The notes under the pieces: generated by a model
The model's input: only the letters and a program-made list of their open reading frames with translations
What the model was told of the DNA's origin: nothing
Database searches by the model: none
Made by a program: the position numbers and the translations under genes
NCBI GenBank assembly: GCA_024687165.1
Contig: JAILEY010000032.1
Location: 1-63,602, forward strand
Origin: Treponema sp.
Lineage (GTDB): Bacteria; Spirochaetota; Spirochaetia; Treponematales; Treponemataceae
Direction: 5' to 3'
Length of the DNA: 63,602 bases
Shown here: in pieces, positions 1-63,602 of the stretch
Position numbering within the stretch: the stretch's first letter is position 1
How the letters are laid out: each line of letters begins with the position of its first letter

Positions 1-10
1 CTGTATAAAT

Positions 11-44
11 TTATACACAAATTTCGTCTAAAAATTTATACACA
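11..44 (+). other. two DnaA-box-like 9-mers
   Basis: TTATACACA occurs at 11-19 and again at 36-44, same orientation, 25 bp apart. Both fit the DnaA-box pattern TTATNCACA and lie in very AT-rich DNA at the window edge. They could be the flank of an origin, DnaA-regulated sites, or chance in AT-rich sequence. What lies further upstream is not visible. Confidence 0.35.
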
Positions 45-220
45 GGGTTTATTTTTTTCTAATAGTCTAAAAAAAATCAAAAAAATCTTACAAAATTTCT
101 GTAAATTTATTCAAAAATCTCCAGATTTAATTCAATTTTCATGTAAATTCAATTCAATTTTAAGCATTAAGTTTCATTTAATTTTATTTTTAGAGAAATT
201 TAACTTTTTAAAATTTTAAT

Positions 221-235
221 TGGCACAATTTCTGC
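221..235 (+). promoter_or_regulatory. candidate sigma-54 (-24/-12) promoter of the sigma-factor gene
   Basis: TGGCAC (221-226), five bases, then CTGC (232-235) fits TGGCAC-N5-TTGC with one mismatch. The invariant GG (222-223) and GC (234-235) have the required 10-bp gap. Transcription would start near 247, giving a leader of about 50 nt with an AGGAG ribosome site at 284-288. No comparable sigma-70 promoter at 16-18 bp spacing is seen here. Assignment is by motif only. Confidence 0.6.
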
Positions 236-296
236 TCATAAATTTACATAATAAAAAGTCTTAAATACAAATTAAAAATTTTCAGGAGTCCAAAAT

Positions 297-1106
297 ATGG
301 AAAACGAAACAATTAAAGAGTATTTGAGCTCAATCAAGAATTATCCCCTTCTTTCAGCAGAAGAAGAACAGGCTCTTTCAAAGAAAATTCAGAAGGGAGA
401 CAAGGCTGCATTGCAGAAACTCATCAACTCGAATCTTCGTCTTGTTTTAAGTGTTGCAAAAAAGATGAAGACATCACAGTCAAACATCATGGATCTTATT
501 CAGGAAGGAAATATGGGACTCATGATCGCAGCTCAGAAATTCAGTTCTGCATTTAAGACAAGATTTTCTACTTATGCATATCCATGGATTGCCCAGTATA
601 TGCTGCGATTTCTAAACACGAAGTCTTCATTCATCACTCTTCCTCACAGAAAGGAACTTATCATCCGCAAGATTCAGAATGCACAATCTTATTTCTTCCA
701 GCAACATGGACGTGAACAGACTATACAGGAACTTGCACTTTTCCTTGGTCTTGAAGAAGAAAAGGTTATCGAGTACCTCAGCTATTCTTATACAGTAGCT
801 TCTCTCGATCTTGAAGCAAATGATGAAGGAAGTTCTGCAACAATTGGAGACCTTATTGCAGATAACACATACAATCCTGAAGAACTTCTTGCACGAAATG
901 AAACAAAAGAATACATCCGTTCAATGATGAGCAAACTTTCAAAGAATGAACAGACTGTACTCTGGTACCGCTACAATCTTGACGGAGACATGCACACAAA
1001 AACTCTCCGTGAAATCAGCAAAATCATTGGTGTAAGTCCTGAAGCTGTTCGCCAGACAGAAATTCGTGCAGTAAAGCACATGAAGCAGCTTGTTTCTAAC
1101 TATTAA
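297..1106 (+). CDS. RpoS/RpoD-like sigma-70 family factor lacking region 1.1
   Basis: This 269-residue protein directs RNA polymerase to a promoter subset. It begins directly with region 1.2 (residues 4-55), followed by the region 2 core-binding and -10 recognition helices (about 49-105, including DLIQEGNMGLM), region 3 (about 110-165) and a region 4.2 helix-turn-helix (about 235-265, REISKIIGVSPEAVRQ). Without region 1.1 it is shorter than a housekeeping RpoD and closer to RpoS-type alternative factors. The start follows AGGAG by 8 nt. It stands alone, ends in a hairpin terminator, and has a -24/-12 sigma-54 motif upstream, as in the Borrelia RpoN-RpoS cascade. Whether it is an RpoS orthologue by descent cannot be decided here. 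Confidence 0.85.
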   Translation: MENETIKEYLSSIKNYPLLSAEEEQALSKKIQKGDKAALQKLINSNLRLVLSVAKKMKTSQSNIMDLIQEGNMGLMIAAQKFSSAFKTRFSTYAYPWIAQYMLRFLNTKSSFITLPHRKELIIRKIQNAQSYFFQQHGREQTIQELALFLGLEEEKVIEYLSYSYTVASLDLEANDEGSSATIGDLIADNTYNPEELLARNETKEYIRSMMSKLSKNEQTVLWYRYNLDGDMHTKTLREISKIIGVSPEAVRQTEIRAVKHMKQLVSNY

Positions 1107-1173
1107 ACTAATCTTTTAAGACAATTTCGAAAGTCCATATGGGCTTTTGAAATAATTCCATATTTATTTTGAA

Positions 1174-1206
1174 GCTGTCTGAAAAATCAGGCAGCCATTT
1201 TTTTTA
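1174..1206 (+). terminator. intrinsic terminator of the sigma-factor gene
   Basis: GCTGTCTG (1174-1181) pairs with CAGGCAGC (1188-1195) with one G-U pair, followed by a run of T. The T-run almost touches the -35 of the next promoter (1207), so the two transcription units are packed end to end. Confidence 0.75.
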
Positions 1207-1241
1207 TTGTAAATATTTTTAAGAACGTATAGAATAACACC
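1207..1241 (+). promoter_or_regulatory. sigma-70 promoter, predicted leaderless start of the MBL gene
   Basis: TTGTAA (1207-1212), 17 bp, TAGAAT (1230-1235), then six bases and ATG at 1242. With the -10 at -12 to -7, +1 is the A of the ATG. No Shine-Dalgarno sequence is present. Confidence 0.7.
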
Positions 1242-2141
1242 ATGAAAATGATTCTGACGGGGACCGGCACAAGTCATGGAATTCCTGTAATAGGATGTAA
1301 CTGTGCCGTTTGTACTTCAAAAGATCCAAAAGACAACAGATTAAGATGTTCTGCATGGATTTTCGATCCGGTAAGCATTTTAATTGATGTAGGACCGGAA
1401 TTTAGAATCCAGGCTTTAAAATACAAAATCACCAAACCACAGGCAGTTTTTATTACTCACAGCCATGCTGATCATCTGCATGGAATAGACGATCTGCGGA
1501 TTTTCAGTCACTCTACACCGCCAACATCTCCTGTATACAACAAGGAACATGAAGCTCATATAAAAGGGCTGAGGGTTTATGCAAATGACAGATGTGCAAA
1601 AGACATTGCAAAAAGATTTGATTATATTTTCACACCAACAAAAGAAGGCGGCGGAAAACCTAAAATCGAAATAATAAGTACTAAAGAACATGAGGCAGAA
1701 TTTCCGCTCTCATTAAAAAATATTCAGGTTACTCCGGTGCCACTGATGCATGGTTCACTTGAAGATATGGGACTGCTTTTCACCGAAACAAAAAAAGACG
1801 GAACAAAAAAAAGCATTGCATATCTTACTGACTGCAGTTTCATCAGCGATAAATCAATCAATCTTATAAAAGAAAGATGCGGTGTACTTGAACATCTTGT
1901 AATTGACGGCCTGAAACCAACTCCTCATTCAACTCATTTTTCATATGAACAGGCACTGGAAGCAGCAGACCGTCTGAATGCAAAAAACACCTACCTTACT
2001 CACATGGCACACAATTTAAGCCACAAACAGTTGAGTGAATACATCGATGCCGTAATCCCAAAATTTAAAAATCTAAAACGGAATATAGAAGAAGGCGGCT
2101 CAGCAAGTCCTGCTTACGACGGATTAATTCTTGAAATTTGA
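1242..2141 (+). CDS. MBL-fold metallo-hydrolase, PhnP-like
   Basis: A 299-residue metallo-beta-lactamase-fold phosphodiesterase-type hydrolase. The metal signature HSHADH is at about residue 72-78 and further metal ligands are visible (HGSLEDMG, LTDCSF, and a C-terminal TYLTHMAHNLSH). The N-terminal GTGTSHGIPVIGC with paired cysteines (C19, C21, C24) is typical of the PhnP/YycJ-like branch that acts on cyclic phosphodiesters or nucleic-acid-derived substrates; the real substrate is unknown. The promoter lies six bases from the ATG, so the message is probably leaderless. It converges on rpmB. Confidence 0.8.
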   Translation: MKMILTGTGTSHGIPVIGCNCAVCTSKDPKDNRLRCSAWIFDPVSILIDVGPEFRIQALKYKITKPQAVFITHSHADHLHGIDDLRIFSHSTPPTSPVYNKEHEAHIKGLRVYANDRCAKDIAKRFDYIFTPTKEGGGKPKIEIISTKEHEAEFPLSLKNIQVTPVPLMHGSLEDMGLLFTETKKDGTKKSIAYLTDCSFISDKSINLIKERCGVLEHLVIDGLKPTPHSTHFSYEQALEAADRLNAKNTYLTHMAHNLSHKQLSEYIDAVIPKFKNLKRNIEEGGSASPAYDGLILEI

Positions 2142-2164
2142 TTACATAAAAAAAATCTTTAAAA

Positions 2165-2194
2165 TAAAAAAAACCGCCTGATATTTCAAGCGGT
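2165..2194 (-). terminator. intrinsic terminator of rpmB
   Basis: Read on the minus strand, ACCGC...GCGGT (2173-2194) with an inner TGA/TCA pairing forms a hairpin followed by eight T. It lies 23 bp past the rpmB stop codon. Confidence 0.8.
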
Positions 2195-2216
2195 CTCTTT
2201 TATACCTTCAGGTAAA

Positions 2217-2447
2217 TTAGTTAGACTTTGGTGCACCTGCATTAGCTGGTACAACGTTAATCTTCTTTACAACATAACCTGCGCGAAGACAATGTGCACA
2301 AACATTGAGTGTTCTTGTTGTTCCTGCAATTTCTGTCTTTACTTTCAAAAGGTTTGGTCTCCACTGGCGGCGTGTATGGTTGTAAGACTTACTTACTTTG
2401 TTACCGTGCATTGAACCCTTGCCGCAAACATCACATACTCTAGACAT
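2217..2447 (-). CDS. rpmB: 50S ribosomal protein L28
   Basis: A 76-residue L28 of the large ribosomal subunit. It has the family opening MSRVCDVCGKGSMHGNKVS, the basic NHTRRQWRPNL segment and two CxxC-type pairs (CDVC near the N-terminus, CAHC near residue 51), suggesting a zinc-binding form. It is monocistronic with its own strong promoter and terminator, and its ATG is preceded by an AGGTAGG-type ribosome site. Confidence 0.95.
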   Translation of the reverse strand: MSRVCDVCGKGSMHGNKVSKSYNHTRRQWRPNLLKVKTEIAGTTRTLNVCAHCLRAGYVVKKINVVPANAGAPKSN

Positions 2448-2486
2448 ATTATTACCTACCTAAATAAATTACAATTAAGTTTGAAT

Positions 2487-2515
2487 ATTTTAACCAATAT
2501 AGAAAATAGTGTCAA
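2487..2515 (-). promoter_or_regulatory. sigma-70 promoter of rpmB
   Basis: Minus-strand TTGACA (2515-2510), 17 bp, TAAAAT (2492-2487). The start site is near 2480, giving a leader of about 33 nt. This is one of the closest matches to consensus in the window, as expected for a ribosomal protein. Confidence 0.85.
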
Positions 2516-2561
2516 TAGTTACAAGCCGTTCAAAGCAATGATAACTAAAAGACTTTAAACA

Positions 2562-2586
2562 GAACCAGCCGTCAAAAAGCCGGTTC
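2562..2586 (-). terminator. weak terminator-like hairpin after the OmpA/FlgD-Ig gene
   Basis: GAACC(a)GC pairs with GC(c)GGTTC around 2562-2586. On the minus strand it is followed only by TGTTTAAAG, not a strong T-run, so it is at best a weak terminator. Confidence 0.4.
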
Positions 2587-2596
2587 CGTCATAAAT

Positions 2597-5500
2597 CTAT
2601 TTTTCAAGGATAAATTCAACGCGTCTGTTCTTCCAGTTAACAGACTTATCCTTTCTATTGGCAACTGGTTTTGTACCACCCATACCTTCTGTTGAAAGTC
2701 TTGAACCGCTTACACCAAGCTTCTTAAGCTTAGACTTTACGAATTCAGCACGATCTTTAGAAAGAGGTGTAAGAGCCATACCCCATGGACCAGCCTCAGT
2801 TTCTTCTTTATCGTTATCAGATGTGCGGTTTGCATGTCCTACAACAGTTACCTTATAATCGCTGAACTTCTTAAGGATTTCAGCAACACGCTTAAGAACA
2901 CGCTCGTTGTTATCAGCCTGAGCCTTTGTAATTCCAGCCTTTGTAACCTTTCCGCTTGCATCAACAACCTGTACACCAAAATCAGCAGCATCACTTCTGA
3001 AGATAATTGAAGGAATCTGCATCTTAAGCTTGTCACCGTCACGGATAACAAGAACATCAACGCTGATCAAGCCTTCAACAACACTTGTCATTCCAAGTTC
3101 ATCTGTTGCTGTAAATACAAAAGGATAATCTTCTGCAGACTGAACGACTTCTCCGTTATTTCCGCGTCCATCCCATACGATGCGTTCTGTAATTGCATTC
3201 TTACCGCTTGTCTTCCAGAACTGATTTCCATTTCGATCATTAACAACAAACGACCAGTTTTTCAATCCTGCAAGAGTCTTACACTTGAGGGAAATATTAA
3301 GTTCATCATCATTACCATCATTATCCGGGCTGAAATATTTTGGACTTGTCTTTACAGAAAGATCAGGTGCCTTTGTTGTGCAGAGGAAGAATCCTGAAGA
3401 AGTTTCAATACTGTTTCCTTTTGCATATTCAATGCTGAGTACACCCTTGAATGTACCTTCACAAGTTTTATTATCAGAGCCGATTCCATTCCATGCGATG
3501 ATTGAAGGGAATGCTACACTCTTGAAATTATCCTTTGTGAAAGTAAATACAGCCTTGTTACTCATATCAACAATATCAAATTTCCATGAAGCAATTCCGT
3601 CTGTAACTGCAACCTTTACATCAAACTTCTGTTCATCAAATCTGCCGTCACCATTTGGAGAAATTCCCATATTCTGTGCAGTAACAAATGCAGACACAGC
3701 TCTTGTATCAAGATTGATTCCAGAAAGAGTCTGTTTTGTGCTGTTTCCTGCTTCATCTTTTGAAGAAACTACGATTGAATAAATTCCGTTTGCAGCTTTA
3801 TTTCCATTATCATCAGTTCCATCCCATGAGAAATCAGCAATCTTTGCATTATTCCATGTGAATGTTTTTATAACCTTATTTTTTGAATCAAGAACTTCTG
3901 CTGTCCACTTTGTTTCTACAGTACTGTCAGCAGCCTTTACAGGAAGAACCTGTTTTTTACTTGAACCGTCTGGAGAGAATGATGTGTAATCAGAAGAAAT
4001 CTTTACGCTTGGAGCAACAGAATCAATAATGAATGTATCGCTTGCAGCTGTTTCCGTTGTACCGCTTTTTGCAATTGTAGAAATAGAAGCAAAATATTTT
4101 CCGTCTTTTACAGCGCTTCCATTTTTATCCTTTCCGTCCCATGTGAATGAAGAAGGAATTGCACCATGACCTTCATATTTTTTTACGACATTTTTTGAAG
4201 AATCAAGAATTGACAATACATAAGATTCAATACCGCTTGAAGCTTTTGCAACCGATGTAATTACAACTTTATTCTGTGTACTTCCACTTGCAAGAGAGAA
4301 AGCTCTTGGCGAAACAGAAAGTGCAAGTTCAGTTTTACTTGTATCAAGCACAAACGATGCAGTTTCAAATGATGCTGAGTTTCCTGCAGGTTCTGTAACA
4401 TTAAGAACATAGCGGTATGAACCGTCAGCAACAAATTTTCCGTTATCATCAAGGCCGTTCCATGATGCTTTTGGCGGAAGATTTGAATCAAAATTAAACT
4501 GTCTTACAACATTATTCTTTGAGTCAACAATTGTACCTGTCCATGTTTTTTCGCCTGTAAATGATGGCTCAGGAACATTTTCCTGACTGATTTCAAAATT
4601 TGATTTTCCGTTGAAAACTGTATTTGAAGGAAGAGAAACTTTTGCTGCAGGAGCCTGATTGTCGAGCACGAAGACTGGAGAATAAACTGCAGCCGGTTCG
4701 TATCCGTTCAAATATCTTGCAGTAATCTTTGTACGATATTCGCCTTCAGCAAGAAGTTTACCGCTGTTATCCTTTCCGTTAAATACGAAGTTTGCAGGAG
4801 GATTTTTTGTTCCGCTTGTTGTATAGAAAACTTTATCACTGTCTTTTGCTACAACACTGATTGACCAGTTAGTAAGAGAGTTCACACTTGTTGTAGGAGA
4901 AGGAATTGCAACATCGAATTTTACAGTTTCATTTTTAACTGCAACCTTTCCTTTTGGAGCAGGAGCAAAGAATCTTGTTCCGTTTACAGAAACAGCAATC
5001 TCAGGTTTTTCAGCTGAGAAAATAATATTCTTAATCTGTGTTTTTTCACAAACGTTTCCTGCAAGGTCTGTTGAAGTAATTTCATAATTATAAATTCCGT
5101 CCGGAACAATAGCACCTTTATCATCAGTTCCGTTCCATTCTACAGTTACAGGAGCTTCCTTTTCCCATCTGTAAGTCTTAATCAGTTTTCCCTGAGCATC
5201 TGTGATTTTTGCAGTCCAGAGTTCTTCTTTTGAACCAGACTGAGCAATTTTAAATGTACCTTTTGCACCTTCACCAAAACTCTTGTCAGAAGGTTCTGTC
5301 AAATTTACAGAAGGAGCTGTTGAATCGACAATTACCTTGAGCTTTGAAGTTGTTGCAGTATTTCCGTTATCATCACTTGCAGTAAACTGATAATAATAAA
5401 GGCCGTCAGGAGCAACTGAACCATCTTCCATGATACCGTTCCAGATTACATTAGAAGGAACTTCAACACCAGACTTTGGAGTAGTAAGTGCATTGAAAAA

Positions 5501-5761
5501 TCCTTTTACAGTAATATCTTCAGGAAGGGCTACCTTATTTCCGATCGTGCGGACAAGAGTTCCTTTTTCATTAAAGATATTCAAACTCCATTCTTTGATA
5601 TAACGTTTTTCTTTAATCTTAAGAGGAATACTCAGATTATCTTTTACACCGTCATTATTCGGTGACATATAAACAACAGGATAATCTGCATAAACAATTC
5701 CCGCAGAAAGAATTGCAGAACAAACAGCTGCACTTATTCTTTTATTGATTTTTTTGCTCAT
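2597..5761 (-). CDS. large secreted protein with about eight FlgD-type Ig repeats and an OmpA C-terminus
   Basis: A 1054-residue exported protein with an N-terminal signal (lysine-rich, then a hydrophobic stretch to about residue 25). The body holds about eight repeats of the pattern W-[ND]-G-x-D-D-x-G-x(3)-[DA]-G-x-Y, the signature of FlgD-like immunoglobulin modules. The last 100 residues or so are an OmpA-type peptidoglycan-binding domain (VVGHANRTSD, LSKDRAEFVKSKL, STEGMGGTKPVA, NRRVEF). This suggests a periplasmic or outer-membrane scaffold tethered to the cell wall; its partner is unknown. It is co-transcribed behind the UPF0164 gene (5 bp gap) and has a GAGGAG ribosome site. Confidence 0.8.
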   Translation of the reverse strand: MSKKINKRISAAVCSAILSAGIVYADYPVVYMSPNNDGVKDNLSIPLKIKEKRYIKEWSLNIFNEKGTLVRTIGNKVALPEDITVKGFFNALTTPKSGVEVPSNVIWNGIMEDGSVAPDGLYYYQFTASDDNGNTATTSKLKVIVDSTAPSVNLTEPSDKSFGEGAKGTFKIAQSGSKEELWTAKITDAQGKLIKTYRWEKEAPVTVEWNGTDDKGAIVPDGIYNYEITSTDLAGNVCEKTQIKNIIFSAEKPEIAVSVNGTRFFAPAPKGKVAVKNETVKFDVAIPSPTTSVNSLTNWSISVVAKDSDKVFYTTSGTKNPPANFVFNGKDNSGKLLAEGEYRTKITARYLNGYEPAAVYSPVFVLDNQAPAAKVSLPSNTVFNGKSNFEISQENVPEPSFTGEKTWTGTIVDSKNNVVRQFNFDSNLPPKASWNGLDDNGKFVADGSYRYVLNVTEPAGNSASFETASFVLDTSKTELALSVSPRAFSLASGSTQNKVVITSVAKASSGIESYVLSILDSSKNVVKKYEGHGAIPSSFTWDGKDKNGSAVKDGKYFASISTIAKSGTTETAASDTFIIDSVAPSVKISSDYTSFSPDGSSKKQVLPVKAADSTVETKWTAEVLDSKNKVIKTFTWNNAKIADFSWDGTDDNGNKAANGIYSIVVSSKDEAGNSTKQTLSGINLDTRAVSAFVTAQNMGISPNGDGRFDEQKFDVKVAVTDGIASWKFDIVDMSNKAVFTFTKDNFKSVAFPSIIAWNGIGSDNKTCEGTFKGVLSIEYAKGNSIETSSGFFLCTTKAPDLSVKTSPKYFSPDNDGNDDELNISLKCKTLAGLKNWSFVVNDRNGNQFWKTSGKNAITERIVWDGRGNNGEVVQSAEDYPFVFTATDELGMTSVVEGLISVDVLVIRDGDKLKMQIPSIIFRSDAADFGVQVVDASGKVTKAGITKAQADNNERVLKRVAEILKKFSDYKVTVVGHANRTSDNDKEETEAGPWGMALTPLSKDRAEFVKSKLKKLGVSGSRLSTEGMGGTKPVANRKDKSVNWKNRRVEFILEK

Positions 5762-5766
5762 TGTGT

Positions 5767-6825
5767 TTACTCCTCTACATTCCAGAGAATGATTTCAGGT
5801 GCAGATGTATCCTTTGCACCAAGATTAAGTTTTGCACCAACGCTTATTGCTTCAATACCTGTGTATAAAGGCTGAGTTGCAATTGCAGGGATGATTTCAC
5901 TCTGTTCCCATTCAGCATTTTTTTCTGTAAGCTTTTTAGAATTCATTCCAAGCTTAATTGATGCTCCAACAGAAACAAGATTAATTCCGTCTCCCTTACG
6001 TTCAACCATTTCAACAAAATTCAACTGTGAAGAAAAATTAAGTCTTATAAAATCATTAAAATCCAAAGTAAAAGCAAGATCTGAAACAAAGTTCTGACAC
6101 ATTGGAGAAGAAAGATCTACGCTGAATGCGCCGCTTACTTTTTTGAATTCAAATAAAGTTGCACCAAATCCGGCACGTGGTGTAAGAATTGAAGGATATC
6201 CTGAAGGTTCACCTGCCTTTACACCATATTCTGCATAATCAGGAGCAGGCTTACCAAGATTCAAAAGTGAAAATCCTACACGCGGATTCTTAAAGCATGC
6301 AAAATCATCAAGCTTATAAAGAGCACCAAGATCTACACCAACAGAAAAATCTGCACCCTCGCCCATATAAAGTCCAAAGTAAACATTTGAACCTACAGAA
6401 AACTTATCGTTGATATCTTTTGCAGCTGCACCGTTAAAGATAATTGTATTTCTTAAATTCATTCCGTAAAAATCAGCAAAAGTTGCAGTAACATTTCCTG
6501 CAAAAACAGCCCATTTTGTTGGAAGAATTAATCCGCCGCTCATACCGAAACCAAGATCATCATCTCCGTCATAAGCGTTGTAATTTAAGAACATTGTTGC
6601 ACCAATATCAAGACCAATTCTCTGCTCACCGGCAATCAATGCAGGATTATATGCAACAGATCCTGAAACAATAGTCATTGCAGGTCCACCAACAGCAGAA
6701 GCAGCCCCACTAAGAAGTTCAGGATTATCAAGTCTGTACAAATCTTCTCCACCACGAGGCGGGTTGTAAGCAAAAATCTCAGCAGCAAAAGTTAACAAAG
6801 CTGCCATAACCAAAGTCTTTTTCAT
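5767..6825 (-). CDS. UPF0164 family outer-membrane beta-barrel protein
   Basis: A 352-residue protein with a cleavable signal peptide (ending near FAAEIFA) and a mature start NPPRGGEDLYRLDNPELL. This opening, followed by a GGPAM...SVAYNPALIAG segment and alternating aromatic/hydrophobic strands to the C-terminus, matches the Treponema UPF0164 family, regarded as FadL-like outer-membrane proteins. A strong GGGAGG site precedes the ATG. It is first of a two-gene operon with the Ig/OmpA protein, suggesting that barrel and scaffold work together; that link is inference. Confidence 0.75.
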   Translation of the reverse strand: MKKTLVMAALLTFAAEIFAYNPPRGGEDLYRLDNPELLSGAASAVGGPAMTIVSGSVAYNPALIAGEQRIGLDIGATMFLNYNAYDGDDDLGFGMSGGLILPTKWAVFAGNVTATFADFYGMNLRNTIIFNGAAAKDINDKFSVGSNVYFGLYMGEGADFSVGVDLGALYKLDDFACFKNPRVGFSLLNLGKPAPDYAEYGVKAGEPSGYPSILTPRAGFGATLFEFKKVSGAFSVDLSSPMCQNFVSDLAFTLDFNDFIRLNFSSQLNFVEMVERKGDGINLVSVGASIKLGMNSKKLTEKNAEWEQSEIIPAIATQPLYTGIEAISVGAKLNLGAKDTSAPEIILWNVEE

Positions 6826-6910
6826 AGAAAAAACCTCCCAAATTTATCCATACGAAACAGTTTCAAAAGCTCATAAAACCTCTAAAAACTGCACATACAA
6901 ATATACTAAA

Positions 6911-6939
6911 ATTATCGGAATATTGATAGTGACTTTAAA
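6911..6939 (-). promoter_or_regulatory. candidate promoter of the UPF0164 operon
   Basis: Minus-strand TTTAAA (6939-6934), 17 bp, GATAAT (6916-6911). The leader would be about 78 nt. Moderate match only. Confidence 0.45.
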
Positions 6940-6948
6940 ACAAACAAA

Positions 6949-7794
6949 TTAAATAGAAGAAAGTTTCTGTTCAACCTGATCAATTATAAAATCAGGAGTA
7001 GATGCACCGGCCGTAATTCCAACTTTTTCCATTTTAAAAAATTCTGAAGGAATTTCATCAGCATTTTCTATGAGAGCTGCAGACGAACAAATAGCAGATG
7101 CAGTTTCATAAAGGCGTTTTGTGTTTGCAGAAGATTTTCCGCCTATAACAAGAATGCCGTCAACCTGGCCTTCAAGTTCGCGCAGGGATTCCTGACGTTC
7201 CATTGTTGCGCTGCAAATCGAATTGAAAACCTGAACATTTTCATTTTTACTTTTGATTACTTCAACAATTTTCTCAAACTCTGTCGGACTGAAAGTTGTC
7301 TGTACAATTAAAACTGTTTTAGGCTCTACTTTTAAAGCTTCTGCATCTTTTACATTTTCAATTACTACAGCTTTATTTTTTGCACACGAAGAAATACTGA
7401 CAACTTCACCATGATTTCTGTCTCCGGCAATAATAATACAATAGCCTTTTGAAGCCCATTCAGCGGCTCTTTTCTGACTTAAAAGAACACGTGGACATGT
7501 AGCATCCATTACAACGGCATTTCGACTGGAAAGAGCGTCTTTTGTTTCAACAGTCGTACCATGAGCGCGTATTATAACAACAGAATCAGAATCAACTGCA
7601 GAAAGATCATCGGCAAGAATCTGCACACCGCGTTTTTTTAAATCATCCAGAACAAGCGGATTGTGAATAAGAGGTCCAAGCGTGAATATTTTTTTTGAAT
7701 CTGATGAATTTGCATCAAGTGCTTTTTCAGCTGTTTCAACAGCTCTTTTTACACCCATGCAGAATCCCATTACTTTTGATCTGATGATTTTCAT
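6949..7794 (-). CDS. ispH: 4-hydroxy-3-methylbut-2-enyl diphosphate reductase
   Basis: IspH (281 residues) carries out the last step of the MEP isoprenoid pathway, giving IPP and DMAPP from HMBPP. The three cluster cysteines are visible: GFCMGV (C12), DATCPRV (about 97) and NSICSAT (about 190). Active-site residues include the IRAHG and GDRNHGE histidines and a C-terminal TAGASTP motif. It follows secF, but a terminator-like hairpin lies directly before the ATG and no Shine-Dalgarno site is visible, so how it is expressed is unclear. Confidence 0.95.
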   Translation of the reverse strand: MKIIRSKVMGFCMGVKRAVETAEKALDANSSDSKKIFTLGPLIHNPLVLDDLKKRGVQILADDLSAVDSDSVVIIRAHGTTVETKDALSSRNAVVMDATCPRVLLSQKRAAEWASKGYCIIIAGDRNHGEVVSISSCAKNKAVVIENVKDAEALKVEPKTVLIVQTTFSPTEFEKIVEVIKSKNENVQVFNSICSATMERQESLRELEGQVDGILVIGGKSSANTKRLYETASAICSSAALIENADEIPSEFFKMEKVGITAGASTPDFIIDQVEQKLSSI

Positions 7795-7796
7795 AA

Positions 7797-7827
7797 AACA
7801 AAAAAGGGCTGCCTTTCGACAACCCTT
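7797..7827 (-). terminator. terminator hairpin between secF and ispH
   Basis: On the minus strand AAGGG-TTG-tcgaaagg-CAG-CCCTT (7827-7804) is followed by TTTTTTG. It lies 18 bp after the secF stop and its T-run ends a few bases before the ispH ATG, so it terminates secDF and may also gate ispH read-through. Confidence 0.7.
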
Positions 7828-7844
7828 GTATAACTTATTTACCG

Positions 7845-9071
7845 TTACTCAGAAGCTGATGAATTGTCATGAGGTCTTACGTGAAGAGCCCAAACACCAG
7901 GTTCCCAGTTGCGGCGGAAGATAGAAATTGCACCACTTGAAATGAACAGTGATGAATAACAACCTGAAATAAGACCAACAGTAAGAACAACTGCAAAGTC
8001 TCTGATGCTTCCTGATGTAAATACAAGAAGTGAAATAGAAGCAAACAATGTTGTTACTGTTGTGATGATAGAACGAGTCATTGTTCCACCAATTGATCTG
8101 TTAAGAATATCCTTAAAATCTCTTGTCTGAACAAGGCGGATATTTTCACGAACGCGGTCAAGAATAACAACTGTAGCGTTGATTGAGTAACCGAAGATTG
8201 TAAGAACAGCAGCCAGTGTTGTTGTAGAGAATTCTACCTGAGTCCATGAAATAAATGCAAACATGATGAGACAGTCGTGAAGAAGAGCAATGATTGCACC
8301 AAGAGCAAAATCCCAGTGGAAGCGGATTGAAGCATAGCCCCAGATAAGGAAGATTGTTACAATAGCAAGAACAACTGATTTCCATGCGAGATTCTTTGAA
8401 AGTCCAGATCCAACGAAGTCTGTCTTAACAACAGCAACATCTGTTTTACCGAACTTATTGCCCAAAGCAGTAAGAATCTTTTCCTGAAGTTCCTGACTTG
8501 AAACCTTGTCATTTGTAATTGCAGCACGAATCTGGAAGCTTCTGTCATCAGCAGAACCAAGTTCCTTTACTGAAACATTCTGACCTGCAAGAGCAGAACG
8601 AACTTCATCAATAGAAACATTTTTTGACTTATCTGCTACATAAATAAGATATGGTTTAGCAGGATTAAGCTTTGCAGATACAGAACTGTCGATATAAATT
8701 CCGTATGTATTAAGTGAAGCAGAAGCAAGAACTGAAGCTGAAACACCTTCTACAGCATTAAGAGCAGCAGCCAGATCTGCAACAGTCGGATACTGTCCGT
8801 AAGAAAATGATTTAGTTTCATTTTCTGATTTTGCACCTGTAATAACAAGATCAAGTGCAGTGTTAGATGTAGAAACTGAAATATCTGCGCTTCCGTTATA
8901 ATTTACCTGAATAGCTGCAGGAGCAACTTTTACTTCTTCCACAAGACCAGGAACAAAGTCAATACCAAAATTGATTCCACGAACAAGCATTCCAATAATT
9001 CCAAAAAGAATCACTGCAATACTAAAAACAGCACAAGGAAGAAATGCTTTATTATATTTAACGTCTTTCAT
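7845..9071 (-). CDS. secF: protein-export membrane protein SecF
   Basis: SecF (408 residues) pairs with SecD to draw translocated proteins out of SecYEG using proton-motive force. The N-terminal segment is TM1, followed by a long periplasmic domain (about 30-200, longer than in E. coli) and five C-terminal TM helices with conserved FGYSINATVVILDRVREN and SIGGTMTRSIITT motifs. Its ATG overlaps the secD stop by one base (TAATG) after a GGGGGA site, indicating translational coupling. Confidence 0.95.
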   Translation of the reverse strand: MKDVKYNKAFLPCAVFSIAVILFGIIGMLVRGINFGIDFVPGLVEEVKVAPAAIQVNYNGSADISVSTSNTALDLVITGAKSENETKSFSYGQYPTVADLAAALNAVEGVSASVLASASLNTYGIYIDSSVSAKLNPAKPYLIYVADKSKNVSIDEVRSALAGQNVSVKELGSADDRSFQIRAAITNDKVSSQELQEKILTALGNKFGKTDVAVVKTDFVGSGLSKNLAWKSVVLAIVTIFLIWGYASIRFHWDFALGAIIALLHDCLIMFAFISWTQVEFSTTTLAAVLTIFGYSINATVVILDRVRENIRLVQTRDFKDILNRSIGGTMTRSIITTVTTLFASISLLVFTSGSIRDFAVVLTVGLISGCYSSLFISSGAISIFRRNWEPGVWALHVRPHDNSSASE

Positions 9072-10807
9072 TATTTAATCCCCCAGCCAATGCTAATGTT
9101 CTTCTTGTTCATAACCTGAGTTCCAAAGTCGAACATAAGGCGAGAAACAACAAGAGCTGTGAATACTGTAGAAACTACACCGATGGCAAGGCTGACTGCA
9201 AATCCCTGAATTGAACCTGTTCCAAGCTGGCTCATGAAGATTGCAGCAATGAATGTTGTGATGTTTGAGTCCATGATTGCCCAGAAAGCACTTGCAAAAC
9301 CTGCATAGATACTTGCGGCTCTGTCTTTACCAAGACGTCTTTCTTCCTTGATGCGTTCAAAGATGATTACGTTTGCATCAACTGCCATACCGATTGTAAG
9401 AATCATACCGGCAATTGTTGGAAGTGTAATTGTAAGATTGAAAGCACTAAGGATAGAGAACATGATGTAAAGGTTAAGAACCTGTGCAACACATGCGTTG
9501 ATACCTGCACCCTTGTACCAGATGAGCATGAAAATCATGATTGCAACAAGACCAACTGCAATAGCAAGAAGTCCCTGTTTGATTGCAAGTTCACCAAGAG
9601 AAGCTCCGATAATCTGCTGACTTTCTACGCTGAGAGGAACATCAAGCCATGCTGTCTGAAGAACCTTCTTGAGGTTTTCTGCTTCCTGAAGACCAAAGCC
9701 TGTAATTGCAACTCTTCCGTTTGGAATAGCAGAATTGATTGATGCACATGATTTAACTTTTCCGTCACTGATGATACAAAGATTCTTTCCAACATTATCC
9801 TTTGTAAATGTTCCGAAAACTACAGCACCATCTGGATCAAGATTGAAGCTTACCTGTGGGCGTCCTGTAAGTTCTTCTGAAGTAACGTCTGCAGAAGTAA
9901 TATGCTTACCGTCAAGAATAATTTCCTTCTTTACAACGATATAGCCTCTTCTCTGATCAAGTCCGTAGTTATCAGCCTGATAGAAACCAAGAACTTCACA
10001 ATCTTCAGGAATAACAGTCGAATCAATGAGATTTCCCTTTACATCAAATGTGTTTTCAGGATTTTTGCTGAAGTATTCATCAAATTTAGCCTGAGCATCT
10101 GAATCCTGGAGACGGAAATTAAGAATTCCGCGTCCCTGAATGATTGAATTAATCTGATCAGCTTCTGCAGAACCTGGAAGTTCAATGTAAATTCTGTCTT
10201 CACCCTGCTGACGGATTGTCGGTGAAGAAAGACCAAAGCGGTCAATACGGCTTGTAAGAGTTTCAATAGCCTGAGCCATTGCATCTTTTCTTACAGCAAC
10301 TGCATCATATGAAGAACCCTTAAGATTCTTTTCAACAGCATCAAGATCAGCCTTTACGATTACGTTCATACCGCCTGAAAGGTCAAGACCAAGCTTTACA
10401 GAATTCTGATAATTCTTTTTGTCAGCAAGAATTTTATTGCGGTATACACCTTCAATACATTCAATAAGCTCATATTTTGAACCAAAAGATTCTACAGCTT
10501 CTCCAATAGAGAGCTTTTTAGGCATCTTTTTGTTCATTTCCTTATAATTCTTTTTTGCAGCATCTTTGAGCCAGTCCATATCAGCAGGAACAGCAGCATT
10601 GCGGTCTGCCTTGTAAAGAGCAACGATATCTGCATATCTGGCATTTGCTTTAGAAGATGAATATTCCTTGATTTTTTCCAGTGAACTCAAAGCAAGTGCC
10701 TTGTCTTCTTTTGGAGTGCGATAATACCAGCAGATTGAAGGCCATAAGAATGCAAAACAAACAGCCAGAACTGCGAGTATAATTACCAAACGGCTTTTTT
10801 TACTCAT
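9071..10807 (-). CDS. secD: protein-export membrane protein SecD
   Basis: SecD (578 residues) is the larger partner of SecF. It shows TM1 near residues 7-27, the LGLDLSGG motif starting the periplasmic P1 domain (about 143), and six TM helices in the C-terminal third with GMILTIGMAVDANVIIFERI and a conserved final helix. The ATG follows an AAGGG site, 29 bp after yajC. The yajC-secD-secF order is the standard one. Confidence 0.97.
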   Translation of the reverse strand: MSKKSRLVIILAVLAVCFAFLWPSICWYYRTPKEDKALALSSLEKIKEYSSSKANARYADIVALYKADRNAAVPADMDWLKDAAKKNYKEMNKKMPKKLSIGEAVESFGSKYELIECIEGVYRNKILADKKNYQNSVKLGLDLSGGMNVIVKADLDAVEKNLKGSSYDAVAVRKDAMAQAIETLTSRIDRFGLSSPTIRQQGEDRIYIELPGSAEADQINSIIQGRGILNFRLQDSDAQAKFDEYFSKNPENTFDVKGNLIDSTVIPEDCEVLGFYQADNYGLDQRRGYIVVKKEIILDGKHITSADVTSEELTGRPQVSFNLDPDGAVVFGTFTKDNVGKNLCIISDGKVKSCASINSAIPNGRVAITGFGLQEAENLKKVLQTAWLDVPLSVESQQIIGASLGELAIKQGLLAIAVGLVAIMIFMLIWYKGAGINACVAQVLNLYIMFSILSAFNLTITLPTIAGMILTIGMAVDANVIIFERIKEERRLGKDRAASIYAGFASAFWAIMDSNITTFIAAIFMSQLGTGSIQGFAVSLAIGVVSTVFTALVVSRLMFDFGTQVMNKKNISIGWGIK

Positions 10808-10836
10808 TTTTTTACCCTTAAAAATTTATTTTGATT

Positions 10837-11235
10837 TTATTTTTCTTCTGATTTTTCAGTTTTTTCTAAAGAAGTTTCAGCAGCACTTTTTTCAACGAAA
10901 ACACTGGCAATTGCAGTACGATTGAATTCAATCTTTGTTCCATCGTCAACTTTTACAATTACAGTCTTATCTTTTGCCTGACTGATTGTTCCGTGGATTC
11001 CACCGATTGTAACAACTTTATCGCCTTTTTTGAGAGCAGCGATCATCTTCTGCATTTCCTTCTGCTTCTTATTCTGCGGACGAATCATGAAAATGTACAT
11101 GATGAGGATGATAAGAAGAAGAGGTAAAAACATTGATACAGAACCAAAAAATCCTCCTGCAGCACCACTATCTGCATTTGCAGATGCAGCTTCTGCAGCC
11201 TGTTCTGCATTAAGTAAAAGTGAATTAAACAACAT
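10837..11235 (-). CDS. yajC: preprotein translocase accessory protein YajC
   Basis: YajC (132 residues) is a single-pass inner-membrane subunit of the SecDF-YajC complex. The TM helix (about 35-53) runs straight into the family motif MIRPQNKKQKEMQKMI, followed by a KKGDKVVTIGGIHGTI domain. An extra Ala-rich N-terminus (about 12-30) precedes the TM. A strong AGGAAGG ribosome site is present; it is the first gene of the operon. Confidence 0.95.
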   Translation of the reverse strand: MLFNSLLLNAEQAAEAASANADSGAAGGFFGSVSMFLPLLLIILIMYIFMIRPQNKKQKEMQKMIAALKKGDKVVTIGGIHGTISQAKDKTVIVKVDDGTKIEFNRTAIASVFVEKSAAETSLEKTEKSEEK

Positions 11236-11279
11236 ATAAATCCTTCCTTTTGCAATGTAAGTTTAAAATTTAGTAGCAT

Positions 11280-11308
11280 ATGTTATCATAATTAGGCGTT
11301 ATGTGCAA
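11280..11308 (-). promoter_or_regulatory. sigma-70 promoter of yajC-secDF
   Basis: Minus-strand TTGCAC (11308-11303), 17 bp, TAACAT (11285-11280). Start near 11273, leader about 38 nt. Confidence 0.7.
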
Positions 11309-11367
11309 ATAAAAAGCGGAATGTTAGTATTTTTATTTTACCTTAATTTCAAATTATTTAAGATTTA

Positions 11368-11406
11368 ATAAAATTGGCGCGAAAGAGTGTTGAGCAGGAC
11401 GAAAAT
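11368..11406 (-). repeat. solo arm of the 156-bp palindromic element
   Basis: These 39 bases match the reverse complement of the right arm of the copy at 57921-58076 at 38 of 39 positions (one A/G difference near 11385). The rest of the element is missing. It lies between yajC and the TPR lipoprotein, ending 12 bp from the latter's stop codon. Confidence 0.85.
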
Positions 11407-11417
11407 CGAAACTGAGA

Positions 11418-13190
11418 CTATTTTGAAAGAAGACGACTAAGTTCGGCGTTTTTCTTAAGATAAAGCGGATTATTCGGATCAAGGGCTACAACCTGCTTAA
11501 GATAATACTGAGCTCGGCGCCAGTCCTTTTTGTTGTAGTAAATCTTATACAGCCTGTAAAGAGCTTCCTTATTACGCGGATTATTTGTAAGACTCGATCT
11601 CAAATCCTGAAGGATAAGATCTTCCGTACTGCGCAAAAAACTTCTGTGGTAAAAAAGAACACTCTTTGTCTTTGACGAAGCTGAATCAAGAAGTTTATTG
11701 ATGAGATTGTATGCATTTTCAGTTTGGGAAGAAGCAATCAGAGCCTTAATATAAACAACCTGCACTTCCTCATCCGAAGAAGAAGCATTATAAAGTTTTG
11801 AAGCAAGAGTTAAAGCTTCTGCAGTTTTATTCAGCGCAATACAGACATCAACATGCACAAAAAGAAGCTCCCTGTCTGCGGAATCTGATGAAAGCTGAGA
11901 ACTCAACGCATAAGCCTTTGAATATTCTTCTGTTTTTACATATTCGATTATGCAGATTTTCTTTGCTTCAACACTATTCGGTCTGTCTGCAAGAACTTTT
12001 TGAGAAAGCTGAATTGAAGTAAAGCCGTTTATCTTCTCTCCTGAAACTGAAGCAATCCGTGCGGCTACAAGAAGCACATCCACATCAGAAGGATAAAGAG
12101 TACATGCTTTTGCTGCAGTTTGAGATGCAAGCGTATAATTTTTATTCCAGTCACACTGAAGACTTGTTTTTACAAGAAGATATTCCTTTGAAGTATCATC
12201 AATTCGGGCACAGGCATCAAGCAATGCAGAAGCACGCACATAGTCCTGCCGTTTCATAAGGATTTTTGCACGAAGAAGCGTATATTCAGTATTTTCAGGT
12301 TCCGTAACAAGAATGCGTACAACATAATTTTCAGTTTTAGCATCATCACCTAAAGCATAAGCTGATTTTGCCCCGGTTTTAAGCGCATTTCTGTGCTGTG
12401 GATTTTTTTTCAAAACTGATTCTGACAGCTCAAGGGATTTTTTATAATCTCCCTGCAGATATCCGATTTCTGCCAGAAGAATATTGATTTCTGATATTTC
12501 CGGAGAAAAACGCTTTACCGCCGCATTCAAATATTTCCGCGCATCATCATAATTTCCCTGCTTATAACAAAGAACTCCATAAAGATAATTTGCAAAAACA
12601 GAAGACTTGCTGAACGAAAGTGCCTTTTCAATATCAGTCTTTGCCCTATCATAATATGCGGACATATCACCATCTTTTAAAATTACAAGAGCAGGAAGTA
12701 TTGCTGAAAAAAAGTCACTTGAATTTGTACTGAGATCATAAATTCCATTCTGCACACTTTCAAGCGCACCAGCATACTGATTATCCGTCGGCGGCTGTGG
12801 AACTTCCCAGGTTATACGTTCAGAAGGCCACGCATACTCCATAATTTTTGCGCACATGTAAAGAAAAACTTTTTCCTGATCCGAGTAAGAATCAACATCT
12901 GCTTTATGAATATTTTTTGCAGCCTGCGCTAAACTTTGCGGAGAACCTTCAACGGCAAGCTCCATCGTTTTTGAATCAATTGAAGAGAAAAACTTTTTTG
13001 ATTTTACAGGAGCACTTATTTTAATTACAGTTTCTTCTGAAGATTTTTCTGAGAATGAATTATCTGCAACATACTCCGTCTCCTTTGTTCCGCCAGAAAC
13101 TACAGAATCTGATGACGGCGAACTGGCACATGAGAAAAATAAAGATGCTGCTGCGGCTACTGAAAAAAAGCCGGCTGTTTTTTTCAACAA
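11418..13190 (-). CDS. TPR-repeat lipoprotein with UUG start
   Basis: A 590-residue exported protein with a signal peptide and relaxed spirochaetal lipobox (LFFSC, about 16-20). From about residue 190 to the end it is a TPR-type helical array (for example NYLYGVLCYKQGNYDDARKYL and RRAQYYLKQVVALDPNNPLY), the usual scaffold for protein-protein contacts. There is no ATG: the start is TTG, 7 nt after GGAGAGG, overlapping the last bases of the upstream membrane-protein gene (TTGTTGA), so the two are translationally coupled. Function unknown. Confidence 0.75.
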   Translation of the reverse strand: MLKKTAGFFSVAAAASLFFSCASSPSSDSVVSGGTKETEYVADNSFSEKSSEETVIKISAPVKSKKFFSSIDSKTMELAVEGSPQSLAQAAKNIHKADVDSYSDQEKVFLYMCAKIMEYAWPSERITWEVPQPPTDNQYAGALESVQNGIYDLSTNSSDFFSAILPALVILKDGDMSAYYDRAKTDIEKALSFSKSSVFANYLYGVLCYKQGNYDDARKYLNAAVKRFSPEISEINILLAEIGYLQGDYKKSLELSESVLKKNPQHRNALKTGAKSAYALGDDAKTENYVVRILVTEPENTEYTLLRAKILMKRQDYVRASALLDACARIDDTSKEYLLVKTSLQCDWNKNYTLASQTAAKACTLYPSDVDVLLVAARIASVSGEKINGFTSIQLSQKVLADRPNSVEAKKICIIEYVKTEEYSKAYALSSQLSSDSADRELLFVHVDVCIALNKTAEALTLASKLYNASSSDEEVQVVYIKALIASSQTENAYNLINKLLDSASSKTKSVLFYHRSFLRSTEDLILQDLRSSLTNNPRNKEALYRLYKIYYNKKDWRRAQYYLKQVVALDPNNPLYLKKNAELSRLLSK

Positions 13191-13600
13191 AAAGCGTCCT
13201 CTCCGGAAGAGTCTTCATCCATAAACGGAAAATTTTCTTTATTAAATTTTTGAAATCCATAAACGGCAATAATTCCAACTCCACAGAAAACAAGGAGTAC
13301 AGGACCAAGCAAAGTCATAAACTTGCGGAAACTGAACGGAACCACGCCAAGTGAAAATACAAGAAATAAAGTCCCAAGAAGAACAAGAAGAATTGAAGGA
13401 AAAAGAAAAATAGTTCTTATCTTGCGCATCATGAAAAAATCAACAAGGAAAAATGAAAAACCTGTAATTATTACAAGCACAGGCCAGAGACTGCTCAACC
13501 CTTTTTTGAATACATTCAGATTCAAAAGAAAGAAAAAGATTCCGTCAAGAATCAGCATTATTCCCAAAGAAATCAGATATGCCCGTCTTGTAAAAAACAT
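13184..13600 (-). CDS. small multi-pass membrane protein
   Basis: A 138-residue protein of four hydrophobic helices with a basic MRKIR loop in the middle and an acidic tail (MDEDSSGEDAF), resembling LiaF/DUF5668-like membrane domains; no certain family. The start at 13600 is preferred: a GAGA site lies 8 nt upstream, whereas an ATG at 13639 lies one base after a TATAAT -10 box and would be upstream of the transcription start. It is followed, with 7-nt overlap, by the TPR lipoprotein. Confidence 0.6.
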   Translation of the reverse strand: MFFTRRAYLISLGIMLILDGIFFFLLNLNVFKKGLSSLWPVLVIITGFSFFLVDFFMMRKIRTIFLFPSILLVLLGTLFLVFSLGVVPFSFRKFMTLLGPVLLVFCGVGIIAVYGFQKFNKENFPFMDEDSSGEDAFC

Positions 13601-13640
13601 TATTACATTCTCATTAAGAACAATCTTCCCATTCTTCATA

Positions 13641-13646
13641 ATTATA
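13641..13646 (-). promoter_or_regulatory. -10 box of the membrane protein/TPR operon
   Basis: A perfect TATAAT on the minus strand (13646-13641) with no recognisable -35. The predicted start near 13634 gives a leader of about 35 nt to the ATG at 13600. Confidence 0.45.
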
Positions 13647-13693
13647 TAGAATACAACAAGATTAGATTCTTGTCAGTATGTTTTGAATCATTA

Positions 13694-13728
13694 TTGTTAT
13701 ACATAGTAAGAAATGATAATATTACAGC
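13694..13728 (+). promoter_or_regulatory. promoter, predicted leaderless start of a TPR lipoprotein
   Basis: TTGTTA (13694-13699), 17 bp, TAATAT (13717-13722), six bases, ATG at 13729. No ribosome site. Confidence 0.65.
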
Positions 13729-14790
13729 ATGAAAAAACTTCTGGCGATTTTTATCTGTACTGCACTCGCAGCCTCTGTAATTTCATGCAGAAAAAATAAA
13801 CGGGGAACAGTTACAGCTGAAGCATATACAAAAAAATTTCAGGATAACCAGTCTAAGCTTTATGCACTTCTTGAAAAATCTGAAGCAGGTAGCGGAACAA
13901 GATATGCGGTTATCAACAAGATTGCACAAAATCATCTTGCAGTAAAAGATTTTGAATCACTTTCATTATTTCTGACTCAGTGGGTAGAAGAACATCCTGA
14001 TGATCCGTACAATTCTTACTGGCTTTTGATGACGGCATATTCTTATCTGGAATGTAATGCTGAACCGATTGCAGAATATTATTTTGAAAGAATCATCAAT
14101 AACTACCAGGATCTTATGGTTCAGGGGCAGTCAATTCATTTTATCTGCTATCAGCACTTAATCAACATTTCAAAAAATCCTGCAAATAAGATAGCGTACT
14201 TCAATCAGCTTATTTCAAGATTTCCAAACGATGTAAAGGCTACTGAACTTTACTACAGGCTTGCTATTGAATATGAAAAGCTTGGTGACTGGAATCTTGC
14301 AATCAAATCATACAAAACTTTTCTTGAGCAGGATGATGCTTCTTCAATCCAGATTTCAGGCTACCCGAATGCATATCTGACGGCAAAGCAGCTGATAGAT
14401 TTCAACGACTCTTCAAAAGACTGGACCTTTGAAACGCGGGACGAACTTGTAAACGCTGTAAAAAAAGCAATCGCATCATACAACTGGCGCGAACTCGACA
14501 AAATTAAGTCAAAAGTTAACTTTTTTGCAATGTCATGGAGACAGGATGTAACCGATGCAAACGCTCAGGAAGGCTTCAGTATGAGGGCATACATGAGGGG
14601 AAACAGAATCCGCTGCAACGCTTCACTTGATGCATCTTCATCTCCAAAAGAAGCATTTTTACGCACAGAAGGATGGAACAATTACGTTACAGTCTGGTAT
14701 CTTTATTTTAGAAAAGTAAACTTCCCTGCCGATCCAGAAATTCACGGAAGATGGGAATGGGCCGGAATTTACTACGGTGAAAAACTCTAG
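13729..14790 (+). CDS. TPR-containing lipoprotein
   Basis: A 353-residue protein with a lipoprotein signal (lipobox SVISC, about residues 16-20). Residues about 60-220 form TPR/outer-membrane-lipoprotein-like helical pairs (YNSYWLLMTAYSYLE, ATELYYRLAIEYEKLGDWNLAIKSYKTFL), similar to BamD/YbgF-like scaffolds. The C-terminal 110 residues are a distinct, unrecognised domain. It is first of a two-gene unit with a lytic transglycosylase starting 1 bp later, so a role in peptidoglycan remodelling is possible by inference. Confidence 0.7.
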   Translation: MKKLLAIFICTALAASVISCRKNKRGTVTAEAYTKKFQDNQSKLYALLEKSEAGSGTRYAVINKIAQNHLAVKDFESLSLFLTQWVEEHPDDPYNSYWLLMTAYSYLECNAEPIAEYYFERIINNYQDLMVQGQSIHFICYQHLINISKNPANKIAYFNQLISRFPNDVKATELYYRLAIEYEKLGDWNLAIKSYKTFLEQDDASSIQISGYPNAYLTAKQLIDFNDSSKDWTFETRDELVNAVKKAIASYNWRELDKIKSKVNFFAMSWRQDVTDANAQEGFSMRAYMRGNRIRCNASLDASSSPKEAFLRTEGWNNYVTVWYLYFRKVNFPADPEIHGRWEWAGIYYGEKL

Positions 14791-14791
14791 G

Positions 14792-15640
14792 ATGAAAAAG
14801 TTTTTTTCTATTATTTTTTTCTCCTGCACTGTCTGTTTTTTTGCAGTTTCACAACAGGAAGAGCACATTTTCTACAGAAAAAACATCGGAATTGAGGGAG
14901 TTTTCAATGAAAGTGTTCAGAAACAGTTTGAAAAATACTACACCGACGAAAACAAAAGAATTTTTCTTTCAACCGTACTGTACAATTCAGCTCCATACAG
15001 GCCGTATATAATAGAACAGCTGGAAAAAAGAAAAATGCCTTTATTTCTTCAATATCTGCCAGTTGTAGAAAGTGACTACAAGCCATACGCAGTATCTCTA
15101 AGCGGTGCAACAGGGCTCTGGCAATTCATGGAAAACAGCATGCACCCTTTCCTTAAAAAAAATGAGTGGATTGATGAGCGGCTTGATCCATGGAAAGAAA
15201 CTGATGCAGCCCTTACAAAGCTTTCTGATAACTACAGAAAATTCAAAAACTGGCACCTGGCTCTTGCGGCCTATAATATGGGGGCAGGAGCTGTTGAGCG
15301 CATAATAAAGTCAAATCCGGGAAAAGATTTCTGGCAGCTTGCAGAAGAAAATCTATTGAGCAGACAATCATGCGAATATGTTCCAAAACTGATTGCAGTT
15401 ACGGAAGCCGTTGAAAATGCGGAATACTACGGTTTTATTGAAATTGGTGCAGCAGATGAAGCGACAAAAAAAGGTAAAATACAAAAATTTAAATTTTACA
15501 AAGTTAAAGGAAAATCGTCACTAAAATATCTTGCAGAAAAAACAGGGATTCCATACGAAACGTTAAAATTCTACAATCCCGAGTTAATTAAAGAATGCAC
15601 TCCACCGGAAGGAACTTACAGACTTAGAGCCGTAAAATAA
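14792..15640 (+). CDS. membrane-exported lytic transglycosylase with LysM-like tail
   Basis: A 282-residue MltD/Slt-type enzyme that cleaves peptidoglycan glycan strands. A signal peptide is followed by the SLT domain (about 70-190) with the catalytic Glu in LPVVESDYKPYAVS, then SGATGLWQFM and LALAAYNMGAGAVERII. The C-terminal 50 residues (VKGKSSLKYLAEKTGIPYETLKFYNPEL) are LysM-like for glycan binding. The start at 14792 lies just after the upstream stop codon; an in-frame ATG 15 nt earlier would add five polar residues before the signal. Confidence 0.85.
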   Translation: MKKFFSIIFFSCTVCFFAVSQQEEHIFYRKNIGIEGVFNESVQKQFEKYYTDENKRIFLSTVLYNSAPYRPYIIEQLEKRKMPLFLQYLPVVESDYKPYAVSLSGATGLWQFMENSMHPFLKKNEWIDERLDPWKETDAALTKLSDNYRKFKNWHLALAAYNMGAGAVERIIKSNPGKDFWQLAEENLLSRQSCEYVPKLIAVTEAVENAEYYGFIEIGAADEATKKGKIQKFKFYKVKGKSSLKYLAEKTGIPYETLKFYNPELIKECTPPEGTYRLRAVK

Positions 15641-15688
15641 AAAAAAGGCATGATCGGTAAATTCTATAAACATACCGGCCATACCTTT
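15637..15688 (-). terminator. intrinsic terminator of the MCP gene
   Basis: A long imperfect stem (AAAGG/CCTTT, ATG/CAT, CGGTA/TACCG with symmetric mismatches, 15644-15688) is followed on the minus strand by eight T. It lies between the convergent transglycosylase and MCP genes. Confidence 0.65.
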
Positions 15689-15712
15689 CTATACCAATTT
15701 CCTCACCCTTTT

Positions 15713-17779
15713 TTATACCTTGAAGAGTCCAAGTTTACTCTGAAGCACTTCAATATTTCTATTTGTATCAAGGGCAAGATTAGATACACTCTGAGAAGAA
15801 GAACTGATCTGCTGTGCACCAGCTGCCATTTCATCCATACTTCCAAGAATAGTTGAAGAAATCTGTGTTACAGAGCCCATATCATTTGATACAGAATTAA
15901 TTACATCCTTAACATCACGGGACTTTTCACTTACACCAAGAGTCTGGTTTCTGATGTCACCAAGAGCTTCAAATACCTGACGTGATGCTTTTTCCTGCTC
16001 ACTCATTGCACCATCAATCTGACGAATAACAGAATCTGTTTCATCAAGATGTGTAACAATCTGACCGAATGCAGTCTGTGAATCCTTTGAAAGTTCAACA
16101 ACATCTTTAATTGATGCAGAAATCTGCTTAAGTTCAGCATTGATATTCTTTGACTGTGCACTTGAAGTTTCTGCAAGCTTACGGATTTCATTTGCAACAA
16201 CAGAGAATCCTTCACCTGCCTTACCCGCATGAGCAGCTTCGATTGCGGCATTCATTGCAAGAAGATTTGTTTCAGACGCAATCTGAGAAATAATCTGGTT
16301 GGCCTGAATAAGCATCTTAGACTGTTCTGCAATTTCACCGACTTTTCCGTCAACATTTGCAAGTTTTGTCTTGCCGTCACCAACAGTAACACTAAGTTCC
16401 TTAAAGCTGTCTGACATTTTATGAACTGAATCAGTAACAGATGAAATATTTTCAAGCATTTCTTCAATTGCTGCAGAAGATTCAGTAACTGCTGCTGACT
16501 GTGCATCAACCATGTTTTCAAGTTCACCAACAGAAGAATTAGCCTTTGCAAGAACTGTAGTTGTATTATCTACGGCAGAAGCCTGATTTTCAGACTGTTT
16601 GCGGACACCTTCAATATTTGCCATAATCTCTGCCGTTGCACTTGCAGATTCCTGAGAGTTTGTACCAAGATTCTGACCAATCTGCGAAAGTGAATTCTGA
16701 GCTTCATTAAGATCACGGACAATATCCTGAAGCATCTCAATAAATGTGTTTACATCGCGTGAAATGAAAGCAAATTCATCATTACCTCTAACAGGAACAC
16801 GAACTGTAAGATCTGCATCTCCGGAAGCAAGATTCTTCATTGCAGAACCAACATTTTTGAGAGGTCTGATAATCTTAAAGTAAATTAATAAAATAAATAT
16901 ACCAATAATTACGAGTGTAAGAACTATTTCAACAAAAATAAGAGACTTGAAAATCAGGCTTGAAACATGTTCAACAACAGCCATTTCTTTTCCAAGATAA
17001 AGTGTAGTAAGGAATTTTCCATCTGAAGTATTATAAGGGAAGTAATAAACAACGTACTCTTTTCCACCGATTATTGCAGTTCCTGAAAAATCCTTTCCTC
17101 TTTCACAAAGACGTATAGGATTTGAATTTGCAATTTTTGTACCAATCATTCCAGCGAGTGTTGTATAAGCGCGGGTCTCACCATCGAATACTGTAAATTC
17201 ACAGTTTGTCATAGACTTTATTGATTCTGCAAAATGCTGTGAAGTTACTTTTTTTCTCAAAAGAACAGCACCAACAACTTTACCTTCTGCACGAACAGGA
17301 GCGGCTTCAGTAATAACAATATCAGAGCTTTCCTTTTTAATTGCTACAACTTTATTTCCGATTACTGCTTTTCCAAGAACATCCCCATACATAGAAGAAT
17401 TACCGTATTTGAAAGCAGAAACCTGATGAAGTCCACCATCAACAACTGCAACTTCTGCAAGAGCGAAGCTGTTTTTTGCCACTTCAAGCAAAGCGTTTAC
17501 AGATTCAGATTCAAAAGTATTTTTTGCCGCAAAATTATGTCCTACAGATTCTGAAATCATCTTCTGAACATTATCAAGTTCCTGTTCCGAAGATTTAATC
17601 TGTTCCATTACGAGCTTTGAATAGCCCTTTACATCACCTTCAAAATATGAGACAAGACCCTTTCTAAGAAGGCTGCTGATAAAAAAGAACGATGTAACTG
17701 TAAATACAACAAGTCCAAGAACGATAGATCCAATCAGGATAACCGAAACTGATGATTGTTTATCTTTGCTGAAAATCAT
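15713..17779 (-). CDS. methyl-accepting chemotaxis protein
   Basis: A 688-residue transmembrane chemoreceptor. TM1 is at about 11-35, a periplasmic Cache-like sensor spans about 40-275 (including [11 protein letters not shown]-type and [11 protein letters not shown] segments), TM2 lies at about 280-303, then HAMP ([19 protein letters not shown]) and a long coiled-coil signalling domain with the hairpin tip near residues 540-560 ([20 protein letters not shown]). It signals to CheA/CheW; ligand unknown. A GAGGAG site precedes the ATG. It is monocistronic. Confidence 0.93.
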
Positions 17780-17815
17780 AAAAAGTGTGCTCCTCTATTT
17801 ATTATCTAACTTAAG

Positions 17816-17843
17816 ATAATATAAAGTTCATTTTCAATATCAA
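17816..17843 (-). promoter_or_regulatory. promoter of the MCP gene
   Basis: Minus-strand TTGATA (17843-17838), 16 bp, TATTAT (17821-17816). The leader is about 30 nt and contains the GAGGAG ribosome site. Confidence 0.55.
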
Positions 17844-17955
17844 GCGAATTTTCGTCACTCTACAAAAAATTATAATACAGACCTATAAAAAATCAAGAAT
17901 ATAAACGAATAATATTTTCTGTAAAAATTAATGTAAATATGCCGAAAAAATAGAT

Positions 17956-19434
17956 ATGCATGCAAAGAAATTTATTTTTTTTATGATTTTCTCGTCAATT
18001 TTCATGAATTTAAGCGCACAGGAATATGTGGAAGCATTTGACGATACTGATCATTACGTAGAAATTAAAGAATCAGATGAATATATTCCTTATTCCAACG
18101 CAGAAATTGAACGTCAGGCTGAAATGGCAGCTGCAGCAAGCGGAAACGTAGATCCTCAAAAAGCCATAATGACTTCAACAAGTTACGTAAACTGGACAAA
18201 AAACACTTTTTCTTCAGATATTTCACTGAATATTGAAAGAGCAAACATACCTATGCCGAGCGGAAAAGCAAACGCTGTTAAAAGCATAGAGATGAAGCTT
18301 CCTGTTCTTGTAAAAGATCCGCTTCTTTCTATATGTGTTGACAGTTCAAAAACTTTAGGAGATCTGGTACTTGAAGGCACAATGACACTTGAAAACCTTA
18401 CAAGAATCATTGACAACAGTACACAGACACCTGCTGCCTTTGCAAGCGGCGGAGAAAATCTGCTTACAAGACATACAATCAAGCTTCAGGACATTGCTTC
18501 AAACCTTATAAAGCATAAAAATCCGTATACTCCACGCCTTCCGGTAGATACAATTGCTTCAAAAGCTTATACAGGAATTGTAATTGATGCACGAGGCGTC
18601 TTCCCAATCCACGGAGAATTTACAGACAGCAAAGTATATCCGTGTCTTTTTCCAAAGATTTATTCAGAAGAGATGGAACTGATTTATGAACGTAACATGG
18701 TATACTCGCCTATTGCAAAAAGAGAAGGAATTGTACATTACGATTCAACGGATAAAACCTCTGAATACGGAAGAAAAGCAGGCAAAACACCTTTGTGGAT
18801 TACAGCCAGGAAAGTATTTGGAATAAACAGATGCGATGTAATTATCAGCAGGGACGATTATCTGCGCATTGTGTCGGTTCCTGAAAATCTTGATTTACTT
18901 AAAAAGGGAAAAATTGTAATTCTTCTGGATAAAGATACACTTGAACATAAAGTTCCGGCTCCACAGAAAAACAAGAATTACTACATTGCCTATACTCAAC
19001 TCAAAAAAATTTTCAAGGAAGCAGAAATTCCTGATGTACTTCTCAATGATACTCTGCCAGGTGTACAGATTACAATGCAGAATTTGAATTTTATTGCAGA
19101 TAGTGCTGAACTTTTGCCGCAGGATAAAAAAAGAATTGACACAGTTGCGGAAGGAATAAAAGAGTTCCTTAAAAAAGGTGATTTTACAATTCTTGTTGAA
19201 GGTCATACTGCAGACGTAAACAAGCCGAATGGTCAGATGCAGCTTAGTATCGAACGTGCACAGTCAATCATCAATTTACTTGTAGGATGCGGAATAGACA
19301 AAGAGATCTTCTCTTTCAGGGGATATGGCGGAACAAAACCTGTTGCAAATAACAAAACAGATAAAGGCCGTGCTGCAAACAGACGTGTTGAAATCATCAT
19401 TCTCCCAAAAAACAGTTATCTCCAGACAAACTAG
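17956..19434 (+). CDS. OmpA-family envelope protein
   Basis: A 492-residue exported protein: signal peptide ending near MNLSAQ (about residue 22), a long unrecognised central region (about 25-370), and a C-terminal OmpA-like peptidoglycan-binding domain (about 385-485) with LVEGHTADV, LSIERAQSIINLL, FRGYGGTKPVANN and NRRVEIII. It probably anchors the outer membrane or periplasmic structures to the wall. Its stop codon shares a CTAG palindrome with the convergent cimA stop. Confidence 0.8.
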   Translation: MHAKKFIFFMIFSSIFMNLSAQEYVEAFDDTDHYVEIKESDEYIPYSNAEIERQAEMAAAASGNVDPQKAIMTSTSYVNWTKNTFSSDISLNIERANIPMPSGKANAVKSIEMKLPVLVKDPLLSICVDSSKTLGDLVLEGTMTLENLTRIIDNSTQTPAAFASGGENLLTRHTIKLQDIASNLIKHKNPYTPRLPVDTIASKAYTGIVIDARGVFPIHGEFTDSKVYPCLFPKIYSEEMELIYERNMVYSPIAKREGIVHYDSTDKTSEYGRKAGKTPLWITARKVFGINRCDVIISRDDYLRIVSVPENLDLLKKGKIVILLDKDTLEHKVPAPQKNKNYYIAYTQLKKIFKEAEIPDVLLNDTLPGVQITMQNLNFIADSAELLPQDKKRIDTVAEGIKEFLKKGDFTILVEGHTADVNKPNGQMQLSIERAQSIINLLVGCGIDKEIFSFRGYGGTKPVANNKTDKGRAANRRVEIIILPKNSYLQTN

Positions 19435-21002
19435 TCCTTGCACATCTTGTATTCAAAAGAATCTACAAGAGCGTGCCAGGAAGCTTCAACAATATCACAG
19501 CTTACACCGACTGTAGTCCAGTTTTCGCTGCCGTCGGTACTTTCAATTAAAACACGAACTCGTGAAGCCGTAGCATTTTTTCCGTCAAGAACACGAACCT
19601 TATAGTCAATCAGCTTTAATTCTTCAACTTTTGGATAAAACTCTTTGAGTGCAGAACGAAGCGCAACGTCGAGTGCATTAACAGGACCATTACCTTCTCC
19701 CGCTGCCATCTGCTTATGTCCGTTAACATCGATTTTAAGCTGAGCAAAAGAATACAAGCCTTTTTCAACAAGAGGATATTCATCATGAGTCTTGTAATAG
19801 CACAGATTAAAGAACGGCTTATAAAGCCCCATGATTTTTCTTACAAGCAGCTCAAAACTTCCGTCAGCGCCTTCAAACAGATAGCCCTGATGTTCAAGTT
19901 CCTTAACTTTCTGAACGACCTGAGAAACCACAGGAGAATTTTTTGTAATCGAAGAATCAAACTTTTTAATTTTTTCGATTATCATGCTTCTTCCGGCAGC
20001 ATCACTCATAAGGAACATTCTTTCATTTCCAACAAGCTCCGGATTTATATGCTCATAGGCATCTGGGTTTTTTAGAACGGCATCAATATGCATTCCCGCT
20101 TTATGAGCAAAGGCACATCTTCCAACATAAGGCATTTTACCCGGAACAGAAATATTTGCAATTTCAGCAATACGGCGGCAAACAGGAGCAAGCAGCTTAA
20201 GATTATCTGCAGGGATGCATGAATAGCCCATCTTCAGCTGAAGATTAGAAATTACCGTGGAAAGATTTGCATTTCCGGTACGTTCCCCAAAACCAAGAAG
20301 AACTCCCTGAATATGAGTTGCACCGCTTTCAACTGCGACAAGAGAATTTGCAACAGCAAGACCTGAATCGTTGTGAGTATGAATTCCGATTACTGCACCA
20401 CTGCCGAATTTTTTTACAACCTGAGAAACAACAAAAGAACACTGACTGATCATTGCGCCGCCTCTTGTTTCACATAGAACCAGTGTTGATGCTCCTCCGT
20501 CGATTGCAGCCTGCAGGGACTTCATCGCATAATCAGAATTTGCTTCATAACCTGAGAAAAAATGTTCCGCATCAAAAATCACTTCTTTTCCGCGTGATTT
20601 TAAATACGCACATGTATCACGAATCATTTCAAGATTATCTTCAAGCGTTGTCTGAAGAATTTCCGTAACCTGGAAATCCCACGACTTTCCAAAAATACAG
20701 ACATAATCTGTTCCCGCAGCAAGAAGTTTCTGCAAAGATGAATCTTCTGCACACGAGCAGTCTTTTCTGCGGGTTGAACCAAATGCTACAAGATGAGCAT
20801 TTTTAAGGGAAAGTGATTTTGCCTTTTCAAAAAAATCAGCATCTTTAGGATTACTTGCAGGATTCCCCGCTTCAATAAATTTAACGCCAAGTTCATCAAG
20901 GGCTTTTACAACATGAATCTTATCCTGAACAGAAAAATTTATTCCCTCACCCTGAGAGCCATCGCGTAATGTAGTATCAAAAACTTCTATGAACTTTCCC
21001 AT
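19431..21002 (-). CDS. cimA: (R)-citramalate synthase
   Basis: CimA (523 residues) condenses pyruvate and acetyl-CoA to citramalate, the threonine-independent entry to isoleucine. The HMGL-like barrel begins with EVFDTTLRDGSQGEG; metal ligands are in GIHTHNDSG, and GFGERTGNANL is the lyase signature. A LeuA-type allosteric domain fills about residues 395-515 (HKQMAAGEGNGPVNALD). The DGSQGEG form and the full C-terminal domain favour citramalate over isopropylmalate synthase. The promoter lies six bases from the ATG, so it is probably leaderless. Confidence 0.92.
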   Translation of the reverse strand: MGKFIEVFDTTLRDGSQGEGINFSVQDKIHVVKALDELGVKFIEAGNPASNPKDADFFEKAKSLSLKNAHLVAFGSTRRKDCSCAEDSSLQKLLAAGTDYVCIFGKSWDFQVTEILQTTLEDNLEMIRDTCAYLKSRGKEVIFDAEHFFSGYEANSDYAMKSLQAAIDGGASTLVLCETRGGAMISQCSFVVSQVVKKFGSGAVIGIHTHNDSGLAVANSLVAVESGATHIQGVLLGFGERTGNANLSTVISNLQLKMGYSCIPADNLKLLAPVCRRIAEIANISVPGKMPYVGRCAFAHKAGMHIDAVLKNPDAYEHINPELVGNERMFLMSDAAGRSMIIEKIKKFDSSITKNSPVVSQVVQKVKELEHQGYLFEGADGSFELLVRKIMGLYKPFFNLCYYKTHDEYPLVEKGLYSFAQLKIDVNGHKQMAAGEGNGPVNALDVALRSALKEFYPKVEELKLIDYKVRVLDGKNATASRVRVLIESTDGSENWTTVGVSCDIVEASWHALVDSFEYKMCKD

Positions 21003-21037
21003 GTGTTGAGTTTAACAAATTCCAATTTAATTTACAA
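21003..21037 (-). promoter_or_regulatory. promoter, predicted leaderless start of cimA
   Basis: Minus-strand TTGTAA (21037-21032), 17 bp, TAAACT (21014-21009), six bases, ATG at 21002. It overlaps the region used by the divergent thrH promoter. Confidence 0.7.
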
Positions 21038-21048
21038 TTTGATATACT
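21020..21048 (+). promoter_or_regulatory. promoter of thrH
   Basis: A TATACT -10 (21043-21048) with a weak -35 (TTCCAA, 21020-21025) at 17 bp. Start near 21055, leader about 29 nt with an AGAGGT ribosome site. Confidence 0.5.
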
Positions 21049-21083
21049 GACACAGTTGAATTTAATTTTACAGAGGTAAAAAT

Positions 21084-21689
21084 ATGTACGTTACTTGTCT
21101 TGATCTTGAAGGTGTTCTTGTTCCGGAAATCTGGATTGAATTTTCAAAAGTATCAGGAATCCCGGAGCTTAAGCGCACAACACGAGACGAACCTGATTAT
21201 GACAAACTTATGAAATGGAGAATCGGAATTCTCAAGGAACATGGACTTGGTCTCAAAGAAATTCAGGATGTAATTTCAAAAATTGATCCCCTTCCAGGAG
21301 CAAAAGAGTTTCTTGATACACTCAGATCAAAATGTCAGACAATAATCATCAGCGACACTTTCAGTCAGTTTGCAGGACCACTGATGAAGAAACTTGGAAT
21401 GCCTACAATTTTCTGCAACGAACTTGTTGTAGCACCAAACGGTGAAATCACAGATTTTAAAATGAGATGTCCGCAGTCAAAACTTACAACCGTAAAGGCT
21501 CTTCAGTCATGCGGATTTGAAACTGTAGCAAGCGGAGACAGTCACAATGATCTTGCAATGATTAAAGCAAGTAAAGCAGGCTTCCTCTTCCGATCAACAG
21601 AACAGATTAAAAAAGATAATCCTGAACTTGAAGCTTTTGAAGAATACGATGATCTTTTAAAAGCAATTCTTAAAGTTGTAGAAGCATAA
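21084..21689 (+). CDS. thrH: ThrH-like phosphoserine phosphatase / homoserine phosphotransferase
   Basis: A 201-residue HAD-family enzyme. The nucleophile motif is CLDLEGVLVPE (D7, with E9 in the DxE form typical of ThrH rather than the DxD of SerB). Motif II is IIISDTFSQF (about 89) and motif III/IV is VASGDSHNDLAMI (about 150). ThrH removes phosphate from phosphoserine and can pass it to homoserine, so it may link serine and threonine synthesis; thrA lies elsewhere in the window. An AGAGGT site precedes the ATG. Confidence 0.88.
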   Translation: MYVTCLDLEGVLVPEIWIEFSKVSGIPELKRTTRDEPDYDKLMKWRIGILKEHGLGLKEIQDVISKIDPLPGAKEFLDTLRSKCQTIIISDTFSQFAGPLMKKLGMPTIFCNELVVAPNGEITDFKMRCPQSKLTTVKALQSCGFETVASGDSHNDLAMIKASKAGFLFRSTEQIKKDNPELEAFEEYDDLLKAILKVVEA

Positions 21690-21715
21690 AAAAATAACAG
21701 GCTTTTAAAACTGAT

Positions 21716-21762
21716 AAGGCTGGCAACAACATCTTACAAATGTGCTGTCAGCCTTTTTATTT
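21716..21762 (+). terminator. terminator of thrH
   Basis: AAGGCTGgCA pairs with TGtCAGCCTT across a loop that itself contains ACAT/ATGT, followed by TTTTTATTTT on the plus strand. It ends at the fhs stop codon. Confidence 0.7.
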
Positions 21763-23429
21763 TAGAACAATCCGCTGATTACACCGTTGTCATCAACATC
21801 GATATTTTCTGCGGCAGGAACTTTTGGAAGTCCAGGCATATCAACAATATCACCTGCAAACGCAACGACAAATCCTGCACCACTATAAAGCTGAACGTCA
21901 CGCACAGGGAATGTATATCCGCTTGGGGCACCAAGAGCTGACTTGTTGTGACTGATGGAATTCTGAGTCTTTGCCATACATACCGGAAGATTTTTGTAGC
22001 CGGCTTTTTCATATTCTGCAAGCTTCTTGAGAACCTTTGTATCGTATTCTACGTGTGCAGCTCCGTAAATATCCTTTGCAAGAATTTCAATTTTTTCTTT
22101 GAATGTAGCATCAAGAGGATAGATATTTTTAAATTCAGAAGGTCTGTCACAAAGCTCTACAACTTTTTCTGCAAGAGCCCTTGCACCGTCACCGCCTTTT
22201 CCCCAGCCTTCACAAAGAACTGCTTCACTTCCACATTCCTTTGCAAGTTTCTGTACAAGTTCAATTTCTGCATCAGTGTCAGTAATAAATTTATTTACAG
22301 CAACAACACATGGAAGGCCGAACTTTTTCATGTTATTGATGTGAGCCTTTACGTTTTCAAAACCAGTTGTAATTGCTTCAAGATTTTCTACACCAAGGTC
22401 TGCCTTAAGAACACCACCATGCATTTTAATTGCGCGGCATGTTGCAACAATTACAGCTGCATTAGGTTTAAGACCATGCATGCGGCACTTAATGTCAAAG
22501 AATTTTTCTGCACCAAGATCAGCTGCAAATCCTGCTTCAGTAACAACATAGTCACCAGTTGCAAGAGCACACAAAGTTGCATTGATAGAATTACAGCCGT
22601 GTGCAATATTTGCAAAAGGACCGCCATGAATAAATGCAGGATTCTTTTCAAGAGTCTGAACAAGGTTTGGTCTGATTGCATCCTTAAGGAGTGCAGCGAT
22701 TGCACCAGTGCACTTAAGCTGACCAAATGTAACATTTTCTTTTGAGTAAGTCTGGCCGATGATGATTCTGCTGATTCTTTCCTTGAGTTCAGAAATAGTT
22801 TTTGAAAGACAAACGATTGCCATAATTTCTGAAGCTACTGAAATCTGGAAATGACTTTCACGAGGAACACCGTCAACTCTTGAACCAAGACCGAGAATAA
22901 CATTACGAAGTGCACGATCATTTAAATCAACACAACGTTTCCATGAAATAGTTCTTGGATCTATATTGAGTTCATTTCCCTGCTGAAGATGATTATCGAT
23001 AAGGGCAGCCATGAGATTGTTTGCGGCAGTAATTGCATGGATATCTCCGGTAAAATGAAGATTAATATCCTCCATCGGAACAACCTGTGCATATCCGCCG
23101 CCACATGCACCACCTTTAATTCCAAAGCATGGACCAAGACTTGGCTCACGAAGAGCTATAACAGTTTTTTTACCGATTTTATTAAGGCCATCCCCAAGCG
23201 CAATTGTAACTGTAGATTTACCTTCACCTGCAGCTGTAGGAGTCATTGCCGTAACAAGAACAAGTTTTCCTTTTTTTTCAGAAGCCTGAAGAGCATTCAA
23301 CTTTTCTAGAGTAATTTTTGCCTTGTATGATCCGTAAAAATCAAGATCTTTTTCTTCCAGCCCGATTTTCTTTGCAACTTCTGCAACTGGAACCATTATA
23401 TTTTTCTGTGCGATTTCAATGTCTGTCAT
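21762..23429 (-). CDS. fhs: formate-tetrahydrofolate ligase
   Basis: Fhs (555 residues, normal length) makes 10-formyl-THF from formate, THF and ATP, feeding purine synthesis or acetogenic one-carbon flow. The P-loop TPTAAGEGKSTVTIALGD is at about residue 65; other conserved stretches are REPSLGPCFGIKGGACGGGYAQV, HLTGDIHA-like HFTGDIHAITAANN and IHGGPFANIAHGCNS. It is monocistronic, with a GGAGTT ribosome site. Confidence 0.97.
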   Translation of the reverse strand: MTDIEIAQKNIMVPVAEVAKKIGLEEKDLDFYGSYKAKITLEKLNALQASEKKGKLVLVTAMTPTAAGEGKSTVTIALGDGLNKIGKKTVIALREPSLGPCFGIKGGACGGGYAQVVPMEDINLHFTGDIHAITAANNLMAALIDNHLQQGNELNIDPRTISWKRCVDLNDRALRNVILGLGSRVDGVPRESHFQISVASEIMAIVCLSKTISELKERISRIIIGQTYSKENVTFGQLKCTGAIAALLKDAIRPNLVQTLEKNPAFIHGGPFANIAHGCNSINATLCALATGDYVVTEAGFAADLGAEKFFDIKCRMHGLKPNAAVIVATCRAIKMHGGVLKADLGVENLEAITTGFENVKAHINNMKKFGLPCVVAVNKFITDTDAEIELVQKLAKECGSEAVLCEGWGKGGDGARALAEKVVELCDRPSEFKNIYPLDATFKEKIEILAKDIYGAAHVEYDTKVLKKLAEYEKAGYKNLPVCMAKTQNSISHNKSALGAPSGYTFPVRDVQLYSGAGFVVAFAGDIVDMPGLPKVPAAENIDVDDNGVISGLF

Positions 23430-23457
23430 TAATAACTCCGAAAAAAAATTTATATAG

Positions 23458-23486
23458 ATTGTAATTTAAATACCATATAAATTCAA
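23458..23486 (-). promoter_or_regulatory. sigma-70 promoter of fhs
   Basis: Minus-strand TTGAAT (23486-23481), 17 bp, TACAAT (23463-23458). Leader about 22 nt. Confidence 0.75.
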
Positions 23487-23527
23487 TTTGAGTGACAGAT
23501 TTTAATCAGCAGCTTTTAAAAATCAGT

Positions 23528-24295
23528 TTAAGAAACAAGATCCTTTAAAGCACAAATTTCTTCCTGAGATAAAGGACGATATTTTCCACATTCAAGCGAT
23601 TCTTCAAGATTCAGCGTACCCATTGAAAGCCGCTTAAGATAAACAACTTCATTTCCGAGTGCAATAAAAATTCTTTTTACTTCGTGGAAACGTCCTTCAG
23701 TAACTGTAATTTTACACTTGTCATCCGAAAGAAATTCTATAACACATGGTTTTGCATCACACTCAGGATCATTTGCAGCGGCCGGCATTCGGACACCATT
23801 TTTTGCTTTTTGAATATATTCTGTTTTTTCGGAATCAGAAACAGCATTCATAAGATGAGCAAGATAAGTTTTTTTAACTTCATATTTTGGAAACGTAAGT
23901 TTATGATTAAGTTCACCGTCTGTTGTAAAAATCAAAAGGCCTTCCGTATCAGCATCAAGGCGTCCTACAGTACTCAACGAACCGCCGAGTCTTTTCTGAT
24001 TATCTTCAGGTAAAAGAAATTCATAAACCGTCTGATGTCTGTCGCTTTTTGTAGAACAGACCGCACCACCTTTTTTATTCATCATAAAATATGAATGTTT
24101 TTCAACTTCAAGTATTTCGCCGTCTATGGAAATTTTATCCGAATCAAGATCGATTTTAAATTCAGGATCGTAAACCTTCTGACCGTTTACTTCGACACTA
24201 CCGCTTCTAACAATTCTTTTTACATCGCGTCTTGAACCGAATCCAGAATTACTGAGGATTTTGTCCAGACGCTCAATATTTTTAACTGACACCAT
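23528..24295 (-). CDS. rsuA: RsuA-family rRNA pseudouridine synthase
   Basis: A 255-residue pseudouridine synthase. An S4 RNA-binding domain occupies residues 7-55 (RLDKILSNSGFGSRRDVKR), and the catalytic Asp lies in GRLDADTEGLLIFTTDGEL (about residue 114). The C-terminal GRFHEVKRIFIALGNEVVYLKR and GKYRPLSQEE resemble RsuA (16S site) more than RluB, but the exact target base is not certain. It is last in an operon; its GAAGAG ribosome site overlaps the upstream stop. Confidence 0.85.
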   Translation of the reverse strand: MVSVKNIERLDKILSNSGFGSRRDVKRIVRSGSVEVNGQKVYDPEFKIDLDSDKISIDGEILEVEKHSYFMMNKKGGAVCSTKSDRHQTVYEFLLPEDNQKRLGGSLSTVGRLDADTEGLLIFTTDGELNHKLTFPKYEVKKTYLAHLMNAVSDSEKTEYIQKAKNGVRMPAAANDPECDAKPCVIEFLSDDKCKITVTEGRFHEVKRIFIALGNEVVYLKRLSMGTLNLEESLECGKYRPLSQEEICALKDLVS

Positions 24296-24298
24296 CTG

Positions 24299-26017
24299 CT
24301 ACTCTTCAACAGACACAGATTCTACAGCAGAAGCAGATGTAGTTTCAACTGATGAACTCTCCGCTGCCTGTTCAACGTTTTCTGCATTTTCACCAGACTG
24401 AATATTATCAGATGATGAAGATTCAGCAGCCCCTTCTTCAATCTGTTTTTCTTCAACAGCAGATGCAACAGGTTCACCGATTATAATTTTAGATCCGACT
24501 TTCATTACAAGATCCGAAGAACTTTCAAAATCAACAAGACATACAGAACCATTTTTCTTAATCAGTCTTCCTGTTCCGATAACTGTATTTCCGTTTATAA
24601 CCTTGCACGGAATAATCATGCCGTTAAAGACAGAATCATCAAAATACTTCATCTTGGATTGAATAACATAAACTGTCTTATTCTGCGTAACTACAGTGCT
24701 CAAAAGGATTCCGTCTACAAAATTTCCATACTCATCTTCACCGCAAAGATTTTTAATCAGATTGTTGTACTCTTTTTCCATTCTGTCTTTTTCAAGAACT
24801 GCCTGTCTGCTTTCATTTTTTACAGCTTCCTTTTCATCAATAAGTTTTTTAATTTCTGTAGCACTTGAAGATGACATTCTGTTTCCTGCTTCAGTTGAAT
24901 AAGAATGCAATGCAGTAACAAGTTCCTTTATGGCACCATCTTCCTTGTAAGGATACGACTCAAGCTGATCATAGAGAATATTCATTTCATCATACAAAGA
25001 TTTTTGAGATGCAAGAGCGTTATAAAATTTTTCAGAAGTACCATCCGGAAGTGCAACCTGATCCCCAGTATATTTTTTTGAGAACGATTTTGAATTTGAA
25101 TAGAGAGCTTCAATCTTTTCGTCTGACGGGAATGAAGGGTCATACTGACTTACAGTATAATCAAGAAGTTCCTGCTGTCTTTTTAAGCCGGCTTCTTTTT
25201 CTGATTCAAGATTCTTTCTGTTTTCTTCAGCAAGCTCCTCAAGTTTTTTTGCAGTTTCCTGTTCCTGTTTTTCACGATTTGCAATTTCAGAGGAAAGCTT
25301 TAATTCATAAGTTTCAGTAAGTCTTTCTTTTTCTTTTTCGTGATTAAATCTTTCTGCATTAAGAATAGCCTGTTGTTTTTCTGCTTCCTGAACACGGGCT
25401 GCATCAAACTGTTCACGCTGCTCATTATACATTCTGATTTCAGCATTGCAGTTTGCAAGTTTTCTTCTCAGAGGTTCTACAGTTGCAAGATCAGCCTTAT
25501 AATCAGCTTCGATTTCTGCTTCACGCTGAGCACGTTTACTTTTGCTCCTGATTTTTTCATCGGCAAGTTTTTTAAGGGCCTTTGCATGACGAGCTTCAAT
25601 ATAGGTAAGTTCTTTATCAAGCTTTGCCTGCAGCTGATTTTTTTCCGCTTCTGATTCCTGAATTTTTTCGTCGATATTATTAACCTTGGTCAAAAGCTCA
25701 GAAAGATTCAGCGAGTCAAAATCATTTACTTTTACTTCAACCTTATTTTCAGAATTCTTTACAAATGAAATTAAAACCATTGTAATCAAAACAACAAGAC
25801 AAAGACACACAAGAAGGCTTCTGTACATGTGAACCCACATATATCTTGCGTTGTTCTTTTTTGTCTTTGAGAACTCTGCTTCAAGATCATAAAACTGTCT
25901 GTGATCATTATTTGAAATTGATGTAAGTTCATCTTCAAGAAGCAGTTCAACTTCGCGGTGAACATCAGCAATTTTTTTTGCGGGAACAAGTTTCTTTACT
26001 TTGTTTTCATTGTCCAT
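24299..26017 (-). CDS. single-pass membrane coiled-coil protein, partner of the cyclase
   Basis: A 572-residue protein. The N-terminus (about 1-65) is cytoplasmic and acidic, with one TM helix at about 68-90, then a long charged coiled coil (about 105-275), a mixed region (about 280-410), a compact domain (about 420-515) and a Ser/Glu/Ala-rich disordered tail. No enzymatic motif was recognised. Its start overlaps the end of the upstream cyclase gene by 22 nt, with a GGAG site, so the two are translationally coupled and probably act together. Confidence 0.65.
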   Translation of the reverse strand: MDNENKVKKLVPAKKIADVHREVELLLEDELTSISNNDHRQFYDLEAEFSKTKKNNARYMWVHMYRSLLVCLCLVVLITMVLISFVKNSENKVEVKVNDFDSLNLSELLTKVNNIDEKIQESEAEKNQLQAKLDKELTYIEARHAKALKKLADEKIRSKSKRAQREAEIEADYKADLATVEPLRRKLANCNAEIRMYNEQREQFDAARVQEAEKQQAILNAERFNHEKEKERLTETYELKLSSEIANREKQEQETAKKLEELAEENRKNLESEKEAGLKRQQELLDYTVSQYDPSFPSDEKIEALYSNSKSFSKKYTGDQVALPDGTSEKFYNALASQKSLYDEMNILYDQLESYPYKEDGAIKELVTALHSYSTEAGNRMSSSSATEIKKLIDEKEAVKNESRQAVLEKDRMEKEYNNLIKNLCGEDEYGNFVDGILLSTVVTQNKTVYVIQSKMKYFDDSVFNGMIIPCKVINGNTVIGTGRLIKKNGSVCLVDFESSSDLVMKVGSKIIIGEPVASAVEEKQIEEGAAESSSSDNIQSGENAENVEQAAESSSVETTSASAVESVSVEE

Positions 26018-27726
26018 ATTCCACTCCAGTCAGCAGGTGCTGATTTCATTCCCATTCTTTCAAGGAAAACTTTTGCGACACTCATGTCTGCAGCTTTAAA
26101 TTTTGCACGGGCAGTTTTCCAGTCGCCTTTGTAATATGCTTTAAGTCCTTCCTCAAAGACATCAAATTTTTCATGAAGAAGATTGTAGCTCCAGTCAGGC
26201 GAAGGACAATCCTTATCCAAAGGGAAGTAAATTTTTACACCTTCTGTTTTTCCCTTTACCTGAACAGTATCAATTTCATAGAACACATAACGGGCTTTTG
26301 CTTCATAATCAGTAAGTGTTTCTTCCCTGATGTACTCACTGACAATAACAGGAAGCTTGTACTCTCGTGTAAGACCTTCAAGACGGCTTGCAGAGTTTAC
26401 ATTATCACCGATTACAGTATTTGCCATTCGTTCAAACGATCCGATATTTCCGTAGAAAACAGTACCGCCATCAATTCCGACACCAACATCAAGCATTACG
26501 GCATTATAAACACGCTCTTCGTTTTCTGTGAGAGGTCTTGTTTTTTCAAGAACCTCGCGGCGAATCTTCATCTTATTTCTAAGTTCAGCAGTAACACCCG
26601 TAATTTCCCAGGCACTCTTGATTGCGTCATAAGATTTATTTGTTCTTGAATCATCTTCAATTCCATAGCTTGCAAGAATTGCGTCTCCAATAATAGAACC
26701 GATGATACCGTTATGGTCACCAACACGCTTAATTACAGAATCGTAATGAACATTCAAAAGACCGATGATATCGTTTCCAAGAATTTCCGTTCTGTATGTA
26801 AAGCTCTTGATATCGCTGAAAAGAATTGTAAGTTCTCTCTGTTTACCTTCAAGTTTGATTGACTGTTCCTCATGAGCCTTGCGTACAACATTTTTAGGAA
26901 CAAATTTCTGGAATATTGAAAGAAGATTATCAACAGTAGAAGAAAGCGAGTTAAAGTTTGCGGCAAGATAAGTAATATCATCATTCGGGCAACCTTCTGT
27001 ATTCAGCGGACGCATAGTCTGAGTCTGCTGCATGTCGTACATCTGATGAGTAAACTTTCTGATGTTTGCAAGAAGTCCCTCAAGAATTTTTGTACCCATA
27101 AAAATGAAGAATACTGCCATCACAATAATCAGGATAATGATGACTCCCATGATTCGGTACATAATTTTATTCGTATCAACGATTCTGTTTCCGCGGACAA
27201 GATACGTCTGCCATTCATCATGATATTTAAAAACAGCAAAATATTTTTCTCCGTCTTCTCCTGTAAACTGAAGGGAGCCCTGTTTTCCGTAGCTGGATTC
27301 CATGATTTTAAAAGCTTCTTTATCAGTAAACTTTTTCCAGTTTAAATCCTGATTTGCAGAAACCATAAAAAGAAGGGAACGATCCGGATTAATTCCCATT
27401 GCAATTCCATTCGGTTCATCAGCAGTAAATCCTTTTCGGGCACTTTCCTGCATTGTAAGAATTGATGCTTCAGGATTCTGAGAGAAAGCTGCAATCTGTT
27501 TCTGACTTGTTGCAATGTTGAAAATTTCAGACAATTTATCAACAAGAACGATATTAGAAAGCTGAAAGATTTTTTTCTGTGAAAGCGCAACAGAAATCAG
27601 ATTTGTTGAAAAAGTTGAAAGAAGAAGCATGACAACAAAAACCGTCATGATTCTAAACTTGATTGAAACGATCGGTGTATCACCGACGTACTGAAAAAAT
27701 TTAAAATGCCTTTTACCTTTTTTCAT
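25996..27726 (-). CDS. membrane class III adenylate/guanylate cyclase
   Basis: A 576-residue cyclase: TM1 at about 25-49, a periplasmic sensor (about 50-190), TM2 at about 190-212, a linker/HAMP-like stretch, and a class III catalytic domain (about 295-520). The metal-binding Asp residues are in TILFSDIKSFT and SIIGDAILASYG; GDNVNSASRLEGL is the transition-state motif and VQVKGKTEGV carries the base-selecting Lys, favouring ATP. It heads an operon with the coiled-coil protein and rsuA. Confidence 0.88.
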   Translation of the reverse strand: MKKGKRHFKFFQYVGDTPIVSIKFRIMTVFVVMLLLSTFSTNLISVALSQKKIFQLSNIVLVDKLSEIFNIATSQKQIAAFSQNPEASILTMQESARKGFTADEPNGIAMGINPDRSLLFMVSANQDLNWKKFTDKEAFKIMESSYGKQGSLQFTGEDGEKYFAVFKYHDEWQTYLVRGNRIVDTNKIMYRIMGVIIILIIVMAVFFIFMGTKILEGLLANIRKFTHQMYDMQQTQTMRPLNTEGCPNDDITYLAANFNSLSSTVDNLLSIFQKFVPKNVVRKAHEEQSIKLEGKQRELTILFSDIKSFTYRTEILGNDIIGLLNVHYDSVIKRVGDHNGIIGSIIGDAILASYGIEDDSRTNKSYDAIKSAWEITGVTAELRNKMKIRREVLEKTRPLTENEERVYNAVMLDVGVGIDGGTVFYGNIGSFERMANTVIGDNVNSASRLEGLTREYKLPVIVSEYIREETLTDYEAKARYVFYEIDTVQVKGKTEGVKIYFPLDKDCPSPDWSYNLLHEKFDVFEEGLKAYYKGDWKTARAKFKAADMSVAKVFLERMGMKSAPADWSGIWTMKTK

Positions 27727-27768
27727 TTTATTCCCTGCCCCATTTTTATCCCTTTTTTACACAAGACT

Positions 27769-27797
27769 ATTTTACAGTTTTATTCTCATCTCTGCAA
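27769..27797 (-). promoter_or_regulatory. sigma-70 promoter of the cyclase operon
   Basis: Minus-strand TTGCAG (27797-27792), 17 bp, TAAAAT (27774-27769). The leader is about 36 nt, with GGGGCAGGGA as the probable ribosome site. Confidence 0.65.
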
Positions 27798-27848
27798 CTT
27801 TTTTTACCTTTTTAGTATTTTTTTTACCTGAAGTTTAACAAAGAAGTT

Positions 27849-28003
27849 ATAAAATCGGCTCCCGTCGTCTTGAGTGTAACGAAAACGCGCTATATAGCGC
27901 TATATACTGTTTGTTGCAAAGTAACTATTTATCATGTCGCTTTCGCGACTGCAACAAACAGAATATTTTCGCTCCACTCAATACTCCTTCGCACCGATTT
28001 TAT
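27849..28003. repeat. palindromic interspersed element, copy 1 (155 bp)
   Basis: Ends pair as ATAAAATCGG/CCGATTTTAT; inside are TTGAGTG/CACTCAA, CGAAAA/TTTTCG, a 12-bp CTGTTTGTTGCA/TGCAACAAACAG stem and a GTCGC-TTTC-GCGAC tip hairpin. The left arm also holds the perfect palindrome GCGCTATATAGCGC. It fills most of the 355-bp gap between the divergent cyclase and murJ genes and ends 42 bp before the murJ -35. No reading frame. Confidence 0.92.
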
Positions 28004-28045
28004 TATATCTGTAAAAATTAAAATTAATACAATTTGTAGATAAGA

Positions 28046-28081
28046 TTTAACAAAGGTATCAAAATCGATATAATGGTCAGC
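28046..28081 (+). promoter_or_regulatory. promoter, predicted leaderless start of murJ
   Basis: TTTAAC (28046-28051), 17 bp, TATAAT (28069-28074), seven bases, ATG at 28082. An earlier in-frame ATG (28073) lies inside the -10 box and is excluded if this promoter is used. Confidence 0.65.
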
Positions 28082-29665
28082 ATGAAAAATAATTCACTGA
28101 TTAAAAAAGGACTTTCACTTTCAGTTCTGACGCTTTTTTCAAGAATACTCGGACTTGTTAGGGAAATGACTAAGGCGAAATTTCTTGGGACAACAGCATA
28201 TTCAGATGCATTTAATGTTGCATTCATGATTCCAAATCTTTTTAGAAGACTTTTTGCAGAAAATGCGATTTCAGTTGCTTTTATTCCAACTTTTAAAGGC
28301 TACATCGAAGATTCTGATACACCTGAAAAAAAACAGGATGCACAGAATTTTGTTAATGCGACTTTCACTCTCATCAGTTTTATGACAACGCTCTTCGTTA
28401 CAATTGGAATTATTTTTACACCACTAATCTTGAAGATTTTCTTTGACACAGAAAAAATAAATGCACTGGACGAAGGAATCATCCTTACAAGAATAATGTT
28501 TCCGTATCTCATAGTGATTTCAATCGCTGCATTATTTCAGGGAATTCTCAACAGCCTCAAGATTTTTTCACCATCAGGCTTTACTCCGATTCTTTTCAAC
28601 GGAATTGTAATAGGCTTCACATACATTTTTAAAGACCGCATGGCAAATCCTGCAAGGGCAATGGCAACAGGTGTAATCTGCGGAGGACTGGTGCAGGCTT
28701 TTTTTCAGCTTCCGTTCGTATTAAAAAATGACTGGAAAATTACTTTTACTTCACTCAAAAATGCATTCACAAATCCAGGTACAAAAAAAATTATGCTGCT
28801 TGTTGCACCGACAATAATCGGAATGGCAGGCTACCAGTTGAACGATGTTGTTTCTACAGCACTTGCAACTCATGCAGGAGAAGGTGTTGCTTCAAGTCTT
28901 CAGTATTCATTAAGGCTTCAGGAATTGATTTTAGGAATCTGCGCCGTAACTATCGGAACTGTAATTCTCCCAGACCTTGCAGGATTTTCAAAAAACAACG
29001 AATGGGAAAAATTCAACGAGCTTCTTTCACAGTCAATTAAAATAATGATTTTTATTTCCATACCGATTACATTCTATTCCCTCAGCATGAACGAAAACAT
29101 AATTTCACTCGTGTTCGCATCAGGAAAATTCAACGCTGATTCAATAAGCATGACAAAAGAAGTTTTTAAATTTCACATTGCAGGGCTCTGCTTCATTGCA
29201 CTCAACCGGATTATCGCACCATCATTCTACGCACAGCAGAATACAAAAAGTCCTACAATCGCAGGTCTTGTAAATTTTGCTGCAAACATGATTCTCGCTT
29301 CAATCCTTGTAAGAAAATTCGGCGGAAACGGAATTGCACTCGCACTTACTTTAGCAAGCGCCGTAAACACAATCATGCTTTTTATTTTCCTTGGAAAATC
29401 AAAAAACATTCAGCTTGCATCCCTTATAAAAAACACATTGCTTTACACAATCAAAATGTGTCTGTTCTCAGCAATTGCCGCAGTTCCGGTTTATCTTCTC
29501 AGAGGGAAAATAATCAGTCTGCTGGCAGGACACGACAAAATAATTTCTCAGGGAATTCCAGTCGGCACAACAGCCTTATTATTTGGAGCAATCGGAATCG
29601 GACTAATGATTGTAACAAAAGATCCGCTTATAAAATCAGTTTTAAACAAAATCAAATCAAGATAA
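28082..29665 (+). CDS. murJ: lipid II flippase MurJ
   Basis: MurJ (527 residues from the chosen start) moves lipid II across the inner membrane for peptidoglycan synthesis. It is a MOP-superfamily protein of 14 predicted TM helices with the conserved opening LTLFSRILGLVREMTKAKFLG, then SDAFNVAFMIPNLFRRLFAENAISVAFIPTF. The start at 28082 is preferred on promoter position. It is followed 26 bp later by an M24 peptidase, probably in one operon. Confidence 0.93.
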   Translation: MKNNSLIKKGLSLSVLTLFSRILGLVREMTKAKFLGTTAYSDAFNVAFMIPNLFRRLFAENAISVAFIPTFKGYIEDSDTPEKKQDAQNFVNATFTLISFMTTLFVTIGIIFTPLILKIFFDTEKINALDEGIILTRIMFPYLIVISIAALFQGILNSLKIFSPSGFTPILFNGIVIGFTYIFKDRMANPARAMATGVICGGLVQAFFQLPFVLKNDWKITFTSLKNAFTNPGTKKIMLLVAPTIIGMAGYQLNDVVSTALATHAGEGVASSLQYSLRLQELILGICAVTIGTVILPDLAGFSKNNEWEKFNELLSQSIKIMIFISIPITFYSLSMNENIISLVFASGKFNADSISMTKEVFKFHIAGLCFIALNRIIAPSFYAQQNTKSPTIAGLVNFAANMILASILVRKFGGNGIALALTLASAVNTIMLFIFLGKSKNIQLASLIKNTLLYTIKMCLFSAIAAVPVYLLRGKIISLLAGHDKIISQGIPVGTTALLFGAIGIGLMIVTKDPLIKSVLNKIKSR

Positions 29666-29691
29666 TCAGCATCAGAAAATGGAGATCAAAA

Positions 29692-30810
29692 ATGGATTTC
29701 AACGCAATATATAAAAAAAGAAGAGACAAAGCTGCAGCCTACATGAAGGAACACAATATAAAGGCTGCAGTATTTGAAGACAGCGAAGATAGAAGAGAAC
29801 CAACTTTAAGATATCTGACAGGACATCCTTCAGACGGAGCCTTGATTTTAACTGATGACGGGAAAAGTTATCTTGTAGCATGGGACGAAAATCTTGCAAA
29901 AGAAAAAGGTCACGCGGATGAAATTCTTCCATCTGAAAAATTCAAGAGAAGCTACGTAACGGCCGCAAAAGAAATTTTAGGTTCTGCAGAAAAAGACAAT
30001 ATACTCTGTATCTCAAGCGGAACTCCATTTTCACAATATTCAAAATACACAAAAGAATTAACAGACTGGAACATCTGTGCTGACGAAAATAAAGTTCATG
30101 ATTTTGTAAAAGAATGCAGAGCAATAAAAGATGAATACGAAATTCAATGCACAAAAAAAGCCTGTTCAATTACAGACGCAATGACGAGTGAAATAATTGA
30201 CGCACTAAAAAAAGGAAAAATAAAATCTGAAATTGATGTCGCACTTTTTATAGAACGAACACTCAGAGAACAGGGCGCAGAAAGAACAAGCTTTGACACT
30301 CTTGCAGCAGGGCCTGAAAGAAGTTTTGCAATTCACGCTTTCCCGGGATACACTCAGGGACCATGGGGAACAAAAGGCCTTTCAATTCTTGATTTTGGAG
30401 TATGCTACGAAGGTTACGCAAGTGACTGTACAATCACAGTTGCAAAGGATTCCAGCGCAGAACAGCAGAAGCTTCTTGATCTTGTTGAAACTGCAGCCGC
30501 TGAATGCAGAAAGCTCTACATTCCGGGGAAAAAAATTTGCGAAGCTGTAAAAAAAGCAGATGAAATTTTTGCACAGGCAGGAAGAAAAATGCCGCACGGA
30601 CTTGGACACGGAACAGGTCTTGAAATACATGAAGAACCTTTTGTAAGCATGAGAGCCGCCGAAGGAAAAAAGTTTCAATGCGGAAATATTATTACTCTGG
30701 AGCCGGGACTTTACGACAAAGAGCTCGGCGGCGTCCGTCTTGAAAACGATGTTCTCATCACAGAAAGCGGAAACGAAATACTTACTTCAAGCAAAATTTT
30801 CAGGTTCTAA
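29692..30810 (+). CDS. M24 family Xaa-Pro aminopeptidase/dipeptidase
   Basis: A 372-residue creatinase/prolidase-like metallopeptidase. The N-terminal domain (about 1-140) is followed by the pita-bread catalytic fold. Metal ligands are seen in SILDFGVCYEGYASDCT (two Asp), MPHGLGHGTGLEIHEEP (His), ITLEPGLY (Glu) and VRLENDVLIT (Glu). The ATG at 29692 is chosen because GGAG lies 7 nt upstream; an open frame extends further upstream only inside murJ. It cleaves X-Pro bonds in cytosolic peptides. Confidence 0.88.
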   Translation: MDFNAIYKKRRDKAAAYMKEHNIKAAVFEDSEDRREPTLRYLTGHPSDGALILTDDGKSYLVAWDENLAKEKGHADEILPSEKFKRSYVTAAKEILGSAEKDNILCISSGTPFSQYSKYTKELTDWNICADENKVHDFVKECRAIKDEYEIQCTKKACSITDAMTSEIIDALKKGKIKSEIDVALFIERTLREQGAERTSFDTLAAGPERSFAIHAFPGYTQGPWGTKGLSILDFGVCYEGYASDCTITVAKDSSAEQQKLLDLVETAAAECRKLYIPGKKICEAVKKADEIFAQAGRKMPHGLGHGTGLEIHEEPFVSMRAAEGKKFQCGNIITLEPGLYDKELGGVRLENDVLITESGNEILTSSKIFRF

Positions 30811-30843
30811 CGTATTGTAATACACCTTAAAAGCAAGTAAACT

Positions 30844-30880
30844 TTGCATTGGTTTATTTTATATTTTATATAGAAGAAAA
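30844..30880 (+). promoter_or_regulatory. promoter of the J-domain protein gene, near-leaderless
   Basis: TTGCAT (30844-30849), 17 bp, TATATA (30867-30872), then eight bases to the ATG at 30881. The leader would be two bases or so, leaving the GAAGA just upstream outside most of the transcript. Confidence 0.5.
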
Positions 30881-31639
30881 ATGAGAGACTGTTATAAAAT
30901 CTTAGGCGTCAGATCGGATGCTTCGGCAGCGGAAATAAAACGCGCATACAGAAAAAAGGCAAAATTTCTTCATCCGGATTTAAATAACGGAGAGACTGCA
31001 GAAGAATTTAAAGAACTTGTTGCAGCCTACGAAACTTTGTCTGATATAAAAACACGGTCTCTTTTCGATGAATCAAATTTATTCAAAAACAATTTTACTT
31101 TCAAAAAAGAAAAAAAGGATACCTTCGATTACAGAAAATGGCTGCTTGGAAGAACAGATGATGAATCCAGAGCTAAGCTTATATTTTTCGATCTTCTGCA
31201 TGACAGGGAAGATGAAGCAGTAAAAGAATTTAAGCGCATGAATATGGAACGCGTAAACTTTAAACTGTCACGATGGGTCGTTCAGGAAGATTTTATGGAT
31301 TACGGTTTCATTCTTGCTGAAGAGCTTGTGCTGCGGCAGGAATATTACGATGCTGCAATTCTTCTGGAACAGATAATTCAGATGGAATATAAATATGATT
31401 ATTTCCGACTTTTTTTCCCGGAAGTTCTCAGCCTTGCCCGCCACATTTTAAGAAACAATATAGAAGGCGCCTGTAATACGGAAATGGCTCTTGATGCATG
31501 GGAGAGAGCACTTGATCTGAATCTTGGAAAAGAAGACGATATATTTTTTCTGCAGAAAATGGCAGAGGCTTATAAAAAAATCGGAGATTATCAGACTGCA
31601 GCCGTTTGTCTTGAAGAAGCAAAAAAAATTGGAAATTAA
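30881..31639 (+). CDS. J-domain (DnaJ-like) protein
   Basis: A 252-residue protein with an N-terminal J-domain (residues 3-68, HPD at about 33-35), which stimulates DnaK ATPase. There is no G/F linker, zinc finger or DnaJ C-terminal domain, so it is a type III J-protein. Residues about 90-250 are helical with TPR-like pairs (DIFFLQKMAEAYKKIGDYQTAAVCLEEAKK), probably for client binding. It lies 12 bp before map. Confidence 0.8.
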   Translation: MRDCYKILGVRSDASAAEIKRAYRKKAKFLHPDLNNGETAEEFKELVAAYETLSDIKTRSLFDESNLFKNNFTFKKEKKDTFDYRKWLLGRTDDESRAKLIFFDLLHDREDEAVKEFKRMNMERVNFKLSRWVVQEDFMDYGFILAEELVLRQEYYDAAILLEQIIQMEYKYDYFRLFFPEVLSLARHILRNNIEGACNTEMALDAWERALDLNLGKEDDIFFLQKMAEAYKKIGDYQTAAVCLEEAKKIGN

Positions 31640-31651
31640 TGGGAGAAATAT

Positions 31652-32431
31652 ATGATACGATTAAAAAATGAAAGCCAGATTGACGGTATAAGAAAAAGCT
31701 GTCATCTTCTTGCAGATCTTTTCAATGAAATTATTCCAAAAGTAAAACCGGGAGTAAGCACAAAAGAAATCGATGACTGGTGTGTTGGTTTTGCACGCAG
31801 ATTCGGTGCAACTCCGGCATGGTATGAAGAAGATTTTCCTGGATGTGCATGTGTAAGTGTTAACAATCAGGTTATCCACGGTATTCCTTCAAAGAAAAAA
31901 ATAATTAAAGACGGAGACATTGTTTCTCTTGATATAGGACTTAATCTTAACGGATACATTTCCGACAGCACACACACAGTTCTTGTTGGAAACGTTAAGC
32001 CGGTTCATCAAAAACTTTGCCGTGTCACAAGAGAAAGCCTGATTGCGGGAATCAACGCATGCAAAAAAGGAAACAGAATCAGTGACATTGCAAATGCTGT
32101 ATACGAAATTGCACACAAGCAGAATGGATACGGCGTAGTTTATGAATACTGCGGACATGGAGTTGGACTTGAAGTTCATGAAGATCCGAATGTTCCAAAC
32201 TGTCCGTTCAGCGGTCCAAACCCAAGAATCCAGGCAGGAATGGTACTTGCAATCGAACCGATGATTAACGAAGGAACTGATGATACAGAAATTGAAGAAG
32301 GAAGTGACTGGACTGTAATTTCTGCAGACGGATCATGGAGCTGTCACGAAGAACATACAGTTGCAGTATTCGAAGATCACACTGAAATTCTTACTGATCT
32401 GGATTACAACGGCAACAGCTGTCTTAAATAA
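31652..32431 (+). CDS. map: type I methionine aminopeptidase
   Basis: MetAP (259 residues) removes the initiator Met. Metal ligands lie in IVSLDIGLNLNGYISDS (two Asp), CGHGVGLEVHEDP (His), LAIEPMINEG (Glu) and CHEEHTVAV (Glu), with the substrate His in QVIHGIPS. A strong GGGAG site is 7 nt before the ATG. It is followed 35 bp later by icd. Confidence 0.96.
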   Translation: MIRLKNESQIDGIRKSCHLLADLFNEIIPKVKPGVSTKEIDDWCVGFARRFGATPAWYEEDFPGCACVSVNNQVIHGIPSKKKIIKDGDIVSLDIGLNLNGYISDSTHTVLVGNVKPVHQKLCRVTRESLIAGINACKKGNRISDIANAVYEIAHKQNGYGVVYEYCGHGVGLEVHEDPNVPNCPFSGPNPRIQAGMVLAIEPMINEGTDDTEIEEGSDWTVISADGSWSCHEEHTVAVFEDHTEILTDLDYNGNSCLK

Positions 32432-32466
32432 CAAAAAAAATATAAATATTAGCAGGAGTAAATCTT

Positions 32467-33669
32467 ATGGCAAAAATTCAAATGAAAAATGCAATCGCTG
32501 AACTTGACGGCGATGAAATGACACGTGTTCTCTGGGCTGTTATAAAAGAAAAGCTTCTTGAACCATTTGTTGAGCTTAAAACTGAATACTATGATCTTGG
32601 TCTCAAAAGCCGTGATGACAGCGACGACAAAATTACTTATGCTGCAGCAGAAGCAATCAAGAGACTTCATGTCGGCGTAAAATGTGCAACAATCACATCA
32701 AATGAAGCACGCGTAAAAGAATACAACCTCAAGCAGCTTACACGTTCTCCAAACGGAATCATTCGTGAAGAACTTGACGGTACAGTTTTTCGCGCACCAA
32801 TTTTTGTAAAGAATATTAAATGCTGTGTTACAAGCTGGAAAAAGCCTATTGTTCTTGGACGTCATGCATACGGTGATGTTTACAAAAACTGTGAAATCAA
32901 AGTTCCTGGAGCAGGAAAAGCAGAACTTGTTTTCACCGGTGAAGACGGAACAGAAATCCGCAAGACTATTCAGGTAATGAAGGGACCTGGAATCATTCAG
33001 GGAATTCACAACATGGACAAGTCAATTGAAAGCTTCGCACGCTGCTGTTTCAACTACGCTCTTGATCAGAAAATCAGCGTATGGCTTGGAACAAAAGATA
33101 CAATTTCAAAAACATACGACGGTAACTTCAAAGCAATCTTCCAGAAAATTTTTGATGAAGAATTCAAATCAAAATTTGAAGCTGCAGGACTTGAATATTT
33201 CTACACACTGATCGATGACTGTGTTGCTCGAATCATGAAGCACGAAGGCGGAATCCTCTGGGCATGCAAAAACTACGACGGCGACGTTATGAGCGACATG
33301 ATTGCATCTGCATGCGGTTCACTTGCAATGATGACTTCTGTACTTGTAAGCCCTGACGGAAACTTTGAATACGAAGCAAGCCACGGAACTGTTCAGAAGC
33401 ACTACTACCGCTATCTTAAGGGAGAAAAAACTTCTACAAACCCTGTTGCAACAATCTTTGCCTGGACAGGTGCACTTGCAAAACGCGGAGAACTTGACAA
33501 CACACCAGAGCTCATTGATTTTGCAAAGAAGCTTGAAAAAGCAACACTTGATGTTATTGAAGAAGGCGTAATGACAGGAGACCTTGCACGCATCGCAACT
33601 CCACCTGCTGAAAAAGTTTTGAACAGCTGGGAATTCATTGACGCAATTGCAGATAAATTGAGCAGGTAA
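32467..33669 (+). CDS. icd: NADP-dependent isocitrate dehydrogenase (eukaryote-like class)
   Basis: A 400-residue homodimeric Idh that converts isocitrate to 2-oxoglutarate with NADP+. The opening [19 protein letters not shown] and motifs [42 protein letters not shown] and [16 protein letters not shown] place it in the eukaryotic/subfamily II type rather than the E. coli type. It has an AGGAG site and ends in a perfect stem terminator. Confidence 0.95.
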
Positions 33670-33676
33670 AAAATAT

Positions 33677-33710
33677 GGGACTGTCAGTAAAATAAGGCAG
33701 TCCCTTTTTT
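33677..33710 (+). terminator. terminator of icd
   Basis: GGGACTG (33677-33683) pairs perfectly with CAGTCCC (33698-33704), followed by six T. The ribosome site of the next gene (AGGA, 33712) begins at once. Confidence 0.85.
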
Positions 33711-33722
33711 CAGGAAAAAGCT

Positions 33723-35603
33723 TTGAATATCATTTTATTTTATACAGTCATATTTCTTATTGAGGCATTTTTTTTCACATCTTATGTTTTTCTTTCACGC
33801 CTGATTTTAAAAAACAAACAGGACCAGCTGAGGTTCTCTTTAAGAAAAGGATCATACATCATTGCATTAGTCAGCATATTTTTTTCAGCGCTGATTTATT
33901 TCATAATTGATTTCAACAGTCTGTATAATGTCGTTGTTGCATTTCATAACAAGAAGCCAAGTTTCTTCGTAAAATTTTATTCAATGCAGACTCTGATTTT
34001 TTTCATTGCAACAGGAATCTCATTTCATTCAAAACATGTAGAAAACACGCACAAAAGATTGTATGGAATCCCGGTGCTGTATATCAATCTTTCACTGCTT
34101 CTGATAAACATCGTAAACTGGGCACTTCAGCGCTACAACTTTACAATATATGAATCAATATGGATTACAATCACAAGTCCTACAAAAGGAGCTGATTCAA
34201 CTGCACTCTCATCATTTATTCTTGATGCACTGATTCCATATCTGATTGAATTTTTCTGCTTTCTGATTTTCTCAATTCCACTATGTCTCTATCTCATAAA
34301 AAAGTATAACTTCAACTACTTCAAAGAAAATCTTGAATTCAAATTTAAAACTAAAACTTACTCATACAATCTTGTAAAATGCGTTTCAGTAATTCTTTTT
34401 ATTTTTTCTGCAGTTCAAACTTACCTGTGTATCAAGCCGCATAATTATATTCCAATTCTGATTAAAGAAAATTTTTCAGACGCAGAACATTCAGTTTTTT
34501 ACAAAAAAAATTATGTTGATACAAAAACAACAAAAGTTACTTTCCCTCAGAAAAAGCAGAATCTGATTCTCATATTCCTTGAGTCAATGGAATCAACTTA
34601 CACAGATATTTCTAACGGTGGTCTTTTTGATGAAAGCCTGATTCCAAATTTAACAAGACTGGGAAAAGAAAATATAAACTTCAGCAGCACAGAATGTTTT
34701 GGCGGAGGAAATGATCTAGTTGGTGCGGACTGTACAATTGCAGCGCTTCTTACAAAAATGAGCGGAACTCCATATACTTTCTCAAGCCAGAAGATTCCTT
34801 CAAAGACAGGAAAATTTCTTTCCAATATAAAAACACTCACAGACCATCTTGCAGAACAAAACTACAATCAGCGTTTTCTTTTTGGAAGCGACAAAGAATT
34901 TGCATCCCGCGACATGCTTCTTGAAAAACACGGAAATGTAGAAATCCACGATATAAACTGGTACAAAGAAAATAAAAAACTTCCGGAAAACTACAACGTA
35001 TTCTGGGGCTTTGAAGACAATAAACTTTACAAATTCGCAAAAGAAGAAGCAGAAGAACTTGGAAATAAAAAAGAGCCTTTCTTTCTTGGACTTCTTACTG
35101 TAGACACACACTACCCTAAAGGATTTTTATGCGACCAGTGTGACAAAAAAAATTATGACCCGAGACATCCGATGAAAACAATCATTCCGTGCAGCGACAG
35201 GCAGTTAAATGATTTCATCAGCTGGGCAAAAGAACAGAAATGGTACGAAAACACAACAATAGTGATTACAGGGGATCACCTTTTCATGCAGCCTGTAAAC
35301 GGATTCAACACCTTTGATGAACTTTCAGTATCAGAATTTGTTGCACCGTTAAGGAAAAGACAATGGGTAGATATTTTCATCAACAGCAGGGCTAAACCTG
35401 TAAAAGAAAAATTCAGAAGCTTTTCTGCATACGACATTTACCCGAGCATACTTGCAAGTCTCGGGTGTAAAATTGAAGGAGACAGACTCGGCTTTGGAGT
35501 TTCACTTTTTTCTGACAAGAAAACGCTTTATGAAATCTACGGAGAGAAAATCATAAACGATGAGCTTTCTAAAAAAACAATTGAATATGAAAGCCTCTAT
35601 TAA
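33723..35603 (+). CDS. LtaS/OpgB-like membrane sulfatase-fold transferase
   Basis: A 626-residue protein of the LTA synthase/phosphoglycerol transferase family. Five or so TM helices lie in residues 1-235, then an extracytoplasmic alkaline-phosphatase-fold domain. Metal and catalytic positions are visible: Glu in IFLESMESTYTD, a nucleophile Thr in GADCTIAALLTKMSG, Asp in FLFGSDKEFASRD and ITGDHLF near residue 517. It probably moves phosphoglycerol-type groups onto a glycan or lipid; the acceptor is unknown. The start is TTG, seven bases after AGGA. Confidence 0.82.
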   Translation: MNIILFYTVIFLIEAFFFTSYVFLSRLILKNKQDQLRFSLRKGSYIIALVSIFFSALIYFIIDFNSLYNVVVAFHNKKPSFFVKFYSMQTLIFFIATGISFHSKHVENTHKRLYGIPVLYINLSLLLINIVNWALQRYNFTIYESIWITITSPTKGADSTALSSFILDALIPYLIEFFCFLIFSIPLCLYLIKKYNFNYFKENLEFKFKTKTYSYNLVKCVSVILFIFSAVQTYLCIKPHNYIPILIKENFSDAEHSVFYKKNYVDTKTTKVTFPQKKQNLILIFLESMESTYTDISNGGLFDESLIPNLTRLGKENINFSSTECFGGGNDLVGADCTIAALLTKMSGTPYTFSSQKIPSKTGKFLSNIKTLTDHLAEQNYNQRFLFGSDKEFASRDMLLEKHGNVEIHDINWYKENKKLPENYNVFWGFEDNKLYKFAKEEAEELGNKKEPFFLGLLTVDTHYPKGFLCDQCDKKNYDPRHPMKTIIPCSDRQLNDFISWAKEQKWYENTTIVITGDHLFMQPVNGFNTFDELSVSEFVAPLRKRQWVDIFINSRAKPVKEKFRSFSAYDIYPSILASLGCKIEGDRLGFGVSLFSDKKTLYEIYGEKIINDELSKKTIEYESLY

Positions 35604-36433
35604 CAATCAATAACACCGCCGAACGGAATACTGAAATTTCTGCAAAGAGTTTCGTATTCCCTGCGGTCTTCTTCCCCATTCAAACTTGTAACAAAAAATG
35701 ACATATCTTCCGGCAGTTCACCAGAAGATTCTTTACAGTCTTTTATTGCAGGAAGAATTTCCAGCGCATGATTTGCAACACCATCCCGGCTGTCAACAAC
35801 AAAAACTTTGCAATTCATTTTTGAAGAAAAATAATCTTCAATCTCCTTTGCCATGTGAGTAAAATGAGTGCAACCCAAAATGATTGTATCACAGCCAAGA
35901 CTACAAAAATAATCAACAGCAGGCTTTACCGCAGCAATTTTTTCTTCCTGTGAAGCAACAAAAAATCTATGTTCAATAAAAGAAATTAAATCCGGATCAC
36001 CACGCTTATAGACTTCACAATCCGAGGCGTAATCTTCTATGAGCTTATCCGAATATTTATGATTAACAGAAGCATTTGTTGCAAGAAAACCGATTTTTCT
36101 ATTAACTGAAACTTTTGCAGCAAGTTTGATGGCAGGAACAGTCCCGACAATCGGAAGATCCTTATAGATTTTTCTAAGCGTATCAAGAGCCGTTACAGAA
36201 ATTGTGTTGCATGCAATAATTATTGACCGCGGATTCCACTTTTTAATTATTGTAGAAATTACACTTGAAGAACATTCAACGATCTCTTCAAAAGTTTTTT
36301 CACCATATGGAAAATGAACTGTATCTCCCAGATAAACACACTTACTTTCCGGACTCTTTTTCTTTAATTCAAGCATATATGGAATTCCACCGGTTCCACT
36401 GTCCAGAAATGCAAAATCAATCCTATTGCACAT
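35600..36433 (-). CDS. murI: glutamate racemase
   Basis: MurI (277 residues) supplies D-glutamate for peptidoglycan. The two catalytic cysteines are in IIIACNTISV (about 77) and IILGCTHFTHM (about 191), with the FLDSGTGG opening and VGTVPAIK. It overlaps the convergent transferase gene by 4 bp (TTAA gives both stops). The promoter lies six bases from the ATG, so it is probably leaderless; only a GAG triplet lies upstream. Confidence 0.93.
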   Translation of the reverse strand: MCNRIDFAFLDSGTGGIPYMLELKKKSPESKCVYLGDTVHFPYGEKTFEEIVECSSSVISTIIKKWNPRSIIIACNTISVTALDTLRKIYKDLPIVGTVPAIKLAAKVSVNRKIGFLATNASVNHKYSDKLIEDYASDCEVYKRGDPDLISFIEHRFFVASQEEKIAAVKPAVDYFCSLGCDTIILGCTHFTHMAKEIEDYFSSKMNCKVFVVDSRDGVANHALEILPAIKDCKESSGELPEDMSFFVTSLNGEEDRREYETLCRNFSIPFGGVIDC

Positions 36434-36468
36434 CGCTCAATTTTATTCATTTGACTAAAAGTAATCAA
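36434..36468 (-). promoter_or_regulatory. promoter, predicted leaderless start of murI
   Basis: Minus-strand TTGATT (36468-36463), 17 bp, TAAAAT (36445-36440), six bases, ATG at 36433. It interlocks with the opposite promoter at 36451-36479. Confidence 0.75.
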
Positions 36469-36485
36469 TATCTTAAATTATAAGC
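36451..36485 (+). promoter_or_regulatory. promoter, predicted leaderless start of the pentapeptide-repeat gene
   Basis: TTGACT (36451-36456), 17 bp, TAAATT (36474-36479), six bases, ATG at 36486. It shares 36451-36468 with the murI promoter on the other strand. Confidence 0.75.
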
Positions 36486-37166
36486 ATGTTTATAACCAGC
36501 AAATGTCAGGAACCGGGTTGCACAAAAAATTCTCTTACAGTTTTCAGCGGGAACGGATATATTACAGAAGCTCCCGGATTTTGTCTTGAACACTCAGAAA
36601 ATAAAGAAGAAGCAGAAAAATCAATTTTAGATTATATAAACAGAAACGATAAAATCATCGGGCTTTCTGCATGCGGAATAACGTTCGATGGAATAGAATT
36701 AAAAAATAAAAAATTCTACGGATGCAATTTTCAGCACTGCAATTTCAAAAATGTTCACTCTGACAATCTTAGAATCAAAATGTGCATGTTTGATTTTTCT
36801 ACATTCACCGACTGCGATTTTCTTGAAAGTTATTTTCAGTTCAATTCACTTGCCGGCTCAAAACTTGTACATGTAATTTTTACGGGAAGTGATCTGGTGC
36901 ATAACAACTTCAACGGAATAACATCGTACCAGTCAAGCTTTGACAACAGTGATCTTTATAACTCAAGCTTCATCAAGGCTGTACTTCTAAACACATCAAT
37001 GAAAAACTGCAATCTGAAAAAAACGATTTTCTATGAATCTGTACGCAATAATGTTTCATTCAAACTTTCAAATACTAAAGAGGCACTTGTTGACAGAAAT
37101 AAAGCTTCAAAAATTGAACTGATCAGCACTGATGAAACAGAAGAAGACAAAGGAAGTCCACTATGA
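36486..37166 (+). CDS. pentapeptide-repeat protein with N-terminal Cys motif
   Basis: A 226-residue cytosolic protein. The first 35 residues carry C7-x4-C12 and a later CLEH, suggestive of a small metal site. Residues about 65-200 are irregular pentapeptide repeats (FYGCNFQHCNFKN, LVHNNFNGI, LYNSSFIKAVL), predicted to fold as a right-handed beta-helix. Function unknown. It overlaps the next MBL gene by 4 bp (ATGA). Confidence 0.7.
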   Translation: MFITSKCQEPGCTKNSLTVFSGNGYITEAPGFCLEHSENKEEAEKSILDYINRNDKIIGLSACGITFDGIELKNKKFYGCNFQHCNFKNVHSDNLRIKMCMFDFSTFTDCDFLESYFQFNSLAGSKLVHVIFTGSDLVHNNFNGITSYQSSFDNSDLYNSSFIKAVLLNTSMKNCNLKKTIFYESVRNNVSFKLSNTKEALVDRNKASKIELISTDETEEDKGSPL

Positions 37167-37729
37167 AAATTTATTTCCACATGTGTTTTGAAGGTTTTAC
37201 AAACAGTTACACAATCCTTAATGATAACCCGAACTCAATGGAAGCAATAATTGTTGATCCGGGTAAAATTACAAACAGAATCATTTCTCAGATTGAAGAA
37301 GGCGGCTATAAGCTCAAGTCAGTTTTGATTACACACAATCACAGGCATCACATTCAGGGATTAAAGACACTTTCTAAAATTTACACTCCTACAATTTACG
37401 GAGCAGATTTTGAAAATTACGAAGGAATGAAATCTGTAATTCTTTCAGGAGACGGCATTACAACAATCGGAGGACTGAACGTTGAATACTATTCTGTTCC
37501 AGGTCACTCACCGGACAGTATGGTCTACAAAATTGAAGACGTAATGTTCACGGGAGATACACTTCTTGCCGGAATCACCGGAAAAACTTCAAGTCAGTAT
37601 GCCCAGAAAATGCTCTGCAGTAAAATTCAGGATAAGCTTTTTTCACTTCCGGGAGAGACAATAATTTTTCCAGGACATGGAACACCAACAACAATTGAAA
37701 GTGAAAAACAGTACAATCTGGATTTTTAA
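37163..37729 (+). CDS. MBL-fold protein with an altered metal motif
   Basis: A 188-residue glyoxalase II/YcbL-size MBL protein. The signature is H58-N-H60-R-H62-H63: the Asp expected at position 62 of HxHxDH is His. Other ligands are present: VPGHSPDS, FTGDTLL and IFPGHGTPTT. Loss of the Asp should weaken the second metal site, so substrate and activity are uncertain. It is translationally coupled to the pentapeptide-repeat gene. Confidence 0.75.
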   Translation: MKIYFHMCFEGFTNSYTILNDNPNSMEAIIVDPGKITNRIISQIEEGGYKLKSVLITHNHRHHIQGLKTLSKIYTPTIYGADFENYEGMKSVILSGDGITTIGGLNVEYYSVPGHSPDSMVYKIEDVMFTGDTLLAGITGKTSSQYAQKMLCSKIQDKLFSLPGETIIFPGHGTPTTIESEKQYNLDF

Positions 37730-37732
37730 ATT

Positions 37733-39439
37733 CTAAAATCTGTAGCTCAGTGTAACCCGGCCTGAAGCAAGTCCCCAGGTAAGAAATGCATACGTATTAA
37801 ATGCATCACAGGCATCAACAAAAGGCTGGGCATTAATGCTTTTTACATATTCAGCCTGTTTCTTCTGATCACGCTGTACCGAACCTCTGTTACAAATATG
37901 AAGGAAATACTGTCTTGTATTACCAAGAGACTGCTGCATATGGTATGCCATAAATTCATTCTGCATAAGATATTCATCGCTTCTGTCATATCCAAGTCCA
38001 GGCTGAAGTTCCCAGAAGGTTTTAAGGAAATCCATAGAATCAAAATCAAACATATTGTACTGAACTGAAACGAAATTCCTAAAATCACTGTCAGAAAAAT
38101 AAATTCCGTGCCAGCTCTCATGAGCCATAAAGGTACTTCTTAATCCAGCACTAGATTCACGGGAGAACGAAACAACGGCACCGTAATTTTCACGACTATA
38201 ATATCCATCAGCATCCTCAAAAATAATTTTATTTTGAAGAAGAATCTGCTTAAGACGATTCTCATTATAATTCAACTTGAAGTTCTGTCGTCTTGCAACC
38301 GTAAAGAAATCAGCAAGATCTGCGGCCTTATAATCGTGCGCATTATATCCGTGCTTATTCTCTACAAAATCATCATCAACAAGAGTTCCTTTATATCCTG
38401 TCTTTTCAACAAAATATGCGAGGCGTGTAAAAAATTCATTCTGAACTTTATAATTCTTAAAATCTATAAATAACACACCAGGGAAAAGTTCCCATTCAAA
38501 AAGTTCATAATCAGAATTGCGCCATTTTTCCTGAGGCCAGGCTGAAACAAGTCCAAGATCAGTCTTTAAAGGAATTGTAACAACATCTGAATTTTCCTGT
38601 TCATAACCGCGTGCATTCGGATAAATAAAAACTGACTCAACAACTTCTTTGTTATTATAAAATGAAATGTCATCAATATTTTTTCTGAATGCTCTTGAAT
38701 GAAGAATTGTCTTTCTTGCTTTTTTTGTACAGCGGATACCAAGGTTTTCATCTGCAACCCTAACATCAATTGTTTTCTGTCTGTCATATGTGCCTATATC
38801 ATCATTTGCAGAAAGCCCAAGTTCAATATAAGAATTTTCAAATTTACAGAAAGAAGTTTTTGAAAAACTAAAATCAGCCTCACCGCCTTCAGGACCAAAT
38901 GCAAAAAAGGCTTCTCCGTTTTCCCGGCTCCATCCGCATTTTGCAACATCAAAACATACATCACTCAAAGAATACGGAACATCAGCGCAGACAAAAAATC
39001 CACAAGGATCCTCTTCATTTTTATCAATTGTAAGAAGAAGTTTAACTTTTTTATAATCTGATTTTGAAAGAACTCCATGAGCAGTTTTTATGAATCCGCT
39101 TGTTCTCTCAAGTTCACCATCTTCAGAAAAATCAGACGAATACAAAAAACCGTATTCAAAACTGCAGGAAGAATTTTTCTTCATATTATCAAAATTAAAC
39201 TTTACGCTTAAAGAACCGCCTTTTTCATCCGCAGCAATATTAGATGCATGAGCCTGCTGATTCAACGTAAACTTATAAAACATATACTGTTTTTTTGATT
39301 TTGTAGATTTTGCATCGCGGGCATTTTTATTCAATGCAATAAAATTTTCACCGCGGCATCCAAGAACAGAATCACATGGTTTGAATTTACATGAAACTAA
39401 AAAAACTGAAAGACAAAAGAAAAAACAAAAACGCTTCAT
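37733..39439 (-). CDS. lipoprotein with HExxH metalloprotease-like motif
   Basis: A 568-residue exported lipoprotein (lipobox LVSC, C17). The N-terminal half looks beta-rich. Near residue 440, the stretch FMAHESWHGIYF contains HESWH, a gluzincin-type HExxH zinc motif, with several downstream acidic residues (about 460-505, including YLMQNEFMAYH) that could supply the third ligand. No named family was recognised. It is predicted leaderless from a TAGTAT -10 six bases upstream. Confidence 0.6.
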   Translation of the reverse strand: MKRFCFFFCLSVFLVSCKFKPCDSVLGCRGENFIALNKNARDAKSTKSKKQYMFYKFTLNQQAHASNIAADEKGGSLSVKFNFDNMKKNSSCSFEYGFLYSSDFSEDGELERTSGFIKTAHGVLSKSDYKKVKLLLTIDKNEEDPCGFFVCADVPYSLSDVCFDVAKCGWSRENGEAFFAFGPEGGEADFSFSKTSFCKFENSYIELGLSANDDIGTYDRQKTIDVRVADENLGIRCTKKARKTILHSRAFRKNIDDISFYNNKEVVESVFIYPNARGYEQENSDVVTIPLKTDLGLVSAWPQEKWRNSDYELFEWELFPGVLFIDFKNYKVQNEFFTRLAYFVEKTGYKGTLVDDDFVENKHGYNAHDYKAADLADFFTVARRQNFKLNYNENRLKQILLQNKIIFEDADGYYSRENYGAVVSFSRESSAGLRSTFMAHESWHGIYFSDSDFRNFVSVQYNMFDFDSMDFLKTFWELQPGLGYDRSDEYLMQNEFMAYHMQQSLGNTRQYFLHICNRGSVQRDQKKQAEYVKSINAQPFVDACDAFNTYAFLTWGLASGRVTLSYRF

Positions 39440-39451
39440 TCCATAATACTA
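39440..39451 (-). promoter_or_regulatory. -10 box, predicted leaderless start of the HExxH lipoprotein
   Basis: TAGTAT on the minus strand (39451-39446) with exactly six bases to the ATG at 39439. The -35 is poor. Confidence 0.45.
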
Positions 39452-39472
39452 CATCTTTTTTTGTTTTTACTC

Positions 39473-39484
39473 TATACTGACGAA
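39473..39484 (+). promoter_or_regulatory. -10 box, predicted leaderless start of the 136-residue gene
   Basis: TATACT (39473-39478), six bases, ATG at 39485. The -35 is poor. It is divergent from the promoter at 39440-39451. Confidence 0.45.
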
Positions 39485-39895
39485 ATGGAAGCGTTAATTC
39501 CCAACAAAGATTCTTTATTTGATTTACTGCAGATACAGAAAAAAATCCTTCAGCAGCTTCAAAATAAAAATCCGGATGCAATAATTTCACCGCTATATCC
39601 ACTTTATGCTTTTGCAGAAAAAATCGAGCGTGACATTTTAAATGTAATAATCGAAAAAATTGATTTTAATTCTGAAAACAAGCATCTTTCATTCAGTTTA
39701 AAAGTTGAATATAAAGACAAAACAGAAAATCTTAAAATTGATTTTGGGAAAATTGTTTCGGGAAATATAAATGAAACCTCATTGAATGATATTCAATTTT
39801 CTGTAATTAATTTAAAAATATTAAGACTTGCCACAGTCACTTTTGAAAATAACTCATGGCAAGTCTTTGATGAAAAATGGATTAAGCTTAAATAA
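39485..39895 (+). CDS. small hypothetical protein
   Basis: A 136-residue soluble protein rich in Lys, Asp and Ile, with no signal peptide, TM helix or recognised motif. The ATG at 39485 is chosen from its position six bases after a TATACT box; a TTG 24 nt upstream lies before the predicted transcript start. Its stop abuts the convergent ilvN stop with no gap. Confidence 0.55.
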   Translation: MEALIPNKDSLFDLLQIQKKILQQLQNKNPDAIISPLYPLYAFAEKIERDILNVIIEKIDFNSENKHLSFSLKVEYKDKTENLKIDFGKIVSGNINETSLNDIQFSVINLKILRLATVTFENNSWQVFDEKWIKLK

Positions 39896-40393
39896 TCAGT
39901 TTAAAGCAACCTTCTCTCCGCGATCCATTGCAACAAGTCCTGACTTTAAAAGCTCAAGAATGCCGTATGGTTCAAGAAGACGAATGAGTGAACTGATTTT
40001 ATCTTCGCTTCCTGTAGCTTCAATTATGAGCGCTGTTTCTGACACATCAACAATATGTGCGCGGTAAATATTACAGGTTTCAATAATCACGCCACGTTCT
40101 TCTCCACGAGCCTTAACTTTAATCAAAGCCATTTCGCGCTGACAGGTTGCACTATGCTCACACTTTGAAATTGAAATGACTTCTTCAAGTTTTGAAAGCT
40201 GCTTCTGAATCTGCTCAAGAATATATTCATCTCCACACACAACAATTGTCATGCGGGAAACTTTTGGATCTGAAGTCTCACAGACAACAAGAGAATCAAT
40301 ACTGTAACCGCGGCGGCTAAAAAGACCAGAGACACGGCTTAAGACACCAGCATGATTTTCTACCAGAACTGAAAGAACGTGTTTTTTTTCCAT
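39896..40393 (-). CDS. ilvN: acetolactate synthase small (regulatory) subunit
   Basis: A 165-residue IlvN/IlvH subunit that confers valine feedback on acetohydroxyacid synthase. The ACT domain spans residues 5-75 (LSVLVENHAGVLSRVSGLFSRRGYSIDSL), followed by the ALS_ss_C domain. The catalytic ilvB is not in the window. It is last in the thrA operon, 21 bp after a lipoprotein gene. Confidence 0.92.
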   Translation of the reverse strand: MEKKHVLSVLVENHAGVLSRVSGLFSRRGYSIDSLVVCETSDPKVSRMTIVVCGDEYILEQIQKQLSKLEEVISISKCEHSATCQREMALIKVKARGEERGVIIETCNIYRAHIVDVSETALIIEATGSEDKISSLIRLLEPYGILELLKSGLVAMDRGEKVALN

Positions 40394-40414
40394 AAAATAT
40401 TTTACTCCAGGAAA

Positions 40415-41512
40415 TTAAAAATTATATCCGTAATCTGAATAATCATAATCAGGGATAGAATAATCATAATCGAACTGATCATAATTCATGTCACTGTAAT
40501 CTGAATAAGAATCTGAATAAGAATCTGAATAAGAATTTGAAGCTTCTGAAATCTTATTTTTCATTTCTTCAAGTTCTTTTTCAAGGTTTTCAAAATCAGC
40601 AAATTTTCTGCATTCACGCTTGAAAGTAGTTACTCCTGCATCATTCTTCATCTCTATGATAAGAACAGGATTAACAAACTTAAATGTTTCTTTTGATGCT
40701 TCACGAGGATCTTTTTTCTCATAAAGATTCTTAACTTTAAGCAAATTAAAATCAGGATTTACTGAAACTGAAATTTTAAGAATTCCACCACGTTCTGTTT
40801 TTGGATCTACAAAAGAAACTGCCTCTACAAGACTTGCAAAAAGATCTACATTTCCATCTCTTGAATCCCTGTCAATATTCTTCATATTAGCAGAACCACT
40901 TGTATTGATCTTAAAAAGAAGATCTTTTACAGCAGAATCTTCAGCAACTTCATTAGGATCAAAAGCCATTGTAAACTTCAATTTATAGTCGCCTTTAACA
41001 GCTTGTTTTTCACTATTTGCTTTTCCATTAATCTTCAGGTAATAATCCTTAACTTCTACGCCATTCATCTTAAAAAGAACTTTTTCTTTTCTGCTGTAAT
41101 CAAAAGAAGCATTCCCATTTTCCATGACGTCTCTCTGGAACTTTTCAAATTTCTTAACAAAATCTTCACCCAGAACATTTTCTACAAGGAAATTCTCTGC
41201 CTCTTTTTTGCTGTCATACGAAGACTTTCTGTTGTTTCTTCTTGAAGAATATGAAGCAAGATAAACAGTTTTCTCAGGATGTTCAGCATAAGAAAGCATT
41301 TTAAAAACATTTGAGAACACAGGATCCTGACCAAGATTCATAATCGATTCAGAAAGTTCTTCCATAGAAGTGATGTCTTTTTTTGCACCACTTTTCTTTA
41401 ATTCAGAAAATGAAATTTCAACCTTACTATTTGATGAACCTTCATCCTTGCTGCAGCCTGCAAAAATCAAAAGAAGAGAAGACACTGCAACTGCCGTTAA
41501 AATCTTTTTCAT
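40415..41512 (-). CDS. lipoprotein, paralogue of its upstream neighbour
   Basis: A 365-residue lipoprotein (lipobox IFAGC). It shares SELKKSGAKKDITSM, ELSESIMNL, a Y-S-x-x-K-V-L stretch and FVDPKTERGGIL with the adjacent upstream gene, so the two are a tandem duplication. The C-terminus is a Ser/Tyr/Asp-rich low-complexity tail encoded partly by a 12-bp tandem repeat (about 40498-40541). The start is the ATG at 41512, nine bases after GGAG; a GTG two codons earlier is less likely. Function unknown. Confidence 0.7.
   Translation of the reverse strand: MKKILTAVAVSSLLLIFAGCSKDEGSSNSKVEISFSELKKSGAKKDITSMEELSESIMNLGQDPVFSNVFKMLSYAEHPEKTVYLASYSSRRNNRKSSYDSKKEAENFLVENVLGEDFVKKFEKFQRDVMENGNASFDYSRKEKVLFKMNGVEVKDYYLKINGKANSEKQAVKGDYKLKFTMAFDPNEVAEDSAVKDLLFKINTSGSANMKNIDRDSRDGNVDLFASLVEAVSFVDPKTERGGILKISVSVNPDFNLLKVKNLYEKKDPREASKETFKFVNPVLIIEMKNDAGVTTFKRECRKFADFENLEKELEEMKNKISEASNSYSDSYSDSYSDYSDMNYDQFDYDYSIPDYDYSDYGYNF
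40498..40541. repeat. 12-bp tandem repeat inside the lipoprotein gene
   Basis: About three and a half copies of a 12-bp unit (gaataagaatct in phase) encode an SYSD repeat in the C-terminal tail. Such a tract could expand or contract in register. Confidence 0.7.
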
Positions 41513-41542
41513 AATCACAACTCCGAAAACATAAAATTAAAA

Positions 41543-42496
41543 TTATATCGAACTGTCAGCCGATAATTTTGCTTCTTTTATTTCATCGAACTTCTCATCA
41601 AGTTCATCTAATTCATCACCGATTTTCTTAAAATCCTCAAGAGTTCTGCACTCACGTCTGAAAGTAGAAACTCCGTCATCATTCGTTACTTCAATAATAA
41701 GTTCCGGTTTAAAGAAATCATATAACTCCTTTATCTCTTCATAAAGAGTTTCTTCATCTTCATCTTCGTCTTCATCTAAATACTTCTTTGAAGAAATATT
41801 ATTTAAGTCCTCATGAGTAAGATCAATATTAATTAATGAAGAAACAGTAAGGATTCCGCCGCGTTCAGTTTTCGGATCAACAAAAGAAGCTGCCAGAACA
41901 AGACTAAGATAAACATCCATTTTTCCTTCAATATTTTTATCTTTCTCCAAAAGATTAATTGAACCGGTAAATTTAAGTTTGCAAAGTAAATCCTTTATAT
42001 TTGAATTTTTTTCAAATTTTTTAGGATCAATTGACTCCGTAAACTTCAATTTAAAGCCGCAGTCTACATATTTCTTCCCTATATCAGCATTCCCTTTAAG
42101 CTCTTCGTAGAAATCAGTAATTTTAATTTCCTTATCCTTATAAAGAACTTTCTTTCCTTTGCTATAATCAAGAGAAGCAGTTCCCTTTTCTTCAAGCTCT
42201 TCCTTTGCCTTTTCAAGTTTCTTCAATAAATCTTTTCCAATTACATTATCTAGAATAAAATCCCTATACTTTTCAGACAAAAACTCACCATCAATATCGA
42301 ACAGAGAGTCATCGGCAAGATTCATAATTGATTCTGCAAGCTCATCCATTGAAGTAATATCTTTTTTTGCACCGCTCTTTTTAAGCTCAGAAGATGAAAT
42401 CACTGCAGGTTCTTTCCAAGCCTCGTTTACCGTGGCACATCCGAATAACATCAGTACCATTGAGAAAAAAACAATCACTGATAAAACTCTTTTCAT
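41543..42496 (-). CDS. lipoprotein, paralogue of its downstream neighbour
   Basis: A 317-residue lipoprotein (lipobox MLFGC). It is the shorter member of the pair, with the same SELKKSGAKKDITSMDELAESI core and FVDPKTERGGIL segment, but with an acidic DEDEDEDEE run around residue 250 instead of the Tyr/Ser tail. The start is the ATG at 42496, eight bases after GGAA; a TTG four codons upstream is in frame but less likely. It lies 15 bp after thrA. Function unknown. Confidence 0.7.
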   Translation of the reverse strand: MKRVLSVIVFFSMVLMLFGCATVNEAWKEPAVISSSELKKSGAKKDITSMDELAESIMNLADDSLFDIDGEFLSEKYRDFILDNVIGKDLLKKLEKAKEELEEKGTASLDYSKGKKVLYKDKEIKITDFYEELKGNADIGKKYVDCGFKLKFTESIDPKKFEKNSNIKDLLCKLKFTGSINLLEKDKNIEGKMDVYLSLVLAASFVDPKTERGGILTVSSLINIDLTHEDLNNISSKKYLDEDEDEDEETLYEEIKELYDFFKPELIIEVTNDDGVSTFRRECRTLEDFKKIGDELDELDEKFDEIKEAKLSADSSI

Positions 42497-42511
42497 ATCA
42501 ATTTCCAAAAA

Positions 42512-45001
42512 TTAGTTATAACTGTTCCAGCTTACAGTGCGAAGAACATCACCAAATACACCGGCTGCTGTAACTCCTGCACCTGCACCATATCCCTTTA
42601 CTGTAAGTGGAATTGGTGTGTAGCGTGCTGTGTTGAATACGAATGCATTTTCACCGCCGCGTACTGTATACAATGGGTCATCCATTCCAACTTCAAGCAT
42701 GCCGACAGAAACTTTTCCATCCTTGATTGATGCTGCCATACGAAGAACTTTATTTTCCTTCTTGAGTGCAGCCATTTTATCTTCAAAGTATTTATCAAGT
42801 TCAGGAAGTCTCTTAAGGAATTCTTCAGTTGTTCCTTCGATGTTAAAATCCTTAGGGAAGATTGAGCGCATTTCAATATCTGCAAGTTCAATTGACATTC
42901 CGGCTTCACGGGCAATGATAAGTGCCTTACGTGCAACATCAGTTCCCTTAAGGTCATCACGAGGATCCGGTTCTGTGTAGCGGAGTTCTTTTGCTTCAAG
43001 AACAGCTTCAGAGAATTTTTTACCTTCATCAAGCTTACCGAAAATATATGAAAGTGAACCAGACATAATTCCATTAAAGCCTGTAAGCTTATCACCAGAC
43101 TTAAAGAGATTCTGCAATGTATCGATGATTGGAAGTCCTGCACCAACATTTGTTTCATAAAGGAAGCGGACATGCATTTCGTTTGCAGTTTCACGAAGCT
43201 TGTGATAGAAGTCCATGCTCATAGAGTTAGCTCTCTTATTTGGAGTTGCAATAGACATTCCGGCTTTGAATACATCAAGATAACGTTCAGGAAGATCATA
43301 GCTTGCAGTACAGTCTACAAAAATCGGATTGAGAGGTTTTGTTTCTTTTACGAATTCAAGGATTTCATCAAGATTTGTTTTCTTTCCGTTTTCCTTAACC
43401 TGATCACGCCAGTTATCAAGCTTAATTCCGTCTGCATCAAAAATCATTCCGTCGATATTAGCAATTGCCATTACGCGGATATCGATACCCTGATCAAGAA
43501 GAGCCTTCTGCTGTTCACCAATCTGGTCGAGCATTGTACCACCGATTGTTCCAGCACCAAAAGCATAAACCTGAATTGACTGAACTGTGTTAAAGAAGAA
43601 CTGATGAACAACACGAACTGCCATGTCACCGTCTTCTCCGCTGATTACTGCAGAAATTGAACGTTCACTTGAGCCCTGTGCAATTGCAAGAATATTGATA
43701 TCGCGGCTTGCAAGAGAATCAAAGAAAGTTCCTGCAACACCACGCTTCTGCTTCATTGCATCCCCGATGATTGAAACGATTGCAACATCATTCTGAACTT
43801 TAATCGGATTGATGAGCTTTGTAGAAATTTCAAGAGCAAATTCAGCTCTAAGAATATCTGAAACTTTTTCTGCATAAGCCTTGCGGATACAGAATGAAAT
43901 TGTATATTCAGAAGAAGACTGAGTGATAAGAAGAATTGAAATTCCTGCGTTAGATACAGCCTGGAAAATTCTTGAAGCAATTCCCTTGCGTCCCTTCATT
44001 CCGGAACCGCTTACAGAAATCATTGCGCAGTCTTTAAGACATGAAATACCGCGAACAGGTCCTGTAGAATCTGTTGGATAAGGTCCCTTACCGATACAAG
44101 TTCCGCGTGCAGAAGGATTATGACTGTTAAGAGACCATGCTTCAATTCCCTTTGATGCAAGTGGAGAAAGAGTTTTTGGATGAAGAACTTTTGAACCGAA
44201 GAATGAAAGTTCCATTGCTTCTTCATAAGTCATGTTGTCTACAAGAACAGCATCCTTTACGACACGAGGATCTGCAGTATAAACACCGTCAACATCTGTC
44301 CAGAATTCTACTTTTGAAGCTCCAAGACAGTAACCGATGATTGCAGCAGAGAAGTCTGAACCATTACGTCCCATAAGTCCCATTACAGCTTTTGCTCCAG
44401 AACGTGGAGACCATGAACAGATGAATCCAGGGAACAAAAGAATCTGAGCACCAGGAGCAGAACCATCACGATAATCTGCAAGTGCATCTGCACAATGAGC
44501 ATAATCAGGTTCACCTTCCTTCTGATCACCAGTTGTAAAAATATATTTGCGGCTGTCTAAGAGAATTACACTCTGTTTTTTTGCAAGAAGAGTTGCTTCA
44601 ACAATCGGAGAACTCATAAGTTCACCCATACCCATGATGCGGCAGTGAATTGAATCAGGACATTCACCGAAAATACAAACACCGTCAAGAAGCTTTGTAA
44701 GTTCTTCAAGAAGGGAATTAATTTTTGCCATTACATCATCTTTCTTGAATTCAGGAAGTACAGATTGAAGTTCACAACAGATGTCTGAGTGAATTGATTT
44801 GATTTCGTTTACATAAGTGGTAGAGGTACCGCCGGTTGTACATCCGTCAATTGCTGCCTGAAGTTTGTTTGAAACTCCTGCAACTGCACTAACTACAACA
44901 CTGATTCTATCCTGCTTTGCGCGACCGATCATGATGTCTACGCTGTCAAGGATGCGGCGTGCAGAACCCATACTTGTTCCGCCAAATTTCAAAGTAATCA
45001 T
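42512..45001 (-). CDS. thrA: bifunctional aspartokinase / homoserine dehydrogenase
   Basis: ThrA (829 residues, near the E. coli length) catalyses the first and third steps from aspartate to homoserine. The aspartokinase domain starts MITLKFGGTSMGSARRIL, two ACT repeats follow (about 315-460), and the dehydrogenase begins with YAFGAGTIGGTMLDQIGE (about 466) and contains GTDVARKALIIAREAG. It heads an operon with two lipoproteins and ilvN. An AGAGG site precedes the ATG. No leader peptide or attenuator was seen in the short leader. Confidence 0.96.
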   Translation of the reverse strand: MITLKFGGTSMGSARRILDSVDIMIGRAKQDRISVVVSAVAGVSNKLQAAIDGCTTGGTSTTYVNEIKSIHSDICCELQSVLPEFKKDDVMAKINSLLEELTKLLDGVCIFGECPDSIHCRIMGMGELMSSPIVEATLLAKKQSVILLDSRKYIFTTGDQKEGEPDYAHCADALADYRDGSAPGAQILLFPGFICSWSPRSGAKAVMGLMGRNGSDFSAAIIGYCLGASKVEFWTDVDGVYTADPRVVKDAVLVDNMTYEEAMELSFFGSKVLHPKTLSPLASKGIEAWSLNSHNPSARGTCIGKGPYPTDSTGPVRGISCLKDCAMISVSGSGMKGRKGIASRIFQAVSNAGISILLITQSSSEYTISFCIRKAYAEKVSDILRAEFALEISTKLINPIKVQNDVAIVSIIGDAMKQKRGVAGTFFDSLASRDINILAIAQGSSERSISAVISGEDGDMAVRVVHQFFFNTVQSIQVYAFGAGTIGGTMLDQIGEQQKALLDQGIDIRVMAIANIDGMIFDADGIKLDNWRDQVKENGKKTNLDEILEFVKETKPLNPIFVDCTASYDLPERYLDVFKAGMSIATPNKRANSMSMDFYHKLRETANEMHVRFLYETNVGAGLPIIDTLQNLFKSGDKLTGFNGIMSGSLSYIFGKLDEGKKFSEAVLEAKELRYTEPDPRDDLKGTDVARKALIIAREAGMSIELADIEMRSIFPKDFNIEGTTEEFLKRLPELDKYFEDKMAALKKENKVLRMAASIKDGKVSVGMLEVGMDDPLYTVRGGENAFVFNTARYTPIPLTVKGYGAGAGVTAAGVFGDVLRTVSWNSYN

Positions 45002-45035
45002 AAAAAACCTCTATATTATGTAAAATGATGTCAGG

Positions 45036-45064
45036 ATTTTACCATAAACAGTAGATTCTTTCAA
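45036..45064 (-). promoter_or_regulatory. sigma-70 promoter of the thrA operon
   Basis: Minus-strand TTGAAA (45064-45059), 17 bp, TAAAAT (45041-45036). Start near 45029; the leader is about 28 nt, too short for a classic attenuator. Confidence 0.75.
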
Positions 45065-45089
45065 TTATTCCGATATTACGCCGCTATAA

Positions 45090-47654
45090 TCATATTTTTT
45101 TAAGAATATTATAAAGTTTCATCAGATTTACAGGCTTTGAAATATGCTCATTCATTCCTGCTTCCTCAGACTTTTTAACATCAGAAGAGAATGCGTTTGC
45201 AGTAAGTGCGAAAATCGGAATAGAAGAAGCGTCTCGACGTTTAGAATTTCTGATTTTTTCTGTAGCCTCGTAACCGTTCATCACAGGCATGTTGATATCC
45301 ATGAAAATTGCAGAAAAATAGTAATCAGGATTATTCAGATATTCATCGACTGCAAGCTGACCGTTAAGACAATGAATTACTTCCGCACCAGAAACAACAA
45401 GAAGTTCTTTTGTAATTTCCGCGTTGATAATATTGTCCTCTACAAGAAGAATTTTCTTTCCGCGAAGATTTAATTTTCTAAGAGATTCATACTGAGCCAC
45501 AGGATCATTTTCAACCTGTACATCCTGATAATCTGCATATTTTAGAATAAGTGAAACTTTAAATTCAGAACCTTCTCCAACCTTACTTTTTACATCGATT
45601 GAACCATTCATAATCATTATAAGATTTTTAATGATTGCAAGTCCAAGACCGGTTCCCTGCTCTGAAGAATCTGCCATAACATGCTCTCTTGAAAAAGGCT
45701 CAAACATTATCTTCTGGAATTCTTCAGACATACCGATTCCATTATCTTTTACAGTCAGAGTGTAGCATGCACAGTTTGCTTCACGGGCAGTACTTTCTTC
45801 AAGAGTAATAAAAATCTTTCCGCCATTGTTTGTATACTGAACGGCATTTGAAGCAAGATTCAAAAAGACTTCTTTAATTTTTGTTTCGTCCCCGCAGACA
45901 AAAGGATGTTCAACATTTGAAACATCAAGACTGATATCAATATTTTTTTCCGAAGCCTTAAGCTTTATGATATTAAAACAATTTTTTGCAAGAACAGAAA
46001 AATCAAAATCCTTTTTAACAAGCTTAACGGTTCCGCTTTCAATTTTGCTCATATCAAGAACTTCATTTATCAGCTGGAACAAGTGATTGGAAGCGGATGA
46101 AATTTTATCGAGGCAGGAAATAACTTTTTCCTTATCATCGATATTCATTTTTGCAATTTCAGTCATTCCGATGATTCCGTTCATTGGTGTGCGCATATCG
46201 TGGCTCATGTTTGCAAGGAACTGCTTCTTTGAATCATTTGCTTTTTCAGCAGTCTCAAAGCTAAGCTGGAGTGCCTTCTGAACCTGAAGCTCCCTGATTT
46301 TCTGACTGTCGATTTTCTGTGCAGCAAGAAGAACTTTTATAATATCACCTGAAGCATCACGCTCTTTTACCATCAGTGAAATGCGGATCCAGACATTCTG
46401 TTTCGTACAAAATTCAGTAGAAAGAACAGGTGCTTCTGAAAAACGCTGATAAAGATTATTTGGATTTGTAAAATCAATAACCTTACCTTTATCAGATTCA
46501 TTAATAAAATTTTTTGTAATTATTTCAAAAAAATTCTTCAGTGATCCTTCAGCAGGAATTATATTTCTAAGATAATCAATGGAAGTTATTTCACGATATC
46601 TGTAAGAAAGCATATCAAGCTCAAAAATCATAAAGTAAACTTTACTAAGTCCAAGAACAAAGCTGTCGAGTTCTTTTTCAAGTACAACTTTTTTTGCAAG
46701 CTCTTTTTTAACATCGTGCACAATGCGTCCAAGGAAACGATTTCTCTGCTTCTGATACAAAAACTGAAGAGTAAGAAACAAAATTATAATCAGGAAAATA
46801 ATAAAAAGAATTCCAATAAAATTTTTCTGAATAAAATCAATGATACTGAAATTATCTCCAAGCCACTTATTGTATATCTTTCCAAAATCACCTTCGCTAT
46901 CAAGCGTTACAAGTGCCCTGTTGATTTCAAGACAAAGGTCAGAATCAGCCTTATGTGTTACAAAATGATAATTTTCATCATGCCCGCTAATTCCGATTGG
47001 AGAAATACTTTTTGAACCTATTTTTTTTATGATAATTTTTCCGGTCTTAAGTGGACAAATTGTATAATCACAAGCTCCCTCTTCAACCGCGCGGAAACAT
47101 TCTTCATACGAATTAAAATATTTTATATTCTGCAAAAGCGAAGTTGAAATAAACGTATCAGCAAAAGAGTCTTCAGTTTTTAACGCAAGAATATCATCCG
47201 TTGCAGAAATAATTTTATTAGTACTGTTCGTCTTTCCAAAAATTAAAATCGGGATGTCACACACAGAAGTAGAAAAATTCATCAGACGCAGACGATCAGG
47301 ATGAAATACAACACCAAGAATGATATCAATATTTCCTTTGTGAAATTCATCAAACATCTGGTTCTGCGGATAATTTACAAATTCAATATTACAGCCTAAT
47401 TTCTTTCCGATCTCATAAATCAATTCAACAGTATAACCCTGATAGGAACCGTCTTCAGTTTTAAAAGAATACGGATATAAATCGCTTTCACAGGCAACCT
47501 TCAGAGTCTTGAGATTTTTATCTTCTGCAGGAATTCTATACCTGTAATTTTTTCTTGAAGTATCGAGAATAAATTGAAAAAGAAGAAATGCAGAAAAAAA
47601 CACTCCTACAAAAATAACCGGAATAATTCTTTTTAATGTATTTTTTACAACCAT
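45090..47654 (-). CDS. hybrid histidine kinase with periplasmic SBP_bac_3 sensor
   Basis: An 854-residue BvgS-like kinase. TM1 is at about 10-28, then an extracytoplasmic solute-binding-protein type 3 domain (about 45-268), TM2 (about 273-298), a PAS-like linker (about 340-455), HisKA with the phospho-His in FLANMSHDMRTPMNG (about 488), HATPase (NLASNAVQYTNNGG, GTGLGLAI) and a C-terminal receiver with phospho-Asp in IFMDINMPVMNG. The SBP domain suggests it senses an amino acid or similar small solute. It is last in the operon after rel. Confidence 0.9.
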   Translation of the reverse strand: MVVKNTLKRIIPVIFVGVFFSAFLLFQFILDTSRKNYRYRIPAEDKNLKTLKVACESDLYPYSFKTEDGSYQGYTVELIYEIGKKLGCNIEFVNYPQNQMFDEFHKGNIDIILGVVFHPDRLRLMNFSTSVCDIPILIFGKTNSTNKIISATDDILALKTEDSFADTFISTSLLQNIKYFNSYEECFRAVEEGACDYTICPLKTGKIIIKKIGSKSISPIGISGHDENYHFVTHKADSDLCLEINRALVTLDSEGDFGKIYNKWLGDNFSIIDFIQKNFIGILFIIFLIIILFLTLQFLYQKQRNRFLGRIVHDVKKELAKKVVLEKELDSFVLGLSKVYFMIFELDMLSYRYREITSIDYLRNIIPAEGSLKNFFEIITKNFINESDKGKVIDFTNPNNLYQRFSEAPVLSTEFCTKQNVWIRISLMVKERDASGDIIKVLLAAQKIDSQKIRELQVQKALQLSFETAEKANDSKKQFLANMSHDMRTPMNGIIGMTEIAKMNIDDKEKVISCLDKISSASNHLFQLINEVLDMSKIESGTVKLVKKDFDFSVLAKNCFNIIKLKASEKNIDISLDVSNVEHPFVCGDETKIKEVFLNLASNAVQYTNNGGKIFITLEESTAREANCACYTLTVKDNGIGMSEEFQKIMFEPFSREHVMADSSEQGTGLGLAIIKNLIMIMNGSIDVKSKVGEGSEFKVSLILKYADYQDVQVENDPVAQYESLRKLNLRGKKILLVEDNIINAEITKELLVVSGAEVIHCLNGQLAVDEYLNNPDYYFSAIFMDINMPVMNGYEATEKIRNSKRRDASSIPIFALTANAFSSDVKKSEEAGMNEHISKPVNLMKLYNILKKI

Positions 47655-47657
47655 AAT

Positions 47658-49541
47658 TTATCTCTGTCTGCTATATTTATTTTTATCGATTTTACCCTTT
47701 CTGGCTTTTTCTATTTCCTGCTTTTTCTCAAGATCTTTTTTCTTTTCTTTTGATGAAACAGAAAGGTCCCATTCAACGCTAACTGATCTTGCTTCAACAT
47801 TCTGAATTCTAAGATAAGTTCTGCAGTCAGCGCGGTGAATCATAATTCCTCTTTTATGAGAAATATAACCAACTATAGGATCTCCGGGATTCGGTTTGCA
47901 GCATCCTGCCATTATAACAGAATAATTTGTTACATTATCAACACGAACCTTTCCCGAATAATCAGAAAGCTTTTCTTTTTTTGTCTGAGCATTTTTTCTG
48001 CGCTGTTCACGAGTTTCTTCTGCAATACGTTTTGAATAAATTGAATTTGCAGCAATCTGTTCTTCACGCTTTGCTTCTGCTTCACGGTCTATAAAAGTCG
48101 GATCATTTTCAACAAGCCACGAATGAATCCTCTGTCTTGCACGCGAAGTTTTTACTGCCTTCAGTTGTGACTGAGTCGGATGAGCCTGAGGATTTGTGAG
48201 AATATCAATAATCTGTGTATTCTTCAGAGGTGCAGTAAGCGGAATGATTTTTCCGTCAGCCTTTGCACCTACAATTTTTTCACCGATACCGGAATGAATT
48301 GAATAGGCAAAATCGATTGCACAGCTTCCTGCGGGAAGTTCCTTAACATCACCTTTTGGAGTAAATACATAAATTGAATCTCCAAGAAGTTCATTTTTAA
48401 GTTCTGCAAAAAATTTTTCATCGCTGAGGTTTTCATCACGCAATGCACGAAGCTGATTTATAATGCTTAAATCTTCCGCCTTAACAAGATCATGATTCGT
48501 TCCTTTTTTGTAAAGCCAGTGCGATGCAACACCATGCTCCGCGATTTTATGCATTTCTTCTGTGCGGATTTGAATTTCAAGAGGCTTACCTTCACAGATT
48601 ACCGTAGTATGAAGAGACTGATATCCGTTTGCTTTCGGCATGGCAATATAATCTTTAAATCTGCCTTCCATCGGTTTCCAGAGGCCGTGCACAAGTCCTA
48701 CAAGAACATAACAGTCGCTTGTATCTTTACAGATAATTCTTAAAGCAAGAAGATCGTAAAGCTCACCAGGCTCCTTATTTCTCTTCTTCATCTTCTGATA
48801 TATAGAATAAAAATGTTTTGCCCGGCTTGTAATATTTACGCTTATGCCTGCTTTTTCTGTGGCAGTATAAATCTTTTTTACGGCATTATTGAGATATTCA
48901 GCACGCTCCTGTTTTTTTTGAGCAACAATTGTTTTAATGTACTGAAATGCATCCGGATTTGAATATTTTAAACTCAAATCTTCCATTTCACTTTTTACGT
49001 CGCTCATACCAAGACGGCTTGCAAGAGGACACCAGATGTCGATCACTTCTTTTGCAACTGCTTTCTGTGCCTGCTCGCTGACAAATTTTAAATTTCGCAT
49101 TCGGTCAAGACGGTCCGCAAGTTTTACAAGGATAACGCGGATATCATCAACCATAGCAAAAAGCATTTTTCTGATACTGTCTGCCTGCTGAATGGAAGTT
49201 GTATTTATTTTCATGCCGGTGATTTTTGAAGTTCCACGACAAATTGAAGCAATGTCAGTTCCGAATTTTTCGCTTATTTCTTCAAGACACTGATCATCAG
49301 TAACTTCATAAATATTATGAAAGAGTCCTGCAATAACTGTATCTGCACCAAGTTTTTTTTCTGCTAAAATTTCAGCAACACGAAGCGGATGAATGTAATA
49401 AGGATTTCCACAAAGACGTTTTTTTTCAGAAGTTTTTTCAAGGAGAAAATGCCATGCATTTTTTATTCTTTCAATGTCGTTGTCTGAATAGGAATCTTCT
49501 ATTTTTAAAATGAGATTATCTATGAGATCTTCATCCTGCAT
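47658..49541 (-). CDS. rel: RelA/SpoT (p)ppGpp synthetase with degenerate hydrolase domain
   Basis: A 627-residue Rel protein. The HD domain keeps H51, H75, E79 and D143, but the residues matching the metal Asp and catalytic Asp are N76 and V80 (GLFHNIYEVT instead of the usual HDxxEDT), so hydrolysis is probably lost or weak. The synthetase domain looks intact, with YDLLALRI (D261) and the bifunctional-type RFKDYIAMPKANGYQSLHT (292-310). A TGS domain (about 380-445) and a Cys/His region (about 540-575) follow; the usual C-terminal ACT domain is absent. A GGGAGG site precedes the ATG. Confidence 0.9.
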   Translation of the reverse strand: MQDEDLIDNLILKIEDSYSDNDIERIKNAWHFLLEKTSEKKRLCGNPYYIHPLRVAEILAEKKLGADTVIAGLFHNIYEVTDDQCLEEISEKFGTDIASICRGTSKITGMKINTTSIQQADSIRKMLFAMVDDIRVILVKLADRLDRMRNLKFVSEQAQKAVAKEVIDIWCPLASRLGMSDVKSEMEDLSLKYSNPDAFQYIKTIVAQKKQERAEYLNNAVKKIYTATEKAGISVNITSRAKHFYSIYQKMKKRNKEPGELYDLLALRIICKDTSDCYVLVGLVHGLWKPMEGRFKDYIAMPKANGYQSLHTTVICEGKPLEIQIRTEEMHKIAEHGVASHWLYKKGTNHDLVKAEDLSIINQLRALRDENLSDEKFFAELKNELLGDSIYVFTPKGDVKELPAGSCAIDFAYSIHSGIGEKIVGAKADGKIIPLTAPLKNTQIIDILTNPQAHPTQSQLKAVKTSRARQRIHSWLVENDPTFIDREAEAKREEQIAANSIYSKRIAEETREQRRKNAQTKKEKLSDYSGKVRVDNVTNYSVIMAGCCKPNPGDPIVGYISHKRGIMIHRADCRTYLRIQNVEARSVSVEWDLSVSSKEKKKDLEKKQEIEKARKGKIDKNKYSRQR

Positions 49542-49562
49542 TGGCCGCCCTCCCTTAGACTG

Positions 49563-50441
49563 TTAGAACTTACTACATTGTACACCAATATCCATTGAAT
49601 TTAAATCCACTTTTATGATTGCGGCCTGACTGTGATCTACAAAGGAAGCAAAATTGTATTCTTTAAAATAATTTTTATAAGTATATTCCTCATATTTGTG
49701 CCAATGACCACCAAGAAGAAGCTTTACGTTATTCTTCAAAAAAGTAGAAAGCAGAAGATCCCGCTCATTTTCGTTCTGCATTGTAAAAAGCTGTCCACCG
49801 CCCGCATAAATCGGGTAATGAGTAGAAACAATTTTTGGATTTGAATCCGACTTAATTTTGCTCAACAAATCTTCAAGCTGCGGTTTTCCGAGAGTTCCGT
49901 TTGCAGTATCAAGAAAATACCAGCTCAAGCTTTTTCCGCCGTACTCTGTCTTAAACATAAAACTTGAACAATGCGGATAAACATCTCTTTTAAAATGAGT
50001 CCAGCCGTCATTATAAAGATCATGATTTCCAACAACAGTATAAATTTTCATATCAGGAAACAATTCACTACAAAAAGAGACATACTGCTCAATCTGTTTT
50101 TTTTCGCCGCTCTCTGAAACGTCACCAAGACAGATTGCAAACTTTACAGGATATCCTGAATCAGCGGCTTCTGTTTTTTTTGCTTCATACCAGATTTTAA
50201 ACTTTTCTTTTTTATCTGAAGCAAGTCGTCCAAAATGAATGTCCGTAATCAAAGCGACACTGAATTTATCTGTATTAACTGCAGGATCATTTTCCGTACC
50301 GCAAAAATTTTTAATCTCCCTTGAACGCTCATTAACCTGATTCTTTCTGTAAAAAGCCTGCTGCACACCGAACTTACAGGAAGCAAAATTTATACTGAAA
50401 ATTATTGAGATTAAAAAAAAGCAACAAATCAATCTTTTCAT
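49563..50441 (-). CDS. calcineurin-like metallophosphoesterase lipoprotein
   Basis: A 292-residue exported phosphoesterase with a lipobox-like FASC (about 22). The five metallophosphatase motifs are all visible: TDIHFGR, CLGDVSE, VGNHDLY, VSTHYPIY and LGGHWHKYEE, so it should bind two metals. Substrate unknown. Its start overlaps the upstream gene by 4 bp. It lies within the operon that contains rel. Confidence 0.85.
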   Translation of the reverse strand: MKRLICCFFLISIIFSINFASCKFGVQQAFYRKNQVNERSREIKNFCGTENDPAVNTDKFSVALITDIHFGRLASDKKEKFKIWYEAKKTEAADSGYPVKFAICLGDVSESGEKKQIEQYVSFCSELFPDMKIYTVVGNHDLYNDGWTHFKRDVYPHCSSFMFKTEYGGKSLSWYFLDTANGTLGKPQLEDLLSKIKSDSNPKIVSTHYPIYAGGGQLFTMQNENERDLLLSTFLKNNVKLLLGGHWHKYEEYTYKNYFKEYNFASFVDHSQAAIIKVDLNSMDIGVQCSKF

Positions 50442-51142
50442 AAATCAACTCCCAGTCCTATTTTAAAAACAAAAGAATCAACATACGAAGAAAGAATGCA
50501 TAAATCTATTCCGCGGATTCCGACATAACCTGAAACAAAAAATTTATCTGTAACACGAAATCTTGCGCTCGTACTGATTATCGGCGCAAAAAATTCAGGT
50601 CTGTAAAACGGTTCACTAGAATTAAGTGAAAAAGACAAAGTAAGAGCTTCATTTGCAAGATAGTAGACCGTTGCATTCACAGCAGGATTCCAGGTAACAA
50701 GCGGATCTAAATCTTCAAAACCGATAAGACGGGAACTTTTTCTTCCGCCCATTATATTTCCGTAAACTCCGATGCGTGAACTTTCAAAAAAAACATCCCA
50801 GGTAAAACCAAAAAATAAATTTGATCTGTAACTTATATCATCATACTTTTCAAATTCTAAATCTAAAACTGCACCAAAAGATTTTCCCTTGTTTGAATAA
50901 AAATTATAGGAAGGGCAAAGATAAAATGCATACTGTTTTTCCGCAATTTGAATTCCCGCAGTTCCATGAAAATTTTGATTTTCAGCATTATAAAAATATT
51001 CAACGGCAGCAGAATCAGCATTTACAGATCTTGTTTTAGCAACCGAAAGCTGAGAAAAAACAGACTGCTTCCAGTCCTGAGAAAAAGACGGCAGGCAGAA
51101 AATTATAAAAATCAACAGAGAAAGAATTTTTTTTAAATTCAT
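50438..51142 (-). CDS. probable outer-membrane or periplasmic beta-rich protein
   Basis: A 234-residue protein with a clear signal peptide (cleavage near LPSFSQ) and alternating aromatic/hydrophobic segments ending in VFKIGLGVDL, consistent with a small beta-barrel or beta-sandwich. No family was recognised. It sits between a U32 peptidase gene (8 bp away) and a phosphoesterase gene (4-bp overlap). Confidence 0.6.
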   Translation of the reverse strand: MNLKKILSLLIFIIFCLPSFSQDWKQSVFSQLSVAKTRSVNADSAAVEYFYNAENQNFHGTAGIQIAEKQYAFYLCPSYNFYSNKGKSFGAVLDLEFEKYDDISYRSNLFFGFTWDVFFESSRIGVYGNIMGGRKSSRLIGFEDLDPLVTWNPAVNATVYYLANEALTLSFSLNSSEPFYRPEFFAPIISTSARFRVTDKFFVSGYVGIRGIDLCILSSYVDSFVFKIGLGVDL

Positions 51143-51150
51143 TTTGATTT

Positions 51151-52623
51151 TTACCTTCCGGTCTCGCGGAATATTCCTTCAACATAACCTTCATCTTTTG
51201 TTCGGATGAGGGAGCCGTTTGTGATTTTTAAATTTGTATAGAATACTACAGGATGGCCGTTACAAACCCAGTTGTACACTTCTCCATTTTCAGGATTAAC
51301 AAGTTCAAAATCCTTGTGAAGCTCTATTTTCTGTGCAACAATTTCAGGGCTTACAAGTTCCATGTAAGTTTCTTTGTTGAGCATATTCAGTGCTTCAAGA
51401 GAATACATTCTCCAGCCTTCTTTTTTTTCAATATTTGCAAGATGCTTATCCGGCATTCCAAGTGCACGCTTATCATATGCAGCCTTTGCCTGAGGACACA
51501 AAGCATCATATTTTTCCTGTTTAAGCTTTCTGTTTGTTTGTGCAGCCTCAAGAATTTTTTCTTCTTCTGATGAATCAAGAGGCGAACCGATTTCTGCCGC
51601 AAGTTCAAAAGGACTGTCGCTTGCACCGCTGACTGCAACATCAGCATCTTCTTTATTATAGTAAAATCCTGTTGCAAAGGGTCTGTGACTTACTTTATAA
51701 AGTTCATCAACAAAAGGCTCTGCTTCCTTCTGGCTTAATTTTCCGTCAAGAGCATCAAGGGCTTTTCTGTATGCACGCGTAATCAATGCAACATAATAAA
51801 CACTCTTCATGCGGCCTTCAATTTTAAGAGAATCAACGCCGGCTTTTTTTAAATCCTCAAGATGATCAATCATGCACAAATCTTTACTTGAAAGAACCTG
51901 TGTAAAATGCTCACCTTCATAAACAGGAAAATATTCATCAGGCCTTTTGTGTTCACGAAGAACAAGATTTCCGCTTTCTGCAATTTTTTTTGCATCTTTA
52001 GAAGAATCGATTTTTGCAAGAACATCATAATCCCAACGGCAGGTGTGACTGCAAAATCCTTCCTGCGCACTTCTACCGTTTAAATATGCACTCATCAGAC
52101 AGCGGCCGGCATACGCAATGCACATAGCACCATGAACAAAACATTCAATCTCCATATCTGGAACAGCCTGTTTAATTTCCGCAATTTCTTTTAAAGAAGC
52201 TTCACGTCCCATTACAACGCGTTTGAATCCGAGGGACTTGTACATTTTTACAGCCTCCCGGTTCATACAGGAAGCCTGAGTTGAAAGATGAAGTTCTGCA
52301 TCCGGAAATTCTTTCTGCAAAATCGGAACAATTCCAAGATCCTGAACAATAAAAGCATCAATCGGGTACTGCCTGAAATACGGAATATTTTCAATAAGTC
52401 TGTCTATTTCATCGTTGTGAAAAGAAATATTCAAGGCACAATGAAGTCTTTTTCCGGGAAACTTTTTCTTTAACTCACAGACCTTTTTATATTCGTCCTC
52501 ATAAAAATTGTCAGCCTTTACGCGAAGAGAAAAATTCTTGAGTCCGATATATGCAGCATCTGCACCATAGGTATAACAGTACTTTAATTTTTCTACATTT
52601 CCTGCCGGAGAGAGAAGTTCCAT
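51151..52623 (-). CDS. U32 family protein (TrhP/RlhA-like RNA hydroxylation factor)
   Basis: A 490-residue U32 family member. The signature IECFVHGAMCIAYAGRC (about 157-173) and later GFCSHTCRW supply the cysteines thought to bind an iron-sulfur cluster. Relatives TrhP and RlhA hydroxylate tRNA U34 or 23S rRNA; which of these it is cannot be told, and older 'collagenase' names are unreliable. A GGAG site precedes the ATG. It is second in a six-gene operon. Confidence 0.82.
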   Translation of the reverse strand: MELLSPAGNVEKLKYCYTYGADAAYIGLKNFSLRVKADNFYEDEYKKVCELKKKFPGKRLHCALNISFHNDEIDRLIENIPYFRQYPIDAFIVQDLGIVPILQKEFPDAELHLSTQASCMNREAVKMYKSLGFKRVVMGREASLKEIAEIKQAVPDMEIECFVHGAMCIAYAGRCLMSAYLNGRSAQEGFCSHTCRWDYDVLAKIDSSKDAKKIAESGNLVLREHKRPDEYFPVYEGEHFTQVLSSKDLCMIDHLEDLKKAGVDSLKIEGRMKSVYYVALITRAYRKALDALDGKLSQKEAEPFVDELYKVSHRPFATGFYYNKEDADVAVSGASDSPFELAAEIGSPLDSSEEEKILEAAQTNRKLKQEKYDALCPQAKAAYDKRALGMPDKHLANIEKKEGWRMYSLEALNMLNKETYMELVSPEIVAQKIELHKDFELVNPENGEVYNWVCNGHPVVFYTNLKITNGSLIRTKDEGYVEGIFRETGR

Positions 52624-52641
52624 TTATAAACTCCAAATTGA

Positions 52642-53592
52642 TTATTCAACTGTAATGTTATTTTCGCGGATCAGTCTGTCACGTTCACGCTGCTCTTTTA
52701 CAGAAAGACCATCACGTCTGTTTACAAATTTACCGATTCTCTCAAAAGCAAAATGTGCTTCCTCAAGATATTCATCGGCCATCTGAAACATGTGCATCAT
52801 TTTTGGAACGATATCAACTGTGTTTTCCACACCGATACTATCAAGCTTTTCTTCAAGAGCTTTTATCTGGCACACAAGAAATTCATCTTCACCAGCCTGA
52901 ATATAAACTTCAGGGAAAGAATCATAACATTCTTTTTCAGCCTTAAGAGGAGAAACAAGATAAGATACAATATCAACAGTTTTTGCATACTGCGAAGAAG
53001 CATAACAGATATCATCAAAAGAAAGCACAGAGTCCTTTAACTTTCTTGGAAGCTCATATTCTGCATCTTCAGAAAAATCAAGCCACGGAGAAAACATTAT
53101 AAACTTTGAAATTTTCTGTCTGTCAGTTTCCTTAAGTCCAAGTATAAATGAAAAAGCAATATTTGCACCGCTTCCATCCCCCGCAACAATTATTTCTTCA
53201 GCATCAAGTTTTTTGAAAACAGCAGCAATATCATCTGTTGCAGCAGGATACTTATGTTCAGGAGCAAGACGGAATTCAGGAACGATTACTTTGCTTGAAG
53301 TAGAATTTGCAATAAGTGAACAAAAACTCTTCCAGCTTTCTCTTGAGCCGCCGACAAAAGATCCTCCGTGTACATAAAGAAGAATCCTGTCAGAAGAATA
53401 AACTTCCGGAATAAGAATGTCACAATCAACGCCGCCGATCGTTTCAGAAATTCGTTCAACTCTGTTCGGTGTAAATTCAGCGTAAAATGTTTTTTCAATT
53501 TTTTTTCTGAATGAGTCAACGTCTGATTTAGATGTAAAAATTGTAGTCTTTATTTTTTTTACAGCAGAGCGTCTGTCGTTTCTAAGTTCCAT
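52642..53592 (-). CDS. HSL-type alpha/beta hydrolase with altered nucleophile motif
   Basis: A 316-residue protein of the hormone-sensitive-lipase branch. The oxyanion motif is VHGGSFVGG (75-77 HGG) and FRLAPEHKYPAATDD is family-typical. The nucleophile elbow reads GDGSGA (138-143) where GDSAGG is expected, placing Gly140 at the Ser position; Ser141 is one residue off. The acid (QAGEDEFL) and His (MMHMF) are present. It may be a pseudoenzyme or use Ser141. It is first in the rel operon and predicted leaderless. Confidence 0.75.
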   Translation of the reverse strand: MELRNDRRSAVKKIKTTIFTSKSDVDSFRKKIEKTFYAEFTPNRVERISETIGGVDCDILIPEVYSSDRILLYVHGGSFVGGSRESWKSFCSLIANSTSSKVIVPEFRLAPEHKYPAATDDIAAVFKKLDAEEIIVAGDGSGANIAFSFILGLKETDRQKISKFIMFSPWLDFSEDAEYELPRKLKDSVLSFDDICYASSQYAKTVDIVSYLVSPLKAEKECYDSFPEVYIQAGEDEFLVCQIKALEEKLDSIGVENTVDIVPKMMHMFQMADEYLEEAHFAFERIGKFVNRRDGLSVKEQRERDRLIRENNITVE

Positions 53593-53605
53593 AAAAGAGA
53601 TTATA
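53593..53605 (-). promoter_or_regulatory. -10 box, predicted leaderless start of the hydrolase operon
   Basis: Perfect TATAAT on the minus strand (53605-53600), seven bases, ATG at 53592. The -35 is poor. It is divergent from the metA promoter within a 46-bp gap. Confidence 0.6.
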
Positions 53606-53626
53606 GCAAAAAGAATTTTTATTTGC

Positions 53627-53638
53627 TACAATACCCCC
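53627..53638 (+). promoter_or_regulatory. -10 box, predicted leaderless start of metA
   Basis: TACAAT (53627-53632), six bases, ATG at 53639. No ribosome site; the -35 is weak. Confidence 0.55.
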
Positions 53639-54559
53639 ATGCCGATTAAAATTGATTCAGACTTACCAGCACGAACTACTCTTGAAAATGAAAATATCTT
53701 CGTGATGACACACGAACGCGCAGTTGCACAGGATATTCGTCCTCTTAAAATTGCAATTGTAAATTTGATGCCTACAAAAGAAGTTACTGAAACTCAGCTT
53801 TTGAGACTTCTTTCAAACACACCGCTTCAAATCGATATAACTCTTGTGCGCATGGAAGGTCATATTTCAAAAAACACAAACCAGAGTCATCTCGACAGAT
53901 TTTATAAATCCTCAGAAGAAATTCTCAATGAAAAATTTGACGGCATGATAATCACCGGTGCACCAGTTGAACAGATTCCGTTTGAAGACGTTGATTACTG
54001 GGACGACCTTTGCAAAATCATGGACTACGCAAAAAAGAATGTTTTCTGTTCTTTATACATCTGCTGGGGAGCAATGGCAGGGCTCTATCATTTTTACGGA
54101 ATAGACAAGCACGTTGTAAAAACAAAATTTTCCGGCCTTTATTATTCAAAGCTCAAGGATTTTAAAGAACCATTAATGCGTGGCTTTGATGATTTTTTTC
54201 CTGTTCCGACAAGCCGCTACACATACATCGATCCAAAGGATGTAGAAAAAAATTCAGATCTTCTTCTTCTTGCTGAAAGTGCTGAAACTGGAACTACAAT
54301 CGTAAAATCAAAAGACAACCGCAGCATTTTCATGACGGGGCATCTTGAATACGACATTGACACTCTTGCAAATGAATACAAGCGCGACATTGCAAAAGGA
54401 ATTAAGGCAAATCTTCCGGTAAATTATTTTACAGATGACAATCCAGATCTTCCTATTCATTCAAAATGGAGAAGCACTGCACACCTCTTCTTTTCGAACT
54501 GGCTCAACTATTACGTTTACCAGGCAACTCCTTACAGAATTGAAAATATTGATAATTAA
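53639..54559 (+). CDS. metA: homoserine O-acetyltransferase (MetA family)
   Basis: A 306-residue MetA-family acyltransferase that activates homoserine for methionine synthesis. The nucleophile Cys is in YICWGAMAGLYHFYGI (about 142), and the His/Glu dyad lies in FMTGHLEYD (about 235-240). Residue 111 is Glu (ITGAPVEQ), the residue linked to acetyl-CoA use, whereas succinyl-CoA enzymes have Gly. O-acetylhomoserine is therefore the predicted product. Palindromic element copy 2 begins at its stop codon. Confidence 0.92.
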   Translation: MPIKIDSDLPARTTLENENIFVMTHERAVAQDIRPLKIAIVNLMPTKEVTETQLLRLLSNTPLQIDITLVRMEGHISKNTNQSHLDRFYKSSEEILNEKFDGMIITGAPVEQIPFEDVDYWDDLCKIMDYAKKNVFCSLYICWGAMAGLYHFYGIDKHVVKTKFSGLYYSKLKDFKEPLMRGFDDFFPVPTSRYTYIDPKDVEKNSDLLLLAESAETGTTIVKSKDNRSIFMTGHLEYDIDTLANEYKRDIAKGIKANLPVNYFTDDNPDLPIHSKWRSTAHLFFSNWLNYYVYQATPYRIENIDN

Positions 54560-54710
54560 ATTGGCTCCCAGTCGTCTTGCGTGTGACGAAACCGCGCTAT
54601 ATAGCGCTATATACTGTTTGTTGCAATGTAACTATTTATCTTGTCGCTATCGCTACTGCTACAAAGAGAATATTTTCGCCCCACTCAATACTCCTTCGCG
54701 CCAATTTTAT
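54555..54710. repeat. palindromic interspersed element, copy 2 (156 bp), partly decayed
   Basis: Same length and order as copies 1 and 3, with ends ATTAAATTGG/CCAATTTTAT. The inner arm reads TTGCGTG against CACTCAA (one mismatch), and the long stem is damaged on its right side (TGCTACAAAGAG). Its left end includes the metA stop codon, and it fills most of the gap between convergent metA and rlmM. Confidence 0.9.
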
Positions 54711-54755
54711 TATATTATTATATCTATAATAATTCGAAATTCAGTCTATTTAATT

Positions 54756-55712
54756 CTATTCAACATGGATGAAGGTAAGTTCATGCTTGTTGTAGTTTAA
54801 GTGCACTACGCGGCTGTTTGGAATTGCGGCGAACTCTGCAACAAGAGGCCAGTTGATTTCACCTTGCATTTTAATTGTGCAGATCATTTTTTTTGTACGG
54901 TCGCTTGCAAGCCACATTTTAATCCATTCAAGAAGACGTTCCGGATAGCAGATTACGTCACTGAACACCCAGTCAAACTCACCGAGGTCTTCAGGTTTAA
55001 GCGTAAATGCATCATGAGCAAGAAATTCAATTTTCGGATTATTCATCAGACTGTCTGCTAAAGGCGCACGGTCAACAGCAAAAACAGAAGAACCAAGATT
55101 TGCAAGAACCCATGTCCATCCACCCGGACACGCACCGGCTTCAAAACAGCGGCTGTTTTCACCTGGAAGAGGCACATTAAAATAATGAGAAGCAAAACTC
55201 AGCGATTCCTGAATTTTAAGATAGGCACGGCTTGGAGGATTTTCGTGATCTTCAACAAACTGAATCAATCCTGCAGGAACACTTGTAGAAGTTGAAGCTG
55301 ATGCAATCAGAGTATGCTCATCGATAAGCGTATAAAGACCTGTTTTCCCGGACGGAATTTTTGCAGGAAATGTTTTTACTTTCAGATTTACATACGGAAG
55401 CTTTTCCTGAATTAGCGAAGATCTTCTAAAGCAGACGTAACTGTACGAAGCCCATGAACGCTGGATTTTTTTTAATTCTCCGACAGCTTCTCCAATCGAA
55501 TCAAAATGAAGTATAAAGGGCTCAAACAATGTGCAGCGGCTGAAATAAGGGCTTTCTATTTTTACACCTTCAAGATATACAAGGTCACCGTAATGAACGG
55601 CATTTTTCAGAGGAACTTCAAATCTTTTCTGAAGCTCACTGAGCATTATATCCTTCATATCAACAAAAGGAAGAAATGCCATACCGTCAAGTTTTTCAAT
55701 AGATACGCTCAT
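54756..55712 (-). CDS. rlmM: 23S rRNA 2'-O-ribose methyltransferase, RlmM/FtsJ-like
   Basis: A 318-residue SAM-dependent methyltransferase. The N-terminal THUMP-like region (about 1-170) is followed by an FtsJ domain with the SAM motif EAGACPGGWTW (about 191-201). The K-D-K-E tetrad is present in SRAYLKIQE, VFSDVICYP, CTIKMQG and KHELTFI. It matches the RlmM (Cm2498) type, though the exact site is inferred. Its ATG overlaps the upstream PilZ gene by 4 bp. Confidence 0.85.
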   Translation of the reverse strand: MSVSIEKLDGMAFLPFVDMKDIMLSELQKRFEVPLKNAVHYGDLVYLEGVKIESPYFSRCTLFEPFILHFDSIGEAVGELKKIQRSWASYSYVCFRRSSLIQEKLPYVNLKVKTFPAKIPSGKTGLYTLIDEHTLIASASTSTSVPAGLIQFVEDHENPPSRAYLKIQESLSFASHYFNVPLPGENSRCFEAGACPGGWTWVLANLGSSVFAVDRAPLADSLMNNPKIEFLAHDAFTLKPEDLGEFDWVFSDVICYPERLLEWIKMWLASDRTKKMICTIKMQGEINWPLVAEFAAIPNSRVVHLNYNKHELTFIHVE

Positions 55713-56116
55713 ACAAATTCCACATCCTGTTCAATTATCAGGTCTGTAATATCAGAATCATCCTCTGATTTTTCCTGCAGTTTTCCAATATATTCTTTTA
55801 AAAGCGGAGTATCCGGGGACCTCATGATCTTAAATCCCACTTCAGTTTCCGACTCCTCAGGATGTTCAACAATTCGTGTAGGCACAACAACAAGCTGAAG
55901 CACCTGCGGAAGATCCGGATTTGAAAATCTTATCGAAAGCTCAATTTCACTTTCAGATTCAAGATCGACCGTAACAACTCCAGGAAAATGAGCACGACAG
56001 CCTGAACTGCTGATATCATCAAGGACACCAGGCAATGCACAAAGTTCATGACATTCAACGCGAGCAATTTCTGAAAATCGAACGGCTTTTCTAAGATTCT
56101 TTTTCATATACCACAT
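55709..56116 (-). CDS. PilZ-domain (c-di-GMP effector) protein
   Basis: A 135-residue single PilZ domain. The two ligand-binding motifs are visible: RKAVR (RxxxR, residues 9-13) and DISSSG (DxSxxG, about 34-39), so c-di-GMP binding is likely. The start may be ATG at 56116 or three codons later. It sits between ilvD and rlmM with 12-bp spacing and 4-bp overlap, an unexpected setting for a motility or envelope effector. Confidence 0.8.
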   Translation of the reverse strand: MWYMKKNLRKAVRFSEIARVECHELCALPGVLDDISSSGCRAHFPGVVTVDLESESEIELSIRFSNPDLPQVLQLVVVPTRIVEHPEESETEVGFKIMRSPDTPLLKEYIGKLQEKSEDDSDITDLIIEQDVEFV

Positions 56117-56128
56117 CGCAATTTTTGC

Positions 56129-57820
56129 TTACTGTAAAATTGCACCTTTATCTGCAGAAGAAACAAGCTTTGCGTAACGTGCAAGATAACCTGATTTTAC
56201 TTTTGGCTGTGGAGCAACCCATTTTGCTTTTCTTGCAGCAAGTTCCTCATCACTTACTTTGAGAGTAATTTTATAATTGTTGATATCAAGCTCAATCATG
56301 TCCCCTTCTTCAACAAGTGCAATCGGTCCGCCAACTGCAGCTTCAGGAGAACAATGTCCAAGAGAAGCACCTCTTGTTGCCCCGGAGAATCTTCCGTCAG
56401 TAATGAGCGCAACCTCCTTATCAAGTCCCTGTCCCGCAAGAGCAGCTGTAACGGCAAGCATTTCACGCATACCAGGTCCGCCCTTTGGTCCCTCATAGCG
56501 GATTACAACAACATCACCGCTTTTAATCTTACGGTTCTGAACTGCATCCATTGCCTCGCTTTCATCATTAAATACACGAGCTGGTCCTGTATGATGCATA
56601 AGCTCTTTTGCGCATGCGCTGCGTTTTACTACAGTTCCGTCCGGTGCAAGATTTCCAAAGAGGATCGCAAGTCCGCCATTGTCACTGAAAGGATTTTCAA
56701 TAGGACGAATAACTTCCGGATTTCGGTTTTTTACATTCTTTATATTTTCTGCAATAGTTTTTCCAGTTGCAGTAATCAGACTTGTATCAATAAGATTCTT
56801 TTTTGCAAGTTCAGCAAGTACAGCCTGTACACCGCCGGCATCATCAAGTTCACACATAAAAGTATGACCTGCAGGTGCAAGATGACAAAGGTTCGGTGTG
56901 CGGTTTGAAATTTCATTTACGTTCTTCAAGTCAAAATCGATTTCTGCTTCATGTGCAATTGCCGGAACATGGAGCATTGTGTTACTTGAACAGCCAAGAG
57001 CCATATCTGCCGCAAGTGCATTTTCAAGACTCTTTTTTGTGATGATTTTTCTTGCTGTGATTCCTTTATTATAAAGATCCATTACAGCCATTCCCGCATG
57101 CTTTGCAAGAGCAATACGTCTTCCTGTTGTTGCAGGAATTGTTCCGTTTCCAGGTAGCCCAAGCCCGAGTACTTCAGTAAGACAATTCATGCTGTTTGCA
57201 GTAAACATTCCGGAGCAGGCACCGCATCCAGGACATGCAAACTGTTCCATTTCATGAAGCTGACATTCGTTGATTTTATTGCTTGCAAGAGCACCAACAG
57301 CCTCAAACATATCTGTAAGGGAAAGATTTCTTCCGCTGTAGGGATTTGAAGAATCGTTTCCAGGAAGATGACCAGGCATCATAGGACCGCCGGAACAGAA
57401 TACTGTAGGAAGATCAAGACGTGCAGCAGCCATAAGCATACCGGGAACAATTTTGTCGCAGTTTGGAATCATTACGAGTGCATCAAACTGATGAGCCTTT
57501 GTCATACATTCAATACTATCCGCAATTAATTCGCGGGTTACAAGGGAATATTTCATTCCTTCATGTCCCATAGCGATTCCATCACACACACCGATTGCAG
57601 GGAATTCAACAGGTGTTCCTCCAGCCATGCGGATTCCTGCCTTTACAGCTTCTGCAATTCTATCCAGTTCAATATGACCAGGAATAATTTCATTTTTGGC
57701 ACAGCAGACTCCTACCAAAGGTCTGTCGAGTTCTTCGTCTGTATAACCCATTGCATAGAACAAAGATCTGTGTGGTGCACGTGCAGTACCTTTTGTTGCG
57801 TTGTCGCTTTTTTTAGCCAT
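56129..57820 (-). CDS. ilvD: dihydroxy-acid dehydratase
   Basis: IlvD (563 residues) carries out the third step of valine/isoleucine synthesis. Iron-sulfur cysteines are in [11 protein letters not shown] and [19 protein letters not shown], and the C-terminal [20 protein letters not shown] is family-diagnostic. It heads the operon ilvD-pilZ-rlmM, with an AGAGG site before the ATG. Confidence 0.96.
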
Positions 57821-57857
57821 AATGATTACCTCTAAAAATTCAAATAAATGTTCAACA

Positions 57858-57886
57858 ATTATATAAATTCAGAAAATAAAGTTCAA
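57858..57886 (-). promoter_or_regulatory. sigma-70 promoter of the ilvD operon
   Basis: Minus-strand TTGAAC (57886-57881), 17 bp, TATAAT (57863-57858). Start near 57851, leader about 30 nt. Confidence 0.8.
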
Positions 57887-57920
57887 TTGAGATATAAATT
57901 TGATTTTATCTAAAAAAATA

Positions 57921-58076
57921 ATAAAATTGGCTCCCAGTCGCGTTGAGCAGTCCAAAACGGCACTATATAGCGCTATGTACTGTTTGTTGCAAAGTAACTA
58001 TTTATCATGTCGCTACCGCGACTGCAACAAACAGAACATTTTCGTCCTGCTCAACACTCCTTCGCGCCAATTTTAT
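57921..58076. repeat. palindromic interspersed element, copy 3 (156 bp)
   Basis: Ends ATAAAATTGG/CCAATTTTAT, inner arms GTTGAGCAG/CTGCTCAAC (nine pairs), the 12-bp CTGTTTGTTGCA stem and a GTCGC-TACC-GCGAC tip. It fills the divergent gap between ilvD and the CYTH gene. The flanking remainder (57821-57920, 58077-58165) holds the ilvD promoter and a -10 for the CYTH gene. Confidence 0.92.
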
Positions 58077-58153
58077 TAACATTCAAAATATTCAAATTTT
58101 TCCAAATTATCTGTAAATTTATTCAAAGGATATAATCAAAATAAATTATGTGA

Positions 58154-58165
58154 TATATTTTAAGC
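58154..58165 (+). promoter_or_regulatory. -10 box, predicted leaderless start of the CYTH operon
   Basis: TATATT (58154-58159), six bases, ATG at 58166. No clear -35: a TATAAT (58131-58136) occupies that place. Confidence 0.45.
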
Positions 58166-58744
58166 ATGAATGAAATTGAACTGAAGGCTCATGTTCTTAA
58201 CAGGAGAGAAACTGAAAATAAACTGAATTCGTTCGCTCAATTTAAGTCAACAGTTACAAAGGATGATGTTTATTATTTCAATCCTGCAATTTCTGAAAAA
58301 TCTATAAGAATCAGAAAAGAAACTGAAAACGGAAACAGCAGATATCTTCTCACTTATAAACAGAAAGAAAAACGGACAAATGAAAGCGGTCACACAATTG
58401 AAGTGAACAATGAAAAAGAATGCACTATGTCCTGCGCAGAACCTCTTAAATCTTATTTTGCAGACTGCGGATTTTCTGTAAAACTCAAAAAGCACAAGGA
58501 AGTCAGCAGCTGGCTTTATTCAATAAACGGATTTGACTGCACGATTGAATTATGCAATGTACCGCCGCTTGGGGATTTTGTGGAACTTGAAATCCTCTCT
58601 GAAAAAGACGATGATGAAACAGTTTCACAGGCAAGAAAGGCTCTTTATGAAATTTTAAATTTATGCGGAATAGATAAAAGCTGCATAGAAAACAGATATT
58701 ACTCAGAACTTCTTAAATCAGTACAAGGAGAAAAAAATGTTTAA
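58166..58744 (+). CDS. CYTH-domain triphosphate tunnel protein
   Basis: A 192-residue CYTH-superfamily protein. The diagnostic ExExK motif is EIELK at residues 3-7, followed by basic/acidic strands (SIRIRKE, YLLTYKQKE, FDCTIELCNVPPLGDFVELEI). Relatives are thiamine triphosphatases, tripolyphosphatases or class IV adenylate cyclases; which applies is unknown. Its last eight bases overlap the next gene. Confidence 0.8.
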   Translation: MNEIELKAHVLNRRETENKLNSFAQFKSTVTKDDVYYFNPAISEKSIRIRKETENGNSRYLLTYKQKEKRTNESGHTIEVNNEKECTMSCAEPLKSYFADCGFSVKLKKHKEVSSWLYSINGFDCTIELCNVPPLGDFVELEILSEKDDDETVSQARKALYEILNLCGIDKSCIENRYYSELLKSVQGEKNV

Positions 58745-59339
58745 CAGGTCATTGTACAAAAGTCAAGCACTTGAACAGCTAAAAGGAAGCTGGAAACCAT
58801 TCTGTCTTTCATCACTGATTTTCATAGTGCTTGTATGTGCATCTTCACCACTGCTGATTGCATCGGCATTTGTTTCAGGGACGCTTCTTATTGCTTACCT
58901 CAGGCTGTGCTTTAAAAAAATCAGCGGTCAGGAAGTTTGTGTAAAATCATTTCTCAACGGGATTGAATACTTTGTTGCGGGAACACTTGGTGCACTGTGG
59001 TTTACTCTCTGGACTTTTCTGTGGTCACTGCTTTTTGTAATCCCAGGAATCGTAAAGGCTTTTGAATATTCACAGATGTTCTATATTCTCGCCGAAAACC
59101 CGGATATCGGAGTAGCAAAATCCATGAGAATGAGCAGAGTTCTTACACAAGGGCATAAATCAGATCTTTTTTTAATGTCGCTGAGTTTCCTCGGATGGGC
59201 AGTTCTTGCTTCTATTCCGGCCGGCATAGGATTGATCTGGCTTGCACCTTACCAGAACATGGCATTTTCAAATGCATACCTTGCCCTTAAGGATGAAGCT
59301 TTAAGATCAGGAAAACTTCTACAATCTGATTTTAATTAA
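58737..59339 (+). CDS. DUF975-like membrane protein
   Basis: A 200-residue membrane protein with about five hydrophobic helices; FVIPGIVKAFEYSQMFYILAE and SKSMR-like KSMRMSRVLTQGHK match the DUF975 pattern. Function unknown. A GGAG site lies within the CYTH gene, and the ATG overlaps its stop. Confidence 0.75.
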   Translation: MFNRSLYKSQALEQLKGSWKPFCLSSLIFIVLVCASSPLLIASAFVSGTLLIAYLRLCFKKISGQEVCVKSFLNGIEYFVAGTLGALWFTLWTFLWSLLFVIPGIVKAFEYSQMFYILAENPDIGVAKSMRMSRVLTQGHKSDLFLMSLSFLGWAVLASIPAGIGLIWLAPYQNMAFSNAYLALKDEALRSGKLLQSDFN

Positions 59340-59362
59340 ACATATATAGTAAGGAGAAAAAA

Positions 59363-60376
59363 ATGGATGAATACGAAATAATCAAAAAGGAAGGAGAAGC
59401 AGAGACTGCTAAAGAAAAGCTCTCAAGAAAGAGTAAAATCATTCTTGCAATAATCTGCATAGTAACAATCGGCTCATGCATATCAGGAAGAAACGCAAAA
59501 AAGTTCAATTTTTCACTCAACAATGAAAAAGAAAAAACTGAAGAATCAATCAAAAGCCTTCTTCCATCAAATGAAAACTATTCTGCAGTGCTCCACATTG
59601 AAGGCGTAATTGCTGAAGGAAAGAATTACAATCAGAAATGGATCAATACTGCAATCGACATTCTCTCAAAAGACAAAAACTGCCAGAACATAGTTCTCTA
59701 CATCGATTCTCCAGGCGGTGCAGTTTACAATTCAGATGAAACATACCTCAAGCTTCTTGAATACAAACAGAAAACGGGAAAAACTGTTTACGCATATTTT
59801 GCTTCTCTTGCAGCAAGCGGAGGATATTACATCGGATGTGCAGCTGACAAAATATATGCAAACAGAAACTGCCTTACAGGAAGCATCGGTGTAATTGCAG
59901 GACAGTCACTTGATCTTACAGAACTTATGAAGACTTACGGAATCAAAATGACTACAATTCACTCCGGAAAAAATAAAATTATGGGTGCAATCAACGAGCC
60001 TTTCTCTGAAGAACAGCAGCAGATTATGCAGACAATTTCAGATGAATGTTACGCACAGTTCACTGGTATCGTTGCAGAATGCCGCGGTATGGAGCTGAGC
60101 AAAGTTGAATCGCTTGCAGACGGAAGAATCTATACTGCAAAACAGGCTCTTGAAAACAACCTCATCGATAAAATAAGCTCATTTGAATTATGCTGTGCAG
60201 AAGCCGGAAATTACAAAACAGTCGATCTTAAATACCATAAGGAATTCGGTTTTACAGATTTTGTTGACGGAATTGCAACCGGAAAGATTAAATTCGGTCA
60301 GGGCGGTTTACCGGGAATTGTTGAAGAAAAAGCTGCTTCAACTGTTCCATTCCCGGCATATTACTTTGAGTTTTAA
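59363..60376 (+). CDS. sppA: signal peptide peptidase SppA-like (S49)
   Basis: A 337-residue single-subunit S49 peptidase. A cytoplasmic N-terminus and one membrane anchor (about 25-43) precede the ClpP-like domain. The nucleophile Ser lies in SLAASGGYYIGCAAD (about 153) and the general-base Lys in HSGKNKIMGA (about 206). It clears signal peptides in the inner membrane. An AAGGAG site precedes the ATG. The stop shares TTAA with the convergent regulator. Confidence 0.88.
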   Translation: MDEYEIIKKEGEAETAKEKLSRKSKIILAIICIVTIGSCISGRNAKKFNFSLNNEKEKTEESIKSLLPSNENYSAVLHIEGVIAEGKNYNQKWINTAIDILSKDKNCQNIVLYIDSPGGAVYNSDETYLKLLEYKQKTGKTVYAYFASLAASGGYYIGCAADKIYANRNCLTGSIGVIAGQSLDLTELMKTYGIKMTTIHSGKNKIMGAINEPFSEEQQQIMQTISDECYAQFTGIVAECRGMELSKVESLADGRIYTAKQALENNLIDKISSFELCCAEAGNYKTVDLKYHKEFGFTDFVDGIATGKIKFGQGGLPGIVEEKAASTVPFPAYYFEF

Positions 60377-60984
60377 TTAAAAATCGTAGTAATTACTTTG
60401 ATAAGTTCAGGGATGAACACAGGCTTTCTGAAAAAATATTTTACGCCAAGTTCACGGCATTTTTTTTCAGTTTCTTCGTCGTTCATTCCTGTAACAACTA
60501 TTACTTCCGGATGCCCAAATGCATCACTAGATTTAAGACGCTGATAAAGTTTAATTCCATCAATTCCAGGAAGATTCAAATCCAGAATGAGACACTTCGG
60601 CTGTTTTGAAACCATCATTGTTCCTGCTTCAAATCCATCAAAAGCCTGAGCTACAGATGCCTTTTCAAATTTTGCTGATATCGACTTGAAAATCAAATCG
60701 TTAAATCCTTTATCATCATCTACTATAAGAATTTTTACGTCTTCATCCTGAAATGCTCGTTTCTTGCAGTTATTTAGAACATCTTCTGGAATAATCATAC
60801 TTCTTTTCTGCATGAATTCTGCAAGATCATCAGGATACACACGGAACTGTCCGCCCGGTGTTTTAAATGCTTTTAAGTGATTGTTTCTAATCCAGTTGAT
60901 TGCGGTCTGATTAACTACGCCGCAAATGTTTGCTACTTCGAGAGCTGAGTAGACTTTTGATTTTTCTTCTTGATATTTTGACAT
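60373..60984 (-). CDS. response regulator with N-terminal excisionase/MerR-type HTH
   Basis: A 203-residue regulator with an unusual order: an HTH_17/excisionase-type winged helix at residues 10-60 (YSALEVANICGVVNQTAINWI) and a C-terminal receiver at about 80-200. The phospho-Asp is in LILDLNLPG, with VDDDKGF, VVTGM and the Lys of FRKPVFIP. Most response regulators have the receiver first. The partner kinase is unknown. It is predicted leaderless. Confidence 0.85.
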   Translation of the reverse strand: MSKYQEEKSKVYSALEVANICGVVNQTAINWIRNNHLKAFKTPGGQFRVYPDDLAEFMQKRSMIIPEDVLNNCKKRAFQDEDVKILIVDDDKGFNDLIFKSISAKFEKASVAQAFDGFEAGTMMVSKQPKCLILDLNLPGIDGIKLYQRLKSSDAFGHPEVIVVTGMNDEETEKKCRELGVKYFFRKPVFIPELIKVITTIFN

Positions 60985-61018
60985 GCCATCATTCTATCAT
61001 AAATGATTAAAATTGCAA
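60985..61018 (-). promoter_or_regulatory. promoter, predicted leaderless start of the HTH-receiver gene
   Basis: Minus-strand TTGCAA (61018-61013), 16 bp, TAGAAT (60996-60991), six bases, ATG at 60984. No ribosome site. Confidence 0.65.
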
Positions 61019-61052
61019 GAAAAAAAATAGAGTTTTTTGAGAAAATAGAGTT

Positions 61053-61661
61053 TTAATCACAATCTTCTGACATTACAAGCTGAATTTGTTTAAGTGTAAA
61101 ACCTTTTGCAATAAGGGAAGCTTTTATTTTATCTTCTTCGGATTTGAAAATGAGGCACTTTTTATATGCACGACGGCAAAGATCAAGCTCATCATTTTCT
61201 TCAAAAAATTCATCAAGGGCTTTTTTTACCGCGTCACGGTTAACACCTCTATTGAATAATTCTGCGGAAAGCCTGATTCTTCCTTCTGCGTGATCAATTG
61301 ACCTTGTCCTAAGCCACGCACCGGCAAAACGATAATCGCTCAAATATCCCACACTCTCAAGATAATCAAGTGCAGAATTTACAGCATTTTTATCAATCTG
61401 TTTTTTAAGGAGTTTTGTATAAAGTGCAGAGCGGCAATGCTCACTGCGGGAAAGATAACTCATTGCAGCAACTTCTGCGCTGTAACACAAAGCCGCATTC
61501 ATAATATCCAGCGACTGATCATCTGAAAGTTCTTTATCAACCTCCAGTTCATCCGGTTCTACCTGAGTCAAATATTCCCTGCGCAAAAAAAAGGCAGACC
61601 CTGCCGCCGGTGTAATTTCGTATACTCCGTGCAAAGTCTGCTGTATCTGGTGTAAAACCAT
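61053..61661 (-). CDS. recX: RecX-like regulator
   Basis: A 202-residue RecX-family protein, a modulator of RecA filaments. The helical repeats are recognisable: YLSRSEHCRSALYTKLLKK, VGYLSDYRFAGAWLRTRS and RIRLSAELFNRGVNRDAVKKAL. The N-terminal 50 residues are extra. It is co-transcribed after rpsI (18 bp); no recA is in view. Confidence 0.8.
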   Translation of the reverse strand: MVLHQIQQTLHGVYEITPAAGSAFFLRREYLTQVEPDELEVDKELSDDQSLDIMNAALCYSAEVAAMSYLSRSEHCRSALYTKLLKKQIDKNAVNSALDYLESVGYLSDYRFAGAWLRTRSIDHAEGRIRLSAELFNRGVNRDAVKKALDEFFEENDELDLCRRAYKKCLIFKSEEDKIKASLIAKGFTLKQIQLVMSEDCD

Positions 61662-61679
61662 GTATAAAGAATTGATTCC

Positions 61680-62072
61680 TTAGCGCTTTGAGAACTGGAA
61701 TCTGCGACGTGCACCACGCTGACCGTACTTCTTACGTTCAACCATACGTGAATCACGTGTAAGATATCCGTTAGCCTTGAGTGATGGACGAGCGTTTGGA
61801 TCTACCTGTGTCAAAGCACGTGAGAGACCATGAAGACAAGCTTCTGCCTGTCCATTAAGACCACCACCACAAACGTTGATCAAAATATCATACTTTGAAG
61901 CGTTTGATGTAACAAGAAGAGGCTGGCTTACAACACGAACCTGTGATTCTGTTGCAAAATAGTCCTTTACATCTTTTCCGTTAACAACGATTTTTCCAGA
62001 ACCTTCACGCAAGAAAACGCGTGCAGTTGCTGTCTTTCTTCTACCTGTTCCGATTGCAATATTCTTAACCAC
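61680..62072 (-). CDS. rpsI: 30S ribosomal protein S9
   Basis: S9 (130 residues) of the small subunit. The start is GTG, eight bases after AGGAG. Family sequence GTGRRKTATARVFLREGSGKIVVNG and the basic C-terminal tail ending RRFQFSKR reach the P-site tRNA in known structures. It follows rplM in the usual order. Confidence 0.97.
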   Translation of the reverse strand: MVKNIAIGTGRRKTATARVFLREGSGKIVVNGKDVKDYFATESQVRVVSQPLLVTSNASKYDILINVCGGGLNGQAEACLHGLSRALTQVDPNARPSLKANGYLTRDSRMVERKKYGQRGARRRFQFSKR

Positions 62073-62084
62073 GATAAACTCCTA

Positions 62085-62513
62085 TTACACTTCAAGAGGC
62101 TTTGGATTCTGTGCAGCATGTGGATGATCTGCACCTGCATAAATCTTCAAGTTGCCGATAATCTGGCGTCCGAGACGTCCGTGTGGAAGCATTCCCCAGA
62201 TTGTTCTCTTAAGAGGTTCTGTAGGGTGCTTTGCAAGAAGCTGGTTGAAAGAGAATGAACGAAGACCACGGATGAAACCTGTGTAGTGGCGGTACATCAT
62301 TCCGTCTGCCTTGTTTCCAGTTACCTGGATCTTGTCTGCGTTGATGATTACAACGTAGTCACCGCAAATTGCGTTAGGAGTGTAAGAAGGTTTGTTCTTT
62401 CCGCGAAGTACGCTGGCTGCCTTCTGAGCAACGCGTCCCAATGTTTTTCCTGCTGCGTCAATAACATACCAGTCATTTTTTACATCAGCATTCTTTGTAA
62501 AAATAGTTTTCAT
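62085..62513 (-). CDS. rplM: 50S ribosomal protein L13
   Basis: L13 (142 residues) of the large subunit, with WYVIDAAGKTLGRVAQKAASVLRGK, GDYVVIINADKIQVTGNK and MLPHGRLGRQIIGNLKIYAG. An AAAGGT site precedes the ATG. It is first gene of rplM-rpsI-recX, with a leader of about 100 nt. Confidence 0.97.
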   Translation of the reverse strand: MKTIFTKNADVKNDWYVIDAAGKTLGRVAQKAASVLRGKNKPSYTPNAICGDYVVIINADKIQVTGNKADGMMYRHYTGFIRGLRSFSFNQLLAKHPTEPLKRTIWGMLPHGRLGRQIIGNLKIYAGADHPHAAQNPKPLEV

Positions 62514-62577
62514 GTATATTACCTTTTAATAAAAGTTTACATCCAGAACCTTGCATCATGTCCAGATGTTTTTTCTT

Positions 62578-62600
62578 AAGCAAAAGAAGCAATTTTGCTT
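62578..62600 (-). promoter_or_regulatory. hairpin in the rplM leader
   Basis: AAGCAAAA (62578-62585) pairs with TTTTGCTT (62593-62600) over a seven-base loop, within the predicted rplM leader. It is not a terminator (no T-run after it). It could be an autoregulatory site, but this is unproven. Confidence 0.35.
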
Positions 62601-62622
62601 ATTCAAATATACGGGGTACAAT

Positions 62623-62651
62623 AATCTATCATATTCAATATTTTTGGTCAA
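62623..62651 (-). promoter_or_regulatory. sigma-70 promoter of rplM-rpsI-recX
   Basis: Minus-strand TTGACC (62651-62646), 17 bp, TAGATT (62628-62623). Start near 62616. Confidence 0.65.
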
Positions 62652-62721
62652 TTGAATTCAGAATAGTTTTATGGGAAATTTACTACGCAAAATGCCTGGT
62701 AAATTATTTTTCTTCACAACA

Positions 62722-63411
62722 TCAGTCTTCGTAGCAGTTGTTTTCGCGGAATTTGGACAAGTCAATTTCTGGAAGCTTCGCGTTGAGTTCCTTACAAAAG
62801 GCTATTATTTTTTCAAAACCTCGTGCCCAGGATTCAACCATACCGCACTTAAAAAAAACATTTGCAATATTAGGATTACAAGGACGAGAAACATGTTCCT
62901 TAAAAAGAGAATCTACTGTTACTTCTTTTGGAAGAGCACCGTCATTCCATAATCTGATTTTATCCTTGTAAATGCGAATCTGAATTGGAGTAGTAGAAAG
63001 ATAATCCTTATGGATTACAGCGTTTAATAGAAGTTCTCGGAATGCATCTTTTGGGAAGAAAAAAGTTTCCTTTCTGTAAATGCCATCATAAGAAACAAGA
63101 GCTTTCATGTACTTTGTGTAAATCAGCTCCATTGTCTTTTCTACCTGAAGCAGAAGAGGTCCGTGAATTTCATCCTGATACAGAATATCTGCTTCGTTTT
63201 CAAAATAAGCAACTTTAATATAGGCACCTGTCACCCATTTTTCAGGATCCAGATGGAATGCCATAATTGCAGCCCTTGTAAAATATTCACCTTCTGTAAC
63301 ATGAAGATTATGAAGCAGAGTTTCATTGCTTACATCAAGAGAATCTTTATCTAAGCGTCCAGAATCTAATGCTTTTTTTCTGAACAGTTCAAATCTATGA
63401 ACAAAGTCACG
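62722..63411 (-). pseudogene. 5'-truncated AlbA_2-type ATP-binding/transcriptional regulator
   Basis: An open frame of 229 codons plus stop encodes the C-terminal part of the 'putative DNA-binding, HATPase_c_4' family (RecG-like regulators): EGEYFTRAAIMAFHLDPEKWV, FRELLLNAVIHKDY, IRIYKDKIRLWNDGALP and NPNIANVFFKCGMVESWARG. Family homology continues upstream of the first ATG (63264) to a stop at 63412-63414, but the N-terminal AlbA_2 domain is missing. Direct repeats and a possible IS end lie just beyond, so the gene has probably been cut by insertion. An internal start at 63264 could still give a 180-residue product. Confidence 0.7.
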
Positions 63412-63544
63412 TTAGTCTAAGGACTTTAGTCTGATACTCTAAGGGCAAAACTCTGTAGGTGTAAGGACTTGATCTGCACCTGAAAGTGACACACTTTTAA
63501 CAGAATCCGGATGAATACAGGAACACCAGATATGGGGGCATGAA
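63412..63544. other. possible insertion-sequence left end
   Basis: Non-coding sequence with short direct repeats (TTAGTCT and CTAAGG each twice within 63412-63444) and an AGGTG/CACCT inverted pair (63457-63481). It separates the truncated gene from a new open frame with a GGGGG ribosome site. This fits an IS terminus, but no full element is visible. Confidence 0.35.
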
Positions 63545-63602
63545 ATGGAAATCCCACTGGAAGCAAAAGTACGGATTCTGTACTTGATTGAAAAAGAAGG
63601 TC
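63545..63602 (+). CDS. start of a protein, possibly an IS transposase (cut by the window end)
   Basis: The first 19 codons begin MEIPLEAKVRILYLIEKEG, with a GGGGG ribosome site. The helical opening resembles the N-terminal HTH of IS21-type IstA transposases, but this is too short to assign with confidence. Confidence 0.35.
   Translation, partial: MEIPLEAKVRILYLIEKEG

Follow-up and report, generated by a model that had tools for sequence, protein, structure and literature searches.

A likely sigma-54 promoter upstream of an RpoS-like sigma factor gene in Treponema, and its conservation in spirochetes

Introduction

The RpoN-RpoS cascade is usually viewed as a host-adaptation device of Borrelia. 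Does a gut treponeme place an RpoS-like sigma factor under sigma-54 as well? The question is raised by the first bases of the window analysed here, which is the whole of contig JAILEY010000032.1 (C72, 63,602 bp) in a Treponema sp. assembly (GCA_024687165.1, 2.38 Mb, 97% complete). The first-pass annotation had proposed that a TGGCAC-N5-CTGC motif drives an RpoS-like gene of the sigma-70 family, and that this parallels the order RpoN to rpoS of Borrelia burgdorferi. As far as the open-licence literature shows, the sigma-54 to RpoS-like wiring was previously established only in Borrelia, and no open-licence papers joining Treponema with sigma-54, RpoN and RpoS were found. A survey associates COG0568 with sigma-54 regulation, and control of a sigma-70/32-type gene by sigma-54, as would occur here, is seen there too; a search of its main text gave no mention of Treponema or Borrelia (PMC12316311). 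We consider it very likely, with a probability of roughly 0.88, that positions 221-236 are a sigma-54 promoter driving an RpoS-like sigma factor, hereafter sigma A.

The promoter and its conservation

The features of the locus are collected in Table 1. In TGGCACAATTTCTGCT, the GG at 222-223 and the GC at 234-235 are separated by 10 bases, which is the canonical sigma-54 spacing. The site agrees with TGGCAY-N5-TTGC with a single departure: TTGC begins with C instead of T. From the promoter end to the sigma-A ATG (297) there are 60 bp. The motif, its spacing and its distance to the gene are as the first-pass annotation had described them. The gene product contains regions 1.2, 2, 3 and 4, and it lacks region 1.1, as was also noted there. 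The transcription start is predicted near 247 because the -12 C lies at 235. A strong terminator follows the gene, so that sigma A is probably transcribed alone. A sigma-70-type promoter was searched for upstream of sigma A (1-296) and none was found.

Table 1. Features at the start of the window
Feature	Position	Strand	Basis
Candidate enhancer dyad 1, TGTATAAATTTATACACA, 1 mismatch to TGTATA-N6-TATACA	2-19	.	
Candidate enhancer dyad 2, CGTCTAAAAATTTATACA, 2 mismatches; 23 bp after dyad 1	25-42	.	
Likely sigma-54 -24/-12 promoter, TGGCAC-N5-CTGCT = TGGCACAATTTCTGCT	221-236	+	sequence, motif scoring, conservation
Predicted +1	247	+	inferred from -12 C at 235
Ribosome-binding site AGGAG	284-288	+	sequence
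Sigma-70 family factor 'sigma A', 269 aa, regions 1.2-4.2, clade of Borrelia RpoS	297-1106	+	
Intrinsic terminator	1174-1203	+	z -3.59

TGGCACAATTTCTGCT is the top-scoring sigma-54 site of the whole window, and none of 20,000 Markov shuffles of the sigma-A upstream region (296 bp, 18.6% GC) reaches its score. One-mismatch matches to the motif occur in the window at chance level (3 observed vs 3.55 expected), and a related pattern counted over the whole genome gives 12 matches vs 8 for the reversed control. Two of the runner-up sites of the window, at 17129 and 37935, are intragenic and were treated as chance. Since motif counting is not significant and the sequence by itself does not decide, conservation was used, and it provides the decisive evidence.

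Upstream regions of relatives at genus, order and phylum level were scored with a matrix that approximates the published sigma-54 consensus, for which the null is about 0.3-0.4% per upstream. In the sigma-A clade, a site with a score of at least 14.5 is found within 200 bp upstream in 78 of 89 loci (null 0.36% per upstream), which represent many families, although kin loci are not independent. Six further loci carry a TAGCAY variant site, and at four (L010, L193, L205 and L169, the last with its best site at -248) there is no recognisable site within 200 bp. L140 was rejected as a siteless exception because it groups with RpoD. The clade of the paralog, sigma B, shows a near-consensus site in 41 of 51 loci and a TAG variant in 4 more. 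The block TTGGCAC...TGCT does not vary among the three closest relatives, and the upstream region around it is divergent. The expected rpoS site was recovered in Borrelia-like genomes, our positive control, and no such sigma-54 site is seen upstream of the window genome's own RpoD and FliA genes. The site is absent from Brachyspira-like (f18) and Leptospira-like (f34, f39) genomes, while rpoN is present in all of those tested. The -24/-12 motif, whose loss in close relatives would have spoken against the first-pass proposal, is therefore kept in close and distant relatives. Such a distribution supports a wiring that would be order- to phylum-wide and present in most of the spirochete phylum.

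Two genomes deserve a separate remark. In one Borrelia-like genome (L247, G141), rpoN looks broken, with eight stops in the match, and the -24/-12 site of rpoS is retained; a 2011 survey likewise did not find rpoN in B. turicatae (PMC3162934). In a T. pallidum-like genome of 1.1 Mb (G126), sigma A and sigma B were not found, and rpoN and two AAA+ activators remain.

Candidate enhancers and activators

The first-pass annotation had pointed to rpoN, an NtrC-type activator and upstream enhancer sites as what such a promoter calls for; rpoN, activators and candidate enhancer sites are all found. The rpoN gene is complete, with activator, core-binding and DNA-binding domains and the canonical RpoN box SRRTVAKYR. 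Three strong sigma-54 activators are encoded in the genome, two of them with a Fis HTH. The first (C18) is a receiver-AAA+-Fis response regulator of the NtrC/Rrp2 type, whose gene adjoins that of a histidine kinase. The second (C6:79887-81404) is a GAF-AAA+-Fis protein with the loop GAFTDA. The third (L004) is an AAA+ protein in which no Fis domain was detected, and its neighbours resemble rsmE and wecG-type genes. GAF sensor, AAA+ domain, Fis HTH and dyad upstream sites are a combination known from NifA/VnfA-type activators; the window genome departs from these in the dyad sequence TGTATA-N6-TATACA, the likely sigma-gene target and the loop GAFTDA.

The candidate dyads of the window are rich in AT, and their distance to the promoter, about 180-220 bp, is rather large. 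Our view upstream is limited by the contig start at base 1, and further dyad copies would lie beyond it. Across sigma-A loci, the A dyad is kept at a distance of about 105-240 bp before the -24 element. An unbiased dyad search over the Treponemataceae sigma-A loci ranked GTATA-N6-TATAC first (24 of 26 loci; shuffle maximum 16), and in a separate family set TGTAT-N8-ATACA came first (15 of 28; shuffle maximum 7). The genes upstream of sigma A vary between loci (among them AsnRS and ThrH-like, both named by eye) and the dyad is constant. Sigma-B loci carry another class, TGTGT-N7-ACACA (TGTGTCA-N3-TGACACA). The two classes almost never swap: the A dyad is found at 37 of 54 A loci and 1 of 35 B loci, the B dyad at 0 of 54 A loci and 19 of 35 B loci. 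None of the other sigma-54-like sites tested in the window genome bears the A dyad, which is thus so far seen only before sigma A in this genome. These conserved dyads are candidate upstream activator sites.

Which activator would read the A dyad? Full-length orthologs of the GAF activator are present in 28 of 29 genomes with sigma A outside Borrelia vs 2 of 16 without sigma A, and the single sigma-A genome missing it is 79% complete. Fisher's test gives p 1e-8, uncorrected. After correction for ancestry, 1-2 supported independent co-changes are left, with none in the opposite direction, and the association is therefore suggestive. Six genomes without sigma A (G003, G004, G006, G010, G014, G041) encode activators of about 310 aa that match the GAF protein over AAA+ and HTH only; these are possibly remnants without the GAF domain. 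We regard the GAF-AAA+-Fis protein as the probable activator of sigma A. Its counterpart in T. denticola ATCC 35405 is probably TDE2079, because the gene order (S1-domain, TPR) is the same as in the window genome; TDE2079 is listed as a sigma-54-dependent regulator between S1-domain and TPR genes (PMC3914990).

A rival account accepts the sigma-54 promoter and assigns it to the NtrC/Rrp2-type response regulator on C18, with the dyads bound by another regulator. The kinase/response-regulator pair does exist in the window genome, and in B. burgdorferi, where there is one such sigma factor, Rrp2 activates rpoS without an enhancer (PMC1976401). In line with this, sigma A of Borrelia-like genomes is not accompanied by the GAF activator, and their single match above the cut-off has the size of a response regulator. 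For the window genome, however, we find this account unlikely: sigma A and sigma B bear different dyads, the GAF activator tracks sigma A, and other activators, of response-regulator size, are still present in genomes without sigma A. A response-regulator activator of the Rrp2 type is present, yet the dyads and the GAF activator point elsewhere.

In the mechanism we propose, RpoN-RNA polymerase would wait at 221-236 as a closed complex. An AAA+ activator, most likely the GAF-AAA+-Fis protein, would bind both dyads, loop to the polymerase and open the complex, with the start near 247. Sigma A would then redirect the polymerase to its own promoters. Of this, the site and its conservation, rpoN, the activators, the dyads, the association across genomes and the altered region 4.2 are seen in the sequences; we infer the binding, the looping, the RpoN dependence, the identity of the activator, a signal and the sigma-A regulon.

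Relationship of sigma A to Borrelia RpoS

Six sigma-70 family genes are found in the genome: RpoD, FliA, two small genes that may be ECF factors to judge by their size, sigma A and its paralog sigma B. Sigma A does not resemble a primary sigma factor, as both region 1.1 with a long N-terminus and the TRERIRQIE motif are missing; the genome's own RpoD is a 634-aa frame at C49. Sigma A could instead be an independent group-2/3 sigma factor that acquired a sigma-54 promoter convergently and is no relative of RpoS. This would agree with its score of 183.7 bits against the proteobacterial RpoS equivalog TIGR02394, below the cut-off of 378.7. It would also agree with the long branch of Borrelia RpoS and with AU tests in which forcing Borrelia RpoS together with RpoD or sigma B is rejected at borderline only (p 0.053 and 0.08). 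The trees speak against it. In a 145-row tree, sigma A and Borrelia RpoS share a clade that does not include RpoD and sigma B, and a balanced 39-row tree separates sigma A and Borrelia RpoS from RpoD and sigma B with support of 98/87.6. In addition, region 4.2 of the sigma-A members including Borrelia reads mostly S-[PAST]-E-[TAS]-[VI]-R-Q, while both positions concerned are still basic in RpoD (TRERIRQIE) and sigma B (mostly TKERIRQIE). We judge convergence improbable.

Sigma A thus falls into the clade of Borrelia RpoS and, with the AU tests being borderline, appears to be orthologous or near-orthologous to Borrelia RpoS. Its altered region 4.2 suggests a changed -35 preference. "RpoS-like" stands in the sense of Borrelia RpoS and not in the sense of the proteobacterial protein.

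The Borrelia parallel also needs to be divided. The order RpoN to sigma factor stands, and it is partly homology, because sigma A groups with Borrelia RpoS and has the region 4.2 signature in common with it. Both systems show a -24/-12 site directly before a homologous sigma gene, rpoN and an AAA+ activator. What differs is the likely arrangement of activator and enhancer: the window genome has two sigma genes, each with a likely sigma-54 promoter and its own dyad class, and its best candidate activator is the GAF protein, which is absent from Borrelia-like genomes. Nor is the wiring unique to this genome. The parallel concerns the wiring and lends no support to a host-adaptation role of sigma A; the functional data that come closest are those on stress responses of the paralog in T. 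denticola.

An altered RpoN box and candidate TAG promoters

In five T. denticola-like genomes, TAGCAY is found before sigma A, and the four T. denticola-like sigma-B loci examined also show TAGCAY. The RpoN box of these genomes reads AVRTVNKYR, so that Arg455 (E. coli numbering) is lost (R455V). Arg455 and Arg456 have been described as invariant and as recognising CTGGC in the -24 element (PMC9770992), and alanine at either one abolishes -24 binding (PMC7175178). Three more genomes of the genus are informative: one has the box STRTVNKYR and carries TAG upstream of sigma A and TGG upstream of sigma B, and two that retain the Arg have TGG promoters. Loss of Arg455 to Val or Thr thus appears to covary in trans with TAGCAY at the sigma promoters, with a mixed state in the Thr genome (RpoN loci L239, L240, L242-L244 and L292; promoter loci L163-L167, L178-L181, L293 and L304). 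The covariation may reflect a single evolutionary event. In the five T. denticola-like genomes, TAG sites number 4-12 vs 0-2 in controls. Because TGG sites exceed their controls too, a relaxed -24 recognition fits better than a switch.

That the motif is a chance match, with read-through or an unrecognised sigma-70 promoter accounting for transcription of sigma A, would suit the chance-level motif counts but is hardly credible given 78 of 89 clade loci against a 0.36% null, the covariation with the RpoN box and the lack of a sigma-70-like promoter in 1-296.

Sigma B and the T. denticola stress response

In the window genome, sigma B (L259) is encoded immediately after groES, and a separate sigma-54 site, TGGCACAGTATCTGCT (G000 C86:32134-32149), lies 52 bp before the sigma-B start. 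Two TGTGTCA-N3-TGACACA-like dyads are located 101 and 141 bp upstream of this site. Published primers for TDE0937 match L180 with no mismatch, and TDE0937 is the T. denticola sigma B, a paralog of sigma A. It resembles the window genome's sigma B in adjoining groES as well; the gene in the window is the other paralog. The sigma-A gene of T. denticola ATCC 35405 is probably TDE0070.

TDE0937 rises 21.8-fold with oxygen, 14-fold upon osmotic downshift and 2.8-fold with heat, in a paper that describes T. denticola as missing RpoS homologs and whose consulted passages contain no link of TDE0937 to sigma-54 (PMC2965109). In the Hpk2/Rrp2 pair of T. denticola, the kinase senses oxygen and its partner is predicted to be a sigma-54 activator (PMC12070737). 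It is attractive to propose a route from oxygen via Rrp2 and RpoN to sigma B.

In T. denticola-like genomes, TAGCAY also occurs 35 bp before a Dps-like ferritin gene and 109 bp before a peroxiredoxin gene (L274 in G231, L266 in G106, L273 in G186). With oxygen, the T. denticola ferritin TDE0449 goes up 8.3-fold and the peroxiredoxin TDE0011 38.6-fold (PMC2965109); these are likened to the TAG-site genes by description, not by identity. In the window genome, sigma-54-like sites lie before an Hsp20-like gene (C42:2526, L251), a DUF1015-like gene (by eye; C23:45501, L249) and an uncharacterised gene (C71:78523, L254).

Implications

The kind of circuit described here is already known from Borrelia. 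What the comparison would add is a pair of sigma targets with enhancers of their own, another likely activator for sigma A and, in one clade, an altered sigma-54; in particular, the two candidate enhancer dyad classes, a GAF activator that tracks sigma A, and the loss of Arg455 in a T. denticola-like clade with TAGCAY at both sigma promoters appear to be new. We lean towards an ancestral spirochete circuit that puts one or two RpoS-like sigma factors under sigma-54 via separate enhancers, and in which the sigma-54 of the T. denticola clade became relaxed at -24, with Arg455 changed to Val or Thr and TAG accepted for TGG.

If this is true, the cascade would be old in spirochetes, and Borrelia would have inherited it and put it to a new use. 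The circuit would provide a regulator for TDE0937, the unexplained oxygen-stress sigma factor of T. denticola, and would contradict the claim that RpoS homologs are missing in this organism. It would also predict which activator reads which enhancer. Furthermore, the T. denticola clade would hold a naturally occurring sigma-54 of altered specificity and promoters that co-evolved with it, and the covariation of Arg455 with TAG would offer a natural experiment on the reading of the -24 element by sigma-54 through a contact that has been called invariant (PMC9770992).

Follow-up and report, generated by a model that had tools for sequence, protein, structure and literature searches.

The 52 bp that separate, ATG to ATG, murI on the minus strand from a divergent pentapeptide-repeat gene on the plus strand in a Treponema draft genome are very probably occupied by a compact pair of σ70-type promoters, back to back and interlocked, with each transcript predicted to begin at its start codon or within 1-2 nt of it. 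The arrangement is probably real and functional, and comparison with relatives shows that both promoters have been selected as one rigid unit of 40 bp, which predates the gene presently on its left.

Two promoters in a 52-bp gap

The features concerned, in a window (the whole stretch of DNA that was analysed) of 63,602 nucleotides, are as follows, promoter elements and transcription start sites (TSSs) being predictions.

35600..36433, minus strand: murI, glutamate racemase (TIGR00067, 170.6 bits, above cut-off); predicted leaderless, TSS 36433
36440..36445, minus strand: -10 of the murI promoter, TAAAAT, ending 6 nt ahead of the ATG
36451..36456, plus strand: -35 for the pentapeptide gene, TTGACT, within the murI promoter's spacer; TTTGACTAA conserved
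36463..36468, minus strand: -35 of the murI promoter, TTGATT, with a 17-nt spacer and itself within the spacer for the pentapeptide gene
36474..36479, plus strand: -10 for the pentapeptide gene, TAAATT, ending 6 nt ahead of the ATG
36440..36479, not stranded: interlocked 40-bp core, the outer -10 to -10 distance being fixed at 40 bp in relatives
36486..37166, plus strand: pentapeptide-repeat protein, 226 aa (PF13599, 53.7 bits); predicted leaderless, TSS 36486
37163..37729, plus strand: MBL-fold hydrolase (PF00753), overlapping the stop codon of the pentapeptide gene

The original prediction had both promoters fitting the gap between these divergent genes, and a mechanical promoter scan recovers them, with the layout TTGACT, 17 nt, TAAATT, 6 nt, ATG on the plus strand and TTGATT, 17 nt, TAAAAT, 6 nt, ATG on the minus strand; both are conserved in relatives. 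Its 52 bp between the divergent ATGs agree with what was found, and its placing of each -10 six bases from its own ATG is exact on both strands. Its statement that the -35 elements overlap needs amendment: 6 bp (36457-36462) intervene between the hexamers, each of which lies within the spacer of the other promoter, and the overlap is between the promoters as wholes (36440-36468 and 36451-36479), which have 18 bp in common, as divergent promoters with overlapping σ70-type core elements do. The match to consensus is 9/12 for each, i.e. of moderate strength.

Taken singly, and in this genome alone, neither promoter is above chance, and the case rests on comparison. Between 35000 and 38500 there are 12 promoter-like sites, with 10.2 +/- 3.4 in shuffles, as might be the case if the elements were mere look-alikes of -10 and -35 hexamers in AT-rich DNA with the true promoters elsewhere. 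That such coincidence is the explanation is nevertheless highly improbable, given the fixed register conserved in dozens of genomes, the site at 36468 being the sole minus-strand match in that scan from the murI start to 38264, and the divergent orientation, which leaves neither gene open to read-through from an upstream operon.

With regard to translation, no SD-like motif is evident in the 52-bp gap on either strand, as for leaderless genes, and for both genes exactly 6 nt intervene between the end of TANNNT and the start codon. This is the register of the TA-led genes of bacteria, in which the first T of TANNNT is described as lying some 12 bp ahead of the start codon (Zheng et al. 2011, PMC3160421); unlike single TA-led genes, two here face outward over one interlocked core. 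The predicted TSSs, 36433 and 36486, are 53 bp apart.

No regulator gene adjoins the gap, glutamate racemase being on the left and the right operon comprising the pentapeptide-repeat protein and the MBL-fold hydrolase; the latter overlaps the stop codon of the former, and a common transcript is expected. No RNA genes were found in the window. In an alignment of 15 pentapeptide proteins, the N-terminus (window 36486-36600) has C7, C12, C33 and H36 invariant, and these look like a small metal-binding site preceding the solenoid. Inhibition of gyrase by MurI is reported, and Qnr and MfpA are gyrase-binding pentapeptide proteins (PMC10886550). A link between the two present genes via DNA gyrase was considered: the predicted model (pLDDT 85) matches AlbG, MfpA and Qnr in fold. 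The TM-scores are low, ~0.2-0.45 over the query, and were taken as generic for the fold; the ancestral partner was also not murI alone, and the link was rejected.

A rigid unit in relatives

The relatives compared are Treponema-like gut bacteria, those matches that bear names being uncultured Treponema, Spirochaetales etc., several from rumen or faeces. Two loci were left out before register was counted, L020 (in genome G053, with a 1178-bp GC-rich insert) and L056 (a duplicate of L030), and 13 further genomes of the same genus, in which the genes are apart or on broken contigs, were excluded from register and distance counts and viewed separately. In what remained, 38 of 45 same-genus loci have the right -10 at exactly 6 nt from the ATG (41 of 45 at 5-7 nt); of the 44 in which the left -10 could be scored, 26 have it at exactly 6 nt and 36 at 5-7 nt. 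Beyond the genus, a -10 lies 5-7 nt from the ATG in 21/25 on the left and 11/16 on the right.

The original prediction had proposed conservation of spacing in related genomes as a check, and 17 of 44 same-genus pairs have an outer -10 to -10 distance of exactly 40 bp. It is 41 bp in 1, 33 bp in 5 and 25 bp in 4; in another 9 (9/36 of those with both -10s) it is 52-162 bp, and the promoters are no longer interlocked. In the 8 others the distance is undefined, a -10 being absent from the range on one side, and 3 of these retain the 40-bp core with an altered leader or start, which would bring the 17 to 20. Within the 40-bp class the ATG gap is anywhere between 50 and 56 bp: the promoters stay fixed, with start codons displaced by 1-3 nt. 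The comparison bears out the claim of interlocked leaderless promoters.

The rigidity would follow from there being two functional promoters with overlapping 17-bp spacers: no base between the -10s is outside both promoters, and hence a 17-bp spacer is disrupted by almost every indel. Conservation does extend beyond the hexamers, to T at -36, AA at -29/-28 and CAAT at -20 to -17 (CAAT, reverse complement ATTG, being present in at least 15 of 18 at each position), and by eye many members have an inverted repeat, TTGA-N10-TCAA. These bases outside the hexamers raise the possibility that TTTGACTAA...CAATA is the operator of a factor controlling both genes, such that the conservation would not stem from promoters alone, and persistence of CAATA in G021, which has lost the left -10, is in keeping with this. 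A regulator site is nonetheless fairly unlikely, for most of the conserved positions belong to the -35 or -10 hexamers of either strand; the pattern TTTGACTAA..CAAT..TA is essentially confined to the locus (on-locus in 16 of 57 genomes, elsewhere 2, with 19 matches for the reversed control), so there is no regulon; and TTTGACTAA is generally lost, with the -10 staying, once the pentapeptide gene leaves the pair.

The last point comes from 11 loci in which the pentapeptide gene is away from both of its partners (L034, L051, L054, L141-L146, L148 and L149). The -10 is kept 5-7 nt from the ATG in 10 of them, and TTTGACTAA is lost in 10 and kept in 1. The one retaining it is that of G021 (L034), where there is no left partner, the right promoter is intact and the left -10 is destroyed. 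In G053 (L020/L038), a 1178-bp GC-rich (60%) glycosyltransferase-like insert lies between murI and the pentapeptide gene and stops just before TTTGACTAA; it may be a recent insertion or an assembly chimera.

Exchange of the left gene

In many relatives ~350 bp separate murI from the pentapeptide gene, with a divergent pair retained. The stretch (14 loci duplicating a genome were left out before its analysis) is an ORF of 92-100 aa, rich in cysteine (MCWKCG...C..C...C..C) and in the same direction as murI. An RNA gene in these gaps was considered and rejected, since a search of 51 loci found neither tRNA nor tmRNA, one of 18 loci gave no Rfam match, and the place is taken by the Cys-rich ORF. 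The ORF has no significant Pfam or NCBIfam match, sub-threshold hits being mostly to zinc-finger families. Present in 81 of 97 genomes searched, it is absent from the 97%-complete draft considered here. Its location upstream of murI is seen order-wide (L003 to L098, e.g. L007), with repeated loss or relocation.

On a tree of MurI plus the pentapeptide protein (50 rows, quick method), the state of the left partner changes at least 10 times, with 5 of the changes forced by well-supported branches. The unit is older than the current left gene, the Cys-rich ORF upstream of murI being the ancestral one. A trace of the exchange can be discerned in the present murI. Its protein starts MCNRID, those of the two closest relatives start MKNVID and MKNVVD, and the gene upstream of murI in those two begins ATG TGC. 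The ATG TGC of murI here is probably the retained start of the lost Cys-rich gene, and the simplest reading is that an in-frame deletion brought murI under that gene's promoter and gave it that gene's first two codons. Where the Cys-rich gene has moved into an apparent operon (L150, L151, L152, L154 and L156), an SD has been gained and the -10 register lost in 5/5, which also speaks for leaderless promoters in the interlocked pair, three of the five looking like close relatives.

Predicted leaderless starts elsewhere in the genome

A sample of 360,593 bases, comprising the window and 20 other contigs, whole or partial, yielded 259 genes with a simple gene caller. In 41 of them exactly 6 nt lie between the end of TANNNT and the leftmost start, the other 29 offsets giving 1-19; unlike the single promoters, this register does exceed chance, and with this proportion leaderless mRNA would be ordinary in this genome. 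The register is found for 21/82 divergent genes, 12/58 first genes of a run and 8/119 others. An SD-like motif accompanies 1 of the 41 register genes versus 89 of the other 218, a scarcity that is partly mechanical beside a -10, with 7/54 having an SD at control offsets. A second genome (G043, 800 kb) has a weaker 6-nt peak, 45/642 against 8-33 at other offsets. In another spirochaete, Leptospira interrogans, ~440 mapped leaderless mRNAs are reported (PMC5243855); no start-site map for Treponema was found in the literature searched.

Pairs with the register on both sides number 3 of the 41 divergent pairs in the 360-kb sample, and 2.7 are expected from single sides ((21/82)^2 x 41); there is no excess of them over the single-side expectation. 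The corresponding 3/91 in G043 is not to be taken as a rate, since the crude gene caller missed a known pair there. Another tight divergent pair in the present genome (L103, 3956-3993) has a 38-bp gap with TAATTT and TATAAT each 6 nt from an ATG.

A second module, upstream of metA

Elsewhere in the window a further gap of 46 bp (53593-53638) had been described as similar with weaker -35s, and this has stood: the right -10 is 6 nt and the left 7 nt from the ATG, and the -35s are weak.

52642..53592, minus strand: alpha/beta hydrolase (PF07859), the left gene; -10 TATAAT 7 nt from the ATG
53600..53632, not stranded: candidate second module, ATTATAGCAAAAAGAATTTTTATTTGCTACAAT, two back-to-back TGC-extended -10s; outer distance 33 bp
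53639..54559, plus strand: metA, homoserine acyltransferase (PF04204, 439.8 bits), the right gene; -10 TACAAT 6 nt from the ATG

By the comparative counts, metA/hydrolase is a second case, sharper than the murI gap. The hydrolase is divergent at 27 of 30 metA loci; a spacing of exactly 33 bp between the -10s is seen in 25 of these 27 and holds across gaps of 44-255 bp, whether metA has an SD or not. Genus-wide, TATAGCA-N(2..30)-TGCTATA has 58 hits in 56 genomes, with 41 for N15 (33 bp), 6 for N16, 2 for N14 and 9 for all other spacings, against 28 over all spacings for the reversed control; the N15 matches are largely orthologues of two recurrent 33-bp loci and not 41 independent cases. These are metA/hydrolase and a glycosyltransferase-like/helicase-like pair, the latter named from N-terminal letters alone. 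A looser N15 pattern is matched 80 times, in 49 of 56 genomes, versus 5 for its control. Of the 30 pattern loci that were read, most separate divergent genes whose start codons are within a few nt of the respective -10s.

It is possible, if rather doubtful, that the genus uses opposed leaderless promoters locked at 25, 33 or 40 bp, with each TGC-extended -10 in the 33-bp form (metA/hydrolase, the glycosyltransferase-like/helicase-like pair and others) doubling as a partial -35 (TAGCAA, 3/6) of the other. If true, one inverted repeat would constitute two complete promoters, and the double use would account for the order 33 >> 34 > 32, which parallels the σ70 spacer preference of 17, 18 and 16.

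Occupancy, competition and the question of a switch

The footprint of RNA polymerase extends from about -55 to +20. From this and the geometry, occupancy of the two promoters of the murI gap would overlap, with polymerase occupying one at a time. The promoters would be expected to compete given strength in one or both of them, and to fire independently if neither is strong.

A proposal that goes beyond this is the built-in either/or switch of the original prediction, in which selection is for mutual occlusion itself and the two genes are expressed to the exclusion of one another. The overlapping occupancy that geometry would impose and the rigid maintenance of the 40-bp unit are as it would have them, and there are precedents with RNA polymerase described as a switch in plasmid pLS20 Pc/Pr (PMC4207663) and EcoRV (PMC5333194). 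In both, overlapping polymerase-binding elements are such that the two promoters cannot be bound together. A switch is quite unlikely here all the same, and the proposal is not supported: the left partner has been exchanged repeatedly (Cys-rich ORF to murI), at least 10 times; pairs have been split (11 genomes) or widened (9 of 36, to 52-162 bp); both-side leaderless pairs, 3/41, are not above the 2.7 expected; rigidity is already accounted for by the two overlapping 17-bp spacers; and -10 and -35 are of moderate strength, 9/12 for each promoter. For five bidirectional E. coli promoters basal activity is described as too low for competition, which makes competition negligible in those cases, and repression of the opposite direction as arising only once one direction had been strengthened (Warman et al. 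2026, PMC12825309). In the accounts given of them, pLS20 and EcoRV additionally require a regulator. Compaction in a lineage that tolerates leaderless starts well, rather than selection for a switch, would most likely be the origin of the tight gap.

In relation to known systems, the gap resembles the EcoRV and CfrBI restriction-modification systems and pLS20 Pc/Pr in having divergent promoters with overlapping polymerase-binding elements. Unlike EcoRV with its C protein and pLS20 with Rco, no dedicated regulator gene adjoins it; unlike EcoRV, where the C transcript is described as not leaderless, both transcripts are predicted to be leaderless; and, unlike either, the left gene was swapped. 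It thus fits the class of overlapping divergent promoters save for the missing regulator; the ancestral Cys-rich left gene, itself without significant family, may have been such a regulator, now lost. With the bidirectional promoters of Warman and Grainger there is the parallel of one short sequence serving both strands with steric exclusion expected (PMC12825309, PMC10268837). Those are described as having a shared pseudo-symmetrical -10 and TSSs 7-25 bp apart, most commonly 18 (PMC10268837), unlike the separate -10s here and the predicted TSSs 53 bp apart (~46 bp at metA), and the present arrangement falls outside that definition. No description of interlocked leaderless promoter pairs was found in the open-licence literature searched.

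Implications

The arrangement would extend the biology of divergent promoters to ones that are both leaderless and interlocked, and in spirochaetes. Its history points to small deletions as a means by which a cell-wall gene can come under the promoter of another gene, something that may have happened several times independently. The orthologous loci are in effect natural mutants, in which the partner has been swapped, the promoter on one side destroyed, the gap widened or a leader gained, and with them competition between polymerases at overlapping promoters, usually the subject of one-site studies, may be read over dozens of genomes.
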